Origin: Firmicutes bacterium HGW-Firmicutes-1
Lineage (GTDB): Bacteria; Bacillota; Clostridia; Lachnospirales; Vallitaleaceae
Direction of reading: 5' to 3'
NCBI GenBank assembly: GCA_002841625.1
Contig: PHAG01000008.1
Coordinates: forward strand, 186,001-250,000
DNA: 64,000 bases
Position 1 is the first letter of the stretch. Every line of letters starts with the position of its first letter. The position numbers were made by a program, and so were the translations under genes. The notes under the pieces are model-generated. The model ran no database searches. It was not told the origin of the DNA and saw nothing but the letters and a program-made list of their open reading frames with translations. This document shows positions 1 to 64,000 of the stretch, in pieces.

Positions 1-542
1 CCTTCACATCTTTTTACCGTATCTATTACTTGAGCAATATTACCACTCGCTTCTTTTATTGCTACAATGTTTTCGATGTGTGATAAGGTTGCTGCTGTTT
101 GGGAAGTAATGTTTAAGCCAGTACGGGATGGAACATTATAGAGTACGATTGGGATATCAACGCTACTTGCAATTGCTGTAAAGTGTTCAACAAGTCCTTT
201 TTGGGTAGTTTTGTTGTAATAAGGAGTAACTTGTAGTAGACCATCTACACCAAGTGCGGCTGCGTTTCGTGACAACTCTATACCGTGGTTCGTATCATTG
301 CTACCTGTTCCGGCAATTACTGGAACACGTTTGTTTGTTTGCTCTACTGCAATACGAATACATTCTATTTGTTCTGCATCTGTTAAAGTAGAGGCTTCGC
401 CAGTAGTACCACAAACAACAATACAATCAGTACCGTTCTCGATTTGAAAATCAATTAAAGTTCTAAGCTGATTAAAGTTAATGCTTAAGTCTTGGTTAAA
501 AGGTGTAACAATTGCCACACCAGAGCCTGTAAAAATTGCCAT
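1..542 (-). CDS. dapA: 4-hydroxy-tetrahydrodipicolinate synthase, partial (3' end outside window)
   Basis: My translation of the minus strand starts MAIFTGSGVAIVTPF and contains the DapA hallmarks VCGTTGEAST (phosphate-binding GTTGE), PVIAGTGSN, a YYNK motif with the active-site-region tyrosine, LYNVPSRTG and the Schiff-base lysine in VAIKEASGN. The enzyme condenses pyruvate with aspartate semialdehyde in the first step of the lysine/diaminopimelate branch, in the cytoplasm. About 180 of the usual ~290 residues are present; the C-terminus runs off the left edge. The ATG at 542 has a GGAGGA ribosome site 8 bases upstream (near 551-556). The upstream lysine riboswitch supports both the identity and the regulation of the gene by lysine. 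Confidence 0.96.
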   Translation of the reverse strand, partial: MAIFTGSGVAIVTPFNQDLSINFNQLRTLIDFQIENGTDCIVVCGTTGEASTLTDAEQIECIRIAVEQTNKRVPVIAGTGSNDTNHGIELSRNAAALGVDGLLQVTPYYNKTTQKGLVEHFTAIASSVDIPIVLYNVPSRTGLNITSQTAATLSHIENIVAIKEASGNIAQVIDTVKRCE

Positions 543-778
543 TAGGATCATCCTCCAGATCGATTGGTTTTTATGTAGAAGCAAATTTTCCTGTAAATGC
601 TTCCTTATTATAGTATATTAATTTTTTTTGCATAGTTTGCTTAATTTGGTGAAAAAGAGTATATGAACTATTGCTAGTAAACTAGACCCTTTCATATTAT
701 ATTACTTTTTCAACCATTTGTCGAACCAAATAATGCATAGTTTTCAACATTCAAGACGAATTATGCGATAAAAAGGAA

Positions 779-808
779 ATAAAAAAACAGTCGACAAGTG
801 CCAACTGT
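779..808 (-). terminator. Riboswitch-controlled intrinsic terminator upstream of dapA
   Basis: On the minus strand, ACAGTTGGC and GTCGACTGT form a 9-bp stem (with G-U pairs) around an ACTT loop, followed by seven T. It lies directly after the lysine aptamer and about 240 bases before dapA, the right place for transcription termination when lysine is bound. Bases 543-778, between this terminator and dapA, are AT-rich leader in which I see no gene. Confidence 0.85.
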
Positions 809-830
809 GAATAGACAAATAAATTCCTTC

Positions 831-1030
831 ACAAGTAGCACTCCAAATAATCATAGCTCAAAATCTAGTTACTATAACTAAATGACAGTCAATAAGCTCT
901 TAACTTATAAACCAGATAAAAAACCAACAGGGGTTTTCCTCTTCGGCATTTTTTCCTTTCATCAAGTCTCATCTATGCCTGAACATATCAAAAATGATTA
1001 ATTATAAAAAATGCACCTCTACTGTAGTTC
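831..1030 (-). promoter_or_regulatory. Lysine riboswitch (L box) aptamer
   Basis: Read on the minus strand, the segment has the conserved L-box blocks in the right order: GTAGAGGTGC at the start of P1, GATGAAAGG, GCCGAAGAGG, CCCCTGTTGG, the ACTGTCA block, and the closing strand GGAGTGCTACTTGT, which pairs back with the AGTAGAGGTGC start. Known L boxes sit upstream of lysC, dapA and lysine transporter genes in Firmicutes and terminate transcription when lysine is abundant. A sigma-A promoter precedes it and a terminator follows it, so the regulatory unit is complete. Confidence 0.93.
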
Positions 1031-1046
1031 ATATTAAATTTTGTTA

Positions 1047-1075
1047 ATAATATCATTTTTCCTTCGAAAAGTCAA
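1047..1075 (-). promoter_or_regulatory. Sigma-A promoter of the lysine riboswitch-dapA transcript
   Basis: On the minus strand, TTGACT (1070-1075) and TATTAT (1047-1052) are separated by 17 bases. The predicted start near 1040 is just upstream of the aptamer P1 strand. Confidence 0.8.
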
Positions 1076-1156
1076 TGCTAACTTTCTTTTATAGCAACTG
1101 GAGGGCAATAATTAGCACTAATAATTAGTGAAATAGCAATATTTTTCAAAAAGTGT

Positions 1157-1185
1157 TTAGCAAATTATAGCTTTTATGGTATAAT
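1157..1185 (+). promoter_or_regulatory. Probable promoter of the anchored acidic protein gene
   Basis: TATAAT at 1180-1185 is a consensus -10 box, but the -35 region (TTAGCA near 1157) is weak. It lies about 60 bases before the gene at 1244. Confidence 0.5.
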
Positions 1186-1243
1186 ATGGATGAGAAATTG
1201 GTAGTAAAATAGGTAAGATCAATTTAATAACATGGAGGAGATT

Positions 1244-2623
1244 ATGAAGAAAATATTAATAGTAGTTTTAGCAGTTATTATTTTAGCAGGTGGGACAGGG
1301 GGATTTTATTATGCAAAAGTATATGCAAATCCTTATAACAGAACATTAAAGGCAATACAAAAATCAACTGAAGCAACAAGTGGGGATGTTACCTGTAAGA
1401 TGAAGTTCACTTTAGTACCTGAAAAATATGAAGAAGTTACAGGTATGGCACTGACTAAAGATCAAGAAGATATGATGAATTATGCAAATGTATTACTTGA
1501 GAAGACAATATTTGAACTTAATTATAAGCAACAATTGAATAAAAAAAATCCTATTGATAGCAAACTTCAATATTCATTAAGCTGGCTATATGATAATGAA
1601 AAGTTATTGGATATCATGCTAGGTATGGATGAAGAAAAATTTGAATTACTAATGCCATCATTAATGGAGAAAACAATTTTTATGAACAAAACGGATATCT
1701 ATGATCAAATGGGTCTGGATATGAAAGATTTTGATTTCGAGAAATACTTTTCTATCATAAAAGACAATGAAAAACTATTTAATAAAGTTGATCAAGAAGA
1801 ATATTATAAGATAATATTAGATTCATTTGAAGATAGCATCACAAAGGGTGATTCAGTTAGTGTAGCTTTAGCAAATGGGAAAAAAGTAAAGTGTAGAGAA
1901 TATACAATTGAAATGAATTATGAAGATATGGTTAAAATGATGGAAGATGTAAAAAAACAAATGGAAGACGATGATGCTCTAAAAGAATATATTCGAGTTG
2001 TAGCATTAGAAGTTTTACAAGAATTAAATGATTCAAAGGATTATGAAGCTTTTAATCTTGAAAAAGAAGAAGTTGAAGACGCAATAGATTATTTGGAAGA
2101 TGAAGATGATTTTGATGATGCATATGAAGAAATGATGGCGTCTTTTGATGATGCACTTGTAGAATTAGACACCATGCCTGAAAGTATGGACTTAGACTAT
2201 ACAATTACTTATGCGTTAGATAGGAAGAATAATTTCCGCGGGATGAAAATGAAAATGGATTCTGGTTTCTTTGCTGTAGATTATGATTATGTGATGAATT
2301 CTATAAATGAAAAAATCGACTTTGTAGAATATGTAGACAATGAAGCTATTAATGCTATGGATTTAATGGAAAAAGATGAAGATGAACTATATGAATTGTT
2401 AGAAGATATCGTTATTGATGCTGGAGATAAGATTATTGAAAACAAAGCTTTAGATAGTATGCTTACGGATATGAAGGACAATAGTGAATTATTACCGTCA
2501 GAATATAGTTCAATGCTTGGAAGCTATATCGATGAATTCCAAGGCAATAAAGAAGAATTTATTGAACTTATGATTGAACAAATGCTCTATAGTATTCAAA
2601 ATCCATATGGCTTCGATTATTAA
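1244..2623 (+). CDS. Membrane-anchored or secreted acidic protein of unknown function
   Basis: The 459-residue protein begins MKKILIVVLAVIILAGG, a signal peptide or N-terminal anchor with a single hydrophobic segment (about residues 4-25) and no lipobox cysteine. The rest is hydrophilic, very rich in Glu, Asp, Lys and Met, and likely extracytoplasmic, with a DEDD-rich stretch in the middle. I do not recognise the family; the general layout is like that of Clostridial DUF6583-type proteins, but I cannot assign it. An ATG 12 bases earlier (1232) would put the GGAGGAG ribosome site inside the gene, so 1244 is preferred. It is a single-gene unit between its own promoter and a terminator. Confidence 0.8.
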   Translation: MKKILIVVLAVIILAGGTGGFYYAKVYANPYNRTLKAIQKSTEATSGDVTCKMKFTLVPEKYEEVTGMALTKDQEDMMNYANVLLEKTIFELNYKQQLNKKNPIDSKLQYSLSWLYDNEKLLDIMLGMDEEKFELLMPSLMEKTIFMNKTDIYDQMGLDMKDFDFEKYFSIIKDNEKLFNKVDQEEYYKIILDSFEDSITKGDSVSVALANGKKVKCREYTIEMNYEDMVKMMEDVKKQMEDDDALKEYIRVVALEVLQELNDSKDYEAFNLEKEEVEDAIDYLEDEDDFDDAYEEMMASFDDALVELDTMPESMDLDYTITYALDRKNNFRGMKMKMDSGFFAVDYDYVMNSINEKIDFVEYVDNEAINAMDLMEKDEDELYELLEDIVIDAGDKIIENKALDSMLTDMKDNSELLPSEYSSMLGSYIDEFQGNKEEFIELMIEQMLYSIQNPYGFDY

Positions 2624-2639
2624 CATTTTATAACTAAAT

Positions 2640-2678
2640 AAAAGGTCTCACTAGATTCATTCTAGGTGAGACCTTTTT
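2640..2678. terminator. Bidirectional intrinsic terminator between convergent genes
   Basis: AGGTCTCACTAGA and TCTAGGTGAGACCT form a near-perfect stem around a short loop, with T-runs on both strands. It ends the gene at 1244-2623 and also the hydratase arriving from the other side. Confidence 0.9.
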
Positions 2679-2706
2679 TAGTAAAGTTCAGTATTGGAAA
2701 AGCAAG

Positions 2707-5040
2707 TTAATTTGTCTTATAGTAATTGATAAGGCAACCGGCTAATAATATTTCTCTTTCTGAAGCTGAAAGTTCAGGAAGGTAAAGCATAAGTGGACGT
2801 TTCTTACCTTCATGGATAATATAAGCTTCTAACTCTTCTTTGCCATTTTCAACCACCCCTTTAATACCAGGTATGTAGATATAATCATCAACAGTTAGCT
2901 CGATATTTTCTTCCTTTGTAATGAAAGGTAGCAATCCCCAGTTTATCAAATTACTTCGATATCTTTTAGTTGCATATTCAAGTGAAAGATTTCCCCATCC
3001 ACCAAGTACCTTTTGACAAGAAGCTGCTTGTTCACGGGCTGAGCCATCACCAGGCTTGTTAGCATAGATGATACTTCCTATTGAAGTTGTTTTTATTAGA
3101 TTCAAGAAAGAATCTTCGGTATTAATGATATCAAAGATTTCTTTTAATTTGCCGTGGTCACTTTTATCTATATTTTCTAAAGCAATCATTCTTTCTTTTT
3201 CTATGGCATAAATTTCTTTTGATCTACCAACATAAGCTGGATCTTTTCTACTTAAGGTGAATTCTGCCAATCTATGTGGATTAGAACGATAGGAGGATGT
3301 CTCACCTGAAGGGATCAATTCATCAGTAGTTGTAACAGGATCCTTGATTACAGAAGTTACTTTTAGAAGTAAGTTATCTGTAAGTGAGGACATTGTTGGC
3401 CACTCTTTAATATTTGGGCCGAATTTTAGTTCAACCTCTTCATGTGGTTCATGAAAACCCTGATAAATTCTGTGATCATATATTTTGGAATTGTATACAT
3501 ATGGAGCAACAGATACAGGGACATCAATATCAGTTGCCGCAGTTAAAAAGCCACCATTGATAGCTGTTGCTGTAATTGAACGTGCATCCATTAAGGCAAC
3601 GGAAGAAATCTGACCATCTGATGGCTTAGATCCTTCACGATTAGGGAAGTTTCTTGTTGCATGTCTTATGCTTAAGGCGTTGTTTGAAGGGACATCTCCG
3701 GCTCCAAAGCAAGGTCCACAAAAGGCAGTTTTAATATTCGCGCCAGCTTCCATCAATTTATTAATGGAGCCATTTTTGTTTAAAGCATAAAATACGGGTT
3801 GACTAGCAGGATAAACACTTAATACGAAATCATCACTTCCTGTAGAATGACCTGCTATCATTTCACCCATAAGAGATATATTTTCATATGTACCACCAGA
3901 ACAACCAGCAACGATTCCTTGGTCAACCTTGATTTTACCATCAATAATTTTGTCCGTTAAAGAGAAATTTATTTTGTTGTTTCCAAAGATTTTTTTTGCA
4001 TCTTCTTCTACTAGTTGTAATATTTCTCTTGGATTTGCATTTAATTCTTTAATCGTGTATACATTACTTGGATGGAATGGAAGTGCAATCACTGGTTCAA
4101 TTGTTGATAAGTCAACTTTAATTAAGCCATCATAATAGGCAACATCAGCAGGTGCAAGTTTTTGGTAAGCATCTTTTCTGCCATGGAGTGCAAGGTAGTC
4201 TTCTACTTGTTCATCTGTTGACCAGATCGATGAAAGGCAAGTTGTTTCAGTAGTCATAACATCAATACCATTTCTATATTCTACTGTAAGGTTCTTGATG
4301 CCAGGGCCTACGAATTCCATTACTTTATTTTTTACAAAACCATTGTTAAATACTTTTTCAATAATTGTAAGAGCAACATCTTGAGGACCGACTCCTAATC
4401 TCGGAGTACCTTCAAGATAGACAGCTACAATTCCTGGATATTTCACATCATAGGTACGTTTAAGAAGTTGTTTCACAAGTTCTGGGCCACCTTCACCTAT
4501 CGCCATTGTTCCAAGGGCACCATAACGGGTGTGACTATCTGAACCAAGTATCATTTTTCCGCATCCAGCCATCATTTCACGCATATATTGATGGATTACA
4601 GCTTGATGTGCAGGAACATAAATTCCACCATATTTTTTTGCTGCAGAGAGCCCAAAAACATGATCATCTTCATTGATTGTGCCACCAACAGAACATAGAC
4701 TGTTATGGCAATTTGTTAAAACATATGGAATAGGGAAGGAGTCTAATCCACTCGCTTTAGCTGTTTGGACTATTCCTACATAAGTTATGTCATGAGAAGC
4801 TAAGGAGTCAAATTTCATTTTTAAATAGCCCATATCATCAGAATTGTTATGTGCCTTAAATATGCCATAGGATAAAGTGTTTTGGCGTGCTACTTCTGGA
4901 TTAAGTTGTTGTTTTGTTATGAGGTCTTTGCCAGATTGTTGTAAGATATGGTTGATTTCGTCTAGGTTTAGGGTTGTTATATCTTCTACTAGGACAGTAT
5001 CTTTAATGAGATAGGAGCCTTGATCGAATAATTTTACCAT
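2707..5040 (-). CDS. Aconitase-family hydratase (YbhJ-like)
   Basis: The 777-residue protein belongs to the aconitase/3-isopropylmalate dehydratase superfamily, which binds one [4Fe-4S] cluster and dehydrates or isomerises hydroxy acids. Visible motifs are [11 protein letters not shown] near residue 167 (the conserved SHT block), the cluster cysteine in AGCSGG near residue 380, the paired cysteines in [10 protein letters not shown], and NFPNREG and GDGSAREQA in the C-terminal swivel domain. Its length and motif order fit the YbhJ-like "putative hydratase" branch rather than canonical AcnA (~890 residues) or AcnB. No TCA-cycle genes are adjacent, so the substrate is uncertain; citrate/isocitrate is possible but not shown. 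The ATG is 12 bases after a GAGGG ribosome site, and the gene is monocistronic with its own promoter. Confidence 0.85.
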
Positions 5041-5078
5041 GATTTTCCCTCTTTCTTTGTAGTTTTCAGATAGAATAT

Positions 5079-5107
5079 ATTATATCGTATGGTGATTACT
5101 AGGTCAA
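5079..5107 (-). promoter_or_regulatory. Sigma-A promoter of the aconitase-family hydratase
   Basis: On the minus strand, TTGACC (5102-5107) and TATAAT (5079-5084) have an exact 17-base spacer, 40 bases before the start codon. Confidence 0.8.
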
Positions 5108-5197
5108 TGATTTTGTATTTTTATGCATTGTGTATTTATGAAAAATATTCAGGTAAACATAAGAACCAAGGCACTAAAATCCCAAACAAAATTAATA

Positions 5198-5226
5198 TTG
5201 ACACTCATTATCAATTAGGATATAAT
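5198..5226 (+). promoter_or_regulatory. Flavodoxin promoter with overlapping Fur-like box
   Basis: TTGACA (5198-5203) and TATAAT (5221-5226) are perfect consensus hexamers with a 17-base spacer. Bases 5199-5213 read TGACACT-C-ATTATCA, a 7-1-7 Fur-type inverted repeat: the right half is perfect and the left half matches 5 of 7. A repressor bound here would cover the -35 box. About 118 bases of leader follow before the gene; I see no known riboswitch in it. Confidence 0.72.
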
Positions 5227-5343
5227 AACTTTGTAAGTTATGGGATTAGCATTATGTAGTTTTTTGAGGTGCTGAACCTTTAAAATTTCTAATAGGACGC
5301 TGGAGAATGCGTTTACTATAATACCTACAAGGAGCATAAAAAT

Positions 5344-5775
5344 ATGAAGAAAATAAGTGTTATCTATTGGAGTGGTACAGGAAATACGCAAGCAATGGCT
5401 GAAGCCATCGCTGAAGGAGCTAACGAAAACGGTGCAGAGGTTAAGTTGTTAAATGTTAGTGATGCATCAAAAGTGGATGTTTTTGAAGCTGACGTAGTTG
5501 TATTAGGTTGCCCTTCAATGGGAAGTGAAAATCTAGAAGAATCAGAAATGGAACCTTTTGTAGAGGATATTGAAAAGGAAGATATTTCTAGTAAACCCTT
5601 TGCTTTGTTTGGATCCTATGATTGGGGTGATGGCCAATGGATGCAAGAATGGGAAGATAGAATGACTGATAAAGGGGTTAGTCTAGTTGATAGTGGATTA
5701 ATTATTCAAAACACTCCAGATCAGGATGATTTAGAAAAATGCCGGGCATTAGGTCATAAGCTTGCAGAAGCCTAA
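5344..5775 (+). CDS. Flavodoxin
   Basis: The 143-residue protein starts MKKISVIYWSGTGNTQAMA; SGTGNT is the FMN phosphate-binding loop. GCPSMGSENLEE and FGSYDWGDGQWMQEW correspond to the two FMN isoalloxazine-contact loops, and the length is that of a short-chain flavodoxin. It carries one or two electrons in the cytoplasm and typically replaces ferredoxin when iron is short, which fits the Fur-like box over its promoter. An AAGGAG ribosome site lies at 5329-5334. It is a single-gene unit. Confidence 0.95.
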   Translation: MKKISVIYWSGTGNTQAMAEAIAEGANENGAEVKLLNVSDASKVDVFEADVVVLGCPSMGSENLEESEMEPFVEDIEKEDISSKPFALFGSYDWGDGQWMQEWEDRMTDKGVSLVDSGLIIQNTPDQDDLEKCRALGHKLAEA

Positions 5776-5847
5776 TATGCTTAAGTATACTTCGAATATT
5801 TCATATTAAATGCATGAACTTAACAGATAGGAGTACGCTTATTTATC

Positions 5848-5876
5848 TTGACAAAAATTGTTTAAGAAGAGATAAT
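5848..5876 (+). promoter_or_regulatory. Sigma-A promoter of the stand-alone cheY
   Basis: TTGACA (5848-5853), a 17-base spacer and GATAAT (5871-5876), about 90 bases before the start codon. Confidence 0.75.
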
Positions 5877-5964
5877 ATAATATATTAAAGAGAAATTTTG
5901 ATTCTAGACAAGTTTTAAGAACTCAGAATAAGCCAATCATCATAATAATATGGAGAGTGAAAAC

Positions 5965-6327
5965 ATGATTAAAATTCTTGTTGTTGATGATGCCGCATTT
6001 ATGCGAATGACGATAAAGGGTATCCTTGAAAAGAATGGGTTTGAGGTTGTTGGTGAAGCGGAAGATGGTATTACGGCGATTAAAATGTATTCTGAATTTA
6101 AGCCAGATATAGTGACAATGGACATAACAATGCCTGAAATGTCAGGAGTAGATGCGCTGAAAATTATTAAGCGATATGATTCAAAAGCAAAGGTAGTAAT
6201 GGTTACAGCAATGGGACAAGAATCAATGGTTATGGATGCAGTATCACATGGTGCAAAAGCTTTTATTATTAAACCGTTTAAAGAAGATCATGTTATTAAA
6301 ACCCTAAAAAAGGTAATGGCAATGTAA
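5965..6327 (+). CDS. cheY: Chemotaxis response regulator CheY
   Basis: This 120-residue protein is a single receiver domain with the acidic pair in VVDDAAFMRM, the phospho-acceptor Asp in DIVTMDITMPEM, the Thr/Ala switch in VMVTAMGQ and the catalytic Lys in FIIKPFKED. The DDAAFMR and TMDITMP signatures are those of CheY proteins of Gram-positive bacteria rather than of transcription regulators; there is no output domain. The upstream ATG at 5950 contains the GGAGAG ribosome site, so translation should begin at 5965. It has its own promoter and terminator and is about 1.5 kb from the cheA operon, whose own cheY is closely related to it. Confidence 0.93.
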   Translation: MIKILVVDDAAFMRMTIKGILEKNGFEVVGEAEDGITAIKMYSEFKPDIVTMDITMPEMSGVDALKIIKRYDSKAKVVMVTAMGQESMVMDAVSHGAKAFIIKPFKEDHVIKTLKKVMAM

Positions 6328-6390
6328 ATAGAAAAAAATCATGGGGTGCTGTTTGCATATTGGCATCCGATAAGGTTATATTGAATTAAA

Positions 6391-6420
6391 AAAAGATGGA
6401 TGATAAATCCATCTTTTTTT
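6391..6420. terminator. Bidirectional terminator between cheY and tRNA-Val
   Basis: AAAGATGGAT pairs with ATCCATCTTT around a short loop and is flanked by A-run and T-run. It ends cheY on the plus strand and the tRNA transcript on the minus strand. Confidence 0.9.
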
Positions 6421-6422
6421 AA

Positions 6423-6495
6423 TGGGCACAACTGGACTCGAACCAGCGACCCCCTGCTTGTCGAGCAGGTGCTCTCCCAACTGAGCTATGCGCCC
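6423..6495 (-). tRNA. tRNA-Val (GAC anticodon), unusual C33
   Basis: The minus-strand sequence folds as a complete cloverleaf: acceptor GGGCGCA/TGTGCCC with one G-U pair, D-arm GCTC/GAGC, anticodon stem CCTGC/GCAGG, T-arm GCTGG-TTCGAGT-CCAGT and discriminator A. The seven-base anticodon loop is TCGACAA, giving anticodon GAC (valine). Position 33, almost invariably U, is C here. CCA is not encoded; TTA follows the discriminator. The gene is solitary, with its own promoter and terminator. Confidence 0.92.
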
Positions 6496-6509
6496 TTATA
6501 TTGAATGAT

Positions 6510-6539
6510 ATTCTAGCATATATAAAGGTTAGCTGTCAA
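6510..6539 (-). promoter_or_regulatory. Promoter of tRNA-Val
   Basis: On the minus strand, TTGACA (6534-6539) and TAGAAT (6510-6515) are separated by 18 bases and end 15 bases before the tRNA. Confidence 0.75.
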
Positions 6540-6553
6540 TAAGGCTTCATATT

Positions 6554-7210
6554 TTAAATTAAATTATTTCTAATTGCATATACAGCTAGCTGCGTTCTAT
6601 CTCTTAATTGAAGCTTAGTAATTATTTCTGTTATTGCATTTTTAACGGTACCTTCTGCAATATAGAGCTTAGAACTAATTTCTTTATTTGTATAACCATC
6701 AGTGATCATTTGGATTATGTTCAATTCTCTCTCTGATAGTTCAACTTTAATATCGTTAATATGAAGTGTTTTGGTTTTTTGTTTTGATTCATATGGAACA
6801 GATGGAAATTCAGAGAATTTAAACACACACTTTTGAATAATTTCAAAGCCTAGTAGTGCACTTCGTATAGAAATTATTAATTCTTCAGTTCCAATGCTTT
6901 TGAGAATATAACCATCAGCACCATTACGAATTGCATTAGATACATCTGCTTCATTTTCAGAGCCTGTAATGATAAGCACTTTTATATTTGGAAATTTTGA
7001 CTTGATTAATTTTGTAGCGTCAATTCCATTGCAGATAGGCATTGTGATATCCATTAAAACAATATCTGGACTAAGTTCGTTACATATTTTGAAGGCTTCA
7101 AATCCATTACTAGCACTGCCTACAACATTAAAATCGTTATGACTTTCTAAAATCTTCTCAAAACATTCCCTTAAAAATTTGTGGTCATCTACGATTAGAA
7201 CATTAATCAT
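6554..7210 (-). CDS. NarL/LuxR-type response regulator
   Basis: The 218-residue protein has an N-terminal receiver domain (acidic pair VDDHKF, phospho-Asp in DIVLMDITMP, switch Thr in LIITGS, Lys in GYILKS) and a C-terminal LuxR/GerE helix-turn-helix at about residues 153-215 (ELNIIQMITDGYTNKEIS, then EGTVKNAITEIITKL). It is a DNA-binding transcription regulator. No histidine kinase is adjacent; the nearest kinase is CheA on the opposite strand. It is divergent from the cheY-cheA operon and may regulate it, but that is inference from position. A GAGGA ribosome site precedes the ATG. Confidence 0.92.
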   Translation of the reverse strand: MINVLIVDDHKFLRECFEKILESHNDFNVVGSASNGFEAFKICNELSPDIVLMDITMPICNGIDATKLIKSKFPNIKVLIITGSENEADVSNAIRNGADGYILKSIGTEELIISIRSALLGFEIIQKCVFKFSEFPSVPYESKQKTKTLHINDIKVELSERELNIIQMITDGYTNKEISSKLYIAEGTVKNAITEIITKLQLRDRTQLAVYAIRNNLI

Positions 7211-7327
7211 TTTGTCATCCTCACTACTAAATGTATGATAATTAGAATGATTATATCATTTTATTTCAACAAGAACAATAAATAATTCTCATTTGTTTGA
7301 ATATTGATGAGAGTATTAATTATTATT

Positions 7328-7405
7328 GTGCAATTTGCACCATTATATAGAACAAATTGTGAAATAGGCATTTAATTTAGTTACTTCAGTGACTAAAGAA
7401 ATGCC
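7328..7405 (+). promoter_or_regulatory. Palindrome and long hairpin in the cheY-cheA leader
   Basis: Bases 7328-7340 are a perfect 13-bp palindrome (GTGCAA-T-TTGCAC), a candidate operator between the divergent regulator and the che operon. Bases 7367-7405 form a hairpin with GGCATTT/AAATGCC closing an inner TTAGTTAC/GTGACTAA stem and a TTCA loop. There is no T-run, so it is not an obvious terminator. Confidence 0.5.
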
Positions 7406-7459
7406 TCATTTAAGAATAGAATTAAACCAACAGAGTAGTCAACTTGAGGAGTGAAGAAG

Positions 7460-7843
7460 ATGAAAAAAGTATTAATTGTTGATGATGCTAGGTTTGTTAG
7501 ATTTTCAATAAAAATGATTTTGGAAAACCTTGGGTTTGAAATTGTTGGGGAAGCAGAAAACGGAAGCGAAGCAGTTAAAATGTATCATGAACTCAAACCA
7601 GATATTGTGACGATGGATATTTCAATGCCAGAAGATGATGGAATCGAGGCGATTAGACTAATAAAGAAGATTGACAAGAATGCCAAAATAATAGTTATCG
7701 CTTCATTAGAAGAAAACCAAAGAATTGGAGAAGCAATGCATGAAGGTGCTGTAGCATATATTATAAAAGATTTTAAAGAAGAGGGCAGTACATACTCATA
7801 TTATTTCAAGAATGAAGGAAGTGATATTCGTGGGAGAAAATGA
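7460..7843 (+). CDS. CheY-like receiver protein with frameshifted C-terminus
   Basis: The receiver domain resembles the CheY at 5965: IVDDARFVRF, DIVTMDISMP, and a Lys in YIIKDFKEE. After FKEE (about residue 108) the frame reads a non-CheY tail (GSTYSYYF...) and stops inside cheA. In the +1 frame the DNA continues AVHTHIISRM, which aligns without gaps to the last helix of the other CheY (HVIKTLKKVM). Dropping one base of the GGG at 7783-7785 restores it, and that frame runs on into cheA without a stop. The gene is therefore either frameshifted (or mis-sequenced), or decoded with a shift to make a REC-CheA fusion. A Ser also replaces the usual Thr at the switch position (VIASLEE). The start at 7460 is preferred because the GTG at 7451 overlaps the GAGGAG ribosome site. 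Confidence 0.75.
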   Translation: MKKVLIVDDARFVRFSIKMILENLGFEIVGEAENGSEAVKMYHELKPDIVTMDISMPEDDGIEAIRLIKKIDKNAKIIVIASLEENQRIGEAMHEGAVAYIIKDFKEEGSTYSYYFKNEGSDIRGRK

Positions 7844-9851
7844 CAATTATAAAACACTATTAGATATGTATATTTTTGAAACATCTCAATTTATAGATCA
7901 GCTTGAGCAATTGATTATGAATGGAGAAAACACTGATTTTTCAAGCGTAATACATGAAATATTTAGGATAATGCATACTATCAAGGGCTCATCTGCAATG
8001 ATGAATTTTAATGATGTAGCTAAATTATCTCATGCTGTCGAAGATTTGTTCTATTATATTAGAGAAAACAACCCAAAGAATTTAGATACGAAGTCCTTAA
8101 GTGATATCATCTTAGGTTGCATTGATTTTATTAAAAACGAACTATTTAAGATTGAAAGTGGAAAGATAGAACTTGAAGATTCTTCAGAAAAGATAGAGGA
8201 AATAAATAAATTTCTCAGTGGACTAAAAAACTTAAAACGAGTTAATATCTCATTAGAGGCAATTGAATCAACGTTAGTAAAAGACAACGATAGTAAGGAT
8301 AATGAAAATACATATGAAATAACCATTCATTTCACGGAAGGTTGTGAAATGGAGAACGTAAGAGCTTTTTCTGTAATTCATCAAGTTTCTCAGGCTATTT
8401 CAGAAATTAAATATAAACCAGAAGAATTATTTGATCAAGAAAATGAGGCAATTGAACAAATTAAAAAAAATGGGTTTAAGATTATGCTGGTATCAAATTT
8501 AAATAAGGAAGGCGTCCATAATTTATTTAAGGAATGTTTATTTATAAGCCAAATTGATATAAAAATTCAAACCAATGAAGAGCTGTCTATAAAGGAGCCT
8601 GTTTCGACTATTTCTAAAGTTGATATAAATGAAGAACAAAAGAATATTAATTTGCCACAAAACGGAGGAATTATTAGTGTAAACATTGAAAAGACTGATA
8701 GGTTAATGAACTTAATCGGAGAATTGATTATTTCAGAGGCTATGGTTACTCAGAATCCTGATTTAAGAGGTTTAGATTTAGAAAACTTTTCTAAGGCTGC
8801 TAGACAGTTAAATAAAATTACGAGTGAATTGCAAGATGTGGTTATGTCAATTAGAATGGTACCGCTAATGGCAACCTTTTATAAAATGCAAAGAATTGTT
8901 CGAGACATGAGCAGTAAGATGAACAAAGATGTTAATTTGAAAATCATAGGGGAAGAGACTGAAGTAGATAAAAGCATTATTGAACATATATCTGATCCAC
9001 TTATGCATTTGGTTCGAAATGCAATAGATCATGGTATTGAGGAGTTAGGGGAACGCATAAAATCCGAAAAACCAAGGATTGGTACAGTTACATTAGAGGC
9101 AAAAAATTCAGGAAGTGATGTCTTAGTAATTATTAAAGATGATGGCAAGGGCTTAAACAAGGAAAAAATATTGAAAAAAGCGCTTGAAAAAGGAATCACT
9201 GACTTATCAAAGGACTTAACTGACAAGGAAATTTTCAACCTAATTTTACTACCAGGCTTCTCTACAAAGGATAATATAACTGAGTTTTCTGGAAGAGGAG
9301 TTGGGATGGATGTGGTAGCAAGAAATATCGAAGCCATAGGAGGCTCGGTAACAGTTGATAGTGAAGAAGGAATAGGTTCAACGATAACACTTAAGATACC
9401 ACTTACACTAGCAATTATTGATGGAATGAATGTTGAAGTTGGTGATGCAAGATATACCTTGCCTACAATAGCAATTAAAGAATCCTTTAGACCTAAAGAA
9501 AGTGATATTATTATTGATCCTCGTGGAAACGAAATGATTATGGTTAGAGGAGAGTGTTATAGAATTCTTCGGCTCCATGAGCTTTTTAATATCCATACAG
9601 AAATTACAGCATTTCATGAAGGGATCATAATTATGGTAGAGCAAAATAGTGAAAGCTTTTGCATCTTTGCTGATCAATTATTAGGACAACAGCAAGTAGT
9701 CATAAAAGCACTACCTAATTATATAAAAAACACAAAAACGATTGGTGGACTTGCCGGGTGTACACTGTTAGGAGATGGAAGCATTAGTCTAATTCTTAAT
9801 GTAGGTGGACTAACAAACATGAAGTCTCTCAAATTATCCTCAGTGAGTTAA
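7830..9851 (+). CDS. cheA: Chemotaxis histidine kinase CheA
   Basis: The protein has an HPt domain with the phosphorylated His in MHTIKGSS (about residue 49), a P2-like CheY-docking region (~150-245), a dimerisation domain (~285-350), a HATPase with N-box HLVRNAIDHG, G1 DDGKGL and G2 GRGVGMDVV, and a C-terminal CheW-like P5 domain (~535-670). At 673 residues it is a normal length. It autophosphorylates on His in response to chemoreceptors and passes phosphate to CheY. The GTG at 7830 has a GGAAG site 8 bases upstream; an ATG at 7812 is a poorer start. It overlaps the preceding cheY and is followed by cheW 24 bases later. Confidence 0.93.
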   Translation: MGENDNYKTLLDMYIFETSQFIDQLEQLIMNGENTDFSSVIHEIFRIMHTIKGSSAMMNFNDVAKLSHAVEDLFYYIRENNPKNLDTKSLSDIILGCIDFIKNELFKIESGKIELEDSSEKIEEINKFLSGLKNLKRVNISLEAIESTLVKDNDSKDNENTYEITIHFTEGCEMENVRAFSVIHQVSQAISEIKYKPEELFDQENEAIEQIKKNGFKIMLVSNLNKEGVHNLFKECLFISQIDIKIQTNEELSIKEPVSTISKVDINEEQKNINLPQNGGIISVNIEKTDRLMNLIGELIISEAMVTQNPDLRGLDLENFSKAARQLNKITSELQDVVMSIRMVPLMATFYKMQRIVRDMSSKMNKDVNLKIIGEETEVDKSIIEHISDPLMHLVRNAIDHGIEELGERIKSEKPRIGTVTLEAKNSGSDVLVIIKDDGKGLNKEKILKKALEKGITDLSKDLTDKEIFNLILLPGFSTKDNITEFSGRGVGMDVVARNIEAIGGSVTVDSEEGIGSTITLKIPLTLAIIDGMNVEVGDARYTLPTIAIKESFRPKESDIIIDPRGNEMIMVRGECYRILRLHELFNIHTEITAFHEGIIIMVEQNSESFCIFADQLLGQQQVVIKALPNYIKNTKTIGGLAGCTLLGDGSISLILNVGGLTNMKSLKLSSVS

Positions 9852-9875
9852 TACTATAAGAAAGGAGTAATGATT

Positions 9876-10364
9876 ATGAGTGACAATATACACGATTTTA
9901 CTGAACAAGAAGAAGATACACAGAAAGGTAGATTTCTAACTTTTTTGTTGGGAAATGAAACCTATGGAATTGACATTCAATTTGTAACAGAAATAATAGG
10001 TATACAACCTGTAACGGAGGTGCCAGAGCTTCCAGAATATATTCGTGGCATTATCAATCTAAGAGGTAAAATAATACCTGTTATGGACGTAAGATTAAGA
10101 TTTAAAAAACAGTTCAGGCAATACAATGATAGGACCTGTGTAGTAGTAGTTGATATTAAGGACATTTCGATTGGATTAATTGTTGATAGTGTAGTAGAGG
10201 TGCTTTCTATTGCTGATGGTGAAATTGTTGATCCACCTGATATAAGTAGGAGTGGAAAAAAATACATAAAGGGTATTGGTAAAGTTGGGAAAGAAGTGAA
10301 AATGCTGCTTAACTGTGAACAGCTGTTAACGGAACAAGATACGAATGAACTAATAAATCTATAA
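9876..10364 (+). CDS. cheW: Chemotaxis coupling protein CheW
   Basis: A 162-residue CheW domain: [42 protein letters not shown] and [13 protein letters not shown] are the classical blocks. It couples chemoreceptors to CheA at the membrane array. Two ATGs are available; the one at 9876 is 8 bases from AAGGAG, the one at 9870 only 2. It lies between cheA and the chemoreceptor gene in one operon. Confidence 0.95.
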
Positions 10365-10384
10365 TAGAAGTGGAGGTATTGACT

Positions 10385-12217
10385 ATGAAATCATTTAATA
10401 ATTTAAAAATTAAGATAAAGTTACTTATATGCTTTTTAATTGTTGCAATTTTCACAGGGACGGTTGGTACAATTGGGATTTTCAATATGAGTGCTTCAAA
10501 TGATAGGACAGATTCGATATATCATAATAACTTTTTACCATCCCATAAACTTGCATTAGTAGAAAGAAATCTTCAATTGATACGTGTCAACTATTTTTTA
10601 ATGCTTTACGAAGAGGATATGTCAACATATAAGGAACGAGTTAATCAAGTGAATGAATGGTCAAAGGAAAATGATGCGAATTTACTAGAATATGAAAAAT
10701 TAATCATAAATGAAGAGGATCGTGAATTATTTAATGCTTTAAACGGTACGCTTGTAGGGTATAAAGAAATAAGAGCAAAAGCCATAGCTCTGATTGGTGA
10801 AGGAAAATATATTGAGGCAAAAGCAATTACTCCCGAATTTGCAAAAAAAAGGAGTGAAGTAGAGACTGCAGTCGAGGCATTAATTAGCTATAATATTAAC
10901 TTAGCAGATAGAAGCATTAAATCAAGTGAAAGTACATATAAAGCACAATCCCTTATGATGATTGTCATCATAGTAATAAGTGTCTTATTGGCAATTTCGT
11001 TAGGATTTGTTATAGCAAATTTAATAAGCAAACCTTTAAAAAAACTAACTAGCATTGCAGACGCAATTAGTGTGGGAGATGTAGAGGTAGATGTGGATAT
11101 TAATTCTAAAGATGAAATAGGTAAGCTTGCTGACTCTTTTAAGAAAATGATTAAAAATATCCAGGAGCAGACCTTAGTAGTTGAAAGAATTGCAGATGGA
11201 GATTTAACAATGTCAGTTGCGGCCAAATCTGAAAAAGATATCCTTGGTATAAAGTTAAATGAAATGGTGGAAAAAAATAATGAGATACTATCTAATATTA
11301 GTTATGCTTCTGATCAAGTAGCTTCAGGTTCAAATCAAGTATCTGATTCTAGCATGTCACTTTCAGAAGGAGCAACAGAGCAAGCGAGTGCGATTGAAGA
11401 ATTATCTGCATCTATTGAACAGATTTCTTCTCAAACAAAACAAAATGCTGTAAATGCAAACGAAGCAAATGGCCTAGCACTAACTGCTATGAAAGAGGCA
11501 GAAGAAGGAAATGATAAAATGCAAAACATGCTTCACTCAATGGCAGAAATAAACGATTCGTCTAGTAACATTTCTAAAATTATTAAGGTTATCGATGAAA
11601 TTGCTTTTCAAACGAATATCTTGGCTCTTAATGCCGCTGTTGAAGCTGCTCGAGCAGGTCAACATGGGAAAGGTTTTGCAGTAGTTGCTGAAGAGGTTAG
11701 AAATTTAGCGGCCAGAAGTGCTAACGCAGCAAAAGAAACTACGGTGATGATTGAAAGCTCTATTAAGAAGGTAGATGATGGAACACGATTGGCGAATGAT
11801 ACTGCGTCTGCTTTAAGTAAAATTGTTTTAAGTGTATCTAAGGCAGCTCAATTAGTTGGAGAGATTGCAGTTGCTTCAGATGAACAAGCTACAGGTATTT
11901 CTCAAGTAAATCAAGGCATCATGCAAATATCTCAAGTTGTTCAGTCAAATTCAGCTACATCAGAAGAAACAGCAGCGGCAAGTGAAGAGCTTGCGGGACA
12001 AGCGGAACTGCTTAAACAGCAAATCTTAAGATTTAAATTAAAAAAAGTAAGTGTTGGGCAAAGTTATAAAGGGTATGAAGAAATTAATCCAGAAATTCTT
12101 AGGATGCTTGAAGAAATGAATTCAAGGAAGTACGCAGCCACTACACAACAATCAGAATCAGCATCAGGAAACCCTAAAAAAATAGTGCTCAGTGATCATG
12201 AATTTGGAAAATACTAA
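10385..12217 (+). CDS. Methyl-accepting chemotaxis protein
   Basis: The 610-residue receptor has an N-terminal TM helix (about residues 10-32), an extracellular helical ligand domain of four-helix-bundle type (~33-185), a second TM (~190-212), HAMP (~210-265) and a cytoplasmic signalling domain whose hairpin tip is intact ([20 protein letters not shown], followed by [15 protein letters not shown]). The ligand is unknown. No CheR-docking pentapeptide is visible at the C-terminus, which ends in HEFGKY. The ATG at 10385 is 8 bases from GGAGG; the earlier GTG at 10370 overlaps that site. It is the last gene of the che operon; no cheR, cheB, cheC or cheD is present. Confidence 0.94.
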
Positions 12218-12230
12218 TCAATATTGTATA

Positions 12231-12263
12231 AATAGAAGGAAAGCTAAGGCTTTCCTTCTATTT
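12231..12263 (+). terminator. Terminator of the cheA-cheW-mcp operon
   Basis: AATAGAAGGAAAGC pairs with GCTTTCCTTCTATT around TAAG, a 14-bp perfect stem; only a short T-stretch follows. Confidence 0.8.
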
Positions 12264-12306
12264 ATATCCATAAAATGAAAACGGTAGCCAATGCTACGGA
12301 TTATAT

Positions 12307-12334
12307 TTGGAAAATGATGTATACTATATATAAC
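12307..12334 (+). promoter_or_regulatory. Possible promoter of the cupin gene
   Basis: TTGGAA (12307-12312), 16 bases, TATAAC (12329-12334). Moderate match to the sigma-A consensus. Confidence 0.45.
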
Positions 12335-12387
12335 ATGATAAAACGAGCTCATGAAAACATCAATTAAACTTAAATGGAGGATTATTT

Positions 12388-12735
12388 ATGAAAAAGCTAT
12401 TAAAAAATATAGATTTTGCAAAAATATTAGAAATGGAAGACCTAGTAACTTACAATGAAGGTCAGGTTGTTAGTAAAACACTTGTTCAAAATAAAACAAT
12501 CAGCATTACACTATTTGCATTTGATCAAAATGAAGAAATAGGAGAACATGTTACAAGTGGAGATGCAATGGTTTACGTGCTAGATGGTATGACAGAAATT
12601 ACGATCGGAGAGGAATTGTTTAAAGTAAAAAAAGGTGAAACGATAGTAATGCCTGCAGGAATACCACATGCTCTTTTTGCTAGAGAAAAGTTTAAAATGC
12701 TGTTGATTATTGTGTTTAATCCAATGGAAGATTAG
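12388..12735 (+). CDS. Cupin-domain protein
   Basis: A 115-residue single cupin barrel. The first cupin motif is degenerate (GEHVTSGDAMVYVLDG, with one His where two are usual) and the second reads GETIVMPAGIPHALFA with its His. Small cupins of this type bind a metal or a small ligand and often serve as sensors or isomerases; the substrate cannot be told. GGAGGA precedes the ATG. It stands alone between a promoter and a terminator. Confidence 0.85.
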   Translation: MKKLLKNIDFAKILEMEDLVTYNEGQVVSKTLVQNKTISITLFAFDQNEEIGEHVTSGDAMVYVLDGMTEITIGEELFKVKKGETIVMPAGIPHALFAREKFKMLLIIVFNPMED

Positions 12736-12804
12736 TAGGTTATTATAATTGACCAAGCAGTTATATAATGATATAATTAATAAATTATATATGATATATA
12801 AACT

Positions 12805-12829
12805 AAGGCAGTATTTACACTGCCTTTTT
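12805..12829 (+). terminator. Terminator after the cupin gene
   Basis: AAGGCAGT pairs with ACTGCCTT around a six-base loop, followed by TTT. Confidence 0.85.
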
Positions 12830-12890
12830 GTAATACATAGGTTTAACATGGCTACAGAGGGATATAGTATAAAAAAGATAGGAGATTGAT

Positions 12891-14009
12891 ATGAATAAAA
12901 AATTAATTAAGAGTTGTATGTTTCTAATAACATATTTTATTTTTCTCGTTCTGGTAATCGTAAAGGCGGATATATTAATTGGTTTTTTGACTAACTTCAT
13001 TATGACGCTTGTACCTTTGTTTATTGGTATTGCTATAGCTTTTATACTGAATAGACCGTATACTTTCTTTTTGAAAAAGTACAATACGATGATAAGAAAT
13101 AGAAAGCTTAAAAAGTTATCGAAGCTTTTCTCTATTGCCACAGTATATATCTTGTTTTTTGTAATAGTAAGCGGTATAATCACGTTTCTATTACCTCAAC
13201 TTTCAGACAGCATTGAGATATTATATAATAACCTTGGAGACTATGGTGCGAATCTAGAAAATTTTGCAAATAAGATCAAGGAATTTTTGAAATTAGATAC
13301 ACTTTCAATAAATATTGACTCAGCACTTGCACAAGTTCCTGATATGGCATCTGGTTTTGTTACTGGAATTTTCCCACAAATTTTTGATTTTACAACAGGA
13401 TTTGTACGTTCAATCGTTAATATCATAATAGGATTTATTATATCAATCTATTTATTAGCAGATAAAGATAGATTAAAAAGACAATTTTCTGATGTGTTAA
13501 TCGCCTATGCACCTAAAAAAGCGGCTATTAGAATTATAAAGGTGGCTAAATTGGTGATCAATACGTTTACAAGTTTCGTAGGTGGACAGTTTACCGAGGC
13601 CTTAATATTAGGAATCATGTTTTTTGTTGGAATGTTAATATTTGGGTTTGATTATCCACTTTTAATAAGTGTAATTATAGCCGTGATGGGTCTAATACCT
13701 ATTGTAGGTCCAATTATTGGGTTAATTCCCTCAGTATTTATTTTGTTAATGATAGAACCGATGCAGGCTGCATGGTTTTTGCTTTACTTTGTTGTGATAC
13801 AACAAATCGAAGGTAACTTAATTTACCCTAAGGTTGTTGGTGAGTCTATTGGTCTCCCAGCCCTTTGGGTATTACTCGCAATCATCATTGGTGGTGGTCT
13901 TTTCGGAGTTCTAGGCATGGTTTTAGGTGTGCCAACGGCATCCGTGATTTATCAGCTTATGAAAGAAGCGGTTCATAATAGACTTGAGGAAAATAATTCT
14001 GAATCATAA
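12891..14009 (+). CDS. AI-2E family transporter (YdbI/YtvI-like membrane protein)
   Basis: 372 residues with the AI-2E/PF01594 layout: two N-terminal TM helices, a soluble amphipathic middle region (~95-150), then about five more TM helices including GGQFTEALILGIMFF, VMGLIPIVGPIIGLIPS and the C-terminal GGGLFGVLGMVLGVPTASV. The family exports autoinducer-2 or acts as a sodium/proton antiporter in different members, so the substrate is open. The AGGAGA ribosome site is good. The zinc ABC genes follow after 62 bases and may be cotranscribed. Confidence 0.88.
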   Translation: MNKKLIKSCMFLITYFIFLVLVIVKADILIGFLTNFIMTLVPLFIGIAIAFILNRPYTFFLKKYNTMIRNRKLKKLSKLFSIATVYILFFVIVSGIITFLLPQLSDSIEILYNNLGDYGANLENFANKIKEFLKLDTLSINIDSALAQVPDMASGFVTGIFPQIFDFTTGFVRSIVNIIIGFIISIYLLADKDRLKRQFSDVLIAYAPKKAAIRIIKVAKLVINTFTSFVGGQFTEALILGIMFFVGMLIFGFDYPLLISVIIAVMGLIPIVGPIIGLIPSVFILLMIEPMQAAWFLLYFVVIQQIEGNLIYPKVVGESIGLPALWVLLAIIIGGGLFGVLGMVLGVPTASVIYQLMKEAVHNRLEENNSES

Positions 14010-14023
14010 TACAATAATAAGCA

Positions 14024-14037
14024 ACCTAGCGCTAGGT
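14024..14037. repeat. 14-bp perfect palindrome upstream of the ABC genes
   Basis: ACCTAGCGCTAGGT reads identically on both strands, in the 62-base gap before the ABC ATPase gene. It may be an operator or a weak hairpin; it is not followed by a T-run. Confidence 0.5.
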
Positions 14038-14071
14038 ACACAATAGAGGATATTTGTGAAGAGGAAAACAT

Positions 14072-14851
14072 ATGAAGAACTTAGTAGAAGTAAACAATTT
14101 AAATTTTGGATATCATAATTCATTGGTCTTAAAGGACATTAATTTTACTGTTAAGAAAGGCGATTTCTTAGGAATTATTGGTGCAAATGGGTCAGGTAAA
14201 AGCACCTTAATTAAAATGATGCTTAGAATATTAGATCCATGGAGCGGAGAGATAAAACTGTTTGGTGAAAACATTCAAAACTTAAAATCCTGGAATAAGG
14301 TAGGCTATATATCTCAAAAGGCCAACTCTTTCAATGGAAGCTTCCCAGCTACGGTTGAAGAGGTGGTACTTGCGAATCTATACTATCAAATAGGGCCCTT
14401 TAAGCTACCACAAAAGAAGCATAAGGAAATGGTTTTCAATGCTTTAGAAAAGGTAGGAATGCAGGAGTATAGAAAAAGTCTTATTGGTAGCTTGTCGGGA
14501 GGTCAACAACAAAGGGTATTCTTGGCAAGGGTATTGGTCGGTGATCCGGAAATACTCATTTTAGATGAACCGACAGTTGGAATTGATTTAAAGGCAGAGG
14601 AAGCCTTATACTGCTTATTAGCTCGCATCAATCAAGAACTTGGCTTGACTGTTATTATGGTGACCCATGATATTGGAGCTATTACAATTCATGCAAATCG
14701 GCTCATATGCTTAGGCGAAAATGGAATGTTTGAACATAATCCAAAGGAAGGCATGACAAGTGATTTTGTCTCAGAATTTTATGGGTATGATGTAAACTTA
14801 CATGCGCATAACTGTGATAAATGTACGAAGAGTGAGGTGAAATCATGCTAG
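14072..14851 (+). CDS. znuC: Zinc/manganese ABC transporter ATPase (ZnuC-like)
   Basis: The 259-residue ATPase has Walker A GANGSGKST, the Q-loop at YISQKA, signature LSGGQQQR, Walker B ILILDEPT and the switch His in TVIMVTHD. The C-terminal tail is unusually Cys/His-rich (HAHNCDKC and KSC), a likely metal-binding extension. It energises import of a divalent metal together with the overlapping permease (7-base overlap). No binding-protein gene is adjacent; the best candidate is the zinc-type lipoprotein at 30226. Zinc rather than manganese is favoured by that lipoprotein's His/acid-rich loop, but this is inference. Confidence 0.9.
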   Translation: MKNLVEVNNLNFGYHNSLVLKDINFTVKKGDFLGIIGANGSGKSTLIKMMLRILDPWSGEIKLFGENIQNLKSWNKVGYISQKANSFNGSFPATVEEVVLANLYYQIGPFKLPQKKHKEMVFNALEKVGMQEYRKSLIGSLSGGQQQRVFLARVLVGDPEILILDEPTVGIDLKAEEALYCLLARINQELGLTVIMVTHDIGAITIHANRLICLGENGMFEHNPKEGMTSDFVSEFYGYDVNLHAHNCDKCTKSEVKSC

Positions 14852-15684
14852 ATATATTTCAATATGCATTTATGCAAAAGGCTTTTTTGGTAGGATTATT
14901 AATTGCAGTAATCACACCATGTATAGGTATGATTGTAGTATTAAAAAGACTTTCTATGATTGGAGATTCGCTGTCTCATAACTCGTTAGCGGGAGTAGCT
15001 GCAGGCTTAGCATTTGGGTTTAATCCTATCATCGGAGCAGTCATATTTTCAGTAACAGCTGCCTTTGGTATAGAACGTATCCGCAAGGCCTTCCCACAAT
15101 ATGCAGAAATAGCCATAGCTGTCATTATGTCTACGGGTATTGGATTTGCGGGTGTATTATCAGGCTTTGTTAAAAATAGTGCCAGTTTTAATAGCTTTCT
15201 TTTTGGGAGTATAGTTGCAATAACAGATTTTGAGCTCTATATTGTGCTTGGTTTAAGCAGTATTGTTATGTTAGCGGTGTTGTTATTATATAAGGAATTG
15301 TTTTATGTGACCTTTGATGAAGAGTCTGCTAGACTTGCAGGAGTACCTATTAAGGTTGTGGATTTTATATTTACTCTGTTAACGGCAATTACCATATCTA
15401 TATCAGCTAGAACAGTAGGTGCACTTGTTATTTCTTCGCTCATGGTTTTACCGGTTGCAACGGCAATGCAATTTGCAAGGAGTTATAAACAAACAATGAT
15501 ATATTCAATCTTGATTGCAATTTTTTGCACCATGATGGGTCTATACGTTTCCTATTATGGTGGGTTAAAACCAGGCGGAACTATAGTTTTAGTTGGTGTT
15601 TTAGTATTGTTACTAGTAATTGCTTATAAAAATGTCATTAGAAAAATTTTCTTAAAAAGAGTCTCTATTGGTAATGCTAATTAG
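14845..15684 (+). CDS. znuB: Zinc/manganese ABC transporter permease (ZnuB-like)
   Basis: A 279-residue ABC-3 family permease with about eight TM helices. MIGDSLSHNSLAGVAAG near the N-terminus and AARTVGALVIS-like (SARTVGALVISSLMVLP) near residue 190 are the family signatures. It forms the membrane channel for metal import with the preceding ATPase, whose 3' end it overlaps (ATGCTAG), which indicates translational coupling. Confidence 0.92.
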   Translation: MLDIFQYAFMQKAFLVGLLIAVITPCIGMIVVLKRLSMIGDSLSHNSLAGVAAGLAFGFNPIIGAVIFSVTAAFGIERIRKAFPQYAEIAIAVIMSTGIGFAGVLSGFVKNSASFNSFLFGSIVAITDFELYIVLGLSSIVMLAVLLLYKELFYVTFDEESARLAGVPIKVVDFIFTLLTAITISISARTVGALVISSLMVLPVATAMQFARSYKQTMIYSILIAIFCTMMGLYVSYYGGLKPGGTIVLVGVLVLLLVIAYKNVIRKIFLKRVSIGNAN

Positions 15685-15739
15685 AACAGGATTTACTGAA
15701 AGGCAACGTAAATTTATTTGTTTTTTTGCATTTATATTG

Positions 15740-15768
15740 TAGACTGATGGCAAAACCTGTGATATAAT
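15740..15768 (+). promoter_or_regulatory. Extended -10 promoter of uraA
   Basis: TGATATAAT gives a perfect TATAAT (15763-15768) with an upstream TG; the -35 box TAGACT (15740-15745) is weak, with a 17-base spacer. Confidence 0.65.
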
Positions 15769-15773
15769 TGGCA

Positions 15774-15857
15774 ACGGGTTACAAGTGTAGTCCGTGATCA
15801 AATTAAATTAAACGTATATCCTTACTTCCCGCTTTATTAGCATGGGAAGCTTTTTTT
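15774..15857 (+). promoter_or_regulatory. uraA leader with hairpin and attenuator-like terminator
   Basis: Just after the predicted start, ACGGGTTAC (15774-15782) pairs with GTAGTCCGT (15787-15795) around AAGT. A second hairpin, CTTCCCGCT (15825-15833) with AGC-AT-GGGAAG (15839-15849), is followed by seven T, so it looks like an intrinsic terminator ending 33 bases before uraA. Pyrimidine genes of Firmicutes are often attenuated by PyrR, but the leader lacks a good PyrR-binding loop, so the sensing mechanism is open. Confidence 0.6.
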
Positions 15858-15890
15858 GGGATAATAATAAAACTATGGAGGATTGAAATC

Positions 15891-17189
15891 ATGCAAAGAA
15901 AAGTCATTCAAGTCGAAGAGAAAGTCCCTTTTTTACAAGGCTTACCTTTAAGTTTTCAACATCTTTTTGCAATGTTTGGTGCTTCGGTACTCGTACCATT
16001 TCTTTTAAACGATGCTGCTCAGACACAGGTTGTTGACCCATCTTTGGTATTACTCATGAATGGTATTGGAACACTTCTGTACATCTTTTTATGTAAAGGT
16101 AAGTCACCAGCATTTCTTGGATCGAGTTTTGCCTTTATCGGACCTGCAATCTTAATCATTACAAGTTCATCAGATGTTACAGGTAATTATTCAAATGTAT
16201 TAGGTGGATTTATTGTATCTGCCCTCATTTTTTGTAGTGTAGCACTTATTGTACGTGTTGTAGGAACAAATTGGTTAAATGTTGTATTACCGCCAGCGGC
16301 AATGGGTCCAATCGTGGCCTTAATTGGTCTTGATCTTGCGCATACAGCTACAGGAATGGCTGGTTTAAATCCAAGTGATGGAATTTTTGATACAAAAACC
16401 ATCATTGTTTCCTTGTTTACACTCGCAGTGGTAATATTAGGCACATTGCTTTTTAGAGGATTCTTTTCTATCATCCCAATTTTATTTGGAGTATTATCTG
16501 GTTATACATTGGCCGCTTTTTTAGGTATGGTGGACTTCACTAAAATAACAGGAGAAGGGGTTCAACTTCTTACAATGCCCAACTTTGTAATGCCAACCTT
16601 TGATATAACTGCAATTATGATTATTATTCCAGCGACACTGGTTGTTATATCTGAACATATTGGACATCTTTTTGTAACTGGAAATATTGTAGGGCGTGAT
16701 CTTACTAAGGATCCTGGTCTTCACAGATCTCTTCTTGGTGATGGATTATCTTCTTTGATATCAGGTTTTGCTGGTTCAGTTCCAACGACGACTTATGGTG
16801 AGAACATGGGTGTTATGGCAATTACGAAGGTATATAGTGTTTGGGTAATTGGTGGTGCAGGTATTATCTCTATCATTCTTGCCTTTTTTGGAAATCTTTC
16901 AGGTGCCATTTCTAGTATCCCAGTTCCGGTTATGGGAGGCATTTGTATATTGCTTTTTGGTGTTATTGCTGCATCTGGTATTAGAATGATTGTTGAAGCA
17001 AAGGTTGACTACAGTAACTCAAAAAACCTAATTCTTACCTCAGTTATATTAATTGTTGGTATTAGCCAAGTAGCAATTAAAATTGGAAGTGTAGAATTAA
17101 AAGGTATGGTATTGGCTACTATCGTAGGTATGTTATTGAGCCTTATGATTTATACCTTTGATAAATTAAAGCTTACGAATGATAATTAA
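15891..17189 (+). CDS. uraA: Uracil permease (UraA/PyrP, NCS2 family)
   Basis: The 432-residue protein is strikingly like E. coli UraA: FQHLFAMFGASVLVP, MNGIGTLLY, GSSFAFIGPA, the TM8 SEHIGHL segment with the substrate-binding Glu/His, GLSSLISGFAGSVPTTTYGEN with the TM10 Glu, and GASGIR-type VIAASGIRMIVE. It imports uracil with protons through 14 TM segments. GGAGGA is 8 bases before the ATG. It forms a single-gene unit with an attenuator-like leader and a large downstream hairpin. Confidence 0.95.
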   Translation: MQRKVIQVEEKVPFLQGLPLSFQHLFAMFGASVLVPFLLNDAAQTQVVDPSLVLLMNGIGTLLYIFLCKGKSPAFLGSSFAFIGPAILIITSSSDVTGNYSNVLGGFIVSALIFCSVALIVRVVGTNWLNVVLPPAAMGPIVALIGLDLAHTATGMAGLNPSDGIFDTKTIIVSLFTLAVVILGTLLFRGFFSIIPILFGVLSGYTLAAFLGMVDFTKITGEGVQLLTMPNFVMPTFDITAIMIIIPATLVVISEHIGHLFVTGNIVGRDLTKDPGLHRSLLGDGLSSLISGFAGSVPTTTYGENMGVMAITKVYSVWVIGGAGIISIILAFFGNLSGAISSIPVPVMGGICILLFGVIAASGIRMIVEAKVDYSNSKNLILTSVILIVGISQVAIKIGSVELKGMVLATIVGMLLSLMIYTFDKLKLTNDN

Positions 17190-17213
17190 GTAAAGTATTT
17201 ATTGTGATTTTAT

Positions 17214-17309
17214 AAACCCATCATATGCGAAATAACTCTAAAAGTTAGACACTGTAGTATACTTGTGTTTATAACCAAGGGGTGCATTTCTCATAGGATG
17301 GGTTTTTTT
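17214..17309 (+). terminator. Branched structured RNA ending in a terminator
   Basis: AAACCCATC (17214-17222) pairs with GATGGGTTT (17297-17305) followed by a T-run. The pairing continues inward (ATATGCGAAAT with ATTTCTCATAG, two mismatches), and the ~55-base interior can form two small hairpins (AACT/AGTT and ACAC/GTGT). As a terminator for uraA it is far longer than needed, so an aptamer-like or small RNA role is possible. Confidence 0.55.
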
Positions 17310-17310
17310 G

Positions 17311-17343
17311 CCGAATGGAATGCGGAAGTTTTGTAACATTGAC
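17311..17343 (+). repeat. R2 repeat, partial copy
   Basis: Carries the right end of the R2 element (GAATGCGGAAGTTTTGTAAC then ATTGAC), one mismatch from the full copies at 26040 and 39038. The left hairpin arms are missing. Confidence 0.65.
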
Positions 17344-17367
17344 TTCTTTAGAAACATTCGGTATAAG
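17339..17367 (+). promoter_or_regulatory. Promoter upstream of the CNNM/CorC gene, starting in the R2 end
   Basis: TTGACT (17339-17344), 17 bases, TATAAG (17362-17367). A second candidate, TTGACA (17381) with TAAGAT (17405) and an 18-base spacer, lies just downstream. The first -35 box is part of the R2 repeat end. Confidence 0.55.
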
Positions 17368-17473
17368 TAATTGAGTATTATTGACATTTAGAGATAGAAT
17401 ATAGTAAGATGGACAAATAACGAAAAAGTATACATAGTTATGATTAACTGGTTCTTAAATGGAGGATAAGAGT

Positions 17474-18772
17474 TTGATTACGGATATTATGTTTTTATTA
17501 GTACTAATATTGGTTAATGCTTTTTTCGCAGGTTCAGAAATGGCATTGATATCTTTAAATGATAATAGAATAAAAATAATGGCTGATGATGGCCATAAAA
17601 AGGCAAAGCTTCTTAAACATTTGCTGAGTGAACCAAGTGAATTTTTGGCTACCATTCAAATAGGTATAACGATTGCAGGGTTTCTTGCAAGTGCATTTGC
17701 AGCTGAAAACTTTTCAGGAAGGTTGGTTCAACTATTAAAGGGTACAGGAGTGTCTATTTCGGATTCTGTGCTTAAGACGATTTCTGTAATATTGATTACA
17801 TTAGTGTTATCCTATTTCACGCTTGTATTTGGAGAATTGGTTCCCAAAAGGTTAGCAATGAAAAAGGCAGAGAAGATTTCTATGATTGCTGTTGGACCGT
17901 TAAATTTTCTTTCAATTGTAACCTCACCATTTGTAAAGTTGCTTACGTACTCGACTAACTTTTTCGTAAGATTGTTTGGTGTTGATCCAAATGAAGACGA
18001 TGAAAATGTAACAGAAGAAGAAATTCGAATGATGATTGATGTTGGTCAGGAAAAAGGCAATATTCATGAAATTGAAAAATTCATGATAAATAATATTTTT
18101 GAATTTAATAATAAGCAAGTGACTGATATTATGACACATAGAACAGAAATTGAGGCGCTTCCCATAAGTGCAAGTCTAGATGAAGTGATTGCCTTTATTA
18201 ATAGAGAAAAGTATTCAAGGATACCCGTCTATCAGGATAATATTGACTGCATTATTGGAGTATTGCATTCAAAAACACTTATAGAAGTGATGACAGATGC
18301 GGCTCATAAAGAAAACTTTTCTTTACAGAATATAATAAGAGAACCTTATTTTGTCCATTCCTCAAAAAGAACTGATGAATTATTTAAGGAACTTCAAAGA
18401 AACAAGACGCATTTAGCAATTATTGTTGATGAATATGGTGGAACAGCTGGCATTGTTACGTTAGAAGATTTGCTTGAAGAGATTGTAGGCAATATTTTTG
18501 ATGAAGATGATGATGAAGAAAAAGAAATTGAGAAATTAGACGACAATACATTTTTTATAAATGGAACTACAAGCTTAGATCTTGTTGAAGATTATTTAGA
18601 AATTCCTCTTCCAATTGAAGAGTACGAAACGATTAGTGGCTTCTTAATTGGTCAATTAGGCAGAATTCCTTGTAAAGATGATAATCCAATTGTAGAATAT
18701 AACGGCTTAATCTTTAAGGTTGAAGAAGTAGATGAAAAGAGAATATCAAAGGTTAAGGTGTGTAAAATATAA
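17474..18772 (+). CDS. CNNM/CorC-type membrane protein with CBS domains (hemolysin-family TlyC)
   Basis: 432 residues: an N-terminal CNNM (DUF21) domain with three to four TM helices (AFFAGSEMALIS, FGELVPKRLA), then two CBS domains (~200-325; VTDIMTHRTEIEALP, IVDEYGGTAGIVTLEDLLEEIVG) and a C-terminal CorC_HlyC domain. Members export magnesium or other divalent cations and are often mislabelled hemolysins. The TTG at 17474 lies 7 bases after GGAGGA; the ATG at 17459 would include that site and has none of its own, so the TTG start is preferred. Confidence 0.92.
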   Translation: MITDIMFLLVLILVNAFFAGSEMALISLNDNRIKIMADDGHKKAKLLKHLLSEPSEFLATIQIGITIAGFLASAFAAENFSGRLVQLLKGTGVSISDSVLKTISVILITLVLSYFTLVFGELVPKRLAMKKAEKISMIAVGPLNFLSIVTSPFVKLLTYSTNFFVRLFGVDPNEDDENVTEEEIRMMIDVGQEKGNIHEIEKFMINNIFEFNNKQVTDIMTHRTEIEALPISASLDEVIAFINREKYSRIPVYQDNIDCIIGVLHSKTLIEVMTDAAHKENFSLQNIIREPYFVHSSKRTDELFKELQRNKTHLAIIVDEYGGTAGIVTLEDLLEEIVGNIFDEDDDEEKEIEKLDDNTFFINGTTSLDLVEDYLEIPLPIEEYETISGFLIGQLGRIPCKDDNPIVEYNGLIFKVEEVDEKRISKVKVCKI

Positions 18773-18782
18773 AGCATTTTTG

Positions 18783-18825
18783 AGGAAAAGTTATCTTTAT
18801 TTTTGGATAATATTTTCCTTTTTTT
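18783..18825 (+). terminator. Terminator after the CNNM/CorC gene
   Basis: AGGAAAA-G-TTATC pairs with GATAA-TA-TTTTCCT, followed by a run of T. Confidence 0.85.
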
Positions 18826-18847
18826 AACACTCAAAACCTCCGTCCTA

Positions 18848-18856
18848 TGGTATAAT
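18848..18856 (+). promoter_or_regulatory. Extended -10 promoter of the 5'-nucleotidase gene
   Basis: TGGTATAAT is an extended -10 box; no good -35 is present. About 65 bases of leader follow. Confidence 0.6.
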
Positions 18857-18863
18857 TATAACA

Positions 18864-18899
18864 ATGCTTATCAACTACGTAACATATGATAATAAGCAT
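18864..18899 (+). repeat. Inverted repeat in the 5'-nucleotidase leader
   Basis: ATGCTTAT (18864-18871) and ATAAGCAT (18892-18899) are perfect inverted copies around 20 bases, just downstream of the predicted transcription start. It could be an operator or an RNA hairpin. Confidence 0.45.
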
Positions 18900-18928
18900 A
18901 TAAAAAAATTTATGGAGGTACGGAGAAA

Positions 18929-20683
18929 ATGAAGAAAATGAAACAACTTGTAGCACTTTTACTAACACTATCTATGATGTTTTCTATGCTCGTAACAAGC
19001 TATGCTGCAGACGGGGATAAGACAATTCAAATCATTTCGTTTAATGATTTACATGGATCATTAGCAGAAGGGAGTAAAGATTTGGGCTGGGCAAAAATGG
19101 TAGCAGCAGTAAATGCTATTAAGAAAGAAAACCCTAACACAATTGTAGTATCTGCAGGAGATAATTTCCAAGGAACTGCAATAAGCAATCTAACCCACGG
19201 AGAACCAGTTAATGAATTGATGAAACAATTAGATGTCACTGCGTCAGCAGTTGGTAACCATGAATTTGATTGGGGTATCGGTAATTTCGAAAAATGGTCT
19301 ACTGACGGAGGTTATGATTTCCTTGCATCAAATATATATGATAAAACTACTGGGAAGCCCGTTACATGGGCGAAACCATATAAAGTGATTACAATAGACG
19401 GAGTGAAAATTGGGTTAATTGGTATTGCAACACCAGAAACCTTAACAAAAACAAAAGCCGAGCATGTTGCAAACTTAGAATTTAGAGATCCTGCCAAAGC
19501 GGCTCAAGAATGGATTGATTACCTAGAAGCAGGAAAAGCCTCTGAAGGTAAACCAGAGATTATTATTGCAGTAACGCACTTAGGTGCTGAACAAAAAGAT
19601 AATGGAACAGATACAACGGTAGCTGTAACTGGAACAGATATTGAAAATCTTTCTAACAATACAAAAGGTTTAGATGGAATTGTTACAGGACATACACATA
19701 CCTCGGTTGTAGGTTATATAAATGGTGTAGCTATCGTCCAAGCCAATAAGCAGGGTAGAGCACTGGGACAATTAACCATTACACTTAATGCTGATAAGAC
19801 TATAAAAAGTGTAGTTCCTAAAGTTTTAGATTACGGTAAGGCTAAGGAAGCACTTACTGCAGATGAAACAGCAAAAGCAACCTATGACAAATGGAATACG
19901 AAGCTTAGTCCAATTCTTGATGAAAAACTAGGAGTTGCAAAAGGAACATTTACCCATGACAATAAAATAAATGTTAGTGTACTTGGTAAATGGGTATGTG
20001 AAGCTATGGCAGAAGCAACAGATTCGCAGATAGCTTTTCAAAATGGTGGTGGCTTAAGAACAGAAATTCCAGCAGGTGACATTACATATGGCCTTATGTA
20101 TACCGTGATGCCTTTTGACAATACATTAGTTACTATGGATATGAAAGGCTCAGATATTTTAAAAACAGTTGAACATGGAATAGATTTACCGACAGCTGGT
20201 TATGGATCATTTAGTGGATTAAAGGTTGAGTATGATCCAACACTTACATATGGTTCAAAAGTGACAAAGATTACTTTGAAAGATGGAAAAGTACTTGATA
20301 TGAATAAAACCTATAAAGTAGTTACGAATGATTTTATGATCACTGGTGGGGATGGGTATGATTTTACTGGAGCAACCAATGTTGTTGATACCTTTATACC
20401 TATTAGAGATATGCTTGTTGATAAGGTGAAAAAGGAAGTTAATGTTTCTGCTGCTGTGGTTGATTACGTTACGATAAAAGCACCAGTAGTAAAACCTGAT
20501 AAAGACACAAGTGGTACAATAAAAGATACAACGGAAATCATTTATATTGTTCAACCCAATGATATGCTTTGGAAGATTGCTAAAAAGTATAATATGACTT
20601 TTAAGGAATTAGGAGAGTATAACAAGTTGAAAAATTATAATTTGATTTATCCTAAGCAAGTGTTGTTAATACCAGTTAAATAA
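18929..20683 (+). CDS. Secreted 5'-nucleotidase / 2',3'-cyclic phosphodiesterase with C-terminal LysM
   Basis: 584 residues. A signal peptide (about 1-27, ending SYAAD) is followed by a metallophosphatase domain (FNDLHGS, AGDNFQG, GNHEFDWG, THLGAE, VTGHTHT) and the 5'-nucleotidase substrate-binding domain (~330-500; FQNGGGLRTEIPAGDITYG, MPFDNTLV, TGGDGYDF). A LysM at ~540-584 (IVQPNDMLWKIAKKYN) should hold it on peptidoglycan. It dephosphorylates extracellular nucleotides for salvage; the uracil permease lies nearby but is not in the same operon. The start follows GGAGGTACGGAG. Confidence 0.93.
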   Translation: MKKMKQLVALLLTLSMMFSMLVTSYAADGDKTIQIISFNDLHGSLAEGSKDLGWAKMVAAVNAIKKENPNTIVVSAGDNFQGTAISNLTHGEPVNELMKQLDVTASAVGNHEFDWGIGNFEKWSTDGGYDFLASNIYDKTTGKPVTWAKPYKVITIDGVKIGLIGIATPETLTKTKAEHVANLEFRDPAKAAQEWIDYLEAGKASEGKPEIIIAVTHLGAEQKDNGTDTTVAVTGTDIENLSNNTKGLDGIVTGHTHTSVVGYINGVAIVQANKQGRALGQLTITLNADKTIKSVVPKVLDYGKAKEALTADETAKATYDKWNTKLSPILDEKLGVAKGTFTHDNKINVSVLGKWVCEAMAEATDSQIAFQNGGGLRTEIPAGDITYGLMYTVMPFDNTLVTMDMKGSDILKTVEHGIDLPTAGYGSFSGLKVEYDPTLTYGSKVTKITLKDGKVLDMNKTYKVVTNDFMITGGDGYDFTGATNVVDTFIPIRDMLVDKVKKEVNVSAAVVDYVTIKAPVVKPDKDTSGTIKDTTEIIYIVQPNDMLWKIAKKYNMTFKELGEYNKLKNYNLIYPKQVLLIPVK

Positions 20684-20698
20684 AAGAAATATATTATG

Positions 20699-20732
20699 AC
20701 AGAGAAGGTTTTTTATAACCTTCCCTGTTTTT
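20699..20732 (+). terminator. Terminator after the 5'-nucleotidase gene
   Basis: ACAG-GAAGGTT pairs with AACCTTC-CTGT, followed by T5. Confidence 0.88.
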
Positions 20733-20737
20733 ACATT

Positions 20738-20904
20738 AGACAGTCGACAAAAGCATTTTTTCTTGGTAGGTGTATTCATTATTGGCAGTAAGTGTTCATT
20801 TTTCTGGCCTTACCCTTCGGCCGGTCAGGCGAAAAATGAACATTTACTGCCGTTTTTATTAAGCTGTAAGAAAAAATGCTTTTGTCTCTGTTTCGTTAAT
20901 TTAT
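20738..20904 (+). repeat. R1 palindromic repeat, copy A
   Basis: About 165 bp that recurs at 34940 and 38752. Two nested inverted repeats are visible: an outer pair (GACAAAAGCATTTTTTCT with AGAAAAAATGCTTTTGTC) and an inner 21-bp pair (20784-20804 with 20831-20851, one mismatch here) enclosing a C/G-rich loop with CCTTCGG. It lies between the nucleotidase terminator and the convergent cNMP-domain gene. It has no coding capacity and no clear target duplication here. Confidence 0.88.
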
Positions 20905-20989
20905 AATTGATTAAATTGTCGACAATTTTCTCTTTTTGATTTTATAAGTTGATATGCTTCCTATTTCAAAATACACTTTTGAAAATTGA

Positions 20990-23461
20990 CTACAATTCCT
21001 TGTAAAGATTTAGATTTTCTTCAAGCACCGCGTCTTTGGAAATGTTGTTGTCTAGAAGTTTGTTGTAACGTCTCTCTAGTACACCAGCATGTTTGATTCT
21101 ATTTGCATTGAATGGTGTTGCAACATCATTAAAAATAGGTTGCTTTTGAAGCTTTTCACGAATAGGCTTGCTAAATGGACAATGCTTATATAGGATGCTT
21201 CTAGCAACCTTGTTAAGTCGGACATTGCCCTTGAATTCATGTTTAATCCAAATTTCATAATCTGCAGTAAAGATCTCTCTCATTTGACTATTGTGTCTTT
21301 GGATTTGTGATCTAAGCTTATCTTTTGCTTCTTCTGACAAATCTTTGTTTTTTTTGTAAAACTGAATGTAATCCATGTACTCTGAGGTGAGAGACGATAT
21401 GGTAACATCATTCCAGGCGGTTCCCATCATAGTTCTACATAGTTCCCAACGGAAGTTTCCAATCATTTTAAGGAGCATGTCCTCTAAATTCTCACTTGTA
21501 AAAATAGGAAGTATAATTCGACCAGGAGTACTACGAACCCTACCTGAAATATCCTGCCACATGCTACCTCTAAAACCAAAGGTAGGCATCAGTATAATGT
21601 CTGGCGCTACAGCTTTTGATATAATTTCTTTTTCAATACTGAGCTTAGGATTTTTATAAAAAATTTCTCGATGAAAAGCGGAGAAATCAACTTCTAGAAT
21701 TTTACCTATGATTTCACCAACCAATTCCTTAGTAACATGAGCCTTGGATAAATCTCTTGTAATCATATCACTATGGAGAATTGGAAAATAAGTATTTACC
21801 TGACCATAACATAGTCTTTGATTTGTTTTGAACATATTCATTATTTCAAAATTCAGACGAGCATTTGTATCATTGCTATATTTGACCTTGTCATTATCAG
21901 ATACCTCGCCTTTTTTTTTCATTTCTCTAAATACGTCGAAGTAGTCTTGGTCAAATTCATTCGTAGAAGGGTCTCTTTGCATGGAATGTATTTGATAGAG
22001 CCATTCATGCATATTGTAAGTGGTACAAGGACTATCATAAGCTGATTTGTCCACTAATTTGTAAAGTGAGAGAACTTGTTCAGTTGTAAGGAGTTTCTCA
22101 TCCAAATACCCATAGGTTAGAAACATTTGAAATAATCGGGACTCGTTTTTTTCAGAGGTAACTTTTTTATAAACCAACTCATACAATTCGAAGAATAAGG
22201 GGGTAACAATACTCGTTATACTTCTTTCGGTAACATCTGTAGTAAGTTTATCTTTTAATGATCTAAAGGCTTCCAGATTATTTCGCAACAGATCGGTTTT
22301 TTCATTTGATAAGCCAGAGTATCGTAGAATCTTTTCTGCACTATCAACCAATTCGTCAGGAATGTTTTTGAGATCCATCGTATCAGAAACATCGGGATCT
22401 ATTGAGATAGAATCAGAGTTAATTTGTAGCTGATTACTTATATTAATCATATGTTGAATATCTACGTTTAGGGCATAATGATAATCATCTTGAAAAGCTA
22501 TGGCAATATCCATTATTTTTTTTACCAAATAATCGAGTATTTGAAAAAATTCTGTAGTATCCTGATTGTATTTTTTCACCTCATTAATGAGGGATATCAG
22601 TTCGGAAAATATGCTCTTTTCACCTTCTAAGTATACTCTGTCAAAACACTTTATACATAATAACATTGCATCCTTCAGGTTAAATTTGATTTTTTCAAAG
22701 TTATGTGCAGCATCATTAAAGTGGTACTGGGATATGTATTCATCTGCACTGAAGAAATTCTTTCTCAGCTGAAGGGGAAGAGAAATGATGTGTTTATAGT
22801 ATTCGAGTTTGCCTTCAATTACTTCATCTATAGCAACATAATCCAAATCAGTAAGCTCTGGGATTTCTTCCTCCAAGAACTGTGATGTAAACTGCATTGG
22901 TATTTGGCCTGCGCTTTTAAGCTGCTTGTATTTTTCTTGTGCTTCAGTTAAATATAGGGATGAAGGCATATGAGATAGGTTGTATTTATCTTTTAATGCC
23001 CAAATAAACATTGAAAGGTTATCAGATAAAATACTCAGTGTTTTCATCCATTCTTCTACGTTTAATAGTGCATTATAAGAATGACTCATCAAGGAGGTTA
23101 TGGAGTTAATGGTCAATGAAGAATATTCTATTTGAGAATGGAGAAGTTCGGTGAATTGATTTACTCCGTTTACGGCATACGCTAATAGACTAGAATCTTC
23201 TGCGGTACGATAACTATAAGAAAATTCTCCATTTAGAAATAATTCAGTAGCGCCAATGAAGATATTCTGATCTATTGAAAAAACTCTTAAGCTATTTTTT
23301 AAGTTGTTCTTTTCATTTCTATTTACAAGTTCGTCATGAAGAGAAAGATATACATCTATTTTACCCTTTAATAATATGTTGAGTGACTGTAATTTTTGTC
23401 CTTCTAGGAAGAGCATCTCGTCCTTTGAGGTGGAATATTTGCCTGTCTGTGTATTACTCAT
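20990..23461 (-). CDS. Large cyclic-nucleotide-binding-domain protein of unknown function
   Basis: 823 residues. The first ~120 resemble a cNMP-binding (CAP_ED) domain: LFLEGQKLQSLNILLKGKIDVYL, FIGATELFLNGEFSYSYRTAEDS. No helix-turn-helix, cyclase or kinase motif follows. The remaining ~700 residues are mostly helical and soluble, with a conserved-looking block near the end (HREIFYKNP, PTFGFRGSMWQDISGR). I do not recognise the family beyond the N-terminal domain. The start at 23461 is 7 bases after AGGTGA; the ATG at 23512 has no good ribosome site. The gene is monocistronic. Confidence 0.78.
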   Translation of the reverse strand: MSNTQTGKYSTSKDEMLFLEGQKLQSLNILLKGKIDVYLSLHDELVNRNEKNNLKNSLRVFSIDQNIFIGATELFLNGEFSYSYRTAEDSSLLAYAVNGVNQFTELLHSQIEYSSLTINSITSLMSHSYNALLNVEEWMKTLSILSDNLSMFIWALKDKYNLSHMPSSLYLTEAQEKYKQLKSAGQIPMQFTSQFLEEEIPELTDLDYVAIDEVIEGKLEYYKHIISLPLQLRKNFFSADEYISQYHFNDAAHNFEKIKFNLKDAMLLCIKCFDRVYLEGEKSIFSELISLINEVKKYNQDTTEFFQILDYLVKKIMDIAIAFQDDYHYALNVDIQHMINISNQLQINSDSISIDPDVSDTMDLKNIPDELVDSAEKILRYSGLSNEKTDLLRNNLEAFRSLKDKLTTDVTERSITSIVTPLFFELYELVYKKVTSEKNESRLFQMFLTYGYLDEKLLTTEQVLSLYKLVDKSAYDSPCTTYNMHEWLYQIHSMQRDPSTNEFDQDYFDVFREMKKKGEVSDNDKVKYSNDTNARLNFEIMNMFKTNQRLCYGQVNTYFPILHSDMITRDLSKAHVTKELVGEIIGKILEVDFSAFHREIFYKNPKLSIEKEIISKAVAPDIILMPTFGFRGSMWQDISGRVRSTPGRIILPIFTSENLEDMLLKMIGNFRWELCRTMMGTAWNDVTISSLTSEYMDYIQFYKKNKDLSEEAKDKLRSQIQRHNSQMREIFTADYEIWIKHEFKGNVRLNKVARSILYKHCPFSKPIREKLQKQPIFNDVATPFNANRIKHAGVLERRYNKLLDNNISKDAVLEENLNLYKEL

Positions 23462-23724
23462 AGTTAAATCACCTTTCCTAAAGTTGATATTATTTGAATC
23501 AAATTTTACCATTTTCCATAGAAATTGTTTTAACCTTAATATTTAATTAATATTATAACTATTTTAGTATATCACTTCAAAAGAAAGATGGCAATTGTTT
23601 GATTTCTAGTAGCTCTGCTATCAAATTAACGATATGTAATGGGGTCTTAGATTTATCAAAGATTAACAAATATCTGAAATATAGGCCAACATTAAAAAAA
23701 GTATAGAATTTTCTTGGTATATGT

Positions 23725-23808
23725 GCATTTATAAAGCAACTTGCTACTATTCCGGATATTGTTGAAATTTTAGATGATACCGCTGAAATGAAGAGATTGG
23801 TCGTTTAA
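23725..23808 (+). pseudogene. Possible C-terminal remnant of a lost gene
   Basis: The frame reads AFIKQLATIPDIVEILDD and then TAEMKRLVV before a stop at 23806-23808; it is closed upstream by a TAG and has no start codon. The composition is protein-like, and the stretch fills an otherwise gene-free gap (23513-23816). It may be decayed coding DNA, but I cannot name a parent. Confidence 0.25.
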
Positions 23809-23816
23809 TCTTATTT

Positions 23817-23872
23817 TAACCGAATGGAAGAAGTCCCCCACTTAAAAGTGGGGGACTTCTTCCATTCGGTTA
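23817..23872 (-). terminator. 56-bp near-perfect palindrome ending ndk
   Basis: TAACCGAATGGAAGAAGTCC (continuing to 23842) pairs base for base with 23847-23872 around a four-base loop: a 26-bp perfect stem. It begins 8 bases after the ndk stop. T-runs are poor on both sides, so it may act as a stability hairpin or repeat rather than an ordinary terminator. The outer arm CATTCGGTTACGA is also found in R2. Confidence 0.65.
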
Positions 23873-23880
23873 CGAATATA

Positions 23881-24297
23881 TCAAGAGTCGAACCTAATTA
23901 AGTCCTTCCATATTTCAATTTCATTGATTGCGGCCTCAACAGATTCCGAACCATGGACAGCATTTGCTTGAACAGTTTCTCCATACATATATCTTATCGT
24001 TCCAGGTCTAGCTTTGTTTGGATTTGTTGAACCGTTAATTTCTCTAACAATGTTGACTACATCTACACCTTCTAATACCAATACAACTACTTCAGAGGAG
24101 GACATAAAATCGACCAATTCATCATAAAAATCTCTGGATTGGTGAGCTGCATAATGTTTTCCTAAAACTTCCTTTGTAGGTAAACATCTATGTGCGTGAA
24201 TAATATCTAAGCGATTATCCTCATAACATGAAATGATTTTTCCAACTAACTTTTTGATCACTGCTTCAGGCTTAATAATAACTAAGGTTCTTTGCAT
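23881..24297 (-). CDS. ndk: Nucleoside diphosphate kinase
   Basis: 138 residues with the full NDK pattern: QRTLVIIKPEAV, the NGSTNPNKARPGTIR nucleotide-binding block and the phosphorylated His in NAVHGSES. It moves phosphate between nucleoside tri- and diphosphates in the cytoplasm. The tip loop GTIRYMYGE differs from the usual GTIRGDF but keeps the fold. The gene stands alone; a 165-base leader from the promoter at 24471-24499 precedes it and contains repeat R3. Confidence 0.95.
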   Translation of the reverse strand: MQRTLVIIKPEAVIKKLVGKIISCYEDNRLDIIHAHRCLPTKEVLGKHYAAHQSRDFYDELVDFMSSSEVVVLVLEGVDVVNIVREINGSTNPNKARPGTIRYMYGETVQANAVHGSESVEAAINEIEIWKDLIRFDS

Positions 24298-24346
24298 TGA
24301 ATCACGCGCCTTTCATTGAATTTTATGAAGTCTTTGCTTTTATACT

Positions 24347-24383
24347 AGGAAAGCTCTGCTTAAGCAATTGAATAAGCGGCAGC
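24347..24383 (+). repeat. R3 repeat, copy a (in the ndk leader)
   Basis: AGGAAAGCTCTGC, then 13 variable bases, then AAGCGGCAG, matched at 26154-26188. The arms AGC-TGCTT and AAGCG-AGCT can form an imperfect hairpin. Confidence 0.5.
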
Positions 24384-24470
24384 TGGAAAAAAGAATTTTA
24401 ATTCAGAAAAGCCACTCTTCTAATAGTATTATCAGCAGAACTCATGATACAATTCATCAAATTTATTTTT

Positions 24471-24499
24471 ATTATAGCACTAATAGATAAGTGCTTCAA
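24471..24499 (-). promoter_or_regulatory. Promoter of ndk
   Basis: On the minus strand, TTGAAG (24494-24499), 17 bases, TATAAT (24471-24476). Confidence 0.7.
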
Positions 24500-24597
24500 G
24501 GAAAAGGGGATCTGGTTGTTATATTTATTGTAATTTTATCATTTGACATGTTACAATATAAGATATTACCAGAGGTAATCAATGATTAGGAGACAAT

Positions 24598-26034
24598 ATG
24601 AAAAGACGAGTATCTATTTTAGTGGCTTGTGTACTATTTATTCTGACAATTACAACTTCATCCTTTGCAGCGAGCTCTATTTCAAAAGATATGACAGTTG
24701 AATATTCTGGCGGAAAGAAAACGGTTAAAACGGTTTGGATCGATTTGAATGATCCAACGATTAGATTAGATATTGTATGTGCAAATAATAAAGTAGGCAC
24801 AACTGATTCCTTAAAGGACATTGCGAACTTGGCAAAAGATGATCAGACAAAGGTGCTTGCAGCGATTAATGGCACATATTTTAACGCGTACAGTGATATG
24901 CAACCAAGTGGAACATTGATTTCAGAAGGAGAAGTTTTACATGTAACGAATTCCGGAACTGTATTTGGAATAGATGGAGGCAATGATTTTTCAATTGTAC
25001 CATTATCTATAAAAATTGAGGGGAGCATTAATGATAGTTGGGTGTGGCCAAATAATTGGTATGCCTGGAATATCAATCAAATATTTACAGAAAGTAGTTC
25101 CAGTGTCATTTTTACTCCTGAGTATGGAACGAAAACGCCTGTTCATAAAATGACCTCAATTGTGGTAGATAATCATATTGTGACAAAGATTTCTTCTGGG
25201 CAAGTGAATATTCCATCAGAAGGGTTTGTGTTGGTAACAGGAGATAACTCGCAAATATCTAAATTCCAGGTAGGGTATAGCGCAGATTATAAAATCACCT
25301 ATAATGAAAATGATTACGACGGTGCTACAACCGACCAACCGTTATCATGGAATAATATACGAAGCGGAGTAGGTGCGGGCCCACTTTTGCTAAAAGATTC
25401 TAAGATTGCAGTAAATGCTAAAAAAGAAGGCTTTACTGAAGAGAAAATAACTGTTTCAAAAGCAACACGAAGCTTTATCGGTATTACCAATAAAAATCAA
25501 TTGGTTATTGGAGTTGTAGATGGTGTTACAGTGAATGAAATGGCAGAAATAGCAAAAAAACTTGGCCTTACTGATGCTATGTGTTTAGATGGTGGAGCAT
25601 CATCGGGGTTGTTATATAATGATACTTATCTTTATAAACCGGGTAGAGATCTGAGTAATGCAGTGGTCATTACCCAGTTGAAAAATGCTCCCGTAAGATT
25701 GCAGCTTAATGGTAAAGAAATTTACTTTGATAAAGATCCATATATAGAAGCATCTTCTAATAGAACCTTAGTACCAATGAGAAAAATTTTCGAGACACTT
25801 GGAGCTTCTGTAAGTTGGGCAAGTGATAGCACGATTACGGCGGTTAAAGGTGATATCACAATTAAACTAAAAGTAGATAGTGATATAGCAACGGTTAACG
25901 GAGTTGAGTACAAACTAGAATGTCCAGCTGTTTTAAGAAAAGGGAGAACCTTTGTACCACTTCGATTTATAACAGAGCAATTTGGTGGTAATGTAGAAAT
26001 GAAGGATGGTATTATTCGACTTAATATTTATTAG
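24598..26034 (+). CDS. Secreted phosphodiester glycosidase (NAGPA) family protein with stalk domain
   Basis: 478 residues. A signal peptide (1-24, ending SFAAS) is followed by a NAGPA/DUF2233 domain at about 60-350: LAAINGTYFNAYSDMQPSGTLI, SGVGAGPLLLKD, TRSFIGI and CLDGGASSGLLYN are typical. Residues ~365-478 form a copper-amine-oxidase-N-like stalk domain (RTLVPMRKIFETLGASVSW, GRTFVPLRFITEQFGG), common on Clostridial cell-surface proteins. It likely cleaves a phosphodiester-linked glycan or exopolysaccharide outside the cell; the substrate is unknown. The ATG follows an AGGAGA site. Confidence 0.88.
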   Translation: MKRRVSILVACVLFILTITTSSFAASSISKDMTVEYSGGKKTVKTVWIDLNDPTIRLDIVCANNKVGTTDSLKDIANLAKDDQTKVLAAINGTYFNAYSDMQPSGTLISEGEVLHVTNSGTVFGIDGGNDFSIVPLSIKIEGSINDSWVWPNNWYAWNINQIFTESSSSVIFTPEYGTKTPVHKMTSIVVDNHIVTKISSGQVNIPSEGFVLVTGDNSQISKFQVGYSADYKITYNENDYDGATTDQPLSWNNIRSGVGAGPLLLKDSKIAVNAKKEGFTEEKITVSKATRSFIGITNKNQLVIGVVDGVTVNEMAEIAKKLGLTDAMCLDGGASSGLLYNDTYLYKPGRDLSNAVVITQLKNAPVRLQLNGKEIYFDKDPYIEASSNRTLVPMRKIFETLGASVSWASDSTITAVKGDITIKLKVDSDIATVNGVEYKLECPAVLRKGRTFVPLRFITEQFGGNVEMKDGIIRLNIY

Positions 26035-26039
26035 TAATT

Positions 26040-26106
26040 TAACTGATGTGCAGGCGATGCTTGCATTCGGATAGGAAACCGTAGCGAATGCGGAGGTTTT
26101 GTAACA
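26040..26106 (+). repeat. R2 repeat, copy a
   Basis: About 67 bases shared with 39038-39108. Two overlapping hairpins are predicted: TAACTGATGTGCAG/CTTGCATTCGG (imperfect in this copy) and an arm around GTAGCGAATGCGGA. It lies just after the glycosidase gene. Confidence 0.75.
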
Positions 26107-26126
26107 TGAACACTGGTTTTATAGGG

Positions 26127-26149
26127 CAACCCGAGGGTTGTTTTTTTTT
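26127..26149 (+). terminator. Terminator after the phosphodiester glycosidase
   Basis: CAACCC pairs with GGGTTG and is followed by nine T. It sits 20 bases beyond R2. Confidence 0.85.
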
Positions 26150-26153
26150 ATTT

Positions 26154-26188
26154 AGGAAAGCTCCGCATATGTATTGCAAAAGCGGCAG
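26154..26188 (+). repeat. R3 repeat, copy b
   Basis: AGGAAAGCTCCGC and AAAGCGGCAG flank a variable centre, as in the copy at 24347. The rest of the gap to 26273 shows nothing I can name. Confidence 0.5.
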
Positions 26189-26273
26189 ATATTTAACGAT
26201 AAGTAGCTGATTTTATAGTGTTCCTGCGCCTTTATACCTAGCCCACATAATCATATATGTTCACTGTAAATGG

Positions 26274-26302
26274 TTGACATAACACCTAATTATTGTTAAC
26301 AT
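26274..26302 (+). promoter_or_regulatory. Promoter of the GH18 gene
   Basis: TTGACA (26274-26279), 17 bases, TAACAT (26297-26302), about 85 bases before the ATG. Confidence 0.55.
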
Positions 26303-26390
26303 GATAATAACCTTTATCGACAAGAATTTACAAGGTATTTTGATTTCAGAACTTAGCTAAAAAAACCCATATTCAAAAGGAGATTGAAAT

Positions 26391-28892
26391 ATGAGAAGAC
26401 TTGAAAGAACCCTCATTATTCTGCTCGTAGTAAGTCTTTTAGTTGCTAGTTCAGTTAATATCTTTTCTGCAAAGAGTAAAGTAACCACCACCCCTTCGGC
26501 ACCAACCCTTGGATATTCTCCAATGACGCCAACTAACGGTAATGTAACAGTAACCATCTATTTTCCTTCAACTGCAGTGGTTAAACAGTACAAGATTGGT
26601 ACTAATGGCACTTGGATCACATATTCCTCACCAATTATTTTAACATCTAATGCGTATGTTATTGCAAGGTATCAAAATAGTAAGGGTCAATGGTCAAATT
26701 TAGGTGGTGTGACGGTTTCTAATATCGACAAGACATCTCCGTTAAGTCCAACATTTTCTTTTTCTTCTTTACAATTAACAAATCAAAATGTTAGCGTTAC
26801 CATTAGCTTTAGTTCAGATTCAACAGTAAAACAATACAAAATAGGCAGTAGTGGTTTATGGACAAGCTATAACTCCCCAATTGTATTAGAATCCAATGAT
26901 ACAATTTATGCAAAGGCATCTGACGCTGTAGGAAACTGGACTTCAATTTCATCCTATTCGATTAGTAATATTGATAAGTCGGAACCCACATTACCAAGTT
27001 TTAATATTTCTAATAGTAATTATACCAATCAAGATATTACTGTAGACATTCAGTATAGTAATGATTCAGAATATAAAAAATATAGAATCGGAAGCTCAGA
27101 ACAATGGAATGATTATGTATCACCCTTAACAATAAGCACAAATACTACTATTCATGCCAAAGCTAGTGATGCAGCTGGAAACTGGACTATGGAAGTTAGT
27201 ACTGAAATAACGAACATAGATAAGGAAACCCCAAACAGCCCGGATTTTTCTGCTTCTTCAACGGAATTAACCAATCAAGATGTGGAACTGAGCATTCTCT
27301 ATGACATAGATTCAGTTGTAAAACAATTTAAAATTGGGGATACACAAGCATGGTTTGAATATAGTGGACCTATTATATTAAGTTCAAATGGGATTGTGAG
27401 TGCTAGATCCTCCGACGTAGCTGGTAACTGGTCATCAGAAGTGAACTACGTAGTGAATAATATCGACAAAACACCACCGATTTATCCGATTATTACTGCA
27501 ACTTCAATGGAGTTAACGAGTGAAAGTGTTACGGTGACGATTGATTATAGTGAAGAATCCAGTACTAAGGTTTACAAGATCGGAGCATCTGGAGTATGGG
27601 CGGAATATACAGGTCCCATCGTATTGAATACGAACGATATTGTATATGCGAAAGCAGCTGATTCAGTTGGAAATTGGACACCAGAAATTCAATATGAAAT
27701 CAATAATATTGATCACAGTGGACCTACTACGCCTATCATTATGGTTTCAACTATAGCAAATACCTATGAACCAGTAAAAGTGACCATTCTCTTTAGTGAG
27801 GATTCATTAATTAGACAGTATAAACTAGGTTTGAATGGTATTTGGACAAATTATATAGTTCCAATTGATCTTACAGGGAATACTATGGTCTATGCAAAAG
27901 CCTCTGATAATCTAGGAAATTGGAGTGAGGAAGCCAATTATTCAGTTGAAAACATTATAAAGATGGTAGTAGGTTATACGGTTAAATATGGTACAACAGA
28001 TAAAAGCTCCTATAATTCAATGGTATCTAATGTGAATACTTTAAATGAAATAATAACGGCAACTTATACGGTAGACGCACTTGGTAATTTAACAGGTACA
28101 GCACCTGCTGATCAAATTACATATGCGAATAACAATAATATTAGTACGAAGCTAATGGTAAGCAATAGCTTTGACTCAAATATTGCCAAGCTGTTACTTC
28201 AAAGTCCAGAAAATAGATTGAATTTAAAGAATAACATTATTTATTTGCTTCAAACGAATCATTATAAAGGTGTTGATATCGACATAGAAAACATACCAGC
28301 TTCTTGTAGAGATCAATTTACCACATTTATGAGTGAAGTCTATGGTGCGTTGAAGCCTCTAGGATACAGTGTGTCTGTAGCCGTCCAAGCCAAAACATAT
28401 GATTCCTCTACTGCAACCTGGAATTATGCTTTTGATTATAAGTCTCTAGCTATGTACTCGGATTATCTGATGATTATGGCATATGATGAACATTATCCAG
28501 GCGGAACCCCTGGCGCAGTCGCTTCGATAGATTGGGTAAAAAGTGTTGTTGATTATACGTTGACAGTAGTTCCGAAAGAAAAGATCATTTTAGGATTAGC
28601 AGCTTATGGATATGATTGGTCTAGCGGTGCTACAAAGGCATATTCAATCAACGGATGTTATAATTTAGCAAATCAGTATGGTGCGACTATTTATTTTGAT
28701 AATGTTACAAAGTCCAAGTATTTTAAATACACGGTGAATGGCGTTGCACATACCGTTTGGTTTGAAGATGGTGATACCATTCCTTATAAGTTAGATCTTG
28801 TGAATTCAAAGGAGTTAAAAGGAATAGGTATTTGGAGATTAGGCCTTGAGAACTCAAATTTTTGGGATGCAATACGTGTGAAATTAAGATAA
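26391..28892 (+). CDS. Secreted glycoside hydrolase family 18 enzyme with six surface repeats
   Basis: 833 residues: a signal peptide (about 1-25), six tandem repeats of ~79 residues (~38-520), each with a KQYKIGSSGLW-like core, YAKASDAVGNW and NIDK, resembling OmpL47-type bacterial surface beta domains, and a GH18 TIM barrel (~525-833). The catalytic DxDxE is seen in KGVDIDIENIP, and LMIMAYDEHYPGGTPG matches the GH18 active-site strand. The barrel resembles YaaH/SleL/YdhD-type enzymes that act on N-acetylglucosamine bonds in peptidoglycan or spore cortex. Chitinase activity is less likely but possible. An AGGAGA site lies before the ATG. Confidence 0.9.
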   Translation: MRRLERTLIILLVVSLLVASSVNIFSAKSKVTTTPSAPTLGYSPMTPTNGNVTVTIYFPSTAVVKQYKIGTNGTWITYSSPIILTSNAYVIARYQNSKGQWSNLGGVTVSNIDKTSPLSPTFSFSSLQLTNQNVSVTISFSSDSTVKQYKIGSSGLWTSYNSPIVLESNDTIYAKASDAVGNWTSISSYSISNIDKSEPTLPSFNISNSNYTNQDITVDIQYSNDSEYKKYRIGSSEQWNDYVSPLTISTNTTIHAKASDAAGNWTMEVSTEITNIDKETPNSPDFSASSTELTNQDVELSILYDIDSVVKQFKIGDTQAWFEYSGPIILSSNGIVSARSSDVAGNWSSEVNYVVNNIDKTPPIYPIITATSMELTSESVTVTIDYSEESSTKVYKIGASGVWAEYTGPIVLNTNDIVYAKAADSVGNWTPEIQYEINNIDHSGPTTPIIMVSTIANTYEPVKVTILFSEDSLIRQYKLGLNGIWTNYIVPIDLTGNTMVYAKASDNLGNWSEEANYSVENIIKMVVGYTVKYGTTDKSSYNSMVSNVNTLNEIITATYTVDALGNLTGTAPADQITYANNNNISTKLMVSNSFDSNIAKLLLQSPENRLNLKNNIIYLLQTNHYKGVDIDIENIPASCRDQFTTFMSEVYGALKPLGYSVSVAVQAKTYDSSTATWNYAFDYKSLAMYSDYLMIMAYDEHYPGGTPGAVASIDWVKSVVDYTLTVVPKEKIILGLAAYGYDWSSGATKAYSINGCYNLANQYGATIYFDNVTKSKYFKYTVNGVAHTVWFEDGDTIPYKLDLVNSKELKGIGIWRLGLENSNFWDAIRVKLR

Positions 28893-28908
28893 TAAAAGTA
28901 GGAAAGAT

Positions 28909-28936
28909 AAACGGGTGAAAGCCCGTTTGTTTTTTT
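28909..28936 (+). terminator. Terminator after the GH18 gene
   Basis: AAACGGG pairs with CCCGTTT around a small loop; GTTTTTTT follows. Confidence 0.88.
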
Positions 28937-29019
28937 GTGCATTTGGAACTACAGAAAGCGCAAGATATGTGGTAAGATGTCATTAATCAAGTAGCGTATT
29001 CGAGAAAGGACACAAGAGA

Positions 29020-30081
29020 ATGAATGGAAACAATTACAATGAAGTAGATTCTAAAATATTAATTGTTGATGATGATGAAGCAAATATATCATCCTTTAGA
29101 AGAATGCTAGAAATGAACGATTTTACAAATATCATTTCAACAACTGATTCACGAGAAGTCGTTGCTTTCTATTTAAAGGAAAAACCCGACCTTATTTTGT
29201 TGGATTTAAAAATGCCTTATTTGGACGGATTTCAAGTTCTTGAACAGCTTAATCTAATAAAAGAAGACGAATACTTACCTGTTATCATGATTACAGCTGA
29301 AAATGATAGACAGACTAAAATGAGAGCATTGGAACTTGGAGCCAGAGAATTTATCAGTAAACCCTTTGATCAAGCGGAGGCAATAACAAGAATAAAAAAC
29401 TTACTACAAATAAAAATTCTCCATAATAGCATTATAGATCAAAATCATTCACTTGAAAGAAAAGTGGAGGAAAGAACTAGAGAACTCAAAGATATGCAAC
29501 TCGAAATCATCCAAAGGTTATTGAGAGCTGCTGAATTTCGTGACGATTCAACGGGATTTCATATTTCGCGAATTGGCTACTATGCTAGAGAGCTTGGAAA
29601 ATTAAATGGTTTTTCAAAAAGTGACTGCGAAAAGCTACTTCACGCAAGCATGATGCATGATATCGGAAAAGTAGGAATTCCTGATCATATATTATTGAAA
29701 CCTGGTAAGCTGACAAAGGAGGAATGGGAGATCATGAAACAACATACGATTAAAGGCGCCCAGATCTTGTCAGGAAGTAAATCAGAGATTATGCAGTTGG
29801 CTGAAATCATAGCTTTAACACATCATGAAAAATGGGATGGAACCGGCTATCCATCACAACTGAAAGGGGAAGAAATACCAATAGAAAGCAGAATAACAAC
29901 TTTATGTGATGTATTTGATGCACTATTGTCAGTAAGACCTTATAAACATGCATGGCCATTTGTTGAAGTTGTTGAAGAAATAAAAAAGAACAGTGGTGTG
30001 TTTTTTGATCCTCAATTAACAACGTTATTTTTGCAAAATTTATCCAATTTTATCGAAATAAAAAACAAATATTTGGAATAG
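29020..30081 (+). CDS. Response regulator with HD-GYP phosphodiesterase domain
   Basis: 353 residues. The receiver domain (~12-130) has ILIVDDDEAN, the phospho-Asp in DLILLDLKMP, VIMITAEND and the Lys in FISKPFD. A short coiled linker (~145-165) leads to an HD-GYP domain with MMHDIGKVGIPD, LTHHEKWDGTGYP and a C-terminal Asp-Ala region (CDVFDALLSVRPYK). All metal ligands and the GYP motif are intact, so it is predicted to hydrolyse cyclic di-GMP in the cytoplasm under control of an unknown kinase. No diguanylate cyclase is in the window. Confidence 0.93.
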   Translation: MNGNNYNEVDSKILIVDDDEANISSFRRMLEMNDFTNIISTTDSREVVAFYLKEKPDLILLDLKMPYLDGFQVLEQLNLIKEDEYLPVIMITAENDRQTKMRALELGAREFISKPFDQAEAITRIKNLLQIKILHNSIIDQNHSLERKVEERTRELKDMQLEIIQRLLRAAEFRDDSTGFHISRIGYYARELGKLNGFSKSDCEKLLHASMMHDIGKVGIPDHILLKPGKLTKEEWEIMKQHTIKGAQILSGSKSEIMQLAEIIALTHHEKWDGTGYPSQLKGEEIPIESRITTLCDVFDALLSVRPYKHAWPFVEVVEEIKKNSGVFFDPQLTTLFLQNLSNFIEIKNKYLE

Positions 30082-30154
30082 CAAAGGGAAATTATTTAAG
30101 AGGTATGTATCTTGGATTAAATGGGTATAACGTAAAAACTATTGCAAATATTGC

Positions 30155-30203
30155 TTGCAAATGAATTTTATGTATTATATAATGCAAATGAGAATGATTT
30201 GCA
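30155..30203 (+). promoter_or_regulatory. Promoter of the zinc lipoprotein with Zur-like operator
   Basis: TTGCAA (30155-30160), 17 bases, TATAAT (30178-30183). Bases 30183-30203 are a palindrome with perfect 7-base arms, TGCAAAT-N7-ATTTGCA, lying on the transcription start. The form and position fit repression by a Fur-family zinc sensor (Zur); the Fur-family gene is the second gene of this transcript. Confidence 0.75.
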
Positions 30204-30225
30204 TATAATTCAAGGAGGTTTTTAT

Positions 30226-31182
30226 ATGAAAAACAAAAAAATTAACAGGTTAATGAATAGTATTGTATTGGTACTAGTTTTAGTGATGGTAAGTGGATGT
30301 GGTTCAAAGGTTGAGAATGAAGAAATATTTGAGAATGGTAAAATTACGGTATATACAAGCTTTTATGCAATGCATGATTTTGCAAATAAGATTGGGGGAG
30401 ACAAAATCAACTTAATTAATCTTGTTCCCACAGGAATGGAGCCCCATGATTGGGAGCCAAGTCCAAATGATATTGTTAAGCTTGAAAAGGCAGATGTTTT
30501 TATATATAATGGAGCTGGAATGGAACATTGGGTGGGAAAAGTATTAGAGTCAGTAGATAGTGAAAGATTGGTTGTAGTTGAAACCGCGAAAGGATTGAAA
30601 CTTCTTGAAGGGATTGATGATCATGAAGAGGATCTTAAGGAAAAAGACGATGAAGAGTTGAAATATGATCCTCATGTGTGGTTAAATCCAATGTTAGCAA
30701 AGCAACAAATGGAAGCTATTAAGGAAGCCTTTGTTTTAGCGGATCCTTCAAATAAGGAATTTTATGAAAATAATTATACGGATTATGCTGAAGAATTAGA
30801 TGAGCTTTTTGAAGAGTTTACTTCTACATTATCAGCTTTTGAGCATAGGGATATTATAGTAGCACACCAAGCTTATGGTTATTTATGTGATGCATTTGAT
30901 TTGAATCAAATTCCAATAGAAGGTCTCAATGCTGATGCAGAACCTTCACCATCTAGAATGGCTGAAATTATAGAATTTGCTAAAGAAAAAGATATAAAAG
31001 TTATTTTCTTTGAAGAGATGGTGAGCCCAAAGGTTGCAGAAACCATAGCAGAGGAAATTGGAGCACAGACAGCAGTATTAAGCCCATTAGAGGGACTTAA
31101 GGAAGCAGATATTGCAGCTGGAAAAGAGTATTTCTCAGTGATGAGAGAGAATCTTGAGGCTTTAAAGCAAGCATTACGATAA
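30226..31182 (+). CDS. Zinc ABC transporter substrate-binding lipoprotein (ZnuA/AdcA-like)
   Basis: The 318-residue lipoprotein has a lipobox at VMVSGCGS (Cys ~23). Cluster A-1 metal ligands are visible: His in GMEPHDWEPSP, His in DPHVWLNP, His in IIVAHQAYGYL, and the late acidic position in EEMVSPK. The acidic/His loop DDHEEDLKEKDDEE before DPHVW is typical of zinc-binding members. It captures zinc outside the cell for an ABC importer; its likely ATPase and permease are at 14072-15684. The ATG at 30226 is 8 bases from AAGGAGG; the upstream ATG at 30142 overlaps the promoter. Confidence 0.9.
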   Translation: MKNKKINRLMNSIVLVLVLVMVSGCGSKVENEEIFENGKITVYTSFYAMHDFANKIGGDKINLINLVPTGMEPHDWEPSPNDIVKLEKADVFIYNGAGMEHWVGKVLESVDSERLVVVETAKGLKLLEGIDDHEEDLKEKDDEELKYDPHVWLNPMLAKQQMEAIKEAFVLADPSNKEFYENNYTDYAEELDELFEEFTSTLSAFEHRDIIVAHQAYGYLCDAFDLNQIPIEGLNADAEPSPSRMAEIIEFAKEKDIKVIFFEEMVSPKVAETIAEEIGAQTAVLSPLEGLKEADIAAGKEYFSVMRENLEALKQALR

Positions 31183-31193
31183 GGATGATGATG

Positions 31194-31640
31194 ATGAAAA
31201 ACACGAGTAAAGAAATTTTATTGGATAAAGGCTTGAAAAATACTCGCCATAGGGAGCTTATCCTTGAGGTTTTTGAAAAAACTCAAAAGCCATTAACTGC
31301 AGAGGAAATTTTTTTGTTATTAAAGGGAAGTTCTGAAGCTACGTGTTTATCAACTGTTTATAGGACCGTTGAAGTGTTTGAGTCTAAAGGGTTAGTGATT
31401 AAATCTAATAGTATTGATGATGGAAAAGCACGATATGAATTCAATACTATGGAACATCGACATCATGTAATATGTATTGGATGTCATAAAATTATATTTA
31501 TTGATGAATGTCCATTTATTGAGATTGAAAAGAATCTGAAGGATAAATTAGAATTTGAAATTACAGGGCATAAGTTTGAAATATATGGAAATTGTAAAGA
31601 ATGTCAGAAACATGAAAGAGTTGAAGAGAATAAAATCTGA
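31194..31640 (+). CDS. Fur-family transcriptional regulator (probable Zur)
   Basis: About 148 residues with a Fur winged helix (KNTRHRELILEVF, then TCLSTVYRTVEVFESKGLV), a metal-sensing block HRHHVICIGCHKII and the structural zinc cysteines CIGC and CKEC. It starts 12 bases after the zinc lipoprotein gene; four consecutive ATG codons (31185-31194) leave the exact start open, and the last gives the best spacing from AAGGA. Its operon and the palindromic promoter argue for Zur, although Fur or PerR cannot be excluded by sequence alone. Confidence 0.88.
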   Translation: MKNTSKEILLDKGLKNTRHRELILEVFEKTQKPLTAEEIFLLLKGSSEATCLSTVYRTVEVFESKGLVIKSNSIDDGKARYEFNTMEHRHHVICIGCHKIIFIDECPFIEIEKNLKDKLEFEITGHKFEIYGNCKECQKHERVEENKI

Positions 31641-31652
31641 AGATATAACAAT

Positions 31653-31682
31653 AAAAAAGTGCCTAAAGAGGCACATTTTTTA
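31653..31682 (+). terminator. Bidirectional terminator between the Fur-family gene and cooS
   Basis: AAAAA-GTGCCT pairs with AGGCAC-TTTTT around AAAG; T-runs on both strands serve both convergent genes. Confidence 0.9.
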
Positions 31683-31691
31683 TTGTATGAG

Positions 31692-33824
31692 CTATATTAG
31701 ATCTAATTCCTTGCGTTTTTTCTCTATATGATCCACGTAAATTTGAATTGTTTTCTCGGCATCCAACTCGACAACTACTTTTCCAAGACCTAGGGATTCG
31801 GTAGTCTCAGTAAGGGTTTTTACAACAACATCACTACCAGTGATTGAAGGAACAGGAGCAATATGAACAAGCCAACCTAAAGCGATGGCGGTGCAAGCAT
31901 CGGCTACAGCTTTTTGTTCTAAATATTCTGGGGCACCGATTACAAGGGGCAATTTATTGGTATCTACATTGAGGACATCTGCTAATTCTTTTGCAGTATG
32001 AGTCATTTTACCAATATCTACACAGGCGCCATAGGAAAGTACGGGAGGAATGCCCAGCTGTTTGCAAACAGATTTTAGGCCTTCGCCACATTCATCTGCT
32101 GCCTCTGGTTGAGTTAGGCCTGTATATTCCATAACAGAAGAGGTACAACCGCCGGAAAGGACTAGGATGTTATTTTTAATGAGACCTTGGGTAATTTTGA
32201 ATACATTGCTGCCTCCTTGACCATATCGTGCAGTTGTACAGCCCACGATAGTTGCAATGCCACGAATATTGCCATTTACAATTTGTTCTATTAGAGGATC
32301 GAAGCTACCACCCAATGCTTTTTTTATAGATTCAGTACTGAATCCAATCATACAATCTGAAACATGAGGGGGTATATAAGCTTTTCGATTTTCACTTTTT
32401 CTTTGCTTAAACGCATCTAAAGCCATGTTTAAAGCTTTTTCTGCTTGCTCTTTCATTTTCTCAGGTATAAAATCTAAGGTTTCCGTGCCTTGGAGCTTAA
32501 TAACAGGATGAGTACTTAACAACTTTGTGCCAAAACGCTTTGCATATAAGGGCATTGTTGGTACAGTACAGTTGTAATCGAACATAAATAAATCAATGAC
32601 ACCTGTTGCCAATACATATTCTTGAGACAACCATTCTCCTTCTTGACCGGCATATCCTTTTTGGTTATGGGTGCCTTCATAATTCATTAATTGCTGACCT
32701 TCACATACATGTCCTAATATTTGAATGCCATCAGCACCTAGAGCATGTGCTTTTTGTTGCCATTCATCTGTGGATGCCAATTCAATGGCTACATGAGCCA
32801 ATAATGGCATATGACCATTTGTAATGATATTTACCATATTGTTCTTTAACAAACCCATATTTTGTTGTTTATGAGCAATCTCCTGTGTGCCCATAAGCAT
32901 TTCTTGAATTAGGTCAAGTAATAATAAGCCTTGATATTCATTTGCAACACCTAAGCGAACACTGTTGAGTAAGAAGTCAACAGGATCAGAGGAGAAATTG
33001 GTCATACACCTTGTTTGAGCATATGCAATTTCACTGTAGCCACCACCGGGAAAAAGACCAAGTTTATTCCATAGCTCTTTACGCTGAGTTGGCGCAAAGG
33101 CCTCTACTAACTTAGAAGGAATATGGTAGGGGGCATGTATATCATTTATCACCCAATCAGCAAATTGAATGGCAAGGGCCTCAATGGGTTGATTGGCATC
33201 AAGTCCAGCCATATCTGCATATTTTTTCAACTTTTCAGGATCGCGAATTTTCAGGCCGCTTTCAGGGTGCTCACCTGCAGCTTTTAGAGTTCTTGCAGCT
33301 TGATGACAGTGAAATATATTAGCGGCTGTTCCAATGGTAACGTGACGATACATAAAGTTTCTTGCTACCATAGTGTGCGCATCTACACCACAGGTACCAC
33401 GAGGAGCTTTTTTATTGATACGGCAAGGACCATTGGCGCATAATTGACAGGATAAACCTTCGATGCAAAATTGACATTGAATAGGCTGTTGTTCTTTAAA
33501 CCTATCGAATACATTTGTCAACCCAGCTTCGTGAACAACTTGATACATTTCACGCATTGCAGGGTCGATAATGACATTAAGGGGATACCCTTTTTTTGAT
33601 TGATCATGCTTTTGGATATGTTTTCGTTGCCATTTATGAACTTCCTTCATATCTGGCATTTTTTCGATATTCTCATAATCAATTTTGTGATCACCATTAA
33701 GACCTGGGTGGGTGTTTGGGTCGTTAGAATCTTCAGTGGTAAGCTTTGAGCCAAAAGTAGACTTGCTACCACTCATACGCTCCGAACTATTTTCAAAGGA
33801 TTTTTTTATTTCTTTATCGGACAT
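31692..33824 (-). CDS. cooS: Anaerobic carbon-monoxide dehydrogenase catalytic subunit (Ni-CODH)
   Basis: The 710-residue protein interconverts CO and CO2 at a Ni-Fe-S C-cluster. Cys-rich QCQFCIEGLSCQLCANGPCR supplies D/B-cluster ligands. Candidate C-cluster ligands: His in NGHMPLL, Cys in GHVCEGQQ, DYNCTVP, VGCTTARYG, SGGCTSS and SYGACVDIG. HVCEGQQ and DYNCTVP differ from the common CCTGNE and VQCIMP blocks, so this is a divergent clade. A polar extension of about 70 residues precedes the usual N-terminus. No CODH/ACS partners or hydrogenase genes adjoin it; the divergent ATPase at 34013 is the nearest likely maturation factor. AGGAGG lies before the ATG. Confidence 0.93.
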   Translation of the reverse strand: MSDKEIKKSFENSSERMSGSKSTFGSKLTTEDSNDPNTHPGLNGDHKIDYENIEKMPDMKEVHKWQRKHIQKHDQSKKGYPLNVIIDPAMREMYQVVHEAGLTNVFDRFKEQQPIQCQFCIEGLSCQLCANGPCRINKKAPRGTCGVDAHTMVARNFMYRHVTIGTAANIFHCHQAARTLKAAGEHPESGLKIRDPEKLKKYADMAGLDANQPIEALAIQFADWVINDIHAPYHIPSKLVEAFAPTQRKELWNKLGLFPGGGYSEIAYAQTRCMTNFSSDPVDFLLNSVRLGVANEYQGLLLLDLIQEMLMGTQEIAHKQQNMGLLKNNMVNIITNGHMPLLAHVAIELASTDEWQQKAHALGADGIQILGHVCEGQQLMNYEGTHNQKGYAGQEGEWLSQEYVLATGVIDLFMFDYNCTVPTMPLYAKRFGTKLLSTHPVIKLQGTETLDFIPEKMKEQAEKALNMALDAFKQRKSENRKAYIPPHVSDCMIGFSTESIKKALGGSFDPLIEQIVNGNIRGIATIVGCTTARYGQGGSNVFKITQGLIKNNILVLSGGCTSSVMEYTGLTQPEAADECGEGLKSVCKQLGIPPVLSYGACVDIGKMTHTAKELADVLNVDTNKLPLVIGAPEYLEQKAVADACTAIALGWLVHIAPVPSITGSDVVVKTLTETTESLGLGKVVVELDAEKTIQIYVDHIEKKRKELDLI

Positions 33825-33859
33825 TGGTACCTCCTAAAATCTGTATTTTACTTTAGAAT

Positions 33860-33875
33860 TTCCAATTTGTTGGAA
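33860..33875. repeat. Inverted repeat upstream of cooS
   Basis: TTCCAA-TTTG-TTGGAA, a perfect 6-bp inverted repeat 36 bases before the cooS start. It may be a regulator site; no clear -35/-10 pair was found for cooS. Confidence 0.4.
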
Positions 33876-33935
33876 TAATATTCTACTAGAACGGAGCACA
33901 ATAAAGGTAGCATGATAAAAGTTTGATTTGGGTAT

Positions 33936-33965
33936 TTGACAATAACTATGGCAAAGGTGTATTAT
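33936..33965 (+). promoter_or_regulatory. Promoter of the Mrp-type ATPase gene
   Basis: TTGACA (33936-33941), 18 bases, TATTAT (33960-33965). ATATGCCAA at 33976-33984, just after the predicted start, also occurs after the promoter at 35142. Confidence 0.65.
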
Positions 33966-34012
33966 AATAAAAAGCATATGCCAAAAATAAAAATCATTAA
34001 GGAGTAAAACTA

Positions 34013-34843
34013 ATGTCAGAATGTACAAGTTGTTCAGCTAATGAAAGCTGCACAAGAGACAAAGAAAAATGTCAGGTAGTGAGTAATTCATTTAGTAATA
34101 TTAAAAAAACAATAGGTGTAATGAGTGGAAAAGGTGGGGTTGGTAAATCAACTGTTGCCGTATCGATAGCAAAGCAATTAAAAAAGATGGGATATCAAGT
34201 AGGTATTTTAGATGCGGATATCACTGGACCAAGTGTACCTAGATTATTAGGGTTACAGGAAGAAAGAGCACTTAATTCAGAGGAATATATTTTGCCAGTT
34301 GAATCTAGTGAGGGTATTCGCACCATGTCATTGAATTTTTTGATTGAAGAAGAAAATAGCCCAGTGATATGGAGAGGACCAGCAGTATCTAACGTTGTTA
34401 AGCAGTTCTATACAGATGTGTTTTGGGGAGATTTAGATTATCTTGTGATTGATATGCCACCAGGCACCTCAGATGTTGCACTTACAGTAATGCAATCTAT
34501 TTTATTAGATGGTGTAATTATGGTTACATTACCACAAGATATGGTTTCAATGATTGTATCAAAAGCCGTAAATATGGCTAGGACACTAGAAATTCCAGTA
34601 CTTGGGGTGATTGAAAATATGAGTTATATATCATGTCCAGATTGTGGAAAACGCATTTCATTATTTGGAGAGGGAAATAGTGATCAATTGCTCTATGGTT
34701 TGCAGCTTGAGCTTTTAGGAGAGCTTCCGATGATGAAGGAAGTAGCTAAGCTATCAGCTGAGCTAGAGGAAAGTGAGTCAGAAGTTATTGATTCATTATT
34801 TGGGCCTATTGTTGAGAAGATTATTAAAGCAGTTGACCGCTAG
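34013..34843 (+). CDS. Mrp/NBP35-family iron-sulfur cluster carrier ATPase
   Basis: 276 residues. An N-terminal Cys-rich stretch (SECTSCSANESC) is followed by a deviant Walker A MSGKGGVGKST, Walker B-type DYLVIDMPPGTSD and the conserved CxxC in YISCPDCGK. These proteins carry Fe-S clusters and insert them into apo-enzymes; the divergent neighbour cooS, which needs several clusters, is an obvious possible client. Normal length for the family. GGAG lies before the ATG, and it is monocistronic. Confidence 0.92.
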   Translation: MSECTSCSANESCTRDKEKCQVVSNSFSNIKKTIGVMSGKGGVGKSTVAVSIAKQLKKMGYQVGILDADITGPSVPRLLGLQEERALNSEEYILPVESSEGIRTMSLNFLIEEENSPVIWRGPAVSNVVKQFYTDVFWGDLDYLVIDMPPGTSDVALTVMQSILLDGVIMVTLPQDMVSMIVSKAVNMARTLEIPVLGVIENMSYISCPDCGKRISLFGEGNSDQLLYGLQLELLGELPMMKEVAKLSAELEESESEVIDSLFGPIVEKIIKAVDR

Positions 34844-34939
34844 GATTATGTGAAATACATAGAGGTATACGATGACCGATTGGAGTGCATTTGACTTTAA
34901 TCGGTTATTGTGCATAAACACCAGTTATAGTTGGTGAGC

Positions 34940-35103
34940 AGACTGTCGACAAAAGCATTTTTTCTGATAAGTGTATTTACTATTGGCAGTAAGTGTTCAT
35001 TTTTCTGGCCTTACCCTTCGGACGGTCTGGTGAAAAATGAACACTTACTGCCTTTCGTATTAATCTAGAAAAAATGCGTTTATCTCTGTTTCGTTAATTG
35101 ATA
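34940..35103 (+). repeat. R1 palindromic repeat, copy B
   Basis: Same 165-bp nested palindrome as at 20738, with the inner 21-bp inverted repeat fully paired. The few differences are in the loop (GGACGG for GGCCGG) and the outer arm (GCGTTTATC). It lies in a 371-base gap whose first ~95 bases (34844-34939) show nothing I can name. Confidence 0.88.
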
Positions 35104-35141
35104 ATTAAAATCAGGAAACATTATTTTTTGCAAATTAGTTA

Positions 35142-35169
35142 TTGACATATGTTCATAATGGGGTATAAT
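35142..35169 (+). promoter_or_regulatory. Promoter of the DUF5320-NifX-MinD gene group
   Basis: TTGACA (35142-35147), 16 bases, TATAAT (35164-35169); ATATGCCAA follows at 35186-35194. Confidence 0.75.
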
Positions 35170-35215
35170 AGTTTATGTAAAGGGTATATGCCAATAATTA
35201 ATAAGGAGGTTCAAC

Positions 35216-35476
35216 ATGCCTAGAAGAGATGGAACAGGTCCTTTGGGACTAGGAGTAATGAGTGGAAGAGGCTTAGGAGTATGTGGAAGAACAATTAATG
35301 GAAAATATGGTGCCGGATTAGGTCTTGCATTAGGACTGGGAGTAGGTTTTGGCTGCAGACGAGGTTTTGGTAGGAATTTCTTTGCAGATTCAACTCATGA
35401 AAAAGAGATGCTCACAGAGGATATGGATTTGCTTAAAAAGAGGGTTGAGGCTATAAGTAAGAGATTAGGTAATTAG
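35216..35476 (+). CDS. DUF5320-domain protein
   Basis: The 86-residue protein begins MPRRDGTGPLGLGVMSGRGLG, the diagnostic start of DUF5320. It has a Gly-rich middle with two Cys (GVCGR, FGCRR) and a short C-terminal coiled helix (MDLLKKRVEAISKRL). Function is unknown; the family regularly sits beside NifX-like and MinD-ferredoxin genes, as here, suggesting a role in metal-cluster handling. AAGGAGG precedes the ATG. Confidence 0.88.
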   Translation: MPRRDGTGPLGLGVMSGRGLGVCGRTINGKYGAGLGLALGLGVGFGCRRGFGRNFFADSTHEKEMLTEDMDLLKKRVEAISKRLGN

Positions 35477-35536
35477 TCAGAGCACACATAAAGAGAGCAC
35501 AAATAAAATAAGTACTATGACAAAAGGAGGACAACA

Positions 35537-35905
35537 ATGAAAATTGCAATACCGGTAGAGGATAAATCCATGGAATCGAGTGTATGCCAATCTTTTGGAC
35601 GCACACCGTATTTTCTAATTTATGATACCCAATCAAAAGAAAGCGTATTTCTAGATAACAGCGCAGCGGCTAGCCAAGGTGGTGCAGGGATTAAGGCAGC
35701 ACAAGCCATTGTAGATAACAAAGTAAGTGCCTTACTAACACCACGCTGTGGAGAGAATGCTGCGGGGGTAATTAAAGCCGAAAGTATAGAAATATATAGG
35801 ACGATGAATGATTCTATTCAGGATAATATTGATGCTTTTAGTTACGGTAAGTTAGCTTTTCTTGAAGATATACATGCTGGATTCCATAATCATGGAGGAA
35901 AATAA
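35537..35905 (+). CDS. NifX/NafY-like dinitrogenase cofactor-binding domain protein
   Basis: 122 residues of the PF02579 fold: KIAIPVEDKSMESSVCQSFGR, IYDTQ, GGAGIKAAQAIVDNKVSALLTPRCGENAA. The family binds Fe-S or Fe-Mo cofactor precursors; with no nitrogenase here it is probably a general metal-cluster chaperone. The tail FHNHGGK could bind metal. The MinD-like gene follows after one base, so they are translationally linked. Confidence 0.88.
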   Translation: MKIAIPVEDKSMESSVCQSFGRTPYFLIYDTQSKESVFLDNSAAASQGGAGIKAAQAIVDNKVSALLTPRCGENAAGVIKAESIEIYRTMNDSIQDNIDAFSYGKLAFLEDIHAGFHNHGGK

Positions 35906-35906
35906 T

Positions 35907-36764
35907 ATGAAGATAGCTGTGCTAAGTGGTAAGGGTGGCACAGGTAAAACCTTAGTATCTGTAAATTTGGCTGCAGCAGCAAAGAATGCCACATATATTG
36001 ACTGTGATGTAGAAGAGCCTAATGGACATCTGTTTTTCAAGCCGTATAATATAAAGTCAGAAGAAATTTCAATTAAAATTCCGTTTGTTGATAAACAGCT
36101 TTGTAAGGGCTGTCGTCAATGTATTGACTTTTGTAAATTTAATGCCTTAGCCTATATTCATAATGGCCTGATCATTTTCGATGAGGTTTGTCATTCCTGT
36201 GGTGGATGTGTACTGCTTTGTCCAGAGAACGCTTTGTCAGAGAAGGAAAAGACAATTGGCGTAATACAAAGAGGTGTTTCTAAACAAATTAAAATTGTTA
36301 CAGGTATTTTAAATACTGGAGAAGCATCTGGTACACCAATTATAAAGAAGCTTTTAAATGATATGCCAGTAGGTAAAGATATCACCTTTATTGATTGCCC
36401 TCCTGGAAGTGCTTGCATTGTTATGGAAAGCATTAAGGATGCGGATTATTGTATTTTGGTAGCTGAGCCAACATTGTTTGGTGTTCATAACCTTAATATG
36501 GTCTATGATTTAGTGAAATTGTTTAAGAAGCCCCATGGGGTAGTGCTTAATAAGTGTATCGAGGGAGAAAACCCTGCTGAAAAATTTTGTATAGAAAAGG
36601 ATATAAAAATTTTAGGAAAGATACCTTTTGATGAAGAACTTGGCACACTTAATTCTAATGCTTTGGTTTCTGTTAGAGTTGATAAAAAGTATATGGATCT
36701 TTTCTCTTACTTGCTTGATACAGTGACTAAGGAGGTGCAGCATGAAACAATTGTTAATCCTTAG
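35907..36764 (+). CDS. MinD-superfamily P-loop ATPase with inserted ferredoxin domain (first)
   Basis: 285 residues. Walker A is VLSGKGGTGKTLVS; an inserted two-cluster ferredoxin (~58-115; CKGCRQCIDFC and CHSCGGCVLLC) interrupts the ATPase; Walker B-like DITFIDCPPGS follows. Such proteins (COG1149) couple ATP hydrolysis to cluster or electron handling, but no reaction is proved. The ATG at 35907 has GGAGGA 8 bases upstream; the longer frame from 35862 runs inside the previous gene. It overlaps the next, paralogous gene by 23 bases. Confidence 0.9.
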   Translation: MKIAVLSGKGGTGKTLVSVNLAAAAKNATYIDCDVEEPNGHLFFKPYNIKSEEISIKIPFVDKQLCKGCRQCIDFCKFNALAYIHNGLIIFDEVCHSCGGCVLLCPENALSEKEKTIGVIQRGVSKQIKIVTGILNTGEASGTPIIKKLLNDMPVGKDITFIDCPPGSACIVMESIKDADYCILVAEPTLFGVHNLNMVYDLVKLFKKPHGVVLNKCIEGENPAEKFCIEKDIKILGKIPFDEELGTLNSNALVSVRVDKKYMDLFSYLLDTVTKEVQHETIVNP

Positions 36765-37638
36765 CGGAAAAGGTGGTACGGGTAAAACTACGATTGCTAG
36801 TGCCTTTATTAAGCTTTCTAATGCCAAAGCATATGCTGATTGCGATGTGGATGCACCTAATTTACATCTTGTCATGAAACAGTTATCACAAGCACAAAAA
36901 ATAGATTATTATGGAATGTCCAAAGCTGAAATAGATACAGATTTATGTAATCAATGTGATTTATGTAGACAAAATTGTCGGTTTGACGCAATTAAGGTTG
37001 AGGATAATTATATGGTGGATTGCTTTTCCTGTGAGGGTTGCGGTGTCTGTGAAGCTATTTGCCCAGTAGGAGCTGTGGCTCTAAAGCCTGCAATTGCAGG
37101 AGAGTTAGTGCTTTATGTAAAAGATAAGGTATTTTCCACAGCACAGCTTAAAATGGGTAGTGGCACATCAGGGATGTTGGTCACAGAGGTGAAAAAGCAG
37201 TTGAAGTCAGTAGCTATTAAGACAGAGCTTACAATTATTGATGGATCTCCGGGTATAGGATGTCCTGTTATAGCATCATTAAGTGGTGTTGATATGGTTT
37301 TAATCGTAGCAGAACCGTCAGTTTCAGGAATAAGTGATATGGAACGAATTATAAAAACTGCGGGGAAATTCCAAACAAAAATAGCTGTTTGCATTAATAA
37401 GTATGATACGAATATAGAAAACACAAAAAGAATTGAATTGTTCTGTGAAAAACATAAGTTGCCTTTTTGTGGAAGGATACCATTTGATTCAAATGCTGTA
37501 CAAGCAATTAATAAGGGTCATAGCATCGTTGAAATAGATTGCACGGCAGGGCATGCAGCAAGAGAGGTTTTTGATAGAACAATTGCAGTATTAATGGATG
37601 AAAATCTTAGTGTAACTAAAGAGGGTAATGTTGATTGA
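36742..37638 (+). CDS. MinD-superfamily P-loop ATPase with inserted ferredoxin domain (second)
   Basis: 298 residues, a paralogue of the preceding gene: Walker A ILSGKGGTGKTTIA, ferredoxin insert with CNQCDLCRQNC and CFSCEGCGVCEAICPVGAV, and ELTIIDGSPGIGCP in place of the Walker B region. The two probably form a heterodimer, as adjacent pairs usually occur together. GGAGGTG 5 bases before the ATG lies inside the upstream gene. Confidence 0.9.
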   Translation: MKQLLILSGKGGTGKTTIASAFIKLSNAKAYADCDVDAPNLHLVMKQLSQAQKIDYYGMSKAEIDTDLCNQCDLCRQNCRFDAIKVEDNYMVDCFSCEGCGVCEAICPVGAVALKPAIAGELVLYVKDKVFSTAQLKMGSGTSGMLVTEVKKQLKSVAIKTELTIIDGSPGIGCPVIASLSGVDMVLIVAEPSVSGISDMERIIKTAGKFQTKIAVCINKYDTNIENTKRIELFCEKHKLPFCGRIPFDSNAVQAINKGHSIVEIDCTAGHAAREVFDRTIAVLMDENLSVTKEGNVD

Positions 37639-37709
37639 GGCATGTTACAAGATTTTGAAGGATTGTAAAGATTTTATAAAGAAATTATGAAAAATATGGA
37701 GGAAATAAA

Positions 37710-38066
37710 ATGAAGATTGCAGTAGCTAGTGATAAAGGAATGGTAACAGAGCATTTTGGACATTGTGAGAGCTTTAGTATTTTTGAGACTGAAAAGCAAC
37801 ATATTATTAATAACGTGAGTATACCAAACCCTGGACATAAACCAGGATTTTTACCCGTTTTCTTAAGTGATAGAGGAGTAAACGTCATAATTTCAGGTGG
37901 AATGGGCGGTGGAGCCGTTGAAATTTTCAATGAAAAAGGTATCGAGGTTGTCACTGGTGCAAAAGGAAGTGTAAAGGCGGTAGCTGAACTCTATTTACAG
38001 GGCGCGCTTAAATCTACTGGCTCTGTATGTCACGAACATCATCATCAGGATGAATGTGAAAATTAA
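37710..38066 (+). CDS. NifX-like cofactor-binding protein with His-rich tail
   Basis: 118 residues of the PF02579 family: MKIAVASDKGMVTEHFGHCESF, ISGGMGGGAVEIFNEKGIEVVTGA. The C-terminus CHEHHHQDECEN is rich in His, Cys and acids and likely binds metal. It is the second NifX-like protein of the group, 71 bases after the second ATPase, and precedes a terminator-like hairpin. Confidence 0.9.
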   Translation: MKIAVASDKGMVTEHFGHCESFSIFETEKQHIINNVSIPNPGHKPGFLPVFLSDRGVNVIISGGMGGGAVEIFNEKGIEVVTGAKGSVKAVAELYLQGALKSTGSVCHEHHHQDECEN

Positions 38067-38091
38067 ATAAGGTAGCGGATTTTTCATATTG

Positions 38092-38136
38092 GGTGTAAAT
38101 TTGAAATAATATTCTGTTTTACACCATTTTGCTTTT
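38092..38136 (+). terminator. Terminator of the NifX-MinD group
   Basis: GGTGTAAA (38092-38099) pairs with TTTACACC (38118-38125) around an 18-base loop; ATTTTGCTTTTTT follows. Confidence 0.65.
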
Positions 38137-38209
38137 TTAATGAAAAGCAATGTTAAAAAAGCATGTTAATAAAATGAGTAATGGTTATAAGTCTGATTAG
38201 CTTTAGCTG

Positions 38210-38237
38210 TTGATAGTTGATTAAAACATGGTATAAT
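38210..38237 (+). promoter_or_regulatory. Promoter of the DUF134 gene
   Basis: TTGATA (38210-38215), 16 bases, TATAAT (38232-38237). Confidence 0.7.
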
Positions 38238-38310
38238 GACTTAAAAGATTGATTAGGCATTTGTTGTATTAAATCAGAAGACAGCTTATGTCAAGGAGGT
38301 ATAGTAATAT

Positions 38311-38691
38311 ATGGCAAGACCTAGAAAATTCAAAAGGGTTTGTTGCTTACCAGAGGTCACACTATATGGACCATTGAATAAGAATGAACTTCAAAATGAA
38401 GATGTATGTATGACAGTTGAAGAATATGAAGTGATCCGAATGATGGATTATGAAGGCCATAATCAAGAAGAATGTGCGAATGCAATGGGTGTTGCTAGAT
38501 CTACAGTTCAACGTATTTATGATGATGCTAGAAAAAAAATAGCAGATAGCCTAATTAATGGTAAATCACTAAAGATTCAGGGCGGAGATTATAAATTGTG
38601 TAGTGATTTTGGTGATGAGTTTCCATGTAAAAGAGCAGGGTGTCATAAGAGAAGACATTTAATGGAGGAAGAGAATGGGGAGACTAAGTAG
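38311..38691 (+). CDS. DUF134-domain DNA-binding protein
   Basis: 126 residues. [16 protein letters not shown] is the DUF134 signature, followed by a sigma-70 region-4-like helix-turn-helix ([31 protein letters not shown]). Cys at ~11-12, ~92, ~100 and ~105 could bind a metal or cluster. Family members occur beside NifX and MinD-ferredoxin genes, so it is the likely regulator of the preceding group. AAGGAGG lies before the ATG. Confidence 0.9.
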
Positions 38692-38732
38692 AGCATAGAA
38701 TTTATACAATCAATACTTCATATATAGAAATG

Positions 38733-38750
38733 AAGCCCTATAGGGCTTTT
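38733..38750 (+). terminator. Terminator hairpin after DUF134, left copy
   Basis: AAGCCCTATAGGGCTT is self-complementary, with TTTT after it. The identical 20 bases (38731-38750) recur at 38919-38938 on the far side of R1 copy C. Confidence 0.8.
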
Positions 38751-38751
38751 C

Positions 38752-38917
38752 AGACTGTCGACAAAAGCATTTTTTCTGATAAGTGTATTCATTATTGGCA
38801 GTAAGTGTTCATTTTTCTGGCCTTACCCTTCGGCCGGTCTAGCGAAAAATGAACACTTACTGCCTTTAGTATTAATATAGAAGAAAAAATGCTTTTATCT
38901 CTGTTTCGTTAATTTAT
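38752..38917 (+). repeat. R1 palindromic repeat, copy C, inside a duplicated terminator
   Basis: Third copy of the nested palindrome. The inner 21-bp inverted repeat is perfect. It is bounded on both sides by the same 20-base terminator sequence, the pattern expected if R1 inserted there and duplicated its target, or if a hairpin-directed copy event occurred. Confidence 0.88.
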
Positions 38918-38920
38918 GTG

Positions 38921-38942
38921 AAGCCCTATAGGGCTTTTTTTT
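38921..38942 (+). terminator. Terminator hairpin after DUF134, right copy
   Basis: AAGCCCTATAGGGCTT followed by eight T, a stronger terminator than the left copy. Bases 38943-39037 hold nothing I can name. Confidence 0.85.
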
Positions 38943-39037
38943 AGTGTTTAAGCATATACGCATAACTAGCTTTCTTTGTATACCTTATTATTAACCCAAT
39001 GGCAACAGTTAGAATAGAATGAAGTATAAAACCCATT

Positions 39038-39108
39038 TAACCGATGTGCAAGGAAACTTGCATTCGGTTACGAGACCGTAGCGAATGCGGAGGTTTTGTA
39101 ACATTGAC
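39038..39108 (+). repeat. R2 repeat, copy b
   Basis: The best-preserved copy. TAACCGATGTGCAAG pairs with CTTGCATTCGGTTA around GAAA, then GTTACGAGACC (39067-39077) pairs with GGTTTTGTAAC (with G-U pairs). The two hairpins share GTTA. It ends ATTGAC, as in the partial copy at 17311, and stops 17 bases before the next gene. Confidence 0.78.
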
Positions 39109-39125
39109 AAAAAGGGGAACGTTCC

Positions 39126-40031
39126 ATGTCTGTATTTAACCGTTTATCAAACATTTTCGAATCTTCAGATGAAATTCCTTTTGACGACTCCTCAAAAATT
39201 GTTCTTATGAGCGATTGTCATAGAGGTGATGGGAGTTGGGCGGATGACTTTTCTAAGAATCAAAACCTCTATGTTGCGGCCTTAACCCACTACTATCGTG
39301 AAAAATTTACTTATATAGAACTTGGGGATGGGGACGAGTTATGGGAAAATAGTAAGATTTCTAACATTATACATATTCATAAAGACGTATTCTGGCTTCT
39401 AACTAAATTTTATGAAAAGGGTAGGCTTCATATGGTTTTTGGAAATCATGATATTGTCAAAGAAAACACAAGTTATATCGAAGAAAACCTACATTATTTT
39501 TTCTATGAACGAGAACAAAAGTACTATCCCTTGTTTCCAAATGTTAAGATTCACGAAGGGTTAGTGCTAAAGCATAGCATTACTGGGGATAGAATTTTTC
39601 TCGTTCATGGACATCAAGCTGATTTTCTAAATAGTACACTATGGAGATTAAGTAGATTTTTAGTGAAACATCTATGGAGAAGGCTCGAAATATTTGGTGT
39701 TAATGATCCAACAAGTGCCGCAAAAAACTACAAGATTAAGTGGAAGGTTGAGAAGAAATTAAGAGATTGGGTAATCAGAAATAAACAAATGCTAATAGCA
39801 GGACATACCCACAAACCTGTATTCCCAGAGGTGGCTGATCCTCCATATTTTAATGATGGAAGCTGTGTTCACCCAAGAGGCATCATAGCAATTGAAATTA
39901 CAGAGGGTTACATTTTACTTGTAAAATGGCAAGTAAAAACAAAGCTAGATGGTACATTATACGTAGGTAGAGAAATGATAGCAGGCCCAAGGATGTTAGA
40001 GGATATATTCATCTTTAAAAATGACAAATGA
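39126..40031 (+). CDS. Calcineurin-like metallophosphoesterase
   Basis: 301 residues with the full metallophos set: MSDCHRGDG (D-x-H), ELGDGDE, FGNHD, VHGHQAD and AGHTHKP. The middle is charged and rich in Trp and Arg (KHLWRRLEIFG). The substrate may be a nucleotide, phospholipid or UDP-sugar; LpxH-like hydrolases share the layout, but Clostridia lack lipid A, so it is left open. The start follows AAGGGGAA by about 8 bases. Confidence 0.88.
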   Translation: MSVFNRLSNIFESSDEIPFDDSSKIVLMSDCHRGDGSWADDFSKNQNLYVAALTHYYREKFTYIELGDGDELWENSKISNIIHIHKDVFWLLTKFYEKGRLHMVFGNHDIVKENTSYIEENLHYFFYEREQKYYPLFPNVKIHEGLVLKHSITGDRIFLVHGHQADFLNSTLWRLSRFLVKHLWRRLEIFGVNDPTSAAKNYKIKWKVEKKLRDWVIRNKQMLIAGHTHKPVFPEVADPPYFNDGSCVHPRGIIAIEITEGYILLVKWQVKTKLDGTLYVGREMIAGPRMLEDIFIFKNDK

Positions 40032-40168
40032 TGTTACCGTACATGCAGGCATAAAATTACATTTAATTAAATTTACAAAACCAATCAGCAAATCTACTGT
40101 AGTCTACATATGGAAATTATGGTAATATATTAATATACATTTATGGAGAAGAGAAAGGGAGGTACCTT

Positions 40169-40978
40169 ATGGGTGATAAAAACAAAATCAATAAAAAAGT
40201 TTATGAAAAAAAGCTAGAAGAGCTTCAAATTGAATTGGTTAAGCTACAAGAATGGGTCAAAGCTAATGGCTTACGTATAGTGGTAATTTTTGAAGGTAGA
40301 GATGCTGCGGGTAAAGGTGGTGTGATCAAAAGAATCACTGAAAATTTAAACCCTCGTGTTTGTAGAGTAGTGGCGTTGGGTGTTCCGACTGAAAAGGAAA
40401 AGTCTCAATGGTATTTTCAAAGGTATGTAACCCATTTACCTGCTGCTGGTGAAATGGTACTATTTGATAGAAGCTGGTACAATAGAGCAGGTGTTGAAAA
40501 AGTAATGGGATATTGTAGTGATGTCGAATACAATGAATTTTTAAGAAGCTGTCCTGATTTTGAAAGAATGTTGGTTCGCTCGGGTATTATCCTTATTAAG
40601 TATTGGTTTTCAGTTTGTGATGAAGAACAAGAAAAAAGATTTCAAGATCGTATAAATGATCCAACAAAGAGATGGAAGATTAGCCCAATAGATCTCGAGT
40701 CTAGAAAATACTGGGTGGACTATTCAAAGGCTAAGGATGCGATGTTCGAGTATACAGATATCAAACAAGCTCCTTGGTATGTGGTAAATGCAGATATTAA
40801 AACCCATGCAAGACTCAATTGTATTTCCCATTTATTAAGCTTAGTGCCTTATAAAGATTTGACTCCAGAAAAAATTTCTTTGCCCAATCGACAAAATGAC
40901 GAAGCTTATATTCGTCCACCATTGGATGAACAGACATTTGTGCCTGATATTACTAAAAAACTATTAAAAAATAATTAA
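40169..40978 (+). CDS. ppk2: Polyphosphate kinase 2
   Basis: 269 residues with the PPK2 Walker A EGRDAAGKGGVIKRI, the Asp/Arg motif DRSWYNRAGVEKVMG and lid region RINDPTKRWKISPIDLES. It transfers phosphate from polyphosphate to (d)NDP/NMP in the cytoplasm; class I single-domain length. An additional phosphohydrolase lies just upstream. GGGAGG precedes the ATG, and a terminator follows at 41079. Confidence 0.95.
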   Translation: MGDKNKINKKVYEKKLEELQIELVKLQEWVKANGLRIVVIFEGRDAAGKGGVIKRITENLNPRVCRVVALGVPTEKEKSQWYFQRYVTHLPAAGEMVLFDRSWYNRAGVEKVMGYCSDVEYNEFLRSCPDFERMLVRSGIILIKYWFSVCDEEQEKRFQDRINDPTKRWKISPIDLESRKYWVDYSKAKDAMFEYTDIKQAPWYVVNADIKTHARLNCISHLLSLVPYKDLTPEKISLPNRQNDEAYIRPPLDEQTFVPDITKKLLKNN

Positions 40979-41078
40979 TATAGCCTCAGGACTAACTGAA
41001 TTTCTTTAGCGTGTATTTGATCTTATGATATTGAATAACGCAAAACAGTAACACAAAAATAAATAATAAATATCACAT

Positions 41079-41114
41079 AGCTTCCAATGTCTGTAAAGAC
41101 TTTGGAAGCTTTTA
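41079..41114 (+). terminator. Terminator after ppk2
   Basis: AGCTTCCAA-GTCT pairs with AGAC-TTGGAAGCT, followed by TTTTA. Bases 40979-41078 and 41115-41255 contain only AT-rich non-coding DNA. Confidence 0.85.
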
Positions 41115-41255
41115 TAATGAATTTTATTGGAAAAATAGCAATAAAAATAATTTGACATAAATACAATAACTTTGTCGATATTTGAAATAATTACAGTTTT
41201 ATACAACTTAATTTAAATAAATTTTACAATGTAATATAATTTTATAATTAACAAG

Positions 41256-41284
41256 TTGACAAAACGTTTGTAAACTTATACAAT
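41256..41284 (+). promoter_or_regulatory. Promoter of the polysaccharide operon
   Basis: TTGACA (41256-41261), 17 bases, TACAAT (41279-41284). All seven genes to 47987 are on the same strand with short gaps or overlaps. Confidence 0.75.
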
Positions 41285-41383
41285 AATAATAGTTTTTTGG
41301 TGAGATTTAGTTGGGGATTTTTATATGAAAGAATACACTGGGAGGTATTTAAAAAGGAATTGATGAAAGAAAGGGGTAATACC

Positions 41384-42262
41384 GTGACAGAAATAATGGT
41401 GAGCATATGCTGTATTACATACAACCAAGAAAAGTATATTTCAGAAACATTGGAAGGTTTTTTAATGCAAAAAACGGATTTTGAATATGAAATATTAATA
41501 CATGATGACGCCTCGACAGATCAAACAGCAGCAATCATTAAGCAGTATGAAACAAAGTACCCAGGTATTATTAAATCAATATACCAAAAAACAAATCAGT
41601 ATTCTAAAGGTGTAAAAATCGACCTAACATTTAATTTCCCAAGAGCAAAGGGAAAGTACATTGCCCTTTGTGAAGGAGATGATTATTGGACAGATGTAAA
41701 TAAATTACAATTACAAGTAGAATTTATGGAAAAACATGCCAATTGTAGCTTGTGTACGCATATGGCCGAAAAAATTTCAAATGATCTAAAAAATATCGGT
41801 TATATTAGACCGAATGTAGGCGACAGGGAATATAAAACTGACGATGTAATTCGTGGTGGAGGTAGTGCATTTGCTACAAATTCTATGATGTTTCCAACAA
41901 AGCTAGTGAAGGAACTTCCTGACTTTTACGTAAAAGCGCCAGTGGGAGATTATCCATTAGCAATTTTTCTATCCTTATATGGCAATGTGCAATATATCGA
42001 TTTATGCATGTCTGCTTATCGTGTTTTGTCGATTGGTTCATGGAGTAGTAAGCTAGAAGCAAATCCCGAAAAGAAGCGTACACATAATAAAAGGATTGAA
42101 ACAATGCTATATGAAATTGACGAATTTGCAAATTATGCGTATACACAGGAAATTAGGAATTATATTATCAAACAAGAAATTTGTTTGTACATGAAAAACC
42201 TTATTGGACAATACATCCCCTTTGCAGGTATATTGTGGAGAAAAATTAAGAATATCGTGTAA
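41384..42262 (+). CDS. Family 2 glycosyltransferase
   Basis: About 292 residues. GT-A fold: VSICCITYNQEKYISETLEGF, HDDASTDQTAAII (nucleotide-binding Asp) and CEGDDYWTD in place of the usual DxD. It probably adds a sugar to a lipid-linked surface-polysaccharide unit at the cytoplasmic face. Start choice: a TTG at 41297 and an ATG at 41363 are in frame upstream, but AAGGGG 7 bases before the GTG at 41384 and the family's usual start at VSICCITYN favour 41384. Confidence 0.85.
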   Translation: MTEIMVSICCITYNQEKYISETLEGFLMQKTDFEYEILIHDDASTDQTAAIIKQYETKYPGIIKSIYQKTNQYSKGVKIDLTFNFPRAKGKYIALCEGDDYWTDVNKLQLQVEFMEKHANCSLCTHMAEKISNDLKNIGYIRPNVGDREYKTDDVIRGGGSAFATNSMMFPTKLVKELPDFYVKAPVGDYPLAIFLSLYGNVQYIDLCMSAYRVLSIGSWSSKLEANPEKKRTHNKRIETMLYEIDEFANYAYTQEIRNYIIKQEICLYMKNLIGQYIPFAGILWRKIKNIV

Positions 42263-42277
42263 AGGAGAAATGGCTTT

Positions 42278-43783
42278 ATGAATGCTCTTAATATGAAAAA
42301 CACAATCCTTTACGGTCTTTTCTGGAAACTGATGGAGCGTGGAGGAACCCAAGGAATACAATTTATAGTTCAAATTATTTTAGCAAGATTATTGCTACCA
42401 GAATACTACGGGTTAATTGCGCTGATTACAGTTTTTATAGCCATAGCAAATGTTTTTGTACAAAGCGGTTTTAGCACCGCCTTAATTCAAAAAAAAGATG
42501 TGGACGAGTTGGATTTTAATTCAGTATTCTATATTGGGTTATCAGTGGCCATTGTGATGTATATCATTATATTTTTTTCTGCACCCCTTATAGCAGCTTT
42601 TTATAAGGAACCTAAGCTCATTCTCGTTCTTCGGGTATTGTCCTTAACTTTATTCTTTGGTGCGATGAACGCCATACAAATGGCTATAGTATCAAGAACC
42701 ATGCAGTTTAAAAGGTTTTTTTTTAGTAGTTTAGGAGGGATCATCATTTCAGGAGTTGTGGGCATTGCTATGGCTTTTATGGGATTTGGCGTTTGGGCTT
42801 TGGTTGGACAACAGCTCAGTAATGGCTTTGTGGTTACGAGTATCTTATGGTTTACAGTGCAATGGCAACCTAAATTTCAATTCTCTTTAGCCAGAGTCAA
42901 AAGCCTTTTTGCATTTGGATGGAAGCTTTTGGTTTCATCTTTGCTCGAGACAGTATACAACAATGTTTATGGGCTGGTCATAGGGAGGACCTATAATGCG
43001 CAGATGCTGGGATACTATAACAGAGGTGATCAATTTCCTAATATGATTGTAACAAACATAAATGGTACTATTTCAAGTGTCTTACTACCATCACTTGCAG
43101 CACATCAACAGGATAAAGATAGAGTGAAAAGAATGGTGCGTCGGTCTATTGTAACGAGTGCCTTTATCATATTTCCAGCAATGGTAGGCTTGGCGGTATG
43201 TGCCCACCCTTTGGTGAGGATATTGCTAACTGACAAATGGTTAGCTTGTGTTCCTTTTTTACAGCTCATGTGCATATCCTATGCTTTCTGGCCCATACAC
43301 ACAGCTAATTTGCAGGCAATTAATGCACTCGGGCGAAGTGATATTTTTTTGAAATTAGAAATTATTAAAAAGTGTCTTGGTGTAGCCGTGTTGTGTGTAA
43401 GCATTCCTTTCGGCATTTATGTCATGATTGCATTTAAACCAATAGTATCTTTTGTTTCTACGCTTATAAATTCATTCCCGAATAGGAAATTATTAAACTA
43501 TAGTTTTAAGGAACAGTGGTTGGATATTATGCCTTCAACCTTACTATCCATAACAATGGGCGTAATTATATATGCAATAAATTTTATCGGTTGGAATGCT
43601 TGGGTAACACTTATTCTTCAGTTGAGCATAGGAACAGTATTATATCTTGGAATGGCCCATGTTTTCAAGTTAGAGTGTTACAGATATTTGGTGGATACAA
43701 TAAAAGAATTTTTTTGGGAAAGAAAGCAGGAGAGGTGTAAAAATGAAAAATTTGATCATCGTGGGGGCCGGAAATGCAGCTAG
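42278..43783 (+). CDS. Polysaccharide flippase (Wzx/MOP family)
   Basis: 501 residues with about 12-14 TM helices in the oligosaccharide-flippase pattern: LMERGGTQGIQFIVQIILARLL-type N-terminus, YYGLIALITVF, GYYNRGDQFPNM and the C-terminal half that resembles polysaccharide biosynthesis proteins (PST family). It moves lipid-linked glycan units across the membrane. Its last 41 bases overlap the acetyltransferase gene. GGAGAAATGG precedes the start. Confidence 0.92.
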   Translation: MNALNMKNTILYGLFWKLMERGGTQGIQFIVQIILARLLLPEYYGLIALITVFIAIANVFVQSGFSTALIQKKDVDELDFNSVFYIGLSVAIVMYIIIFFSAPLIAAFYKEPKLILVLRVLSLTLFFGAMNAIQMAIVSRTMQFKRFFFSSLGGIIISGVVGIAMAFMGFGVWALVGQQLSNGFVVTSILWFTVQWQPKFQFSLARVKSLFAFGWKLLVSSLLETVYNNVYGLVIGRTYNAQMLGYYNRGDQFPNMIVTNINGTISSVLLPSLAAHQQDKDRVKRMVRRSIVTSAFIIFPAMVGLAVCAHPLVRILLTDKWLACVPFLQLMCISYAFWPIHTANLQAINALGRSDIFLKLEIIKKCLGVAVLCVSIPFGIYVMIAFKPIVSFVSTLINSFPNRKLLNYSFKEQWLDIMPSTLLSITMGVIIYAINFIGWNAWVTLILQLSIGTVLYLGMAHVFKLECYRYLVDTIKEFFWERKQERCKNEKFDHRGGRKCS

Positions 43784-44381
43784 AGTAGTATTGCAGTTAG
43801 CTAAGGATATGAATAGAGAAAAGCTTAGGTGGAACATCAAGGGATTCATAGCAGATAGTGGGTTGGATATAAAAAAACTAACCAATGGAGACTTTGATAT
43901 TATTGGTACCATTGAAGACTGGCATCCAAGTGATCAAGAGGTATTTACATGTGCTATTGCAGAACCTAAGGGAAGAGAAGCCGTAGTTATGAAACTCAAA
44001 GCACGTGGAGCAGAATTTGTTAATCTGATACATCCAACAGCACAGATTAGTGATTATTGTGAAATTGGAGAAGGTGTTATCATAAGTCCTTTCACTTATG
44101 TACAGGCGAATGCAAAACTTGGAAATTTTGTTTATCTTATGTCAGGTGTTGCTCACGATGTAAAAGTTCAGGATTATACAACGATTTGTGGACGGTGCTG
44201 TATAACAGGAAATGTACAGATTGGTAGACGTGTATTTATCGCTAGTAGTGCAACAATCATTCCTGAAATAAAAGTTGGCGATGATGCTTTTGTATGTGCG
44301 GGTAGTGTTGTGAATCGTGATGTGATAGGTGGAACGAAGGTATTTGGTAATCCAGCAAGGGTAATCAGTAAACCAAAATGA
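43743..44381 (+). CDS. NeuD/PglD-family sugar O/N-acyltransferase
   Basis: 212 residues: an N-terminal nucleotide-sugar-binding domain (LIIVGAGNAARVVLQLA) and a left-handed beta-helix of hexapeptide repeats (~100-200; VNLIHPTAQISDYCEIG, VFIASSATIIPEIKVGDDAFV). It transfers an acyl group to an amino or hydroxyl of a sugar nucleotide. With the ACP, ligase and aminotransferase genes alongside, the acyl donor may be an ACP thioester rather than acetyl-CoA, but that is inference. Confidence 0.88.
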   Translation: MKNLIIVGAGNAARVVLQLAKDMNREKLRWNIKGFIADSGLDIKKLTNGDFDIIGTIEDWHPSDQEVFTCAIAEPKGREAVVMKLKARGAEFVNLIHPTAQISDYCEIGEGVIISPFTYVQANAKLGNFVYLMSGVAHDVKVQDYTTICGRCCITGNVQIGRRVFIASSATIIPEIKVGDDAFVCAGSVVNRDVIGGTKVFGNPARVISKPK

Positions 44382-44402
44382 AAGTAGTAGGGGGACAAGC
44401 AA

Positions 44403-44642
44403 ATGGATCATGTAAAAAAATATAACAGTATATTTATAGAGGTTTTTGACGTAGAGGTAACAGAATTAAATAATGATTTTACAATTGATTATAAAAGCAA
44501 TTGGGACTCAATCAGACACCTAAGCCTTATAGCAGCCTTGGAAGATGAATTTGATATGATGTTAGATACAGATGATATATTGGAATTTAATTCATACGAA
44601 AAGGGAAAGCATTTATTGGCTAAATATGGTATTGAATTATAG
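44403..44642 (+). CDS. Acyl carrier protein
   Basis: 79 residues, acidic, of ACP size. The phosphopantetheine Ser is in NWDSIRHLSLI, and helix II is followed by the acidic EDEFDMMLDTDD. It is a stand-alone carrier in the polysaccharide operon, probably loaded by the nearby AMP ligase. A GGGGAC-like site lies before the ATG. Confidence 0.88.
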   Translation: MDHVKKYNSIFIEVFDVEVTELNNDFTIDYKSNWDSIRHLSLIAALEDEFDMMLDTDDILEFNSYEKGKHLLAKYGIEL

Positions 44643-44662
44643 CGTTATTGGAGGAAGTGGGA

Positions 44663-45418
44663 ATGTCTAACTCAAGATTATTAGAAGGAAAAGTCTGCCT
44701 AATAACAGGAACAAGTAGGGGTATAGGTAGATCAATCGCAGAACAGTTTGCCAAGGAAGGTGCCATCGTTTATGCGAATGCACGAGGCAATGGCTCTATT
44801 GATGAGTGGGCCAAGGAGAACTCAGAACGTTATCATACTGTTGTTGTCCCATTGTACTTTGACATTACAGATACAGCAGCTTCAAAAGAAGCTGTTATGA
44901 AAATAAAGCAGGAGCAAGGGCATATTGATGTACTCGTCAACAATGCAGCAGTAGAAATTGGTGAATTAATTGGCATGATTTCTCATGAGAGTATGATGAA
45001 AATGTTTGAAGTGAATGTTTACGCACTGATTAACTTATTGCAATTTGTAGCTAGGATTATGTCAAATCAGACAGGTGGAAGTATTATCAATATATCATCG
45101 GTAGTCGGGCTAAGGGGCAATAGAGGGCAGTTGGTCTATTCAGCAACAAAAGGTGCGGTTATAGCCTTGACCAAATCTGCAGCGAAAGAACTCGCACCTA
45201 AGAATATACGAGTCAATTCTGTAGCACCAGGTCTAACAGATACAGATATGGTTAGGGAATTCGACAGGGAGCATTTAAAGGAGCGTATTTCTAATATCGG
45301 AATGGGAAGATTGGCCAAACCTGAGGATATAGCAGGTGCATGTGTTTTCTTAGCATCGGATTTATCAGAATACATATCGGGTCAAATTTTGGGAGTAGAT
45401 GGTTGTTCAATTTTATAG
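44663..45418 (+). CDS. Short-chain dehydrogenase (FabG-like 3-oxoacyl reductase)
   Basis: 251 residues with TGTSRGIGRSIA (NAD(P) binding), NNAA, the catalytic Ser in NISSVVGL and YSATKGA (Tyr/Lys). C-terminal residues match FabG: RVNSVAPGLTDTDM. It may reduce a beta-ketoacyl-ACP in the same acyl module, or a sugar keto group. The TTG start at 44648 overlaps GGAGGA; the ATG at 44663 is preferred. Confidence 0.92.
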   Translation: MSNSRLLEGKVCLITGTSRGIGRSIAEQFAKEGAIVYANARGNGSIDEWAKENSERYHTVVVPLYFDITDTAASKEAVMKIKQEQGHIDVLVNNAAVEIGELIGMISHESMMKMFEVNVYALINLLQFVARIMSNQTGGSIINISSVVGLRGNRGQLVYSATKGAVIALTKSAAKELAPKNIRVNSVAPGLTDTDMVREFDREHLKERISNIGMGRLAKPEDIAGACVFLASDLSEYISGQILGVDGCSIL

Positions 45419-45433
45419 AGGATGGTATAAGAG

Positions 45434-46852
45434 ATGTTTCTAAAATTAGATCAGAAGAAAAGCTTTGCAACTGCTGCTATTGATGACAGTGGAAGCTCAA
45501 TTTCCTATGGAGAACTCTGTGATTTTGTTGAAGATTTTTATTTGAGAGTTGGAAAAAGGACATTAATCTTTAACCTGTCAGAGAATTGCATCGGTTCTAT
45601 GGCGGGATATGTAGCTTGTCTTGATAAGAAAGTAGTACCTCTTTTGATTAAGTGCGACTTGGATAGGAGTTTGTTAAGGTTTTTGATCGATCTATATAGA
45701 CCTGAATATATTTGGATGCCAAAACGGTATAATCAAGAATTTAATTATATGCAAGTTTATGAGCAATATGGATATGTGCTTTGTAAAACAGGCCTTCAAA
45801 CTTATGAATTGTACCATGATCTTTCGCTTCTGCTTATGACCTCGGGTTCAACGGGTAGCCCAAAGCTCGTACGTCACAGCTATTCTAATATTCAAGCAAA
45901 CGCTCAGAATGTTGCTGCTTTTTTTGAACTCGATGAAATTGATTGTGGCATTGCCTTATTGCCTATGCAATATACAATGGGGCTTTCTGTGGTAACGAGT
46001 CATCTATATGCTGGAGCTACAGTTTTATTGACAACATTAGCAATGACGGAAAAGAAATTTTGGGAATTTATCAAAGAACATAATGCTACGAGTTTTACTG
46101 GGGTCCCTTATAATTTTGAAGTTTTAAAAAAATTAAGATTTTTTAAAATGAAATTACCTTATTTAAAAATGATTACCCAAGGTGGGGGTAAATTATCAGA
46201 AGATTTGTTTAGAGAATATTCTGAATTTGCTAAGAGGACGGGAAAAAAGTTCATAGCAACTTATGGTCAAACTGAAGGAACAGCACGAATGGCTTATCTG
46301 CCTGCGGAATTGGCAACAATAAAAATTGGAAGCATAGGTGGTGCGATACCAAATGGCCATCTTTCACTGATTGATGATGATGGATTAGAAATTGAAGAAA
46401 TGGAAGCTGTTGGAGAAATGGTATACCGTGGTCCTAATGTAACTTTAGGTTATGCCCAAGATGGAGATGATTTGGTGAGGGGTGACGAGCGAAATGGCGT
46501 ATTATATACGGGGGATATAGCTCGACGGGATGCTGATGGGTGCTACTATATTGTTGGACGTCTGAACAGGTTTTTAAAGCTTTATGGTCTTCGTGTGAGT
46601 CTAGATGAAATAGAGCACTTGGTTAAAAAAGCTTTTGATATAGATTGTGCATGCATGGGTAATGATGAAAAGATGACCATATTTATCACCGATCAAGATA
46701 AGCAGGAAGGCGTATTTAAGTACATAGCTGAAAAAACAGGCATTTATACAAAGGCATTTGAAATACGTTTTATAAATGAGATACCACAAAATGATGCAGG
46801 GAAAACTTTATATAAGAAATTAGAAACTTTGTATGATCAAATTCTTATTTAG
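45434..46852 (+). CDS. AMP-dependent acyl ligase / adenylate-forming enzyme
   Basis: 472 residues. The adenylation core motif LMTSGSTGSPKLVRHS, the A5-like ATYGQTEGTARMAY and LYTGDIARRDADGCYYIVGR are visible; the C-terminal hinge carries FLKLYGLRVSLDEIE. At 472 residues it is short compared with acetyl-CoA synthetases. It most likely activates a small carboxylic acid as an adenylate and passes it to the neighbouring ACP. Its product could be the acyl group added by the NeuD-like transferase. Confidence 0.9.
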   Translation: MFLKLDQKKSFATAAIDDSGSSISYGELCDFVEDFYLRVGKRTLIFNLSENCIGSMAGYVACLDKKVVPLLIKCDLDRSLLRFLIDLYRPEYIWMPKRYNQEFNYMQVYEQYGYVLCKTGLQTYELYHDLSLLLMTSGSTGSPKLVRHSYSNIQANAQNVAAFFELDEIDCGIALLPMQYTMGLSVVTSHLYAGATVLLTTLAMTEKKFWEFIKEHNATSFTGVPYNFEVLKKLRFFKMKLPYLKMITQGGGKLSEDLFREYSEFAKRTGKKFIATYGQTEGTARMAYLPAELATIKIGSIGGAIPNGHLSLIDDDGLEIEEMEAVGEMVYRGPNVTLGYAQDGDDLVRGDERNGVLYTGDIARRDADGCYYIVGRLNRFLKLYGLRVSLDEIEHLVKKAFDIDCACMGNDEKMTIFITDQDKQEGVFKYIAEKTGIYTKAFEIRFINEIPQNDAGKTLYKKLETLYDQILI

Positions 46853-46892
46853 ATGAGACGAATGAGGCAGGATATACTAGGAGGTATTCTTT

Positions 46893-47987
46893 ATGATGAA
46901 AGCAATCCAAGTAACGCGTTCCTCAATGCCGGATTTTGAGGAGTACATAGAAGAGATTAAAGACTTATGGGAAAGCCGCTGGCTGACGAACAATGGTATA
47001 AAGCATATACAATTAGAAGCAGAATTATCAAAGTATTTGAACACTCAAAATCTGACACTTTTTACAAATGGTCATATGGCCTTGGAGTGTGTTATAGCGG
47101 CCCTTAACCTTTCAGGAGAAGTGATCACAACACCATTTACTTTCGCATCTACAACACATGCTATTGTAAGGAATGACTTGGAACCAGTGTTTTGTGATAT
47201 TAATCCAGATGACTATACCCTTGATACACAAAAGCTAGAAGGTCTTATTACAGATAAGACGTCTGCAATCCTTCCTGCTCATGTATATGGGAGCATATGC
47301 AATGTCAATGAAGTTGAAAAAATAGCAAAGAAATATGATCTTAAAGTAATCTATGATGCGGCACATGCATTTGGGGTTACTGTTGACGGTATAGGGGTTG
47401 GCAGTTTCGGAGATGCCTCGATGTTTAGTTTTCATGCAACAAAAGTATTCAATACGATTGAAGGGGGAGCAATTACATTTAGGGATGTTATGCTCACTAA
47501 ATTGTTAGATAACTTAAAGAATTTTGGCATTACTGGTCCGGAGTCGGTTGAAGGTATTGGTGGTAATTGTAAAATGAATGAATTCCAAGCAGCAATGGGA
47601 ATTTGCAATCTTCGAAATGTTGATGAAGAAATTGAGAAACGGAAAACTGTTGTGGCAAGATATGTTAAACGATTGAGTGGTGTTAAGGGCATTAGGTTGA
47701 TAAAACCCCAACCAGGCGTAAAGCATAATTATGCTTTTGTACCAGCTGTATTTGATGGCTTTACAAGCAATCGGGATGAGGTTTGTGCAGCGCTAGAAAA
47801 TGAAAATATTTATGCGAGAAAGTATTTTTATCCACTTACAAATACGTTTGAGTGTTATAAAGATAGATTTGATGTTAAAGAAACGCCAGTTGCGCAGTAT
47901 ATTGCTGAAAGGATACTAACATTGCCACTTTATGCTGATTTGTCTCTGGAGGATGTCGATAGAATTTGTGAAATTATTTTAAAGTAG
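46893..47987 (+). CDS. DegT/DnrJ/EryC1-family sugar aminotransferase
   Basis: 364 residues, PLP fold type I: NGHMALECVIAALNL (phosphate binding), DAAHAFGV and the Schiff-base Lys in FSFHATKVFNTIEGGA. It converts a keto-sugar nucleotide to an amino sugar; the resulting amine would be the acceptor for the NeuD-like acyltransferase. AGGAGG is 7 bases upstream. It is the last gene of the operon. Confidence 0.93.
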   Translation: MMKAIQVTRSSMPDFEEYIEEIKDLWESRWLTNNGIKHIQLEAELSKYLNTQNLTLFTNGHMALECVIAALNLSGEVITTPFTFASTTHAIVRNDLEPVFCDINPDDYTLDTQKLEGLITDKTSAILPAHVYGSICNVNEVEKIAKKYDLKVIYDAAHAFGVTVDGIGVGSFGDASMFSFHATKVFNTIEGGAITFRDVMLTKLLDNLKNFGITGPESVEGIGGNCKMNEFQAAMGICNLRNVDEEIEKRKTVVARYVKRLSGVKGIRLIKPQPGVKHNYAFVPAVFDGFTSNRDEVCAALENENIYARKYFYPLTNTFECYKDRFDVKETPVAQYIAERILTLPLYADLSLEDVDRICEIILK

Positions 47988-48069
47988 AGATTCATTATTG
48001 TAACAGGCAGTCCTATTCAATAGAGAAGATTCTACTTGTTTATTGGAAGATGCTTTCCTAGTAAATGAA

Positions 48070-48103
48070 AACGCGTGATATCATTTGATATCACGCGTTA
48101 CTT
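48070..48103. terminator. Terminator between the polysaccharide operon and the nhaC-like gene
   Basis: AACGCGTGATATC and GATATCACGCGTT form a 13-bp perfect stem around ATTT. T-richness is weak on the plus strand; the hairpin serves both convergent units. Confidence 0.8.
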
Positions 48104-48149
48104 TATAATGGGGCATAACTATGTAGCTACAATTCTAGATGGCGATCTT

Positions 48150-49880
48150 TTAGCTTGAGCTTACTTTGTTTCCAACACTTTTTCCGAATATGAAGAGCGT
48201 TGCACCAGTTGCTAGAATACCTGCAGGTAAGGTAATTAGTGAGGAAACACCTAGAGCAGCCGGTAAGAAGCCAAAGACTATAGAGATAATCGCTACAACA
48301 ACAGCGTATAATAATTGGGTTTTCACATGATCAATGTGATCACAAGAAGAACCCATAGAAGATAAAATTGTTGTATCAGAAATTGGTGAACAGTGGTCAC
48401 CGAAGATTGCTCCAGTTAAAACAGCACCAATACTTAAAGTGATCAGGTTCATATCTCCGCCAGAAGCACTATTTGCCAAAGGTATAGCTAAGGGCATTAA
48501 AATTCCCATAGTTCCATAGCTTGTCCCAGTAGCAAAGGAGATGATTGAACCGAGAAGGAAAATTATAGTTGGAATAATGAATGCGGGAATGGTATTTTTT
48601 AGGGCGTCTGCTAAATACATATCTGCATCAAGTTGGTTTTTAATCACATCAGCGATTGACCATGCAAGCAATAAAATAACAACAGTAATGATCATGGACT
48701 TCCAACCTTCAATCCAGGTATCCACTCCATCTTTAATGGTAAATAGTTTTTGAAAAACACCCATTACAATTGCAACAATTCCTGCTAGCATTGCAGCCAT
48801 AAATAATACAACAGAGGCATCGGAACTACTATAGCAGATTCTGATAGCTGTTAAGGAAAATGGACTGCTATTCACAAGCTCTAAACTAGCTTCATCTAAA
48901 GCATTATAGCCATTAAAATAAAAACCAAGTAAAGAAGCCGCCATAAGAACAAAAATAGGAATAATAGCATTCCAAATATTTGTCTTCATACCAGCGATTG
49001 GTTTAATATCCATATTTTCGCCAATAGCAAGAGGAGTAGAACCATCTGCAATGACCTTTCCAGTAGTTCTTGCTCTTTTTTCAGCTTTGTACATTGGACC
49101 AAATTCTTTTAATAAAACAATAGAAAAGACAATGAAAGCTAGTATGAAAATATTGTAGAAACGAAAAGGTATGGTTTCTAAGAAAATGGCGTATGCACTT
49201 TTCGTAATAGATAGCGCTGTTAGTTCTTCTTGGATTAGACTTAATTCATACCCAATCCAGGTTGATACGATTGCAATTCCAGCGATAGGAGCTGCGGTAG
49301 CATCGACTATAAAGGCTAATTTTTCTCTTGATATGCGTTGCTTATCTGTGACAGGTCGCATAATAGGACCAACGATGAGGGAGTTTGCATAGTCATCAAA
49401 AAACACAAAGAGACCTAATATCCAAGTAATAAATTGTGAACTTCTTGCTGTTTTGGCTTTTTGAGAAAGCTTTTCAGCAATCGCAAAAGTACCTCCCATT
49501 TTTGAGACCAAAGCAATCAAACCACCAATGGCCATAACCTGTAATAAAATACCAGCATTCCATGGATCTGCCATAGAATTAACCATTGATTTTATCATCA
49601 AAGTAAAAGCACCAGTTATTGATTTAAAGACATTAGTACCACCAACCAAGGAAACCATCATCGTACCTGAAAAAACTCCAGCAGCGAGTGAAATGATAAC
49701 ATTCTTTGTTAAAAAGGCAAGTACAATAGCAACCAAAGGTGGAATCAAGGTCCAAGCCCCTAATGCTTGCCAAAGAGGTGTTGTTTCGCTAACCGTTACT
49801 CGAGATGAAACAAAAAAAGCGATTATTGTTAGAGCGGCCAAAACAAAATACGTTACTTTGGTCAAAGTCTTCTTGTTCAT
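48150..49880 (-). CDS. Na+/H+ antiporter, NhaC family
   Basis: 576 residues with about 12 TM helices. FFDDYANSLIVGPIMRPVTD, SIISFATGTSYGTMGILMP and GDHCSPISDTTILSS are diagnostic of PF03553 antiporters. It probably exchanges sodium for protons (or in some relatives malate/lactate or amino acids); the ion cannot be told from sequence. The ATG at 49880 has GGAGGA 8 bases upstream; the earlier start at 49901 does not. Confidence 0.9.
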   Translation of the reverse strand: MNKKTLTKVTYFVLAALTIIAFFVSSRVTVSETTPLWQALGAWTLIPPLVAIVLAFLTKNVIISLAAGVFSGTMMVSLVGGTNVFKSITGAFTLMIKSMVNSMADPWNAGILLQVMAIGGLIALVSKMGGTFAIAEKLSQKAKTARSSQFITWILGLFVFFDDYANSLIVGPIMRPVTDKQRISREKLAFIVDATAAPIAGIAIVSTWIGYELSLIQEELTALSITKSAYAIFLETIPFRFYNIFILAFIVFSIVLLKEFGPMYKAEKRARTTGKVIADGSTPLAIGENMDIKPIAGMKTNIWNAIIPIFVLMAASLLGFYFNGYNALDEASLELVNSSPFSLTAIRICYSSSDASVVLFMAAMLAGIVAIVMGVFQKLFTIKDGVDTWIEGWKSMIITVVILLLAWSIADVIKNQLDADMYLADALKNTIPAFIIPTIIFLLGSIISFATGTSYGTMGILMPLAIPLANSASGGDMNLITLSIGAVLTGAIFGDHCSPISDTTILSSMGSSCDHIDHVKTQLLYAVVVAIISIVFGFLPAALGVSSLITLPAGILATGATLFIFGKSVGNKVSSS

Positions 49881-49917
49881 AAAAATATCCTCCACATACA
49901 TTTTTTCATTCTAAATA

Positions 49918-49946
49918 ATCTTATAACAAATAGCGAAAAATGTAAA
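49918..49946 (-). promoter_or_regulatory. Promoter of the nhaC-like gene
   Basis: On the minus strand, TTTACA (49941-49946), 17 bases, TAAGAT (49918-49923). Confidence 0.6.
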
Positions 49947-50158
49947 CGATTAGTTCATTTCAAGTTAACGATTGTTAATAAAAATCCCTAATAAGAAAAA
50001 TACAAACCTGATTTATTATTAAGAATCATAACTACTGAAAATTCATAAGGAGGCACTTGCAAAGCAAGAAAACATATTGTGCTTCAATTTAGGAAGATAC
50101 AGTAGTATAATTAAATGAATAAATGTAACTTTATCAAAGAGAGGGAGGGGATGTTGAT

Positions 50159-50566
50159 ATGAAATTTAGTGAAGAATTAATTGCTCCTTGTGGAATGAAT
50201 TGTGGTGTGTGTATTGCATATTTAAGAGAAAAAAATAAGTGCTGTGGTTGTCTGAGTTTAGGTACGAATAAACAAGCGCACTGTAATAAATGTAGTATTA
50301 AGTTTTGTGATGAACATAATCGTTCAGAGTTTACATATTGTTATGAATGTCATAAATTTCCTTGCTCAAGGATAAGAAAACTTGAGAAAAGGTATGTTGA
50401 AAATTATCATGTAAGTTTAATCGAGAATTCAACTAGTATTAGCAAGTACGGTTTTAGTGAATTTATTATGAATGAAAGTGAAAAATGGAAATGTAAAAAC
50501 TGTGGTGAAGTGCTATGTATTCATAGAAACATATGCCTAAACTGTAAAGAAGAGACGAATATATAA
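50159..50566 (+). CDS. DUF3795-domain Cys-rich protein
   Basis: 135 residues with 19 Cys, arranged as CGMNCGVC, KCCGC, HCNKC, CYECHKFPC, KCKNCG and CLNCK. This matches DUF3795, a family of unknown function common in Clostridia and methanogens; zinc or Fe-S binding is likely. It lies in a divergent position to the antiporter and may be monocistronic. Confidence 0.9.
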   Translation: MKFSEELIAPCGMNCGVCIAYLREKNKCCGCLSLGTNKQAHCNKCSIKFCDEHNRSEFTYCYECHKFPCSRIRKLEKRYVENYHVSLIENSTSISKYGFSEFIMNESEKWKCKNCGEVLCIHRNICLNCKEETNI

Positions 50567-50684
50567 AATAGCCAACAATGTTACGTAGTGTAGCAGTTGG
50601 TTAGGTTTTATAGTGTTTAACAGATTAATTTAAGTGTATTATTTCATAAGGTATATTATGAATATACGAAATGGGGGAATTGAT

Positions 50685-51812
50685 TTGAAGGCAAGGGAGA
50701 AGTTGTTTTCATACCGTGAAATCTATGATCATGCAGGTAGTGAAGCATTATTTATAGCAGCAATGAAAGAGTCAATTAACCACCATCGCATGAACTGTAG
50801 CTTTTACGATCAATTGCTGAAAACTCGTTGTTTTAGTGTGGAAAGCATTCAGTCCATTGAAGATTGTGCAAAGATACCCTTGATACCAGCTCAATTTTTC
50901 AAATACTACGAGGTTCTAAGCGTAAAAAAAGAAGAGATTAAAATCCATGCAACCTCATCAGGAACCCAAGGACAAAAAAGTCAAATTTTCCTCGACAGCG
51001 AATCGGTCAGACTTGGCACTAAAATGGCTATTAAGGCGATTAAGTATCATGGTTTTATTTCAGTTATTCCAACCAATTATCTTATTTTAGGATATGAACC
51101 TATAGAAGGCAATGACATGGGTAGTGTAAAGATTGCTCTTGGCATAACTCGATTTGCTCCTGTAAAAGAAATTGTATTTGCGTTAAAGCCTCTTGGAGAT
51201 CGATATGAAATAGATTATTTTGGAATTATAAATGCGTTAAATCGTTTTGATAAACAAAGGCTCCCTGTTAGAATACTTGGATTCCCTTCGTACCTATATA
51301 TGATGTTAAAGATGATACAGGATTCAGGTAGGAAGCCCTTGAAATTGAATGAAAAATCAATAGTGCTTACGGGTGGTGGCTGGAAGAAATATGATGACAT
51401 GATAATTGATAAAGATGAGTTGTATTTAATGGTTGAGGAGCTTCTTGGTATTCCTGAAAGGAACTGTCGTGATTTTTACAGTGCGGTTGAGCATAGTGTC
51501 GCTTACCCAGAATGCGAAAATCACCATATGCATGTACCCATTTGGAGTAGAGTGATCATACGTGATGTAAAAACCTTAGAGCCTTTAGACTTTGATCAAC
51601 CTGGGTTCTTAAGCTTTATCAGTCCATTGGTTTCTTCAGTGCCAATATCTTCAATTCTAATGGGAGATATGGCTGTATTGAAAAATGGTATGGAATGTGG
51701 CTGTGGAATTACAACACCCTATTTTGAAGTCATTGAAAGGGTAGGAACAGCGAAAACCAGAAGCTGTGCAGTTGCTGCTTCAGAGTATATGAAGGGGGTT
51801 GAAAATGAATAA
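50685..51812 (+). CDS. LuxE-family acyl-protein synthetase
   Basis: About 375 residues of the PF04443 family: HATSSGTQGQKSQIFLD (adenylate-forming motif), ILGFPSYLYMMLK, LTGGGWKKYD, DFYSAVEHSVAYPECE and GDMAVL. In luminous bacteria LuxE activates a fatty acid as an adenylate and transfers it to LuxC. No luxAB or luxD is here. It is followed directly by luxC-like, overlapping by 8 bases. The TTG at 50685 with GGGGGA upstream is preferred to the ATG at 50658, whose ribosome site is weak; either may be correct. Confidence 0.85.
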   Translation: MKAREKLFSYREIYDHAGSEALFIAAMKESINHHRMNCSFYDQLLKTRCFSVESIQSIEDCAKIPLIPAQFFKYYEVLSVKKEEIKIHATSSGTQGQKSQIFLDSESVRLGTKMAIKAIKYHGFISVIPTNYLILGYEPIEGNDMGSVKIALGITRFAPVKEIVFALKPLGDRYEIDYFGIINALNRFDKQRLPVRILGFPSYLYMMLKMIQDSGRKPLKLNEKSIVLTGGGWKKYDDMIIDKDELYLMVEELLGIPERNCRDFYSAVEHSVAYPECENHHMHVPIWSRVIIRDVKTLEPLDFDQPGFLSFISPLVSSVPISSILMGDMAVLKNGMECGCGITTPYFEVIERVGTAKTRSCAVAASEYMKGVENE

Positions 51813-53094
51813 TATATATAGGGGTGAAAAAATCTCCAAGCAAGACTTCGTGGATAAGCTAGATATGATGAAGTCTCAAATTGAAAAGGATCTATTGAGA
51901 AATCCCTTAATGCCGGAAAAGGTTATCGAAGCAGCAAATACTTTGTCAAAGGAAATGAAAGAAGTAGAGGTTGTAGATAAGATAATTGAACTGGGCATTT
52001 CGAAATGGGCAGTCGAAGAATATGTTAGAGTGGCTATTGATAGTTTGAGTAAGGATGCGTTATTAAAAAAAGTACATACAGAACTGAGAGAAAACCCATT
52101 TACATGGAGAAAGGTGGTCGAAGGTATAGAAGAAAAAGAGCATCCACTTGGTGTCATTGTGCATATCGGAGCAGGAAATGCTTTGGGACTTTCAGCTTTC
52201 AGTGTAATAGAAGGACTACTTACTGGAAATATAAATATTTTAAAGCTACCTGAAAACGAAGGTGGCTTGTCCTCAATGTTACTAATGAGGCTCATCGAGA
52301 TAGAACCTCTGCTAAAACCGTACATATATGTTCTAGATGTCTCATCTAAGGATAAGGAGGTTATCTGCCAGCTTATTGGGATAGCAAATGCCGTTGTTGT
52401 ATGGGGATCAGATGAAACAATTAAGGCAATTAGGCAACTAACACCACCGAGATTACCTTTAATTGAATGGGGGCATCGTTTGAGCTTTGCATACTTTACA
52501 AATAATGAAAGTATTGGAAAAAACTTAGCTGGATTAGCAAGGAATATATGCATATCAGATCAGTTATATTGTAGTTCTCCGCAATGTGTTTTTTATGAAA
52601 CAGATGATAGACGTGAGGTTGATCATTTTGCGAATCAATTGGCTCAACATATGGAAAGTATTGCAGGTCAATATCTAGTACAAGATAGACCGTTAGAAAT
52701 ACAGGCACAAATTACCTGGATACAAGAGCTCATTAAAATGGAGGAGTTATTACAATTAAAAAGATTAATTACTGATGAAAACAATACATTTGGTGTAATG
52801 GTTGATTATAATCCTGGATTAAAGGCATCACCACTTTTTCGTAATATTTGGGTAATGCCAATAAAAAGAGAAAATTTATTTAAACTGTTAAGAGCTCATA
52901 AAGGGCATCTTCAAACGGTAGGATTATGTTGTGAAGAACAAGAATTTGAGGAATTATCAAAGATCTTCTATACAGCAGGTATTCATAGAATTACCTCCTG
53001 TGAAGCTATGTCAAAAAACTATAGTGGGGAGCCTCATGATGGGGTATACTCGTTGAGGAACTATGTTAGAATAGTTAATAAGGTATCTATTTAA
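51805..53094 (+). CDS. LuxC-family acyl-CoA reductase
   Basis: 429 residues of the aldehyde-dehydrogenase-like LuxC family: HPLGVIVHIGAGNALGLSAFSVIEG (nucleotide binding), VVVWGSDETIKAIRQ and the predicted catalytic Cys in SDQLYCSSPQ. It reduces an acyl thioester to an aldehyde with NADPH. Coupling to the upstream LuxE gives a fatty-acid reductase module. A GGGGG site lies before the ATG. Confidence 0.9.
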   Translation: MNNIYRGEKISKQDFVDKLDMMKSQIEKDLLRNPLMPEKVIEAANTLSKEMKEVEVVDKIIELGISKWAVEEYVRVAIDSLSKDALLKKVHTELRENPFTWRKVVEGIEEKEHPLGVIVHIGAGNALGLSAFSVIEGLLTGNINILKLPENEGGLSSMLLMRLIEIEPLLKPYIYVLDVSSKDKEVICQLIGIANAVVVWGSDETIKAIRQLTPPRLPLIEWGHRLSFAYFTNNESIGKNLAGLARNICISDQLYCSSPQCVFYETDDRREVDHFANQLAQHMESIAGQYLVQDRPLEIQAQITWIQELIKMEELLQLKRLITDENNTFGVMVDYNPGLKASPLFRNIWVMPIKRENLFKLLRAHKGHLQTVGLCCEEQEFEELSKIFYTAGIHRITSCEAMSKNYSGEPHDGVYSLRNYVRIVNKVSI

Positions 53095-53140
53095 CAGCAT
53101 ATTAAAGAGCAAAGTAACTATGAAATAAAAGGAGAACTCA

Positions 53141-54136
53141 ATGATGAAAACGATTCGATGGGGAATTATTGGCTGTGGTGATGTAACAGAGGTGAAAAGT
53201 GGGCCAGGCTTTCAAAAAGCTACGAACTCTGAGTTGATTGCTGTTATGCGACGACAAGGGAATTTAGCACAAGATTATGCCAAACGTCATGAGGTGAAAA
53301 AATGGTATGATGACGCGGATGCACTGATTCAAGATCCAGAAGTGGATATAGTCTATATTGCGACACCACCTGCCTTTCATATGGAATACGCGCTTCGTTG
53401 TGCCAAAGCTGGAAAGCCAGTATATGTTGAAAAACCTATGGCAAGAAATTTCGAGGAATGTGAAGCCATGATAGCCGCTTGTCAGCAAGCAAAGGTACCT
53501 TTGTTTGTGGCTTATTATAGAAGGGCATTGCCTAGATTTATTAAAATAAAAGAATTGATTGATCAAGGTAAGATAGGAGATATATGTTTTGTAAACATAA
53601 CCTTATACCAGAAGCCTAGGATCGACGAATTATCTGAAGCAACAAGACCCTGGAGAGTCATACCAGAGCTTGCAGGGGCAGGTAAGTTTATGGATTTAGC
53701 CTCACATACCTTGGATGTTCTGGATTATATTTTAGGACCAGTAAATGAAGCACTAGGTATGGCATCTAATCAAGGGGGGCTATATAAAGCTGAGGATATG
53801 GTTACTGCAAGTCTAAAGTTTGGTTCAAGAATTCATGGTGTTGGAACCTGGTGTTTTACAGCGTTTGCTGATTATGATATGAATGAAATCGTTGGAAGTA
53901 AGGGGAAAATAAAATTTTCAACCTTTGGTAAAGAACCTATCGAGTTAATCAACGAGGATGGAAAAACGGAGTTTTCGATTGATAATCCAATTCATATACA
54001 ACAACCCCTTATTCAAACAATTGTTGATGAGCTTAACGGTAATGGAACTTGCCCAAGCAACGGGATAAGTGGTGCTAGAACGAATAAAGTGATGGATGAT
54101 ATTCTTAGAAGTTATAGAATGGCAGAATTGAGATAA
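53141..54136 (+). CDS. Gfo/Idh/MocA-family oxidoreductase
   Basis: 331 residues. Rossmann GIIGCGDVTEVKSGPGF at the N-terminus; EKPMARN is the conserved EKP block and the ligand His sits in MDLASHTLDVLDYILG. It oxidises or reduces a sugar or cyclitol with NAD(P). It follows the LuxE/LuxC pair after 46 bases, but a shared pathway is not established. AAGGAG precedes the ATG. Confidence 0.92.
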   Translation: MMKTIRWGIIGCGDVTEVKSGPGFQKATNSELIAVMRRQGNLAQDYAKRHEVKKWYDDADALIQDPEVDIVYIATPPAFHMEYALRCAKAGKPVYVEKPMARNFEECEAMIAACQQAKVPLFVAYYRRALPRFIKIKELIDQGKIGDICFVNITLYQKPRIDELSEATRPWRVIPELAGAGKFMDLASHTLDVLDYILGPVNEALGMASNQGGLYKAEDMVTASLKFGSRIHGVGTWCFTAFADYDMNEIVGSKGKIKFSTFGKEPIELINEDGKTEFSIDNPIHIQQPLIQTIVDELNGNGTCPSNGISGARTNKVMDDILRSYRMAELR

Positions 54137-54180
54137 ATTACCTAACGCTGACCTCGTAGAATATTCCTATTATAATAAAA

Positions 54181-54260
54181 AGACCCTGTAAAACAGAAGC
54201 TGTTAAAAAAGCATTTTATACGTTTTTTTAACTATCTATTTTATAGGGTCTATTTTATTT
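54181..54260. terminator. Large hairpin between convergent genes
   Basis: AGACCCT-TAAAA (54181-54192) pairs with TTTTA-AGGGTCT (54239-54251) around a ~45-base interior that itself contains AAAAAAGC/GTTTTTTT-like arms. Both flanks are A/T-rich, so it can end both operons. Confidence 0.65.
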
Positions 54261-54284
54261 TGTACTAAGTGACAAAGGCTTAGC

Positions 54285-55523
54285 CTAGAGTATAACACTA
54301 ACAGCTTTTGTTATTGCTTCTTCATTTAAATCTTTAACTAAGCTATTGACAACTGCACCATTTTTAGTAAGAACAATTGAAGGGAATTCCTTAACATTCA
54401 AGCGATCAGCGAGACCAGTTGATTTATAAACATCCACTCGATTTACTTGAAGCTTGCCTTCAAAGCTCTCTTCAATTCTCTTAATCGTTTCTAAAAATTC
54501 TCTTGAAGGAGCGTCAACTGCATTATAAATGTAGGTTAGTCCAGGTTTTTCTTTTTGTAAAATAATATGATGGAAGCATTCGCTTTCAGCAATGTATTTT
54601 TCTGCTGCAAAACCTGCAATAGCACCATCACCCACAGCTGTAGCAATTTGCTTTAACCATTTATCTACAACATCACCACAAGCAAATACACCTTCAATGT
54701 TTGTTGCCATTTTTTCATTTGCAATAATATAACCCTGAGATGTTAAATTAATTTGATCTTTGAAAATTTCTGTATTTGGAATATACCCAATAAATTCAAA
54801 GCAATTATCACAAGTTATAGGAATTAAATCTCCAGTTTTTACATTTTTAAGTACAACTGTATGTAAGTGTTCATCACCTTCAAAGGAATCTACAACTGTA
54901 TTCCAAACAAAGGACATCTTAGGATTTTTGAGAGCAGCTTCCTTTGCAATTTCATTACAATCCATTTTACCTTCATCGTGTAAGACAGATACAATGATTT
55001 TGTCAGCAAATTTGGTTAAAAACATCCCTTCTTCAATCGCAGCATCACCACTACCAATTACTACAACTGTTTTACCAGTGTTAGCAGCAGCATCGCAAGT
55101 TGCACAAAAGGAAATACCTTTATCGAAAAGAAAGTTCTCTTCGTTTTTTGCTTTTGTAACTCTTGGACGACCTCCAGTTGCTAATATAACGGTTTTAGCG
55201 ATAAATTTATTTCTAAAGGTTTCAACGACTTTATCTTCGCCAGCTAGCTCAACACTTTTTACATCTGTAAGCTTAAATTCAACACCCATTTTTTTAGCTT
55301 GTTCTTTCATTAGGTTGGTAATATCTTCACCCTTAGGACTATTTGGAAAGCCAGGATAATTCTCTACCTCATTGGTGTAGGTAGCTAGACCACCCACCAA
55401 CGCTTTTTCTATAAGCAGTGTTTTCAGGCGAGCTCTACCAGCATATATTGATGCTGTTAACCCAGCGGCACCGCCACCAATAACAATTACATCATAATAT
55501 TCGATTGCTTTTTCACGTGCCAT
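54285..55523 (-). CDS. Thioredoxin reductase-like flavoprotein fused to a Cys-less thioredoxin fold
   Basis: 412 residues. The first ~310 are a typical TrxR: GGGAAGLTASIYAGRA (FAD), the redox pair ISFCATCDAA, GSGDAAIEEG (NAD(P)) and EGVFACGDV. The last ~95 form a thioredoxin-like domain with the cis-Pro at EFPSIVLTKNG, but the active-site CxxC is replaced by NAVDAPSREF. It is the distal gene of the sulfur-uptake operon and may pass electrons to a persulfide or to another thiol partner. Confidence 0.9.
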   Translation of the reverse strand: MAREKAIEYYDVIVIGGGAAGLTASIYAGRARLKTLLIEKALVGGLATYTNEVENYPGFPNSPKGEDITNLMKEQAKKMGVEFKLTDVKSVELAGEDKVVETFRNKFIAKTVILATGGRPRVTKAKNEENFLFDKGISFCATCDAAANTGKTVVVIGSGDAAIEEGMFLTKFADKIIVSVLHDEGKMDCNEIAKEAALKNPKMSFVWNTVVDSFEGDEHLHTVVLKNVKTGDLIPITCDNCFEFIGYIPNTEIFKDQINLTSQGYIIANEKMATNIEGVFACGDVVDKWLKQIATAVGDGAIAGFAAEKYIAESECFHHIILQKEKPGLTYIYNAVDAPSREFLETIKRIEESFEGKLQVNRVDVYKSTGLADRLNVKEFPSIVLTKNGAVVNSLVKDLNEEAITKAVSVIL

Positions 55524-55547
55524 TTTTAGTCCTCCAATAAATTCAGA

Positions 55548-56105
55548 TTACATAAAGTACTTAACAAGCAATTTCCCGCCAACAATAGCACCACCAAAAA
55601 TACCAATGGCAAAAACCCATCCGGATAGAGATAAAGAAGCGATACCGCTGTATAAAGCACCAATATTACAGCCATACGCAATTCTAGCTCCATAGCCCAT
55701 GAGTAAGCCACCTAAGATGGCAGCGATAATTTGCTTTTTCGATTTGATTTTTTTGATTTTAAATTGAGATGCCAGTAACGTTGCAAGTAAGGCCCCTAAA
55801 ATAATACCAACATTTCTGATTGAAGCAGGGTCATTGATAAATCCAGATTTCAAAGTAGCTTGCGCTGCATCGCTGCTAAAGAAATACCATTTGTCGACAC
55901 TGCCACCCAATGCTTCAAATACCCAAGCGCCCCAATTTGCAAAAGAAGCAGTGACACCCCACGCGTTACCAGTTGTGGCAAGGGTAACAATCTGAAAAAG
56001 TGAAAGGAGTATTGCACCAGTTATGTATGGCCAAGCATCCTTTAACCATCTTTTATAAAAGTCATTTTTATTAATTTTATTAATCAATTCCTTATATGCA
56101 CTCAA
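55548..56105 (-). CDS. YeeE/YedE-family sulfur transporter, C-terminal half
   Basis: 185 residues with about five TM helices. GYGARIAYGCNIGALYSGIAS is the YeeE C-terminal motif with its conserved Cys. At this size it is half of the ~330-residue TsuA/YeeE thiosulfate transporter; the other half is encoded at 56402-57127. The TTG start has AGGAGG 8 bases upstream. The operon order is N-half, TusA, C-half, TrxR. Confidence 0.88.
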   Translation of the reverse strand: MSAYKELINKINKNDFYKRWLKDAWPYITGAILLSLFQIVTLATTGNAWGVTASFANWGAWVFEALGGSVDKWYFFSSDAAQATLKSGFINDPASIRNVGIILGALLATLLASQFKIKKIKSKKQIIAAILGGLLMGYGARIAYGCNIGALYSGIASLSLSGWVFAIGIFGGAIVGGKLLVKYFM

Positions 56106-56146
56106 AGTTTGACCTCCTATTTAAGGCTTTTTAATGCAGCATACTT

Positions 56147-56374
56147 TTATTTGTTTTTTTCAATAACAACTTCCCATTCGCCATCTTCAACTTCTTCAAT
56201 TTCAACGTTATATCCTTCTTTACGTGCCCATTCAGGAACGTTTTTCATAGCACAGCTATGGTCAATTTGAACAATTAAAATATCGCCAATTTCCATTTCC
56301 TTAAGCTTGTTTTGCGCTTTAATTAATGGAACAGGACAAGCTTCTCCCATACAATCTAAAACAACTTCTTTCAT
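56147..56374 (-). CDS. TusA-family sulfurtransferase (TsuB-like)
   Basis: 75 residues: LDCMGEACPVPLIKAQNKL holds the sulfur-carrying Cys of the CPxP motif, and DHSCAMKNVPEWA is the second conserved block. Such proteins receive sulfur from thiosulfate or persulfide brought in by YeeE. It lies between the two YeeE halves. The ATG at 56374 follows GGAGGA; the ORF extends five codons upstream, into that site. Confidence 0.92.
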   Translation of the reverse strand: MKEVVLDCMGEACPVPLIKAQNKLKEMEIGDILIVQIDHSCAMKNVPEWARKEGYNVEIEEVEDGEWEVVIEKNK

Positions 56375-56401
56375 ATCTGTATCCTCCAATAATTTATATT
56401 T

Positions 56402-57127
56402 TTAGTTATTTGAATCGTTTTTTTGTTGATCTTTCAACGTACGTGCGGTTTGATACTTTTCAGCAGCTATGTATAATAACAATATAATTAATAATTGAAT
56501 GATGAGTGCACCAATCCACCCAAAAATATCAGGCAAGAATATTGGTTTTCCCTTTGAAATAATGTTATATTTCCACCATTCAAAATCATGAGCTGCCCAT
56601 AAGGAACCTATAACAAAGAAAACAAGAGAGAGCATTTGCATAGTAAACCCTTCACCAACTCGCATTAAAGTGCCAGAGGCACAGCCGCCTGCAATTACTG
56701 CGCCAATACCAAATAAGAAAGCACCCAAAAGAGTTGCGAAGCTTATTGGGGCAACAAATCCGGCGCCAGGAATAGGTAAACCCTTTGCAAAAAAACCATA
56801 CTTTATTGCAGTAAATCCAATGGTGGTAAAAGCAAAAGCAATCAATACCGCTCTTGTTACTGAGGTGCTTCCTGTTAAATAAGGATCACGTAAGGAAGCG
56901 GTAAAACAAAATCGTGATTTCTGTAAAATAAATCCAAAACAAATACCAGTGATAAAGAATAAAGCGATATTGTCTGATCGAATGCTTAAATACATAGTAA
57001 TACCAGCAATAATCACTAACAATAAAACACCAAAAGGTATTTGATTCACTTTTGGTTTTCTGGTACTTGCTCTAGAACGAGATGAAGAACTTCGCTGAAT
57101 AGATGAGACGGATTCATTTTCGCTCAT
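56402..57127 (-). CDS. YeeE/YedE-family sulfur transporter, N-terminal half
   Basis: 241 residues. A Ser/Arg-rich cytoplasmic tail (SSSRSRASTR) is followed by about five to six TM helices. SRFCFTASLRD and IAGGCASGTLMRVGEG hold the Cys of the YeeE N-terminal region. It is the promoter-proximal gene; AAGGAG 9 bases before 57127 favours this start over 57148. Confidence 0.88.
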   Translation of the reverse strand: MSENESVSSIQRSSSSRSRASTRKPKVNQIPFGVLLLVIIAGITMYLSIRSDNIALFFITGICFGFILQKSRFCFTASLRDPYLTGSTSVTRAVLIAFAFTTIGFTAIKYGFFAKGLPIPGAGFVAPISFATLLGAFLFGIGAVIAGGCASGTLMRVGEGFTMQMLSLVFFVIGSLWAAHDFEWWKYNIISKGKPIFLPDIFGWIGALIIQLLIILLLYIAAEKYQTARTLKDQQKNDSNN

Positions 57128-57284
57128 AATCAAACACTCCTTATTCATTAATAGTTAAAACTTTAACAAAATAGAATGCGTTTGCAAATAAAAATGTATA
57201 GCAAACGACTTAAAAATTCAGTACATAAGCTTGTTGCGTTATTATTTCCCACTAATATAATATCATATTATTCCTAAAGTCTAC

Positions 57285-57299
57285 ATTAAGTTTCTTAAT
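57285..57299. promoter_or_regulatory. LysR-type operator candidate
   Basis: ATTAAG-TTT-CTTAAT is a perfect 15-bp dyad containing the T-N11-A pattern, in the divergent gap between the sulfur operon and its likely LysR regulator. Confidence 0.6.
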
Positions 57300-57402
57300 G
57301 CTACATTCGTATTTCTAATAGCATAAACTTAGTTTTTGTTGAAAAAATGATTCATATCATATATAGTTAAGAAAAACTAAACTTTACTAGGAGGTGGTAT
57401 TC

Positions 57403-58302
57403 ATGCATATTGACTCTTTGAAATATTTTGTTGATGTAGTTCAAGAAAAGAGTATTTCTAAAGTTGCTCAAAAAATGCACATATCCCAATCTGCATTAAG
57501 TCAACATATTCAAAAACTTGAAGAAGATTTTGGACATAAATTATTATTAAGAAGCAATAAAGGTGTGGAAGTTACTGAAATTGGGGAAATTGTACTCAAA
57601 TATTCTAATAATATTATGAAAAATTATGAAAAAATGTTTCACGACATCAATGCGCATGAACACGACAACAATAGTATTTATATAAATGGAACGAGCGCAT
57701 TGGTTGCGTATTCCTTGCCTTGTATGATTTATAAAATGAAAAAAAAATTTCCAAATTTTGACTTTCAAATGAGTGTTAGTACAGTGCAACAGACGATTAC
57801 TGACATACAAAATGATATTTGTGATTTTGGCTTCATTGATATAAAACCTGATGAAAAGTATAATCTTTATTCCTATATCATGGGAAAAGAAAAGGTGGTT
57901 TTAATAGCTCCTCCAAAGTATAACATACCAGATAGGATTAAACTGAAAGATTTACTCAATCTAGAAATGATTAATTGTACAATGAATACCCAGACCTGTG
58001 ATTATCTCAATAAAGAGTTGGGGAAGATTCATAAATCCTTAAAGGATCTAAAAATTATATTTAATGTGGATTCCTTAAGTGCGGTAAAGTCATCAGTAAC
58101 AAATGGACATGGGGTCGCTTTTGCTCCATACGAATCCATTAAGCATGAATTATATGAAAAGACAGTTAAAATAATAGAAATAGAAGACATCAATTTAGAT
58201 TATGATATTTTTTTAGTTAGCAAAAAAATATCGGATTTATCAAAGGCTGCAAAAGAGTCCTTAGAGTATTTAATTGAAATTGGCAGAAAAAGCTTTTGTT
58301 AA
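57403..58302 (+). CDS. LysR-family transcriptional regulator
   Basis: 299 residues: an N-terminal winged helix (YFVDVVQEKSISKVAQKMHI, then SQSALSQHIQKLE) and a periplasmic-binding-type effector domain (~90-290). It is divergent from the sulfur-uptake operon and convergent with a second tusA, so it likely regulates sulfur uptake in response to a sulfur metabolite, as CysL/CysB-type regulators do. AGGAGG at 57388-57393 selects the ATG at 57403. Confidence 0.92.
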   Translation: MHIDSLKYFVDVVQEKSISKVAQKMHISQSALSQHIQKLEEDFGHKLLLRSNKGVEVTEIGEIVLKYSNNIMKNYEKMFHDINAHEHDNNSIYINGTSALVAYSLPCMIYKMKKKFPNFDFQMSVSTVQQTITDIQNDICDFGFIDIKPDEKYNLYSYIMGKEKVVLIAPPKYNIPDRIKLKDLLNLEMINCTMNTQTCDYLNKELGKIHKSLKDLKIIFNVDSLSAVKSSVTNGHGVAFAPYESIKHELYEKTVKIIEIEDINLDYDIFLVSKKISDLSKAAKESLEYLIEIGRKSFC

Positions 58303-58305
58303 TGC

Positions 58306-58521
58306 TTATCGTTTGACGGTTATTTCCCATACACCGTTGATCACTTCATCAATACTACAGGAAAATGAGAAGTTAAAGCAATGTTCTTTGATAGACTCAA
58401 CAACACAACTGTGATCGGTGACAAGGAGAATACTATCATTTTGAGGTAAACTACTAAGGGCTTTTTTGATTTTCATTAAGGGAATAGGGCAATAATCGCC
58501 TAAGCAATTGAGTTTTTGCAT
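58306..58521 (-). CDS. TusA-family sulfurtransferase (second)
   Basis: 71 residues: LNCLGDYCPIPLMKIKKAL carries the CPxP Cys and TDHSCVVESIKEH the second block. It is separated from the LysR gene by 3 bases at the convergent end and has its own AAGGAG site. It may be a second sulfur carrier for the neighbouring operon. Confidence 0.9.
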   Translation of the reverse strand: MQKLNCLGDYCPIPLMKIKKALSSLPQNDSILLVTDHSCVVESIKEHCFNFSFSCSIDEVINGVWEITVKR

Positions 58522-58656
58522 AATACACTCCTTATTAAGTCAAATCGTCAAGGATTCATTCTTCTTAATTTCTATTTTACACCATAATCATTCATTTTAA
58601 CAGTGCTCTTGGGGCGGTAACAGAATATTTTATTTTTTTTGAATAGAGGCGACCTA

Positions 58657-59796
58657 GTGAAAATTGTATTTAATAAACCTTATCAATCAAAAAATGAATC
58701 AACCTATATCCAACACGTTTTAGAACTTGGAAAAACAGGAGGAGATGGCTTTTATACTGAGCAATGTCAAAGCTGGTTAGAAGAAAACTTAAAAAGCAAA
58801 AAGGTATTAATGACAACCTCTTGTACTCATGCTTTAGAGCTGGTCTTTCAGCTTTTAGAGTTAAAGGATTTTGAAGTTATTATGCCCTCCTACACCTTTC
58901 CATCTACTGCAAATGCAGTACTTTTAAATGGGGGGAAAGTGGTTTTTACGGAAGTTAATCAAGAGCATTTATGCATAGATGTTCAACATATCGAGGAAAA
59001 AATCACTCCAAAAACGAAAGCCATATTAGTCGTTCATTATGGTGGCGTTAGTTGTGATATGGATACAATTATGGCTTTGGCCAATAAATATAATTTGGTT
59101 GTTATTGAAGATGCTGCTCAAGGATTTTTAAGTAGTTATAAAAATAAAAGCCTTGGCACTATTGGACATTTTGGATGCTTTAGTTTTCATGAAACAAAAA
59201 ACATTAATTGCGGTGAAGGTGGAGCACTCAGTATCAATATAGATAATCCAATACTAATGGAAACGGTAGAAAACATACGACGTAAGGGTACAAATAAATA
59301 TGCTTTTGATAAAGGTGAAGTGTTTTTTTATGAGTGGGTCAGTGAAGGATCTAGTTATTCACCTTCCGAGATTTTAATGGCATATTTATATGCTCAATTA
59401 AAGGAATCAGAGAACATACAAGAAAAGAGAATAAACGTTTTTAACCTCTATCAGCAGTGGTTTACAACAACTCACTATGAGAGTATTGAATCGTTTTCTA
59501 GGGGCAACCCTTTTGGAAATTTTAATGCACATATTTTTTATGTTATTTTTAAACAGGAGCAACAAGCTATTAAATTTAGGGAGCAATTAGCCCTTGAAAA
59601 TGTTGTAGCTTATACTCATTTTATACCGTTGCATTTGAGCAAGATGGGTGAGGAGCTTGGTAATCAAAGGGATGACTTTCCTTTTGAGGCAAGTGTTTAT
59701 AAAAGACTTATTAGACTTCCGATTCATAGTATGATGGACAAAGAAACCATAGAAATGATTATAATTAAAATTGATACGATCTTAAAGAGGTTATAA
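58657..59796 (+). CDS. wecE: dTDP-4-amino-4,6-dideoxygalactose transaminase (WecE/RffA-like)
   Basis: 379 residues, very like E. coli RffA: GDGFYTEQCQSWLEE, LMTTSCTHALELVF, EVIMPSYTFPSTANA, VVHYGGVSCDMDTIMALA, EDAAQGFLSSYK and the PLP-Lys in GCFSFHETKNINCGEGGA. It makes an amino-deoxy sugar nucleotide for cell-surface glycan. The GTG at 58657 with GAGG 8 bases upstream is preferred over the TTG at 58639. It heads a short operon with a glycosyltransferase and an ATP-grasp ligase. Confidence 0.92.
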   Translation: MKIVFNKPYQSKNESTYIQHVLELGKTGGDGFYTEQCQSWLEENLKSKKVLMTTSCTHALELVFQLLELKDFEVIMPSYTFPSTANAVLLNGGKVVFTEVNQEHLCIDVQHIEEKITPKTKAILVVHYGGVSCDMDTIMALANKYNLVVIEDAAQGFLSSYKNKSLGTIGHFGCFSFHETKNINCGEGGALSINIDNPILMETVENIRRKGTNKYAFDKGEVFFYEWVSEGSSYSPSEILMAYLYAQLKESENIQEKRINVFNLYQQWFTTTHYESIESFSRGNPFGNFNAHIFYVIFKQEQQAIKFREQLALENVVAYTHFIPLHLSKMGEELGNQRDDFPFEASVYKRLIRLPIHSMMDKETIEMIIIKIDTILKRL

Positions 59797-59797
59797 A

Positions 59798-60526
59798 ATG
59801 ATATCAATTATTGTACCAGTATTTAACTCCGAAAAATCAATAGTAAAGTTATGCCATCAAATTACAGAGATTATGATAAACCTTCAACAGGCCTATGAGA
59901 TTATTCTAGTGGATGATGGTAGTCAGGATTGTAGCTACTTATGGATGAAAAAGTTGTCATGCAATCATTCGAATATTATTAGTATTCAATTAGCTCGAAA
60001 CTATGGTCAACAAAATGCTCTTTTATGTGGACTTAGAAATAGTAAAGGGGATTATGTAGTAACTATTGATGATGATCTCCAATATACACCAAAAGATATT
60101 TCCAAGTTATTTGAAAAGATGAATGAGGGCTACGATGTGGTTTATGGTGTACCGAAAGAAAAAGTAAATAGTACTTTGCGAAACTTTGGTTCCAACTTTA
60201 AAGAAGTAATGTTCCGATGCTTTTTGAAAAAACCCAAAGATATTACCATTACAAGCTTTAGAATACTAAGAAAAAGCGTAGTAGAAAAAATAACCTTAGA
60301 TAAGAATAGCTTCGTTTATTTATCGGCAATGACTTTTAGGTGTACTCAAAATGTAGCGAATGTTTCAGTGAAGCATAAACCTCGATTACATGGTAAATCA
60401 AATTATTCGTACTTTAAGCTCATTCATTTGATGTTGTATACTATTATTTATTATAGCAATTGTCCATTACTTAAGCCTTTAAAAAAACATAAACCTCAGT
60501 ACATCATTAAGGAGATTATAAAGTGA
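59798..60526 (+). CDS. Family 2 glycosyltransferase (DPM1/ArnC-like)
   Basis: 242 residues: ISIIVPVFNSEKSI, EIILVDDGSQDCS, ARNYGQQNALLCGLR and VTIDDDLQYTP (the catalytic DDDLQ). Related enzymes transfer a sugar to polyprenyl phosphate and end in two TM helices; here the C-terminus is short with only one weak hydrophobic segment (LIHLMLYTIIYYSN). It begins one base after the transaminase stop and overlaps the next gene by 4 bases. Confidence 0.9.
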   Translation: MISIIVPVFNSEKSIVKLCHQITEIMINLQQAYEIILVDDGSQDCSYLWMKKLSCNHSNIISIQLARNYGQQNALLCGLRNSKGDYVVTIDDDLQYTPKDISKLFEKMNEGYDVVYGVPKEKVNSTLRNFGSNFKEVMFRCFLKKPKDITITSFRILRKSVVEKITLDKNSFVYLSAMTFRCTQNVANVSVKHKPRLHGKSNYSYFKLIHLMLYTIIYYSNCPLLKPLKKHKPQYIIKEIIK

Positions 60527-61752
60527 AGCTAATGATTCTTGGAGCAGCTTATGCTCAACTCAACGCCATAAAACGTGCCAAGTCCGATGGACTAACTGTT
60601 TTAGTAACAGACTACTTAGAAGATTCAATCGGCAAAAAACATGCAGATGAACATGAGTTAGCAAGTACCTTTGATGCTGAAGTGACCTTAGAAGTTGCAA
60701 GAAAACATCAAATTAATGGTATTATGACCACGGGTACTGATCAACCTGTTTTAACTGTAACTAAAGTTGCACATGCCCTTGAATTACCAGCATTTTTATC
60801 TATTCAGACTGCTTATGCGGTAACTAACAAAAGAGCTATGAAGCAGATTTTTACTCATAAGGGTATACCTACTGCAGATTATCGTATCATAAGGAGTAAC
60901 TTCTTAGATGAAGAATTAGCTGGCTTAAACTTTCCAGTTGTAGTCAAACCACTGGATTCCCAAGGTCAAAGAGGAATTTTCAAACTATACACAGCTGAAG
61001 CTGTAAGAAGATATTTTAACGAGGTACTTGCCCATTCAAGAGAAGAAGAAATATTGGTTGAAGCTTATTATGAAAACGATGAAATTACGATAAGTGGTTG
61101 GGTAAAAGAAGGAAAGGCAAAAATATTGACCGTTACAGATAGAGTTACCTTTCAAGAAGAAGGGAAAATTGGCATTTGTTTATCACACGAATTTCCTTCT
61201 AAGCATTTGAATAATCATCGAGAAGAAATCAAAGCATTAACAAATCAAATTGTGGAAGCTTTTAATATAAACGAAGGCCCGATTTATTTCCAAATGTTTG
61301 TTGGAAAAGAGGGCATAAAGGTAAATGAAATTGCATGTAGAATAGGTGGAGCTTACGAAGACGAAGTGATACCCCTTTTGACGGGTGTTGATATTTTGAA
61401 AATGACTATAGATTTTTCCCTTGGAAAGGTTTATGCGAATGAAAGCTATGAATTATATAACCTAGATCAAAACAAATGCTATGCATCTATTCAATTATTT
61501 TTTTTAAGAGAAGGAAAGATTACACAGATGCCCTTAGAAGAGGATTTAAAGTTAATAGAGGGTGTTTACAATATAAGGTATCATTATAAATTATTTGATG
61601 AGGTCAAAGCAATCCACAATGCAACCTCAAGGGCAGGTTACGCAATTATAATTGGAGGAAGTCAAGAACAACTTGATAATAATAAATCCATGTTTTATTA
61701 TAAAATGAAAGTACTTGATGAAAATGGCTATAATATGGTCATACATTCATAA
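60523..61752 (+). CDS. ATP-grasp domain protein (carboxylate-amine ligase)
   Basis: 409 residues. An N-terminal pre-ATP-grasp fold (LMILGAAYAQLNAIKRAKSDG) is followed by the ATP-grasp core (KRAMKQIFTHKGIPTADY, FPVVVKPLDSQGQRGI, VNEIACRIGGAYEDEVIPL). It probably joins an amino acid or other carboxylate to an amine, possibly the amino sugar made by the WecE-like enzyme. It starts with GTG after AAGGAG and overlaps the glycosyltransferase by ATGA-type coupling. Confidence 0.9.
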   Translation: MKLMILGAAYAQLNAIKRAKSDGLTVLVTDYLEDSIGKKHADEHELASTFDAEVTLEVARKHQINGIMTTGTDQPVLTVTKVAHALELPAFLSIQTAYAVTNKRAMKQIFTHKGIPTADYRIIRSNFLDEELAGLNFPVVVKPLDSQGQRGIFKLYTAEAVRRYFNEVLAHSREEEILVEAYYENDEITISGWVKEGKAKILTVTDRVTFQEEGKIGICLSHEFPSKHLNNHREEIKALTNQIVEAFNINEGPIYFQMFVGKEGIKVNEIACRIGGAYEDEVIPLLTGVDILKMTIDFSLGKVYANESYELYNLDQNKCYASIQLFFLREGKITQMPLEEDLKLIEGVYNIRYHYKLFDEVKAIHNATSRAGYAIIIGGSQEQLDNNKSMFYYKMKVLDENGYNMVIHS

Positions 61753-61770
61753 ACAAAGGAGAATGATATT

Positions 61771-62706
61771 GTGCTAAATTTAAAATTGATTGTTTGCATC
61801 AGTATGATTGTATTCGTTTTTTCTGGCTGCTCTCAAAAACAAGACGAGGATAAACTCATTATTGCAGAACAGTATGGACTAGCGTATGCACCACTTCAAA
61901 TTATGAAAGAAAAAGGTATTTTAGAAGCTTTATTACCAAACACAGAAATCGAATGGGTTACTCTATCCAATACTACGTCTATTAGAGAAGCTATGCTATC
62001 TGATGCGGTTGATGTTGGTTTTATGGGGATACCCCCCTTTATTATTGGACTAGACAATGGAATGGATTGGAAAATGATATGTGGGCTTTCTAAAAATCCA
62101 TCAGGATTAGTAACGAATGATGAGCAAATACAAACACTCGACGACTTTACAGATGCTGATAAAATTGCACTTCCCCAGCCTGGGAGTATTCAACACATTT
62201 TGCTGGCGATGGCTTGTGAGAAACAATTTGACCAAGCGGATAAGCTAGATCATTTGTTAATTGCTATGAAGCACCCAGATGCGTATCAATCTCTTGAATC
62301 AAAATCTACTATAAAAGCACATTTTGCTTCCCCTCCTTATTTGTTTGATGAGTTGAAGAATGAGAGCAATCATCTTGTTATATCAGGTGAGGAAGCCTTT
62401 GGAGGAGAGTTTACCTTTATTGTTGGTGTTTGTGGAAGAGATTTCTATGATAACAAAAAACAATATGAAGCAGTTCATAAAGGACTTCAGCAAGCCTTTG
62501 ATTTTATAGCGGAGAATGAAGCAGAAGCGATTGAATTACTTTCAAAAAGCTATTCCTTGGATCAACAGATATTAAAAGATTATTTAAGTCAAGCAGGTAT
62601 GGAGTATACCAAAGAGGTTGAAGGTGCAGAAACATTTGTGAGTTTTATGCTAAGAAATGAGTACATAAAAAACAACTATGAATTAAAAGACCTTATTTGG
62701 GAGTAA
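61771..62706 (+). CDS. ABC transporter substrate-binding lipoprotein (SsuA/NMT1-like)
   Basis: 311 residues. The lipobox is at FVFSGCSQ (Cys ~20). The body is a periplasmic-binding fold of the NitT/TauT/SsuA class: EQYGLAYAPLQIMKEKGI, VDVGFMGIPPFIIGLDNG and LPQPGSIQHILLAMA. Family members bind aliphatic sulfonates, taurine, nitrate or thiamine precursors; the ligand is not clear. GTG start with AAAGGAGA upstream. The permease follows after 3 bases. Confidence 0.88.
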   Translation: MLNLKLIVCISMIVFVFSGCSQKQDEDKLIIAEQYGLAYAPLQIMKEKGILEALLPNTEIEWVTLSNTTSIREAMLSDAVDVGFMGIPPFIIGLDNGMDWKMICGLSKNPSGLVTNDEQIQTLDDFTDADKIALPQPGSIQHILLAMACEKQFDQADKLDHLLIAMKHPDAYQSLESKSTIKAHFASPPYLFDELKNESNHLVISGEEAFGGEFTFIVGVCGRDFYDNKKQYEAVHKGLQQAFDFIAENEAEAIELLSKSYSLDQQILKDYLSQAGMEYTKEVEGAETFVSFMLRNEYIKNNYELKDLIWE

Positions 62707-62709
62707 TGG

Positions 62710-63483
62710 ATGATTAAAAATAGTCTGAAAAATAAATACATACAAAGAAGTATTGTTGTGACGCTTTTGGTATTGCTTTGGGAAGCTTTATATCATTTGC
62801 AAGTATTCCCAGTGCAATTATTTCCTTCAACAAGTCAAATTCTGAAAGCTCTGTTTGTTGACTTATTAGATGGAAAATTATTTGTTCAAATTGGTCATTC
62901 ACTGTATTTGATTTTTACAGGGCTAGTGATTGGTTTTATTATTGCAGTTATTCTATGCTATATAAGCTACTTTTCTAAGCTGATTTCTGTTTTAATAGAC
63001 ACACTGATTGCCATATTAGATCCCTTGCCAGGAGTTGCTATATTACCGATGATCATTCTTTGGATTGGCATTGGAGAGAAAGCCATTTTGTTTATTATGC
63101 TTCACTCGATTATTTGGCCTATGGTAATTAGTATTCAAACAGGAATGAAAAATATAGATAGGGTGTATATAGAGAGTGCAAAAATGAATGCTATTCGTAA
63201 TTGGCAACTATTTTGGTATATTTTATTGCCACTTAGTTTGCCTCAGATATTGGCAGGAATAAAAATTGGTTGGTCTAGATCTTGGAGAGCACTCATTAGT
63301 TCAGAAATGATTTTTGGTGCGATAGGTGCCTTTGGTGGAATTGGTTGGTATTTGTTCGAAAAGCGTACATTTATGAACACCCCAGGTATGTTTTCTGGGC
63401 TACTTGTAATTATTATGATTAGCATCTTTGTTGAAGATATTATATTTGTTAAGCTGGATCAATATATTATCCGTTCAATTTGA
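62710..63483 (+). CDS. ABC transporter permease (SsuC/TauC-like)
   Basis: 257 residues with about six TM helices and the EAA-type loop SAKMNAIRNWQLFWYILLP followed by LPQILAGIKIGW. DPLPGVAILPMIILWIGIG is the family signature. It forms the channel for the preceding lipoprotein. No ATPase gene follows: the next gene is on the other strand, so the ATPase must be encoded elsewhere or the system is incomplete. Confidence 0.9.
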   Translation: MIKNSLKNKYIQRSIVVTLLVLLWEALYHLQVFPVQLFPSTSQILKALFVDLLDGKLFVQIGHSLYLIFTGLVIGFIIAVILCYISYFSKLISVLIDTLIAILDPLPGVAILPMIILWIGIGEKAILFIMLHSIIWPMVISIQTGMKNIDRVYIESAKMNAIRNWQLFWYILLPLSLPQILAGIKIGWSRSWRALISSEMIFGAIGAFGGIGWYLFEKRTFMNTPGMFSGLLVIIMISIFVEDIIFVKLDQYIIRSI

Positions 63484-63496
63484 TGTTAGATGTTCT

Positions 63497-64000
63497 TTAT
63501 TGGAGCACCTTATAAATGCTGATTTCCCACTCATAATCCATCATGTAGCGTGGGATTCTAATGCCATAAAGGGTATGCTTGAAGGAATGTATTAAGGTGC
63601 AATTATTTTTGATATAGTCATTCATATCCTCATAATATACATCATCACCATATAAAATAAGCCATCTCGGATTTTTATGGATATAATCCAACTCTTCATA
63701 ATAAATGATGTATTCAATATCATTTTTTTGTATGTATTCTTTAAAGGACAGGTCGTTTGTTTTTAAATAAGCCAAATTCCGATAATCAAAAAGACTGCCA
63801 TTATCAAAGTAAAAATCAGTATTTAAGTTACCAAGCACTACACTATCTTTTGGAACTGCTTTCGCGAATTCATTTAAGTAATCGTTATATTGATAAGGAA
63901 GGTAAGGTTTAATTTCCTTGATAGACAAAATGAAGGATAGAATGATTAAAATAACAAATAACCCTAAAAGGGTTTTGTTTTTTTTGAAGATTTTAATAAG
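63497..64000 (-). CDS. C-terminal part of a membrane protein (5' end outside window)
   Basis: The frame stays open to the right edge: the minus strand reads a TM segment (LLGLFVILIILSFILS) before a soluble C-terminal domain of ~140 residues (PYLPYQYNDYLNEFAKAVPK, SVVLGNLNTDFYFDNGSL, YIIYYEELDYI). The internal TTG at 63928 is therefore not a real start. A TM region followed by a short exposed domain would fit a GT39-type glycosyltransferase or similar, but the fold cannot be named from this piece. It converges with the permease. Confidence 0.75.
   Translation of the reverse strand, partial: LIKIFKKNKTLLGLFVILIILSFILSIKEIKPYLPYQYNDYLNEFAKAVPKDSVVLGNLNTDFYFDNGSLFDYRNLAYLKTNDLSFKEYIQKNDIEYIIYYEELDYIHKNPRWLILYGDDVYYEDMNDYIKNNCTLIHSFKHTLYGIRIPRYMMDYEWEISIYKVLQ

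Follow-up and report, generated by a model that had tools for sequence, protein, structure and literature searches.

R1, a probable MITE-like element of gene 3′ flanks that carries a hairpin also found alone

Group IIC introns insert at terminators, IS1202-type elements have target duplications of about 24–29 bp, and single-strand transposition by Y1 enzymes is not known to produce flanking duplications. The targeting of hairpins has been described for IS1272 and TnSha1, members of the IS1182 family, which according to the available excerpts of PMC4923244 target hairpins, several of them shown to be terminators, with no primary sequence preference. Here we describe a dispersed palindromic repeat, R1, together with its inner hairpin family, H; a search of the open-access literature found no description of either.

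R1 occurs three times in the window, the 64,000-nucleotide stretch of DNA analysed here, which lies on contig C8 of the genome G000 (3.95 Mb, 33 contigs). Each of the three near-identical copies seen in the first-pass annotation was recovered, at 20738, 34940, and 38752, and each reads on the + strand. An inner 26-mer of R1 has 3 matches in the window, compared with a mean of 0.00 in 100 shuffles. Both concentric inverted repeats of the annotation are present in copy A, the inner arms at the proposed 21 bp (20784–20804 and 20831–20851) and the outer arms at about 17 bp (20746–20762 and 20870–20886) rather than 18 bp. The predicted fold of copy A reaches −73.1 kcal/mol (z −12.6) on the + strand and −63.5 kcal/mol (z −9.8) on the − strand. 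The features of the three copies and their borders are given below.

20704–20723, + strand: terminator-like hairpin with a T-run after it, immediately to the left of copy A
20738–20929, + strand: R1 copy A, whole element, with a degenerate right tip (TGTCGACAATTTT) and no significant flanking duplication
20746–20762, + strand: copy A outer stem, 5′ arm
20784–20804, + strand: copy A inner (H) stem, 5′ arm
20805–20830, + strand: copy A conserved H tip (TGGCCTTACCCTTCGGCCGGTCAGGC)
20831–20851, + strand: copy A inner (H) stem, 3′ arm, with one G-T pair
20870–20886, + strand: copy A outer stem, 3′ arm
34939–35108, + strand: R1 copy B; right tip not found, left flank resembling the end of another repeat
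34985–35052, + strand: copy B H hairpin (arms 34985–35005 and 35032–35052, tip 35006–35031)
38732–38750, + strand: 19-bp hairpin (GAAGCCCTATAGGGCTTTT), left copy flanking copy C, an exact duplicate of 38920–38938
38751–38919, + strand: R1 copy C, right tip lost
38797–38864, + strand: copy C H hairpin (arms 38797–38817 and 38844–38864, tip 38818–38843)
38920–38938, + strand: 19-bp hairpin (GAAGCCCTATAGGGCTTTT), right copy flanking copy C, followed by a T-run

A BLAST search of G000 with R1 returned at least 41 strong matches (40 of 78 candidates scored), and a pattern for the R1 core found 50 sites in this genome where the reversed-pattern control found 0. With the addition of L007, which carries an indel and falls outside the core-pattern set, 51 core sites were examined. 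Forty-seven are R1 copies, some of them truncated, and in the other four (L056, L065, L066, and the second site of L010) the core sits in unrelated stems; further partial copies are carried by six contig ends of G000. The many genomic copies predicted from the window are therefore real, and they are dispersed across G000 rather than limited to three copies or to a local duplication.

Alignment of the copies with their flanks places the ends of R1 at a left tip, CAGRYTGTCGACA, and a right tip, TGTCRACAACCTG, with terminal inverted repeats of 13 bp (CAGRYTGTCGACA). The element measures ~190 bp from tip to tip, intact copies spanning 173–192 bp and usually 184–192 bp, which is longer than the ~165 bp originally estimated. 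Exceptions are one copy of 219 bp, which holds an insert, and one of 149 bp, which has a deletion. The right tip was found, at up to three mismatches, in 28 of the 44 copies having the left tip. In two R1 copies, L062 and L067, the left half is gone as far as the H tip, a remnant of the kind that deletions in palindromes produce.

A co-directional gene lies upstream of 37 of 44 R1 copies (p = 2.6e-6, simple ORF caller) and usually stops 15–125 bp before the element. In the congeneric genome G001, the places syntenic to window copies A, B, and C all lack R1, as do those of L020 and L054. Names given to loci (htrA, valS, uracil-DNA glycosylase, histidinol-phosphatase (PHP), and ABC permease) come from reading their translations. 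The L020 place in G001 holds a single terminator whose sequence differs, and a letter-for-letter pre-insertion terminator was not seen at the G001 places compared.

Significant direct repeats flank 13 of the 28 two-ended copies, with a match of left to right flank above 95% of mismatched pairs, where 1.4 copies would be expected (binomial p = 2e-10). The null is conservative because the tandem copies in L018 have a common flank and form one false pair. The significant repeats are 15–36 bp long and end no more than 3 nt from the left tip in 11 of the 13 duplicated copies, L002 and L049 being the exceptions. In 9 of the 13, a hairpin is seen by eye inside the flanking repeat. Copy C sits between the exact 19-bp hairpin pair listed above; at L020 a 25-bp hairpin is repeated with one mismatch, and a terminator scan detects a terminator-like hairpin to the left and another to the right of the element, both pointing away from it. 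The mapping of borders and target sites proposed in the first-pass annotation has thus yielded defined tips and flanking repeats, but 15 of the 28 two-ended copies, copy A among them, have no significant duplication.

A terminator-like hairpin with a T-run was detected at the right side of R1 in 27 of 44 copies, as compared with 600 of 2000 random window pieces under the same loose detector. This enrichment is modest, since opposite-strand terminator-like hairpins occur at the right side of 20 of the 44. The copies are non-independent, with L014, L019, L058, L060, and L067 sitting inside another repeat. The latter repeat has IS-like ends (TGTCAATTATTTGTGAAAATGTCCC...) and also encloses R1 at contig ends L068–L071; identical copies of it end five G000 contigs, and we take it to be IS21-like. 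A second dispersed palindromic repeat (GCGAATGCGGAGGTTTTGTAACATTGACA type, ~53 bp each) lies at 17292, 26060, and 39057 of the window, adjoins or interrupts R1 in L003, L015, and L052, and has many matching places in G001. Also present in the window is a 50-bp inverted repeat (23794–23895) with 2 nt between arms that are 78% complementary. An Rfam scan of the window returned only a lysine riboswitch (828–1029, − strand; RF00168, 84.7 bits) and tRNA, with no R1 or H family at gathering score and no intron match, a group IIC intron derivative having been considered.

The R1 core is also found alone at the tips of other perfect stems, at four sites in G000 and two in G001. A covariance model of this hairpin, H, built from 14 hairpins, matches at least 13 of 196 genomes of the order (up to 26 candidates scored per genome), namely G000, G001, four genomes from genus g8, six from genus g3, and, in a different family, G055. 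The H tip is conserved as T-GCCTTWCC-loop-GGNCGGTCNGC (GCCTTWCC...CGGTC), and the stems span 17–38 bp. In alignment A2, 97.9% of stem cells are paired with 1 G-U in 292 cells, and both sides have changed in 13 of 21 stem pairs, which 0 of 500 shuffles reach; A2 comprises 14 sequences of our own choosing, its six R1 rows mostly picked for variable stems. Across the 47 R1 copies, there are 4 compensated pairs in the inner stem and 1 in the outer stem.

H lies 3′ of a co-directional gene at 29 of the 35 sites with a known left neighbour, and 0 of 45 H hairpins fall inside an ORF of at least 90 aa. As judged from translated flanks, H occupies like places across species (L010/L039, L056/L040, and the PHP-gene places of G013/G021), and the stems at these places differ. 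The H site L065 of G000 is missing in G001, so H too is gained or lost. The stand-alone hairpins L065 and L066, which are oriented opposite to their neighbours, have a common outer terminator-like stem (AAGATGCACTGTTATGAACTGAAGAG) and middle stems that differ. Rfam searches of 20 H, R1, and R2 loci to E 1 gave rRNA in one locus and otherwise only sub-threshold miRNA or TwoAYGGAY matches. H is an older hairpin family than R1, existing also on its own in the genus of G000 and in other genera.

A sister family, R2, has nine copies in G000 and six in G001. Its tips, TTGTCGACAAAG and CTTTGTCTCTG, are common to R1, its interior is different, and R1 and R2 frames can nest (L105, L110). R2 lies 3′ of a co-directional gene in 12 of 14 copies. 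Of 22 genomes in the family, G000 and G001 are the two that contain the right-tip pattern in exact form. Searches with tip patterns for an autonomous element, in G000 less five small contigs and in the family genomes, recovered R1, R2, and solo tips only, and ORFs near the solo tips L072, L078, and L079 include no transposase recognisable by eye. Viral contigs gave 0 matches to three tip patterns.

These searches bear on two readings in which R1 belongs to a described enzyme. The first-pass annotation had raised a REP-like element with a RAYT partner, and R1, being palindromic, intergenic, and present in many copies, has the general appearance of a REP or REPIN mobilised by such an IS200-like Y1 transposase; G000 moreover encodes one PF01797 protein of 254 aa. 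That protein, the only PF01797 member of G000, is the product of a RAYT-like gene (L208, G000:C6:161756). Another inverted repeat (GGGGACAGGCAC type, 29 nt, 93%), unrelated to R1, borders this gene on both sides, and no R1 or H tip is near it. A PF01797 match was obtained in 9 of the 13 genomes that carry H and in 10 of the 11 that lack it, so the distribution of Y1 transposases does not follow that of the repeats; G009, G012, G017, and G019 bear H with no PF01797 match. A scan of 30 Y1-transposase loci found no R1 or H tip nearby, loose single-motif matches aside, and the flanking duplications of R1 are unlike Y1 single-strand transposition. With no R1 or H tip in the 30 scanned Y1 loci beyond loose single-motif matches, and a differing repeat at L208, the RAYT link was rejected, and we regard this reading as highly improbable. 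It is also very unlikely that R1 derives as a MITE from the IS1182 family, for example from IS1272, which targets terminator hairpins. Insertion into hairpins, several of them terminators, by IS1272 and TnSha1 speaks for it, but the same excerpts of PMC4923244 describe insertions that delete part of the hairpin with no duplication. A search for PF13751 gave no match in G000 and two in G001, and the two G001 loci contain no CAGRYTGTCGACA at up to two mismatches; the IS1182 link of R1 is accordingly not supported. The partner enzyme with R1 tips envisaged at the outset was thus not found by the tip searches of G000 (less five small contigs) or through PF01797 and PF13751.

The pairing of H is best examined through its mismatches. 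Read along the upstream gene, 77 H hairpins contain 1463 pairs, comprising 1369 Watson-Crick, 62 A-C, 5 G-T, and 27 other pairs. The 77 are what remains of 96 model matches after 17 second-strand repeats, one R1 copy, and L144 (the same as L133) are set aside, and the loci behind them are the 30 best H-model matches, some of them R1 copies, plus 40 stretches of our own choosing. When mismatches are counted once per genus and position, there are 25 A-C against 5 G-T (p = 3e-4). Stems of R2, found by BLAST, have 11 A-C and 0 G-T in 14 copies, not all independent. An A-C mismatch in the sense orientation is a G-U pair on the other strand, which suggests that the strand whose folding counts may be the one antisense to the gene. 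A covariance model should favour G-U in the orientation that it models, and the search is therefore not expected to have produced the A-C bias. We tentatively propose, with somewhat less than even confidence, that selection on the antisense strand, as RNA or single-stranded DNA, maintains the pairing of H, possibly helped by template switching between the arms. Several observations stand against the antisense reading. In R1 copies alone, A-C and G-T are equal at 9 each, setting aside one outer pair that is C-A in 24 copies and T-G in 0. The fold of copy A is more stable on the + strand. At the right tip of R1, TTGACA-like letters have no convincing −10 beside them and a bottom-strand promoter was rejected. 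Finally, L065 and L066 are oriented against their neighbours.

Two further explanations of the stems were weighed against these data. If R1 and H were selected as 3′ untranslated mRNA structures of the upstream gene, acting in stability or termination, their position 3′ of co-directional genes (37/44 R1, 29/35 H, and 12/14 R2), the absence of H from ORFs, and the very stable + strand fold of copy A would be expected. We nonetheless consider this unlikely. Sense G-U pairs are scarce (5/1463 in H, 0/335 in R2) where A-C mismatches are common, no T-run follows the stem in H examples read by eye, and the same genes in G001 lack R1. The earlier suggestion of a family of structured RNAs likewise gains from compensating changes for the inner hairpin only, but meets an almost complete absence of G-U in the sense orientation. 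Alternatively, the perfect stems may be a functionless mutational product, in which template switching copies one palindrome arm onto the other. Template switching that homogenises the arms of inverted repeats is described in the available excerpts of PMC8604942 and PMC7202029, and the compensated changes at four inner pairs in recently spread R1 copies, as well as the nearly pure Watson-Crick stems, agree with it. This process predicts neither the bias of A-C over G-T nor the conservation of the tip, the location 3′ of genes, or the retention of H in like neighbourhoods of related species (L010/L039, L056/L040, and G013/G021), and we view it as possible but doubtful.

The mobility of R1 is well supported. 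Its many copies, terminal inverted repeats, flanking duplications, and fixed orientation, together with R1-free syntenic places in G001, are all directly observed and uphold the MITE reading first offered for the window copies. R1 is probably a non-autonomous MITE-like element moved in trans by a transposase with a preference for the hairpins of intrinsic terminators 3′ of genes. We infer this enzyme, the geometry of its cuts, and the direction in which events ran. Such a transposase would cut the two strands at the two feet of the target hairpin. The hairpin region would often be duplicated at insertion, with one copy left on each side of R1. Cuts at the hairpin feet would account both for the hairpin copy on each side and for the one fixed orientation of R1. 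The H hairpin carried by R1 drifts rapidly in its stem letters with Watson-Crick pairing kept, and this pairing may be maintained by antisense-strand selection, by arm copying, or by both.

A broader proposal, which is speculative and in our estimation rather unlikely, is that R1, R2, and stand-alone H together make up a class of foldback element, not described before, that occupies the 3′ flanks of genes. In such a class, the folded bottom strand, which is antisense to the adjacent gene, would be the functional or transposing form, the stem letters would be free under enforced pairing, and an enzyme acting at hairpin feet would duplicate whole terminator hairpins. Were whole-hairpin duplication true, the mobilising enzyme would recognise DNA structure and not sequence, and a terminator left on both sides would allow landing that harms the host little. 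With its conserved tip and free stem, the H family provides a clean natural set of hairpins; because the A-C versus G-T bias distinguishes the strands, this set can separate selection on RNA or single-stranded DNA folding from arm-copying mutation.

R1 has in common with bacterial MITEs that it is short, non-coding, and dispersed in many copies, and that it has inverted repeats at its ends and direct repeats beside them. It differs from bacterial MITEs generally in that its flanking repeats are long and mostly hairpin-bearing and in the separate conserved hairpin that it contains; tip searches in G000 (less five small contigs) and the family genomes found no autonomous parent. The likeness to IS1202-type elements is one of long duplications. 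R1 resembles REP and REPIN sequences as an intergenic palindrome in many copies, and differs from those with a RAYT in its different ends, its flanking duplications, and the lack of a RAYT link. No IS1182-type transposase with R1 ends was found through PF13751 in G000 and G001. The closest described targeting is nonetheless that of IS1272 and TnSha1, which enter hairpins as R1 probably does; as far as the excerpts of PMC4923244 describe, these elements delete part of the hairpin and produce no target duplication, whereas R1 would often duplicate it.
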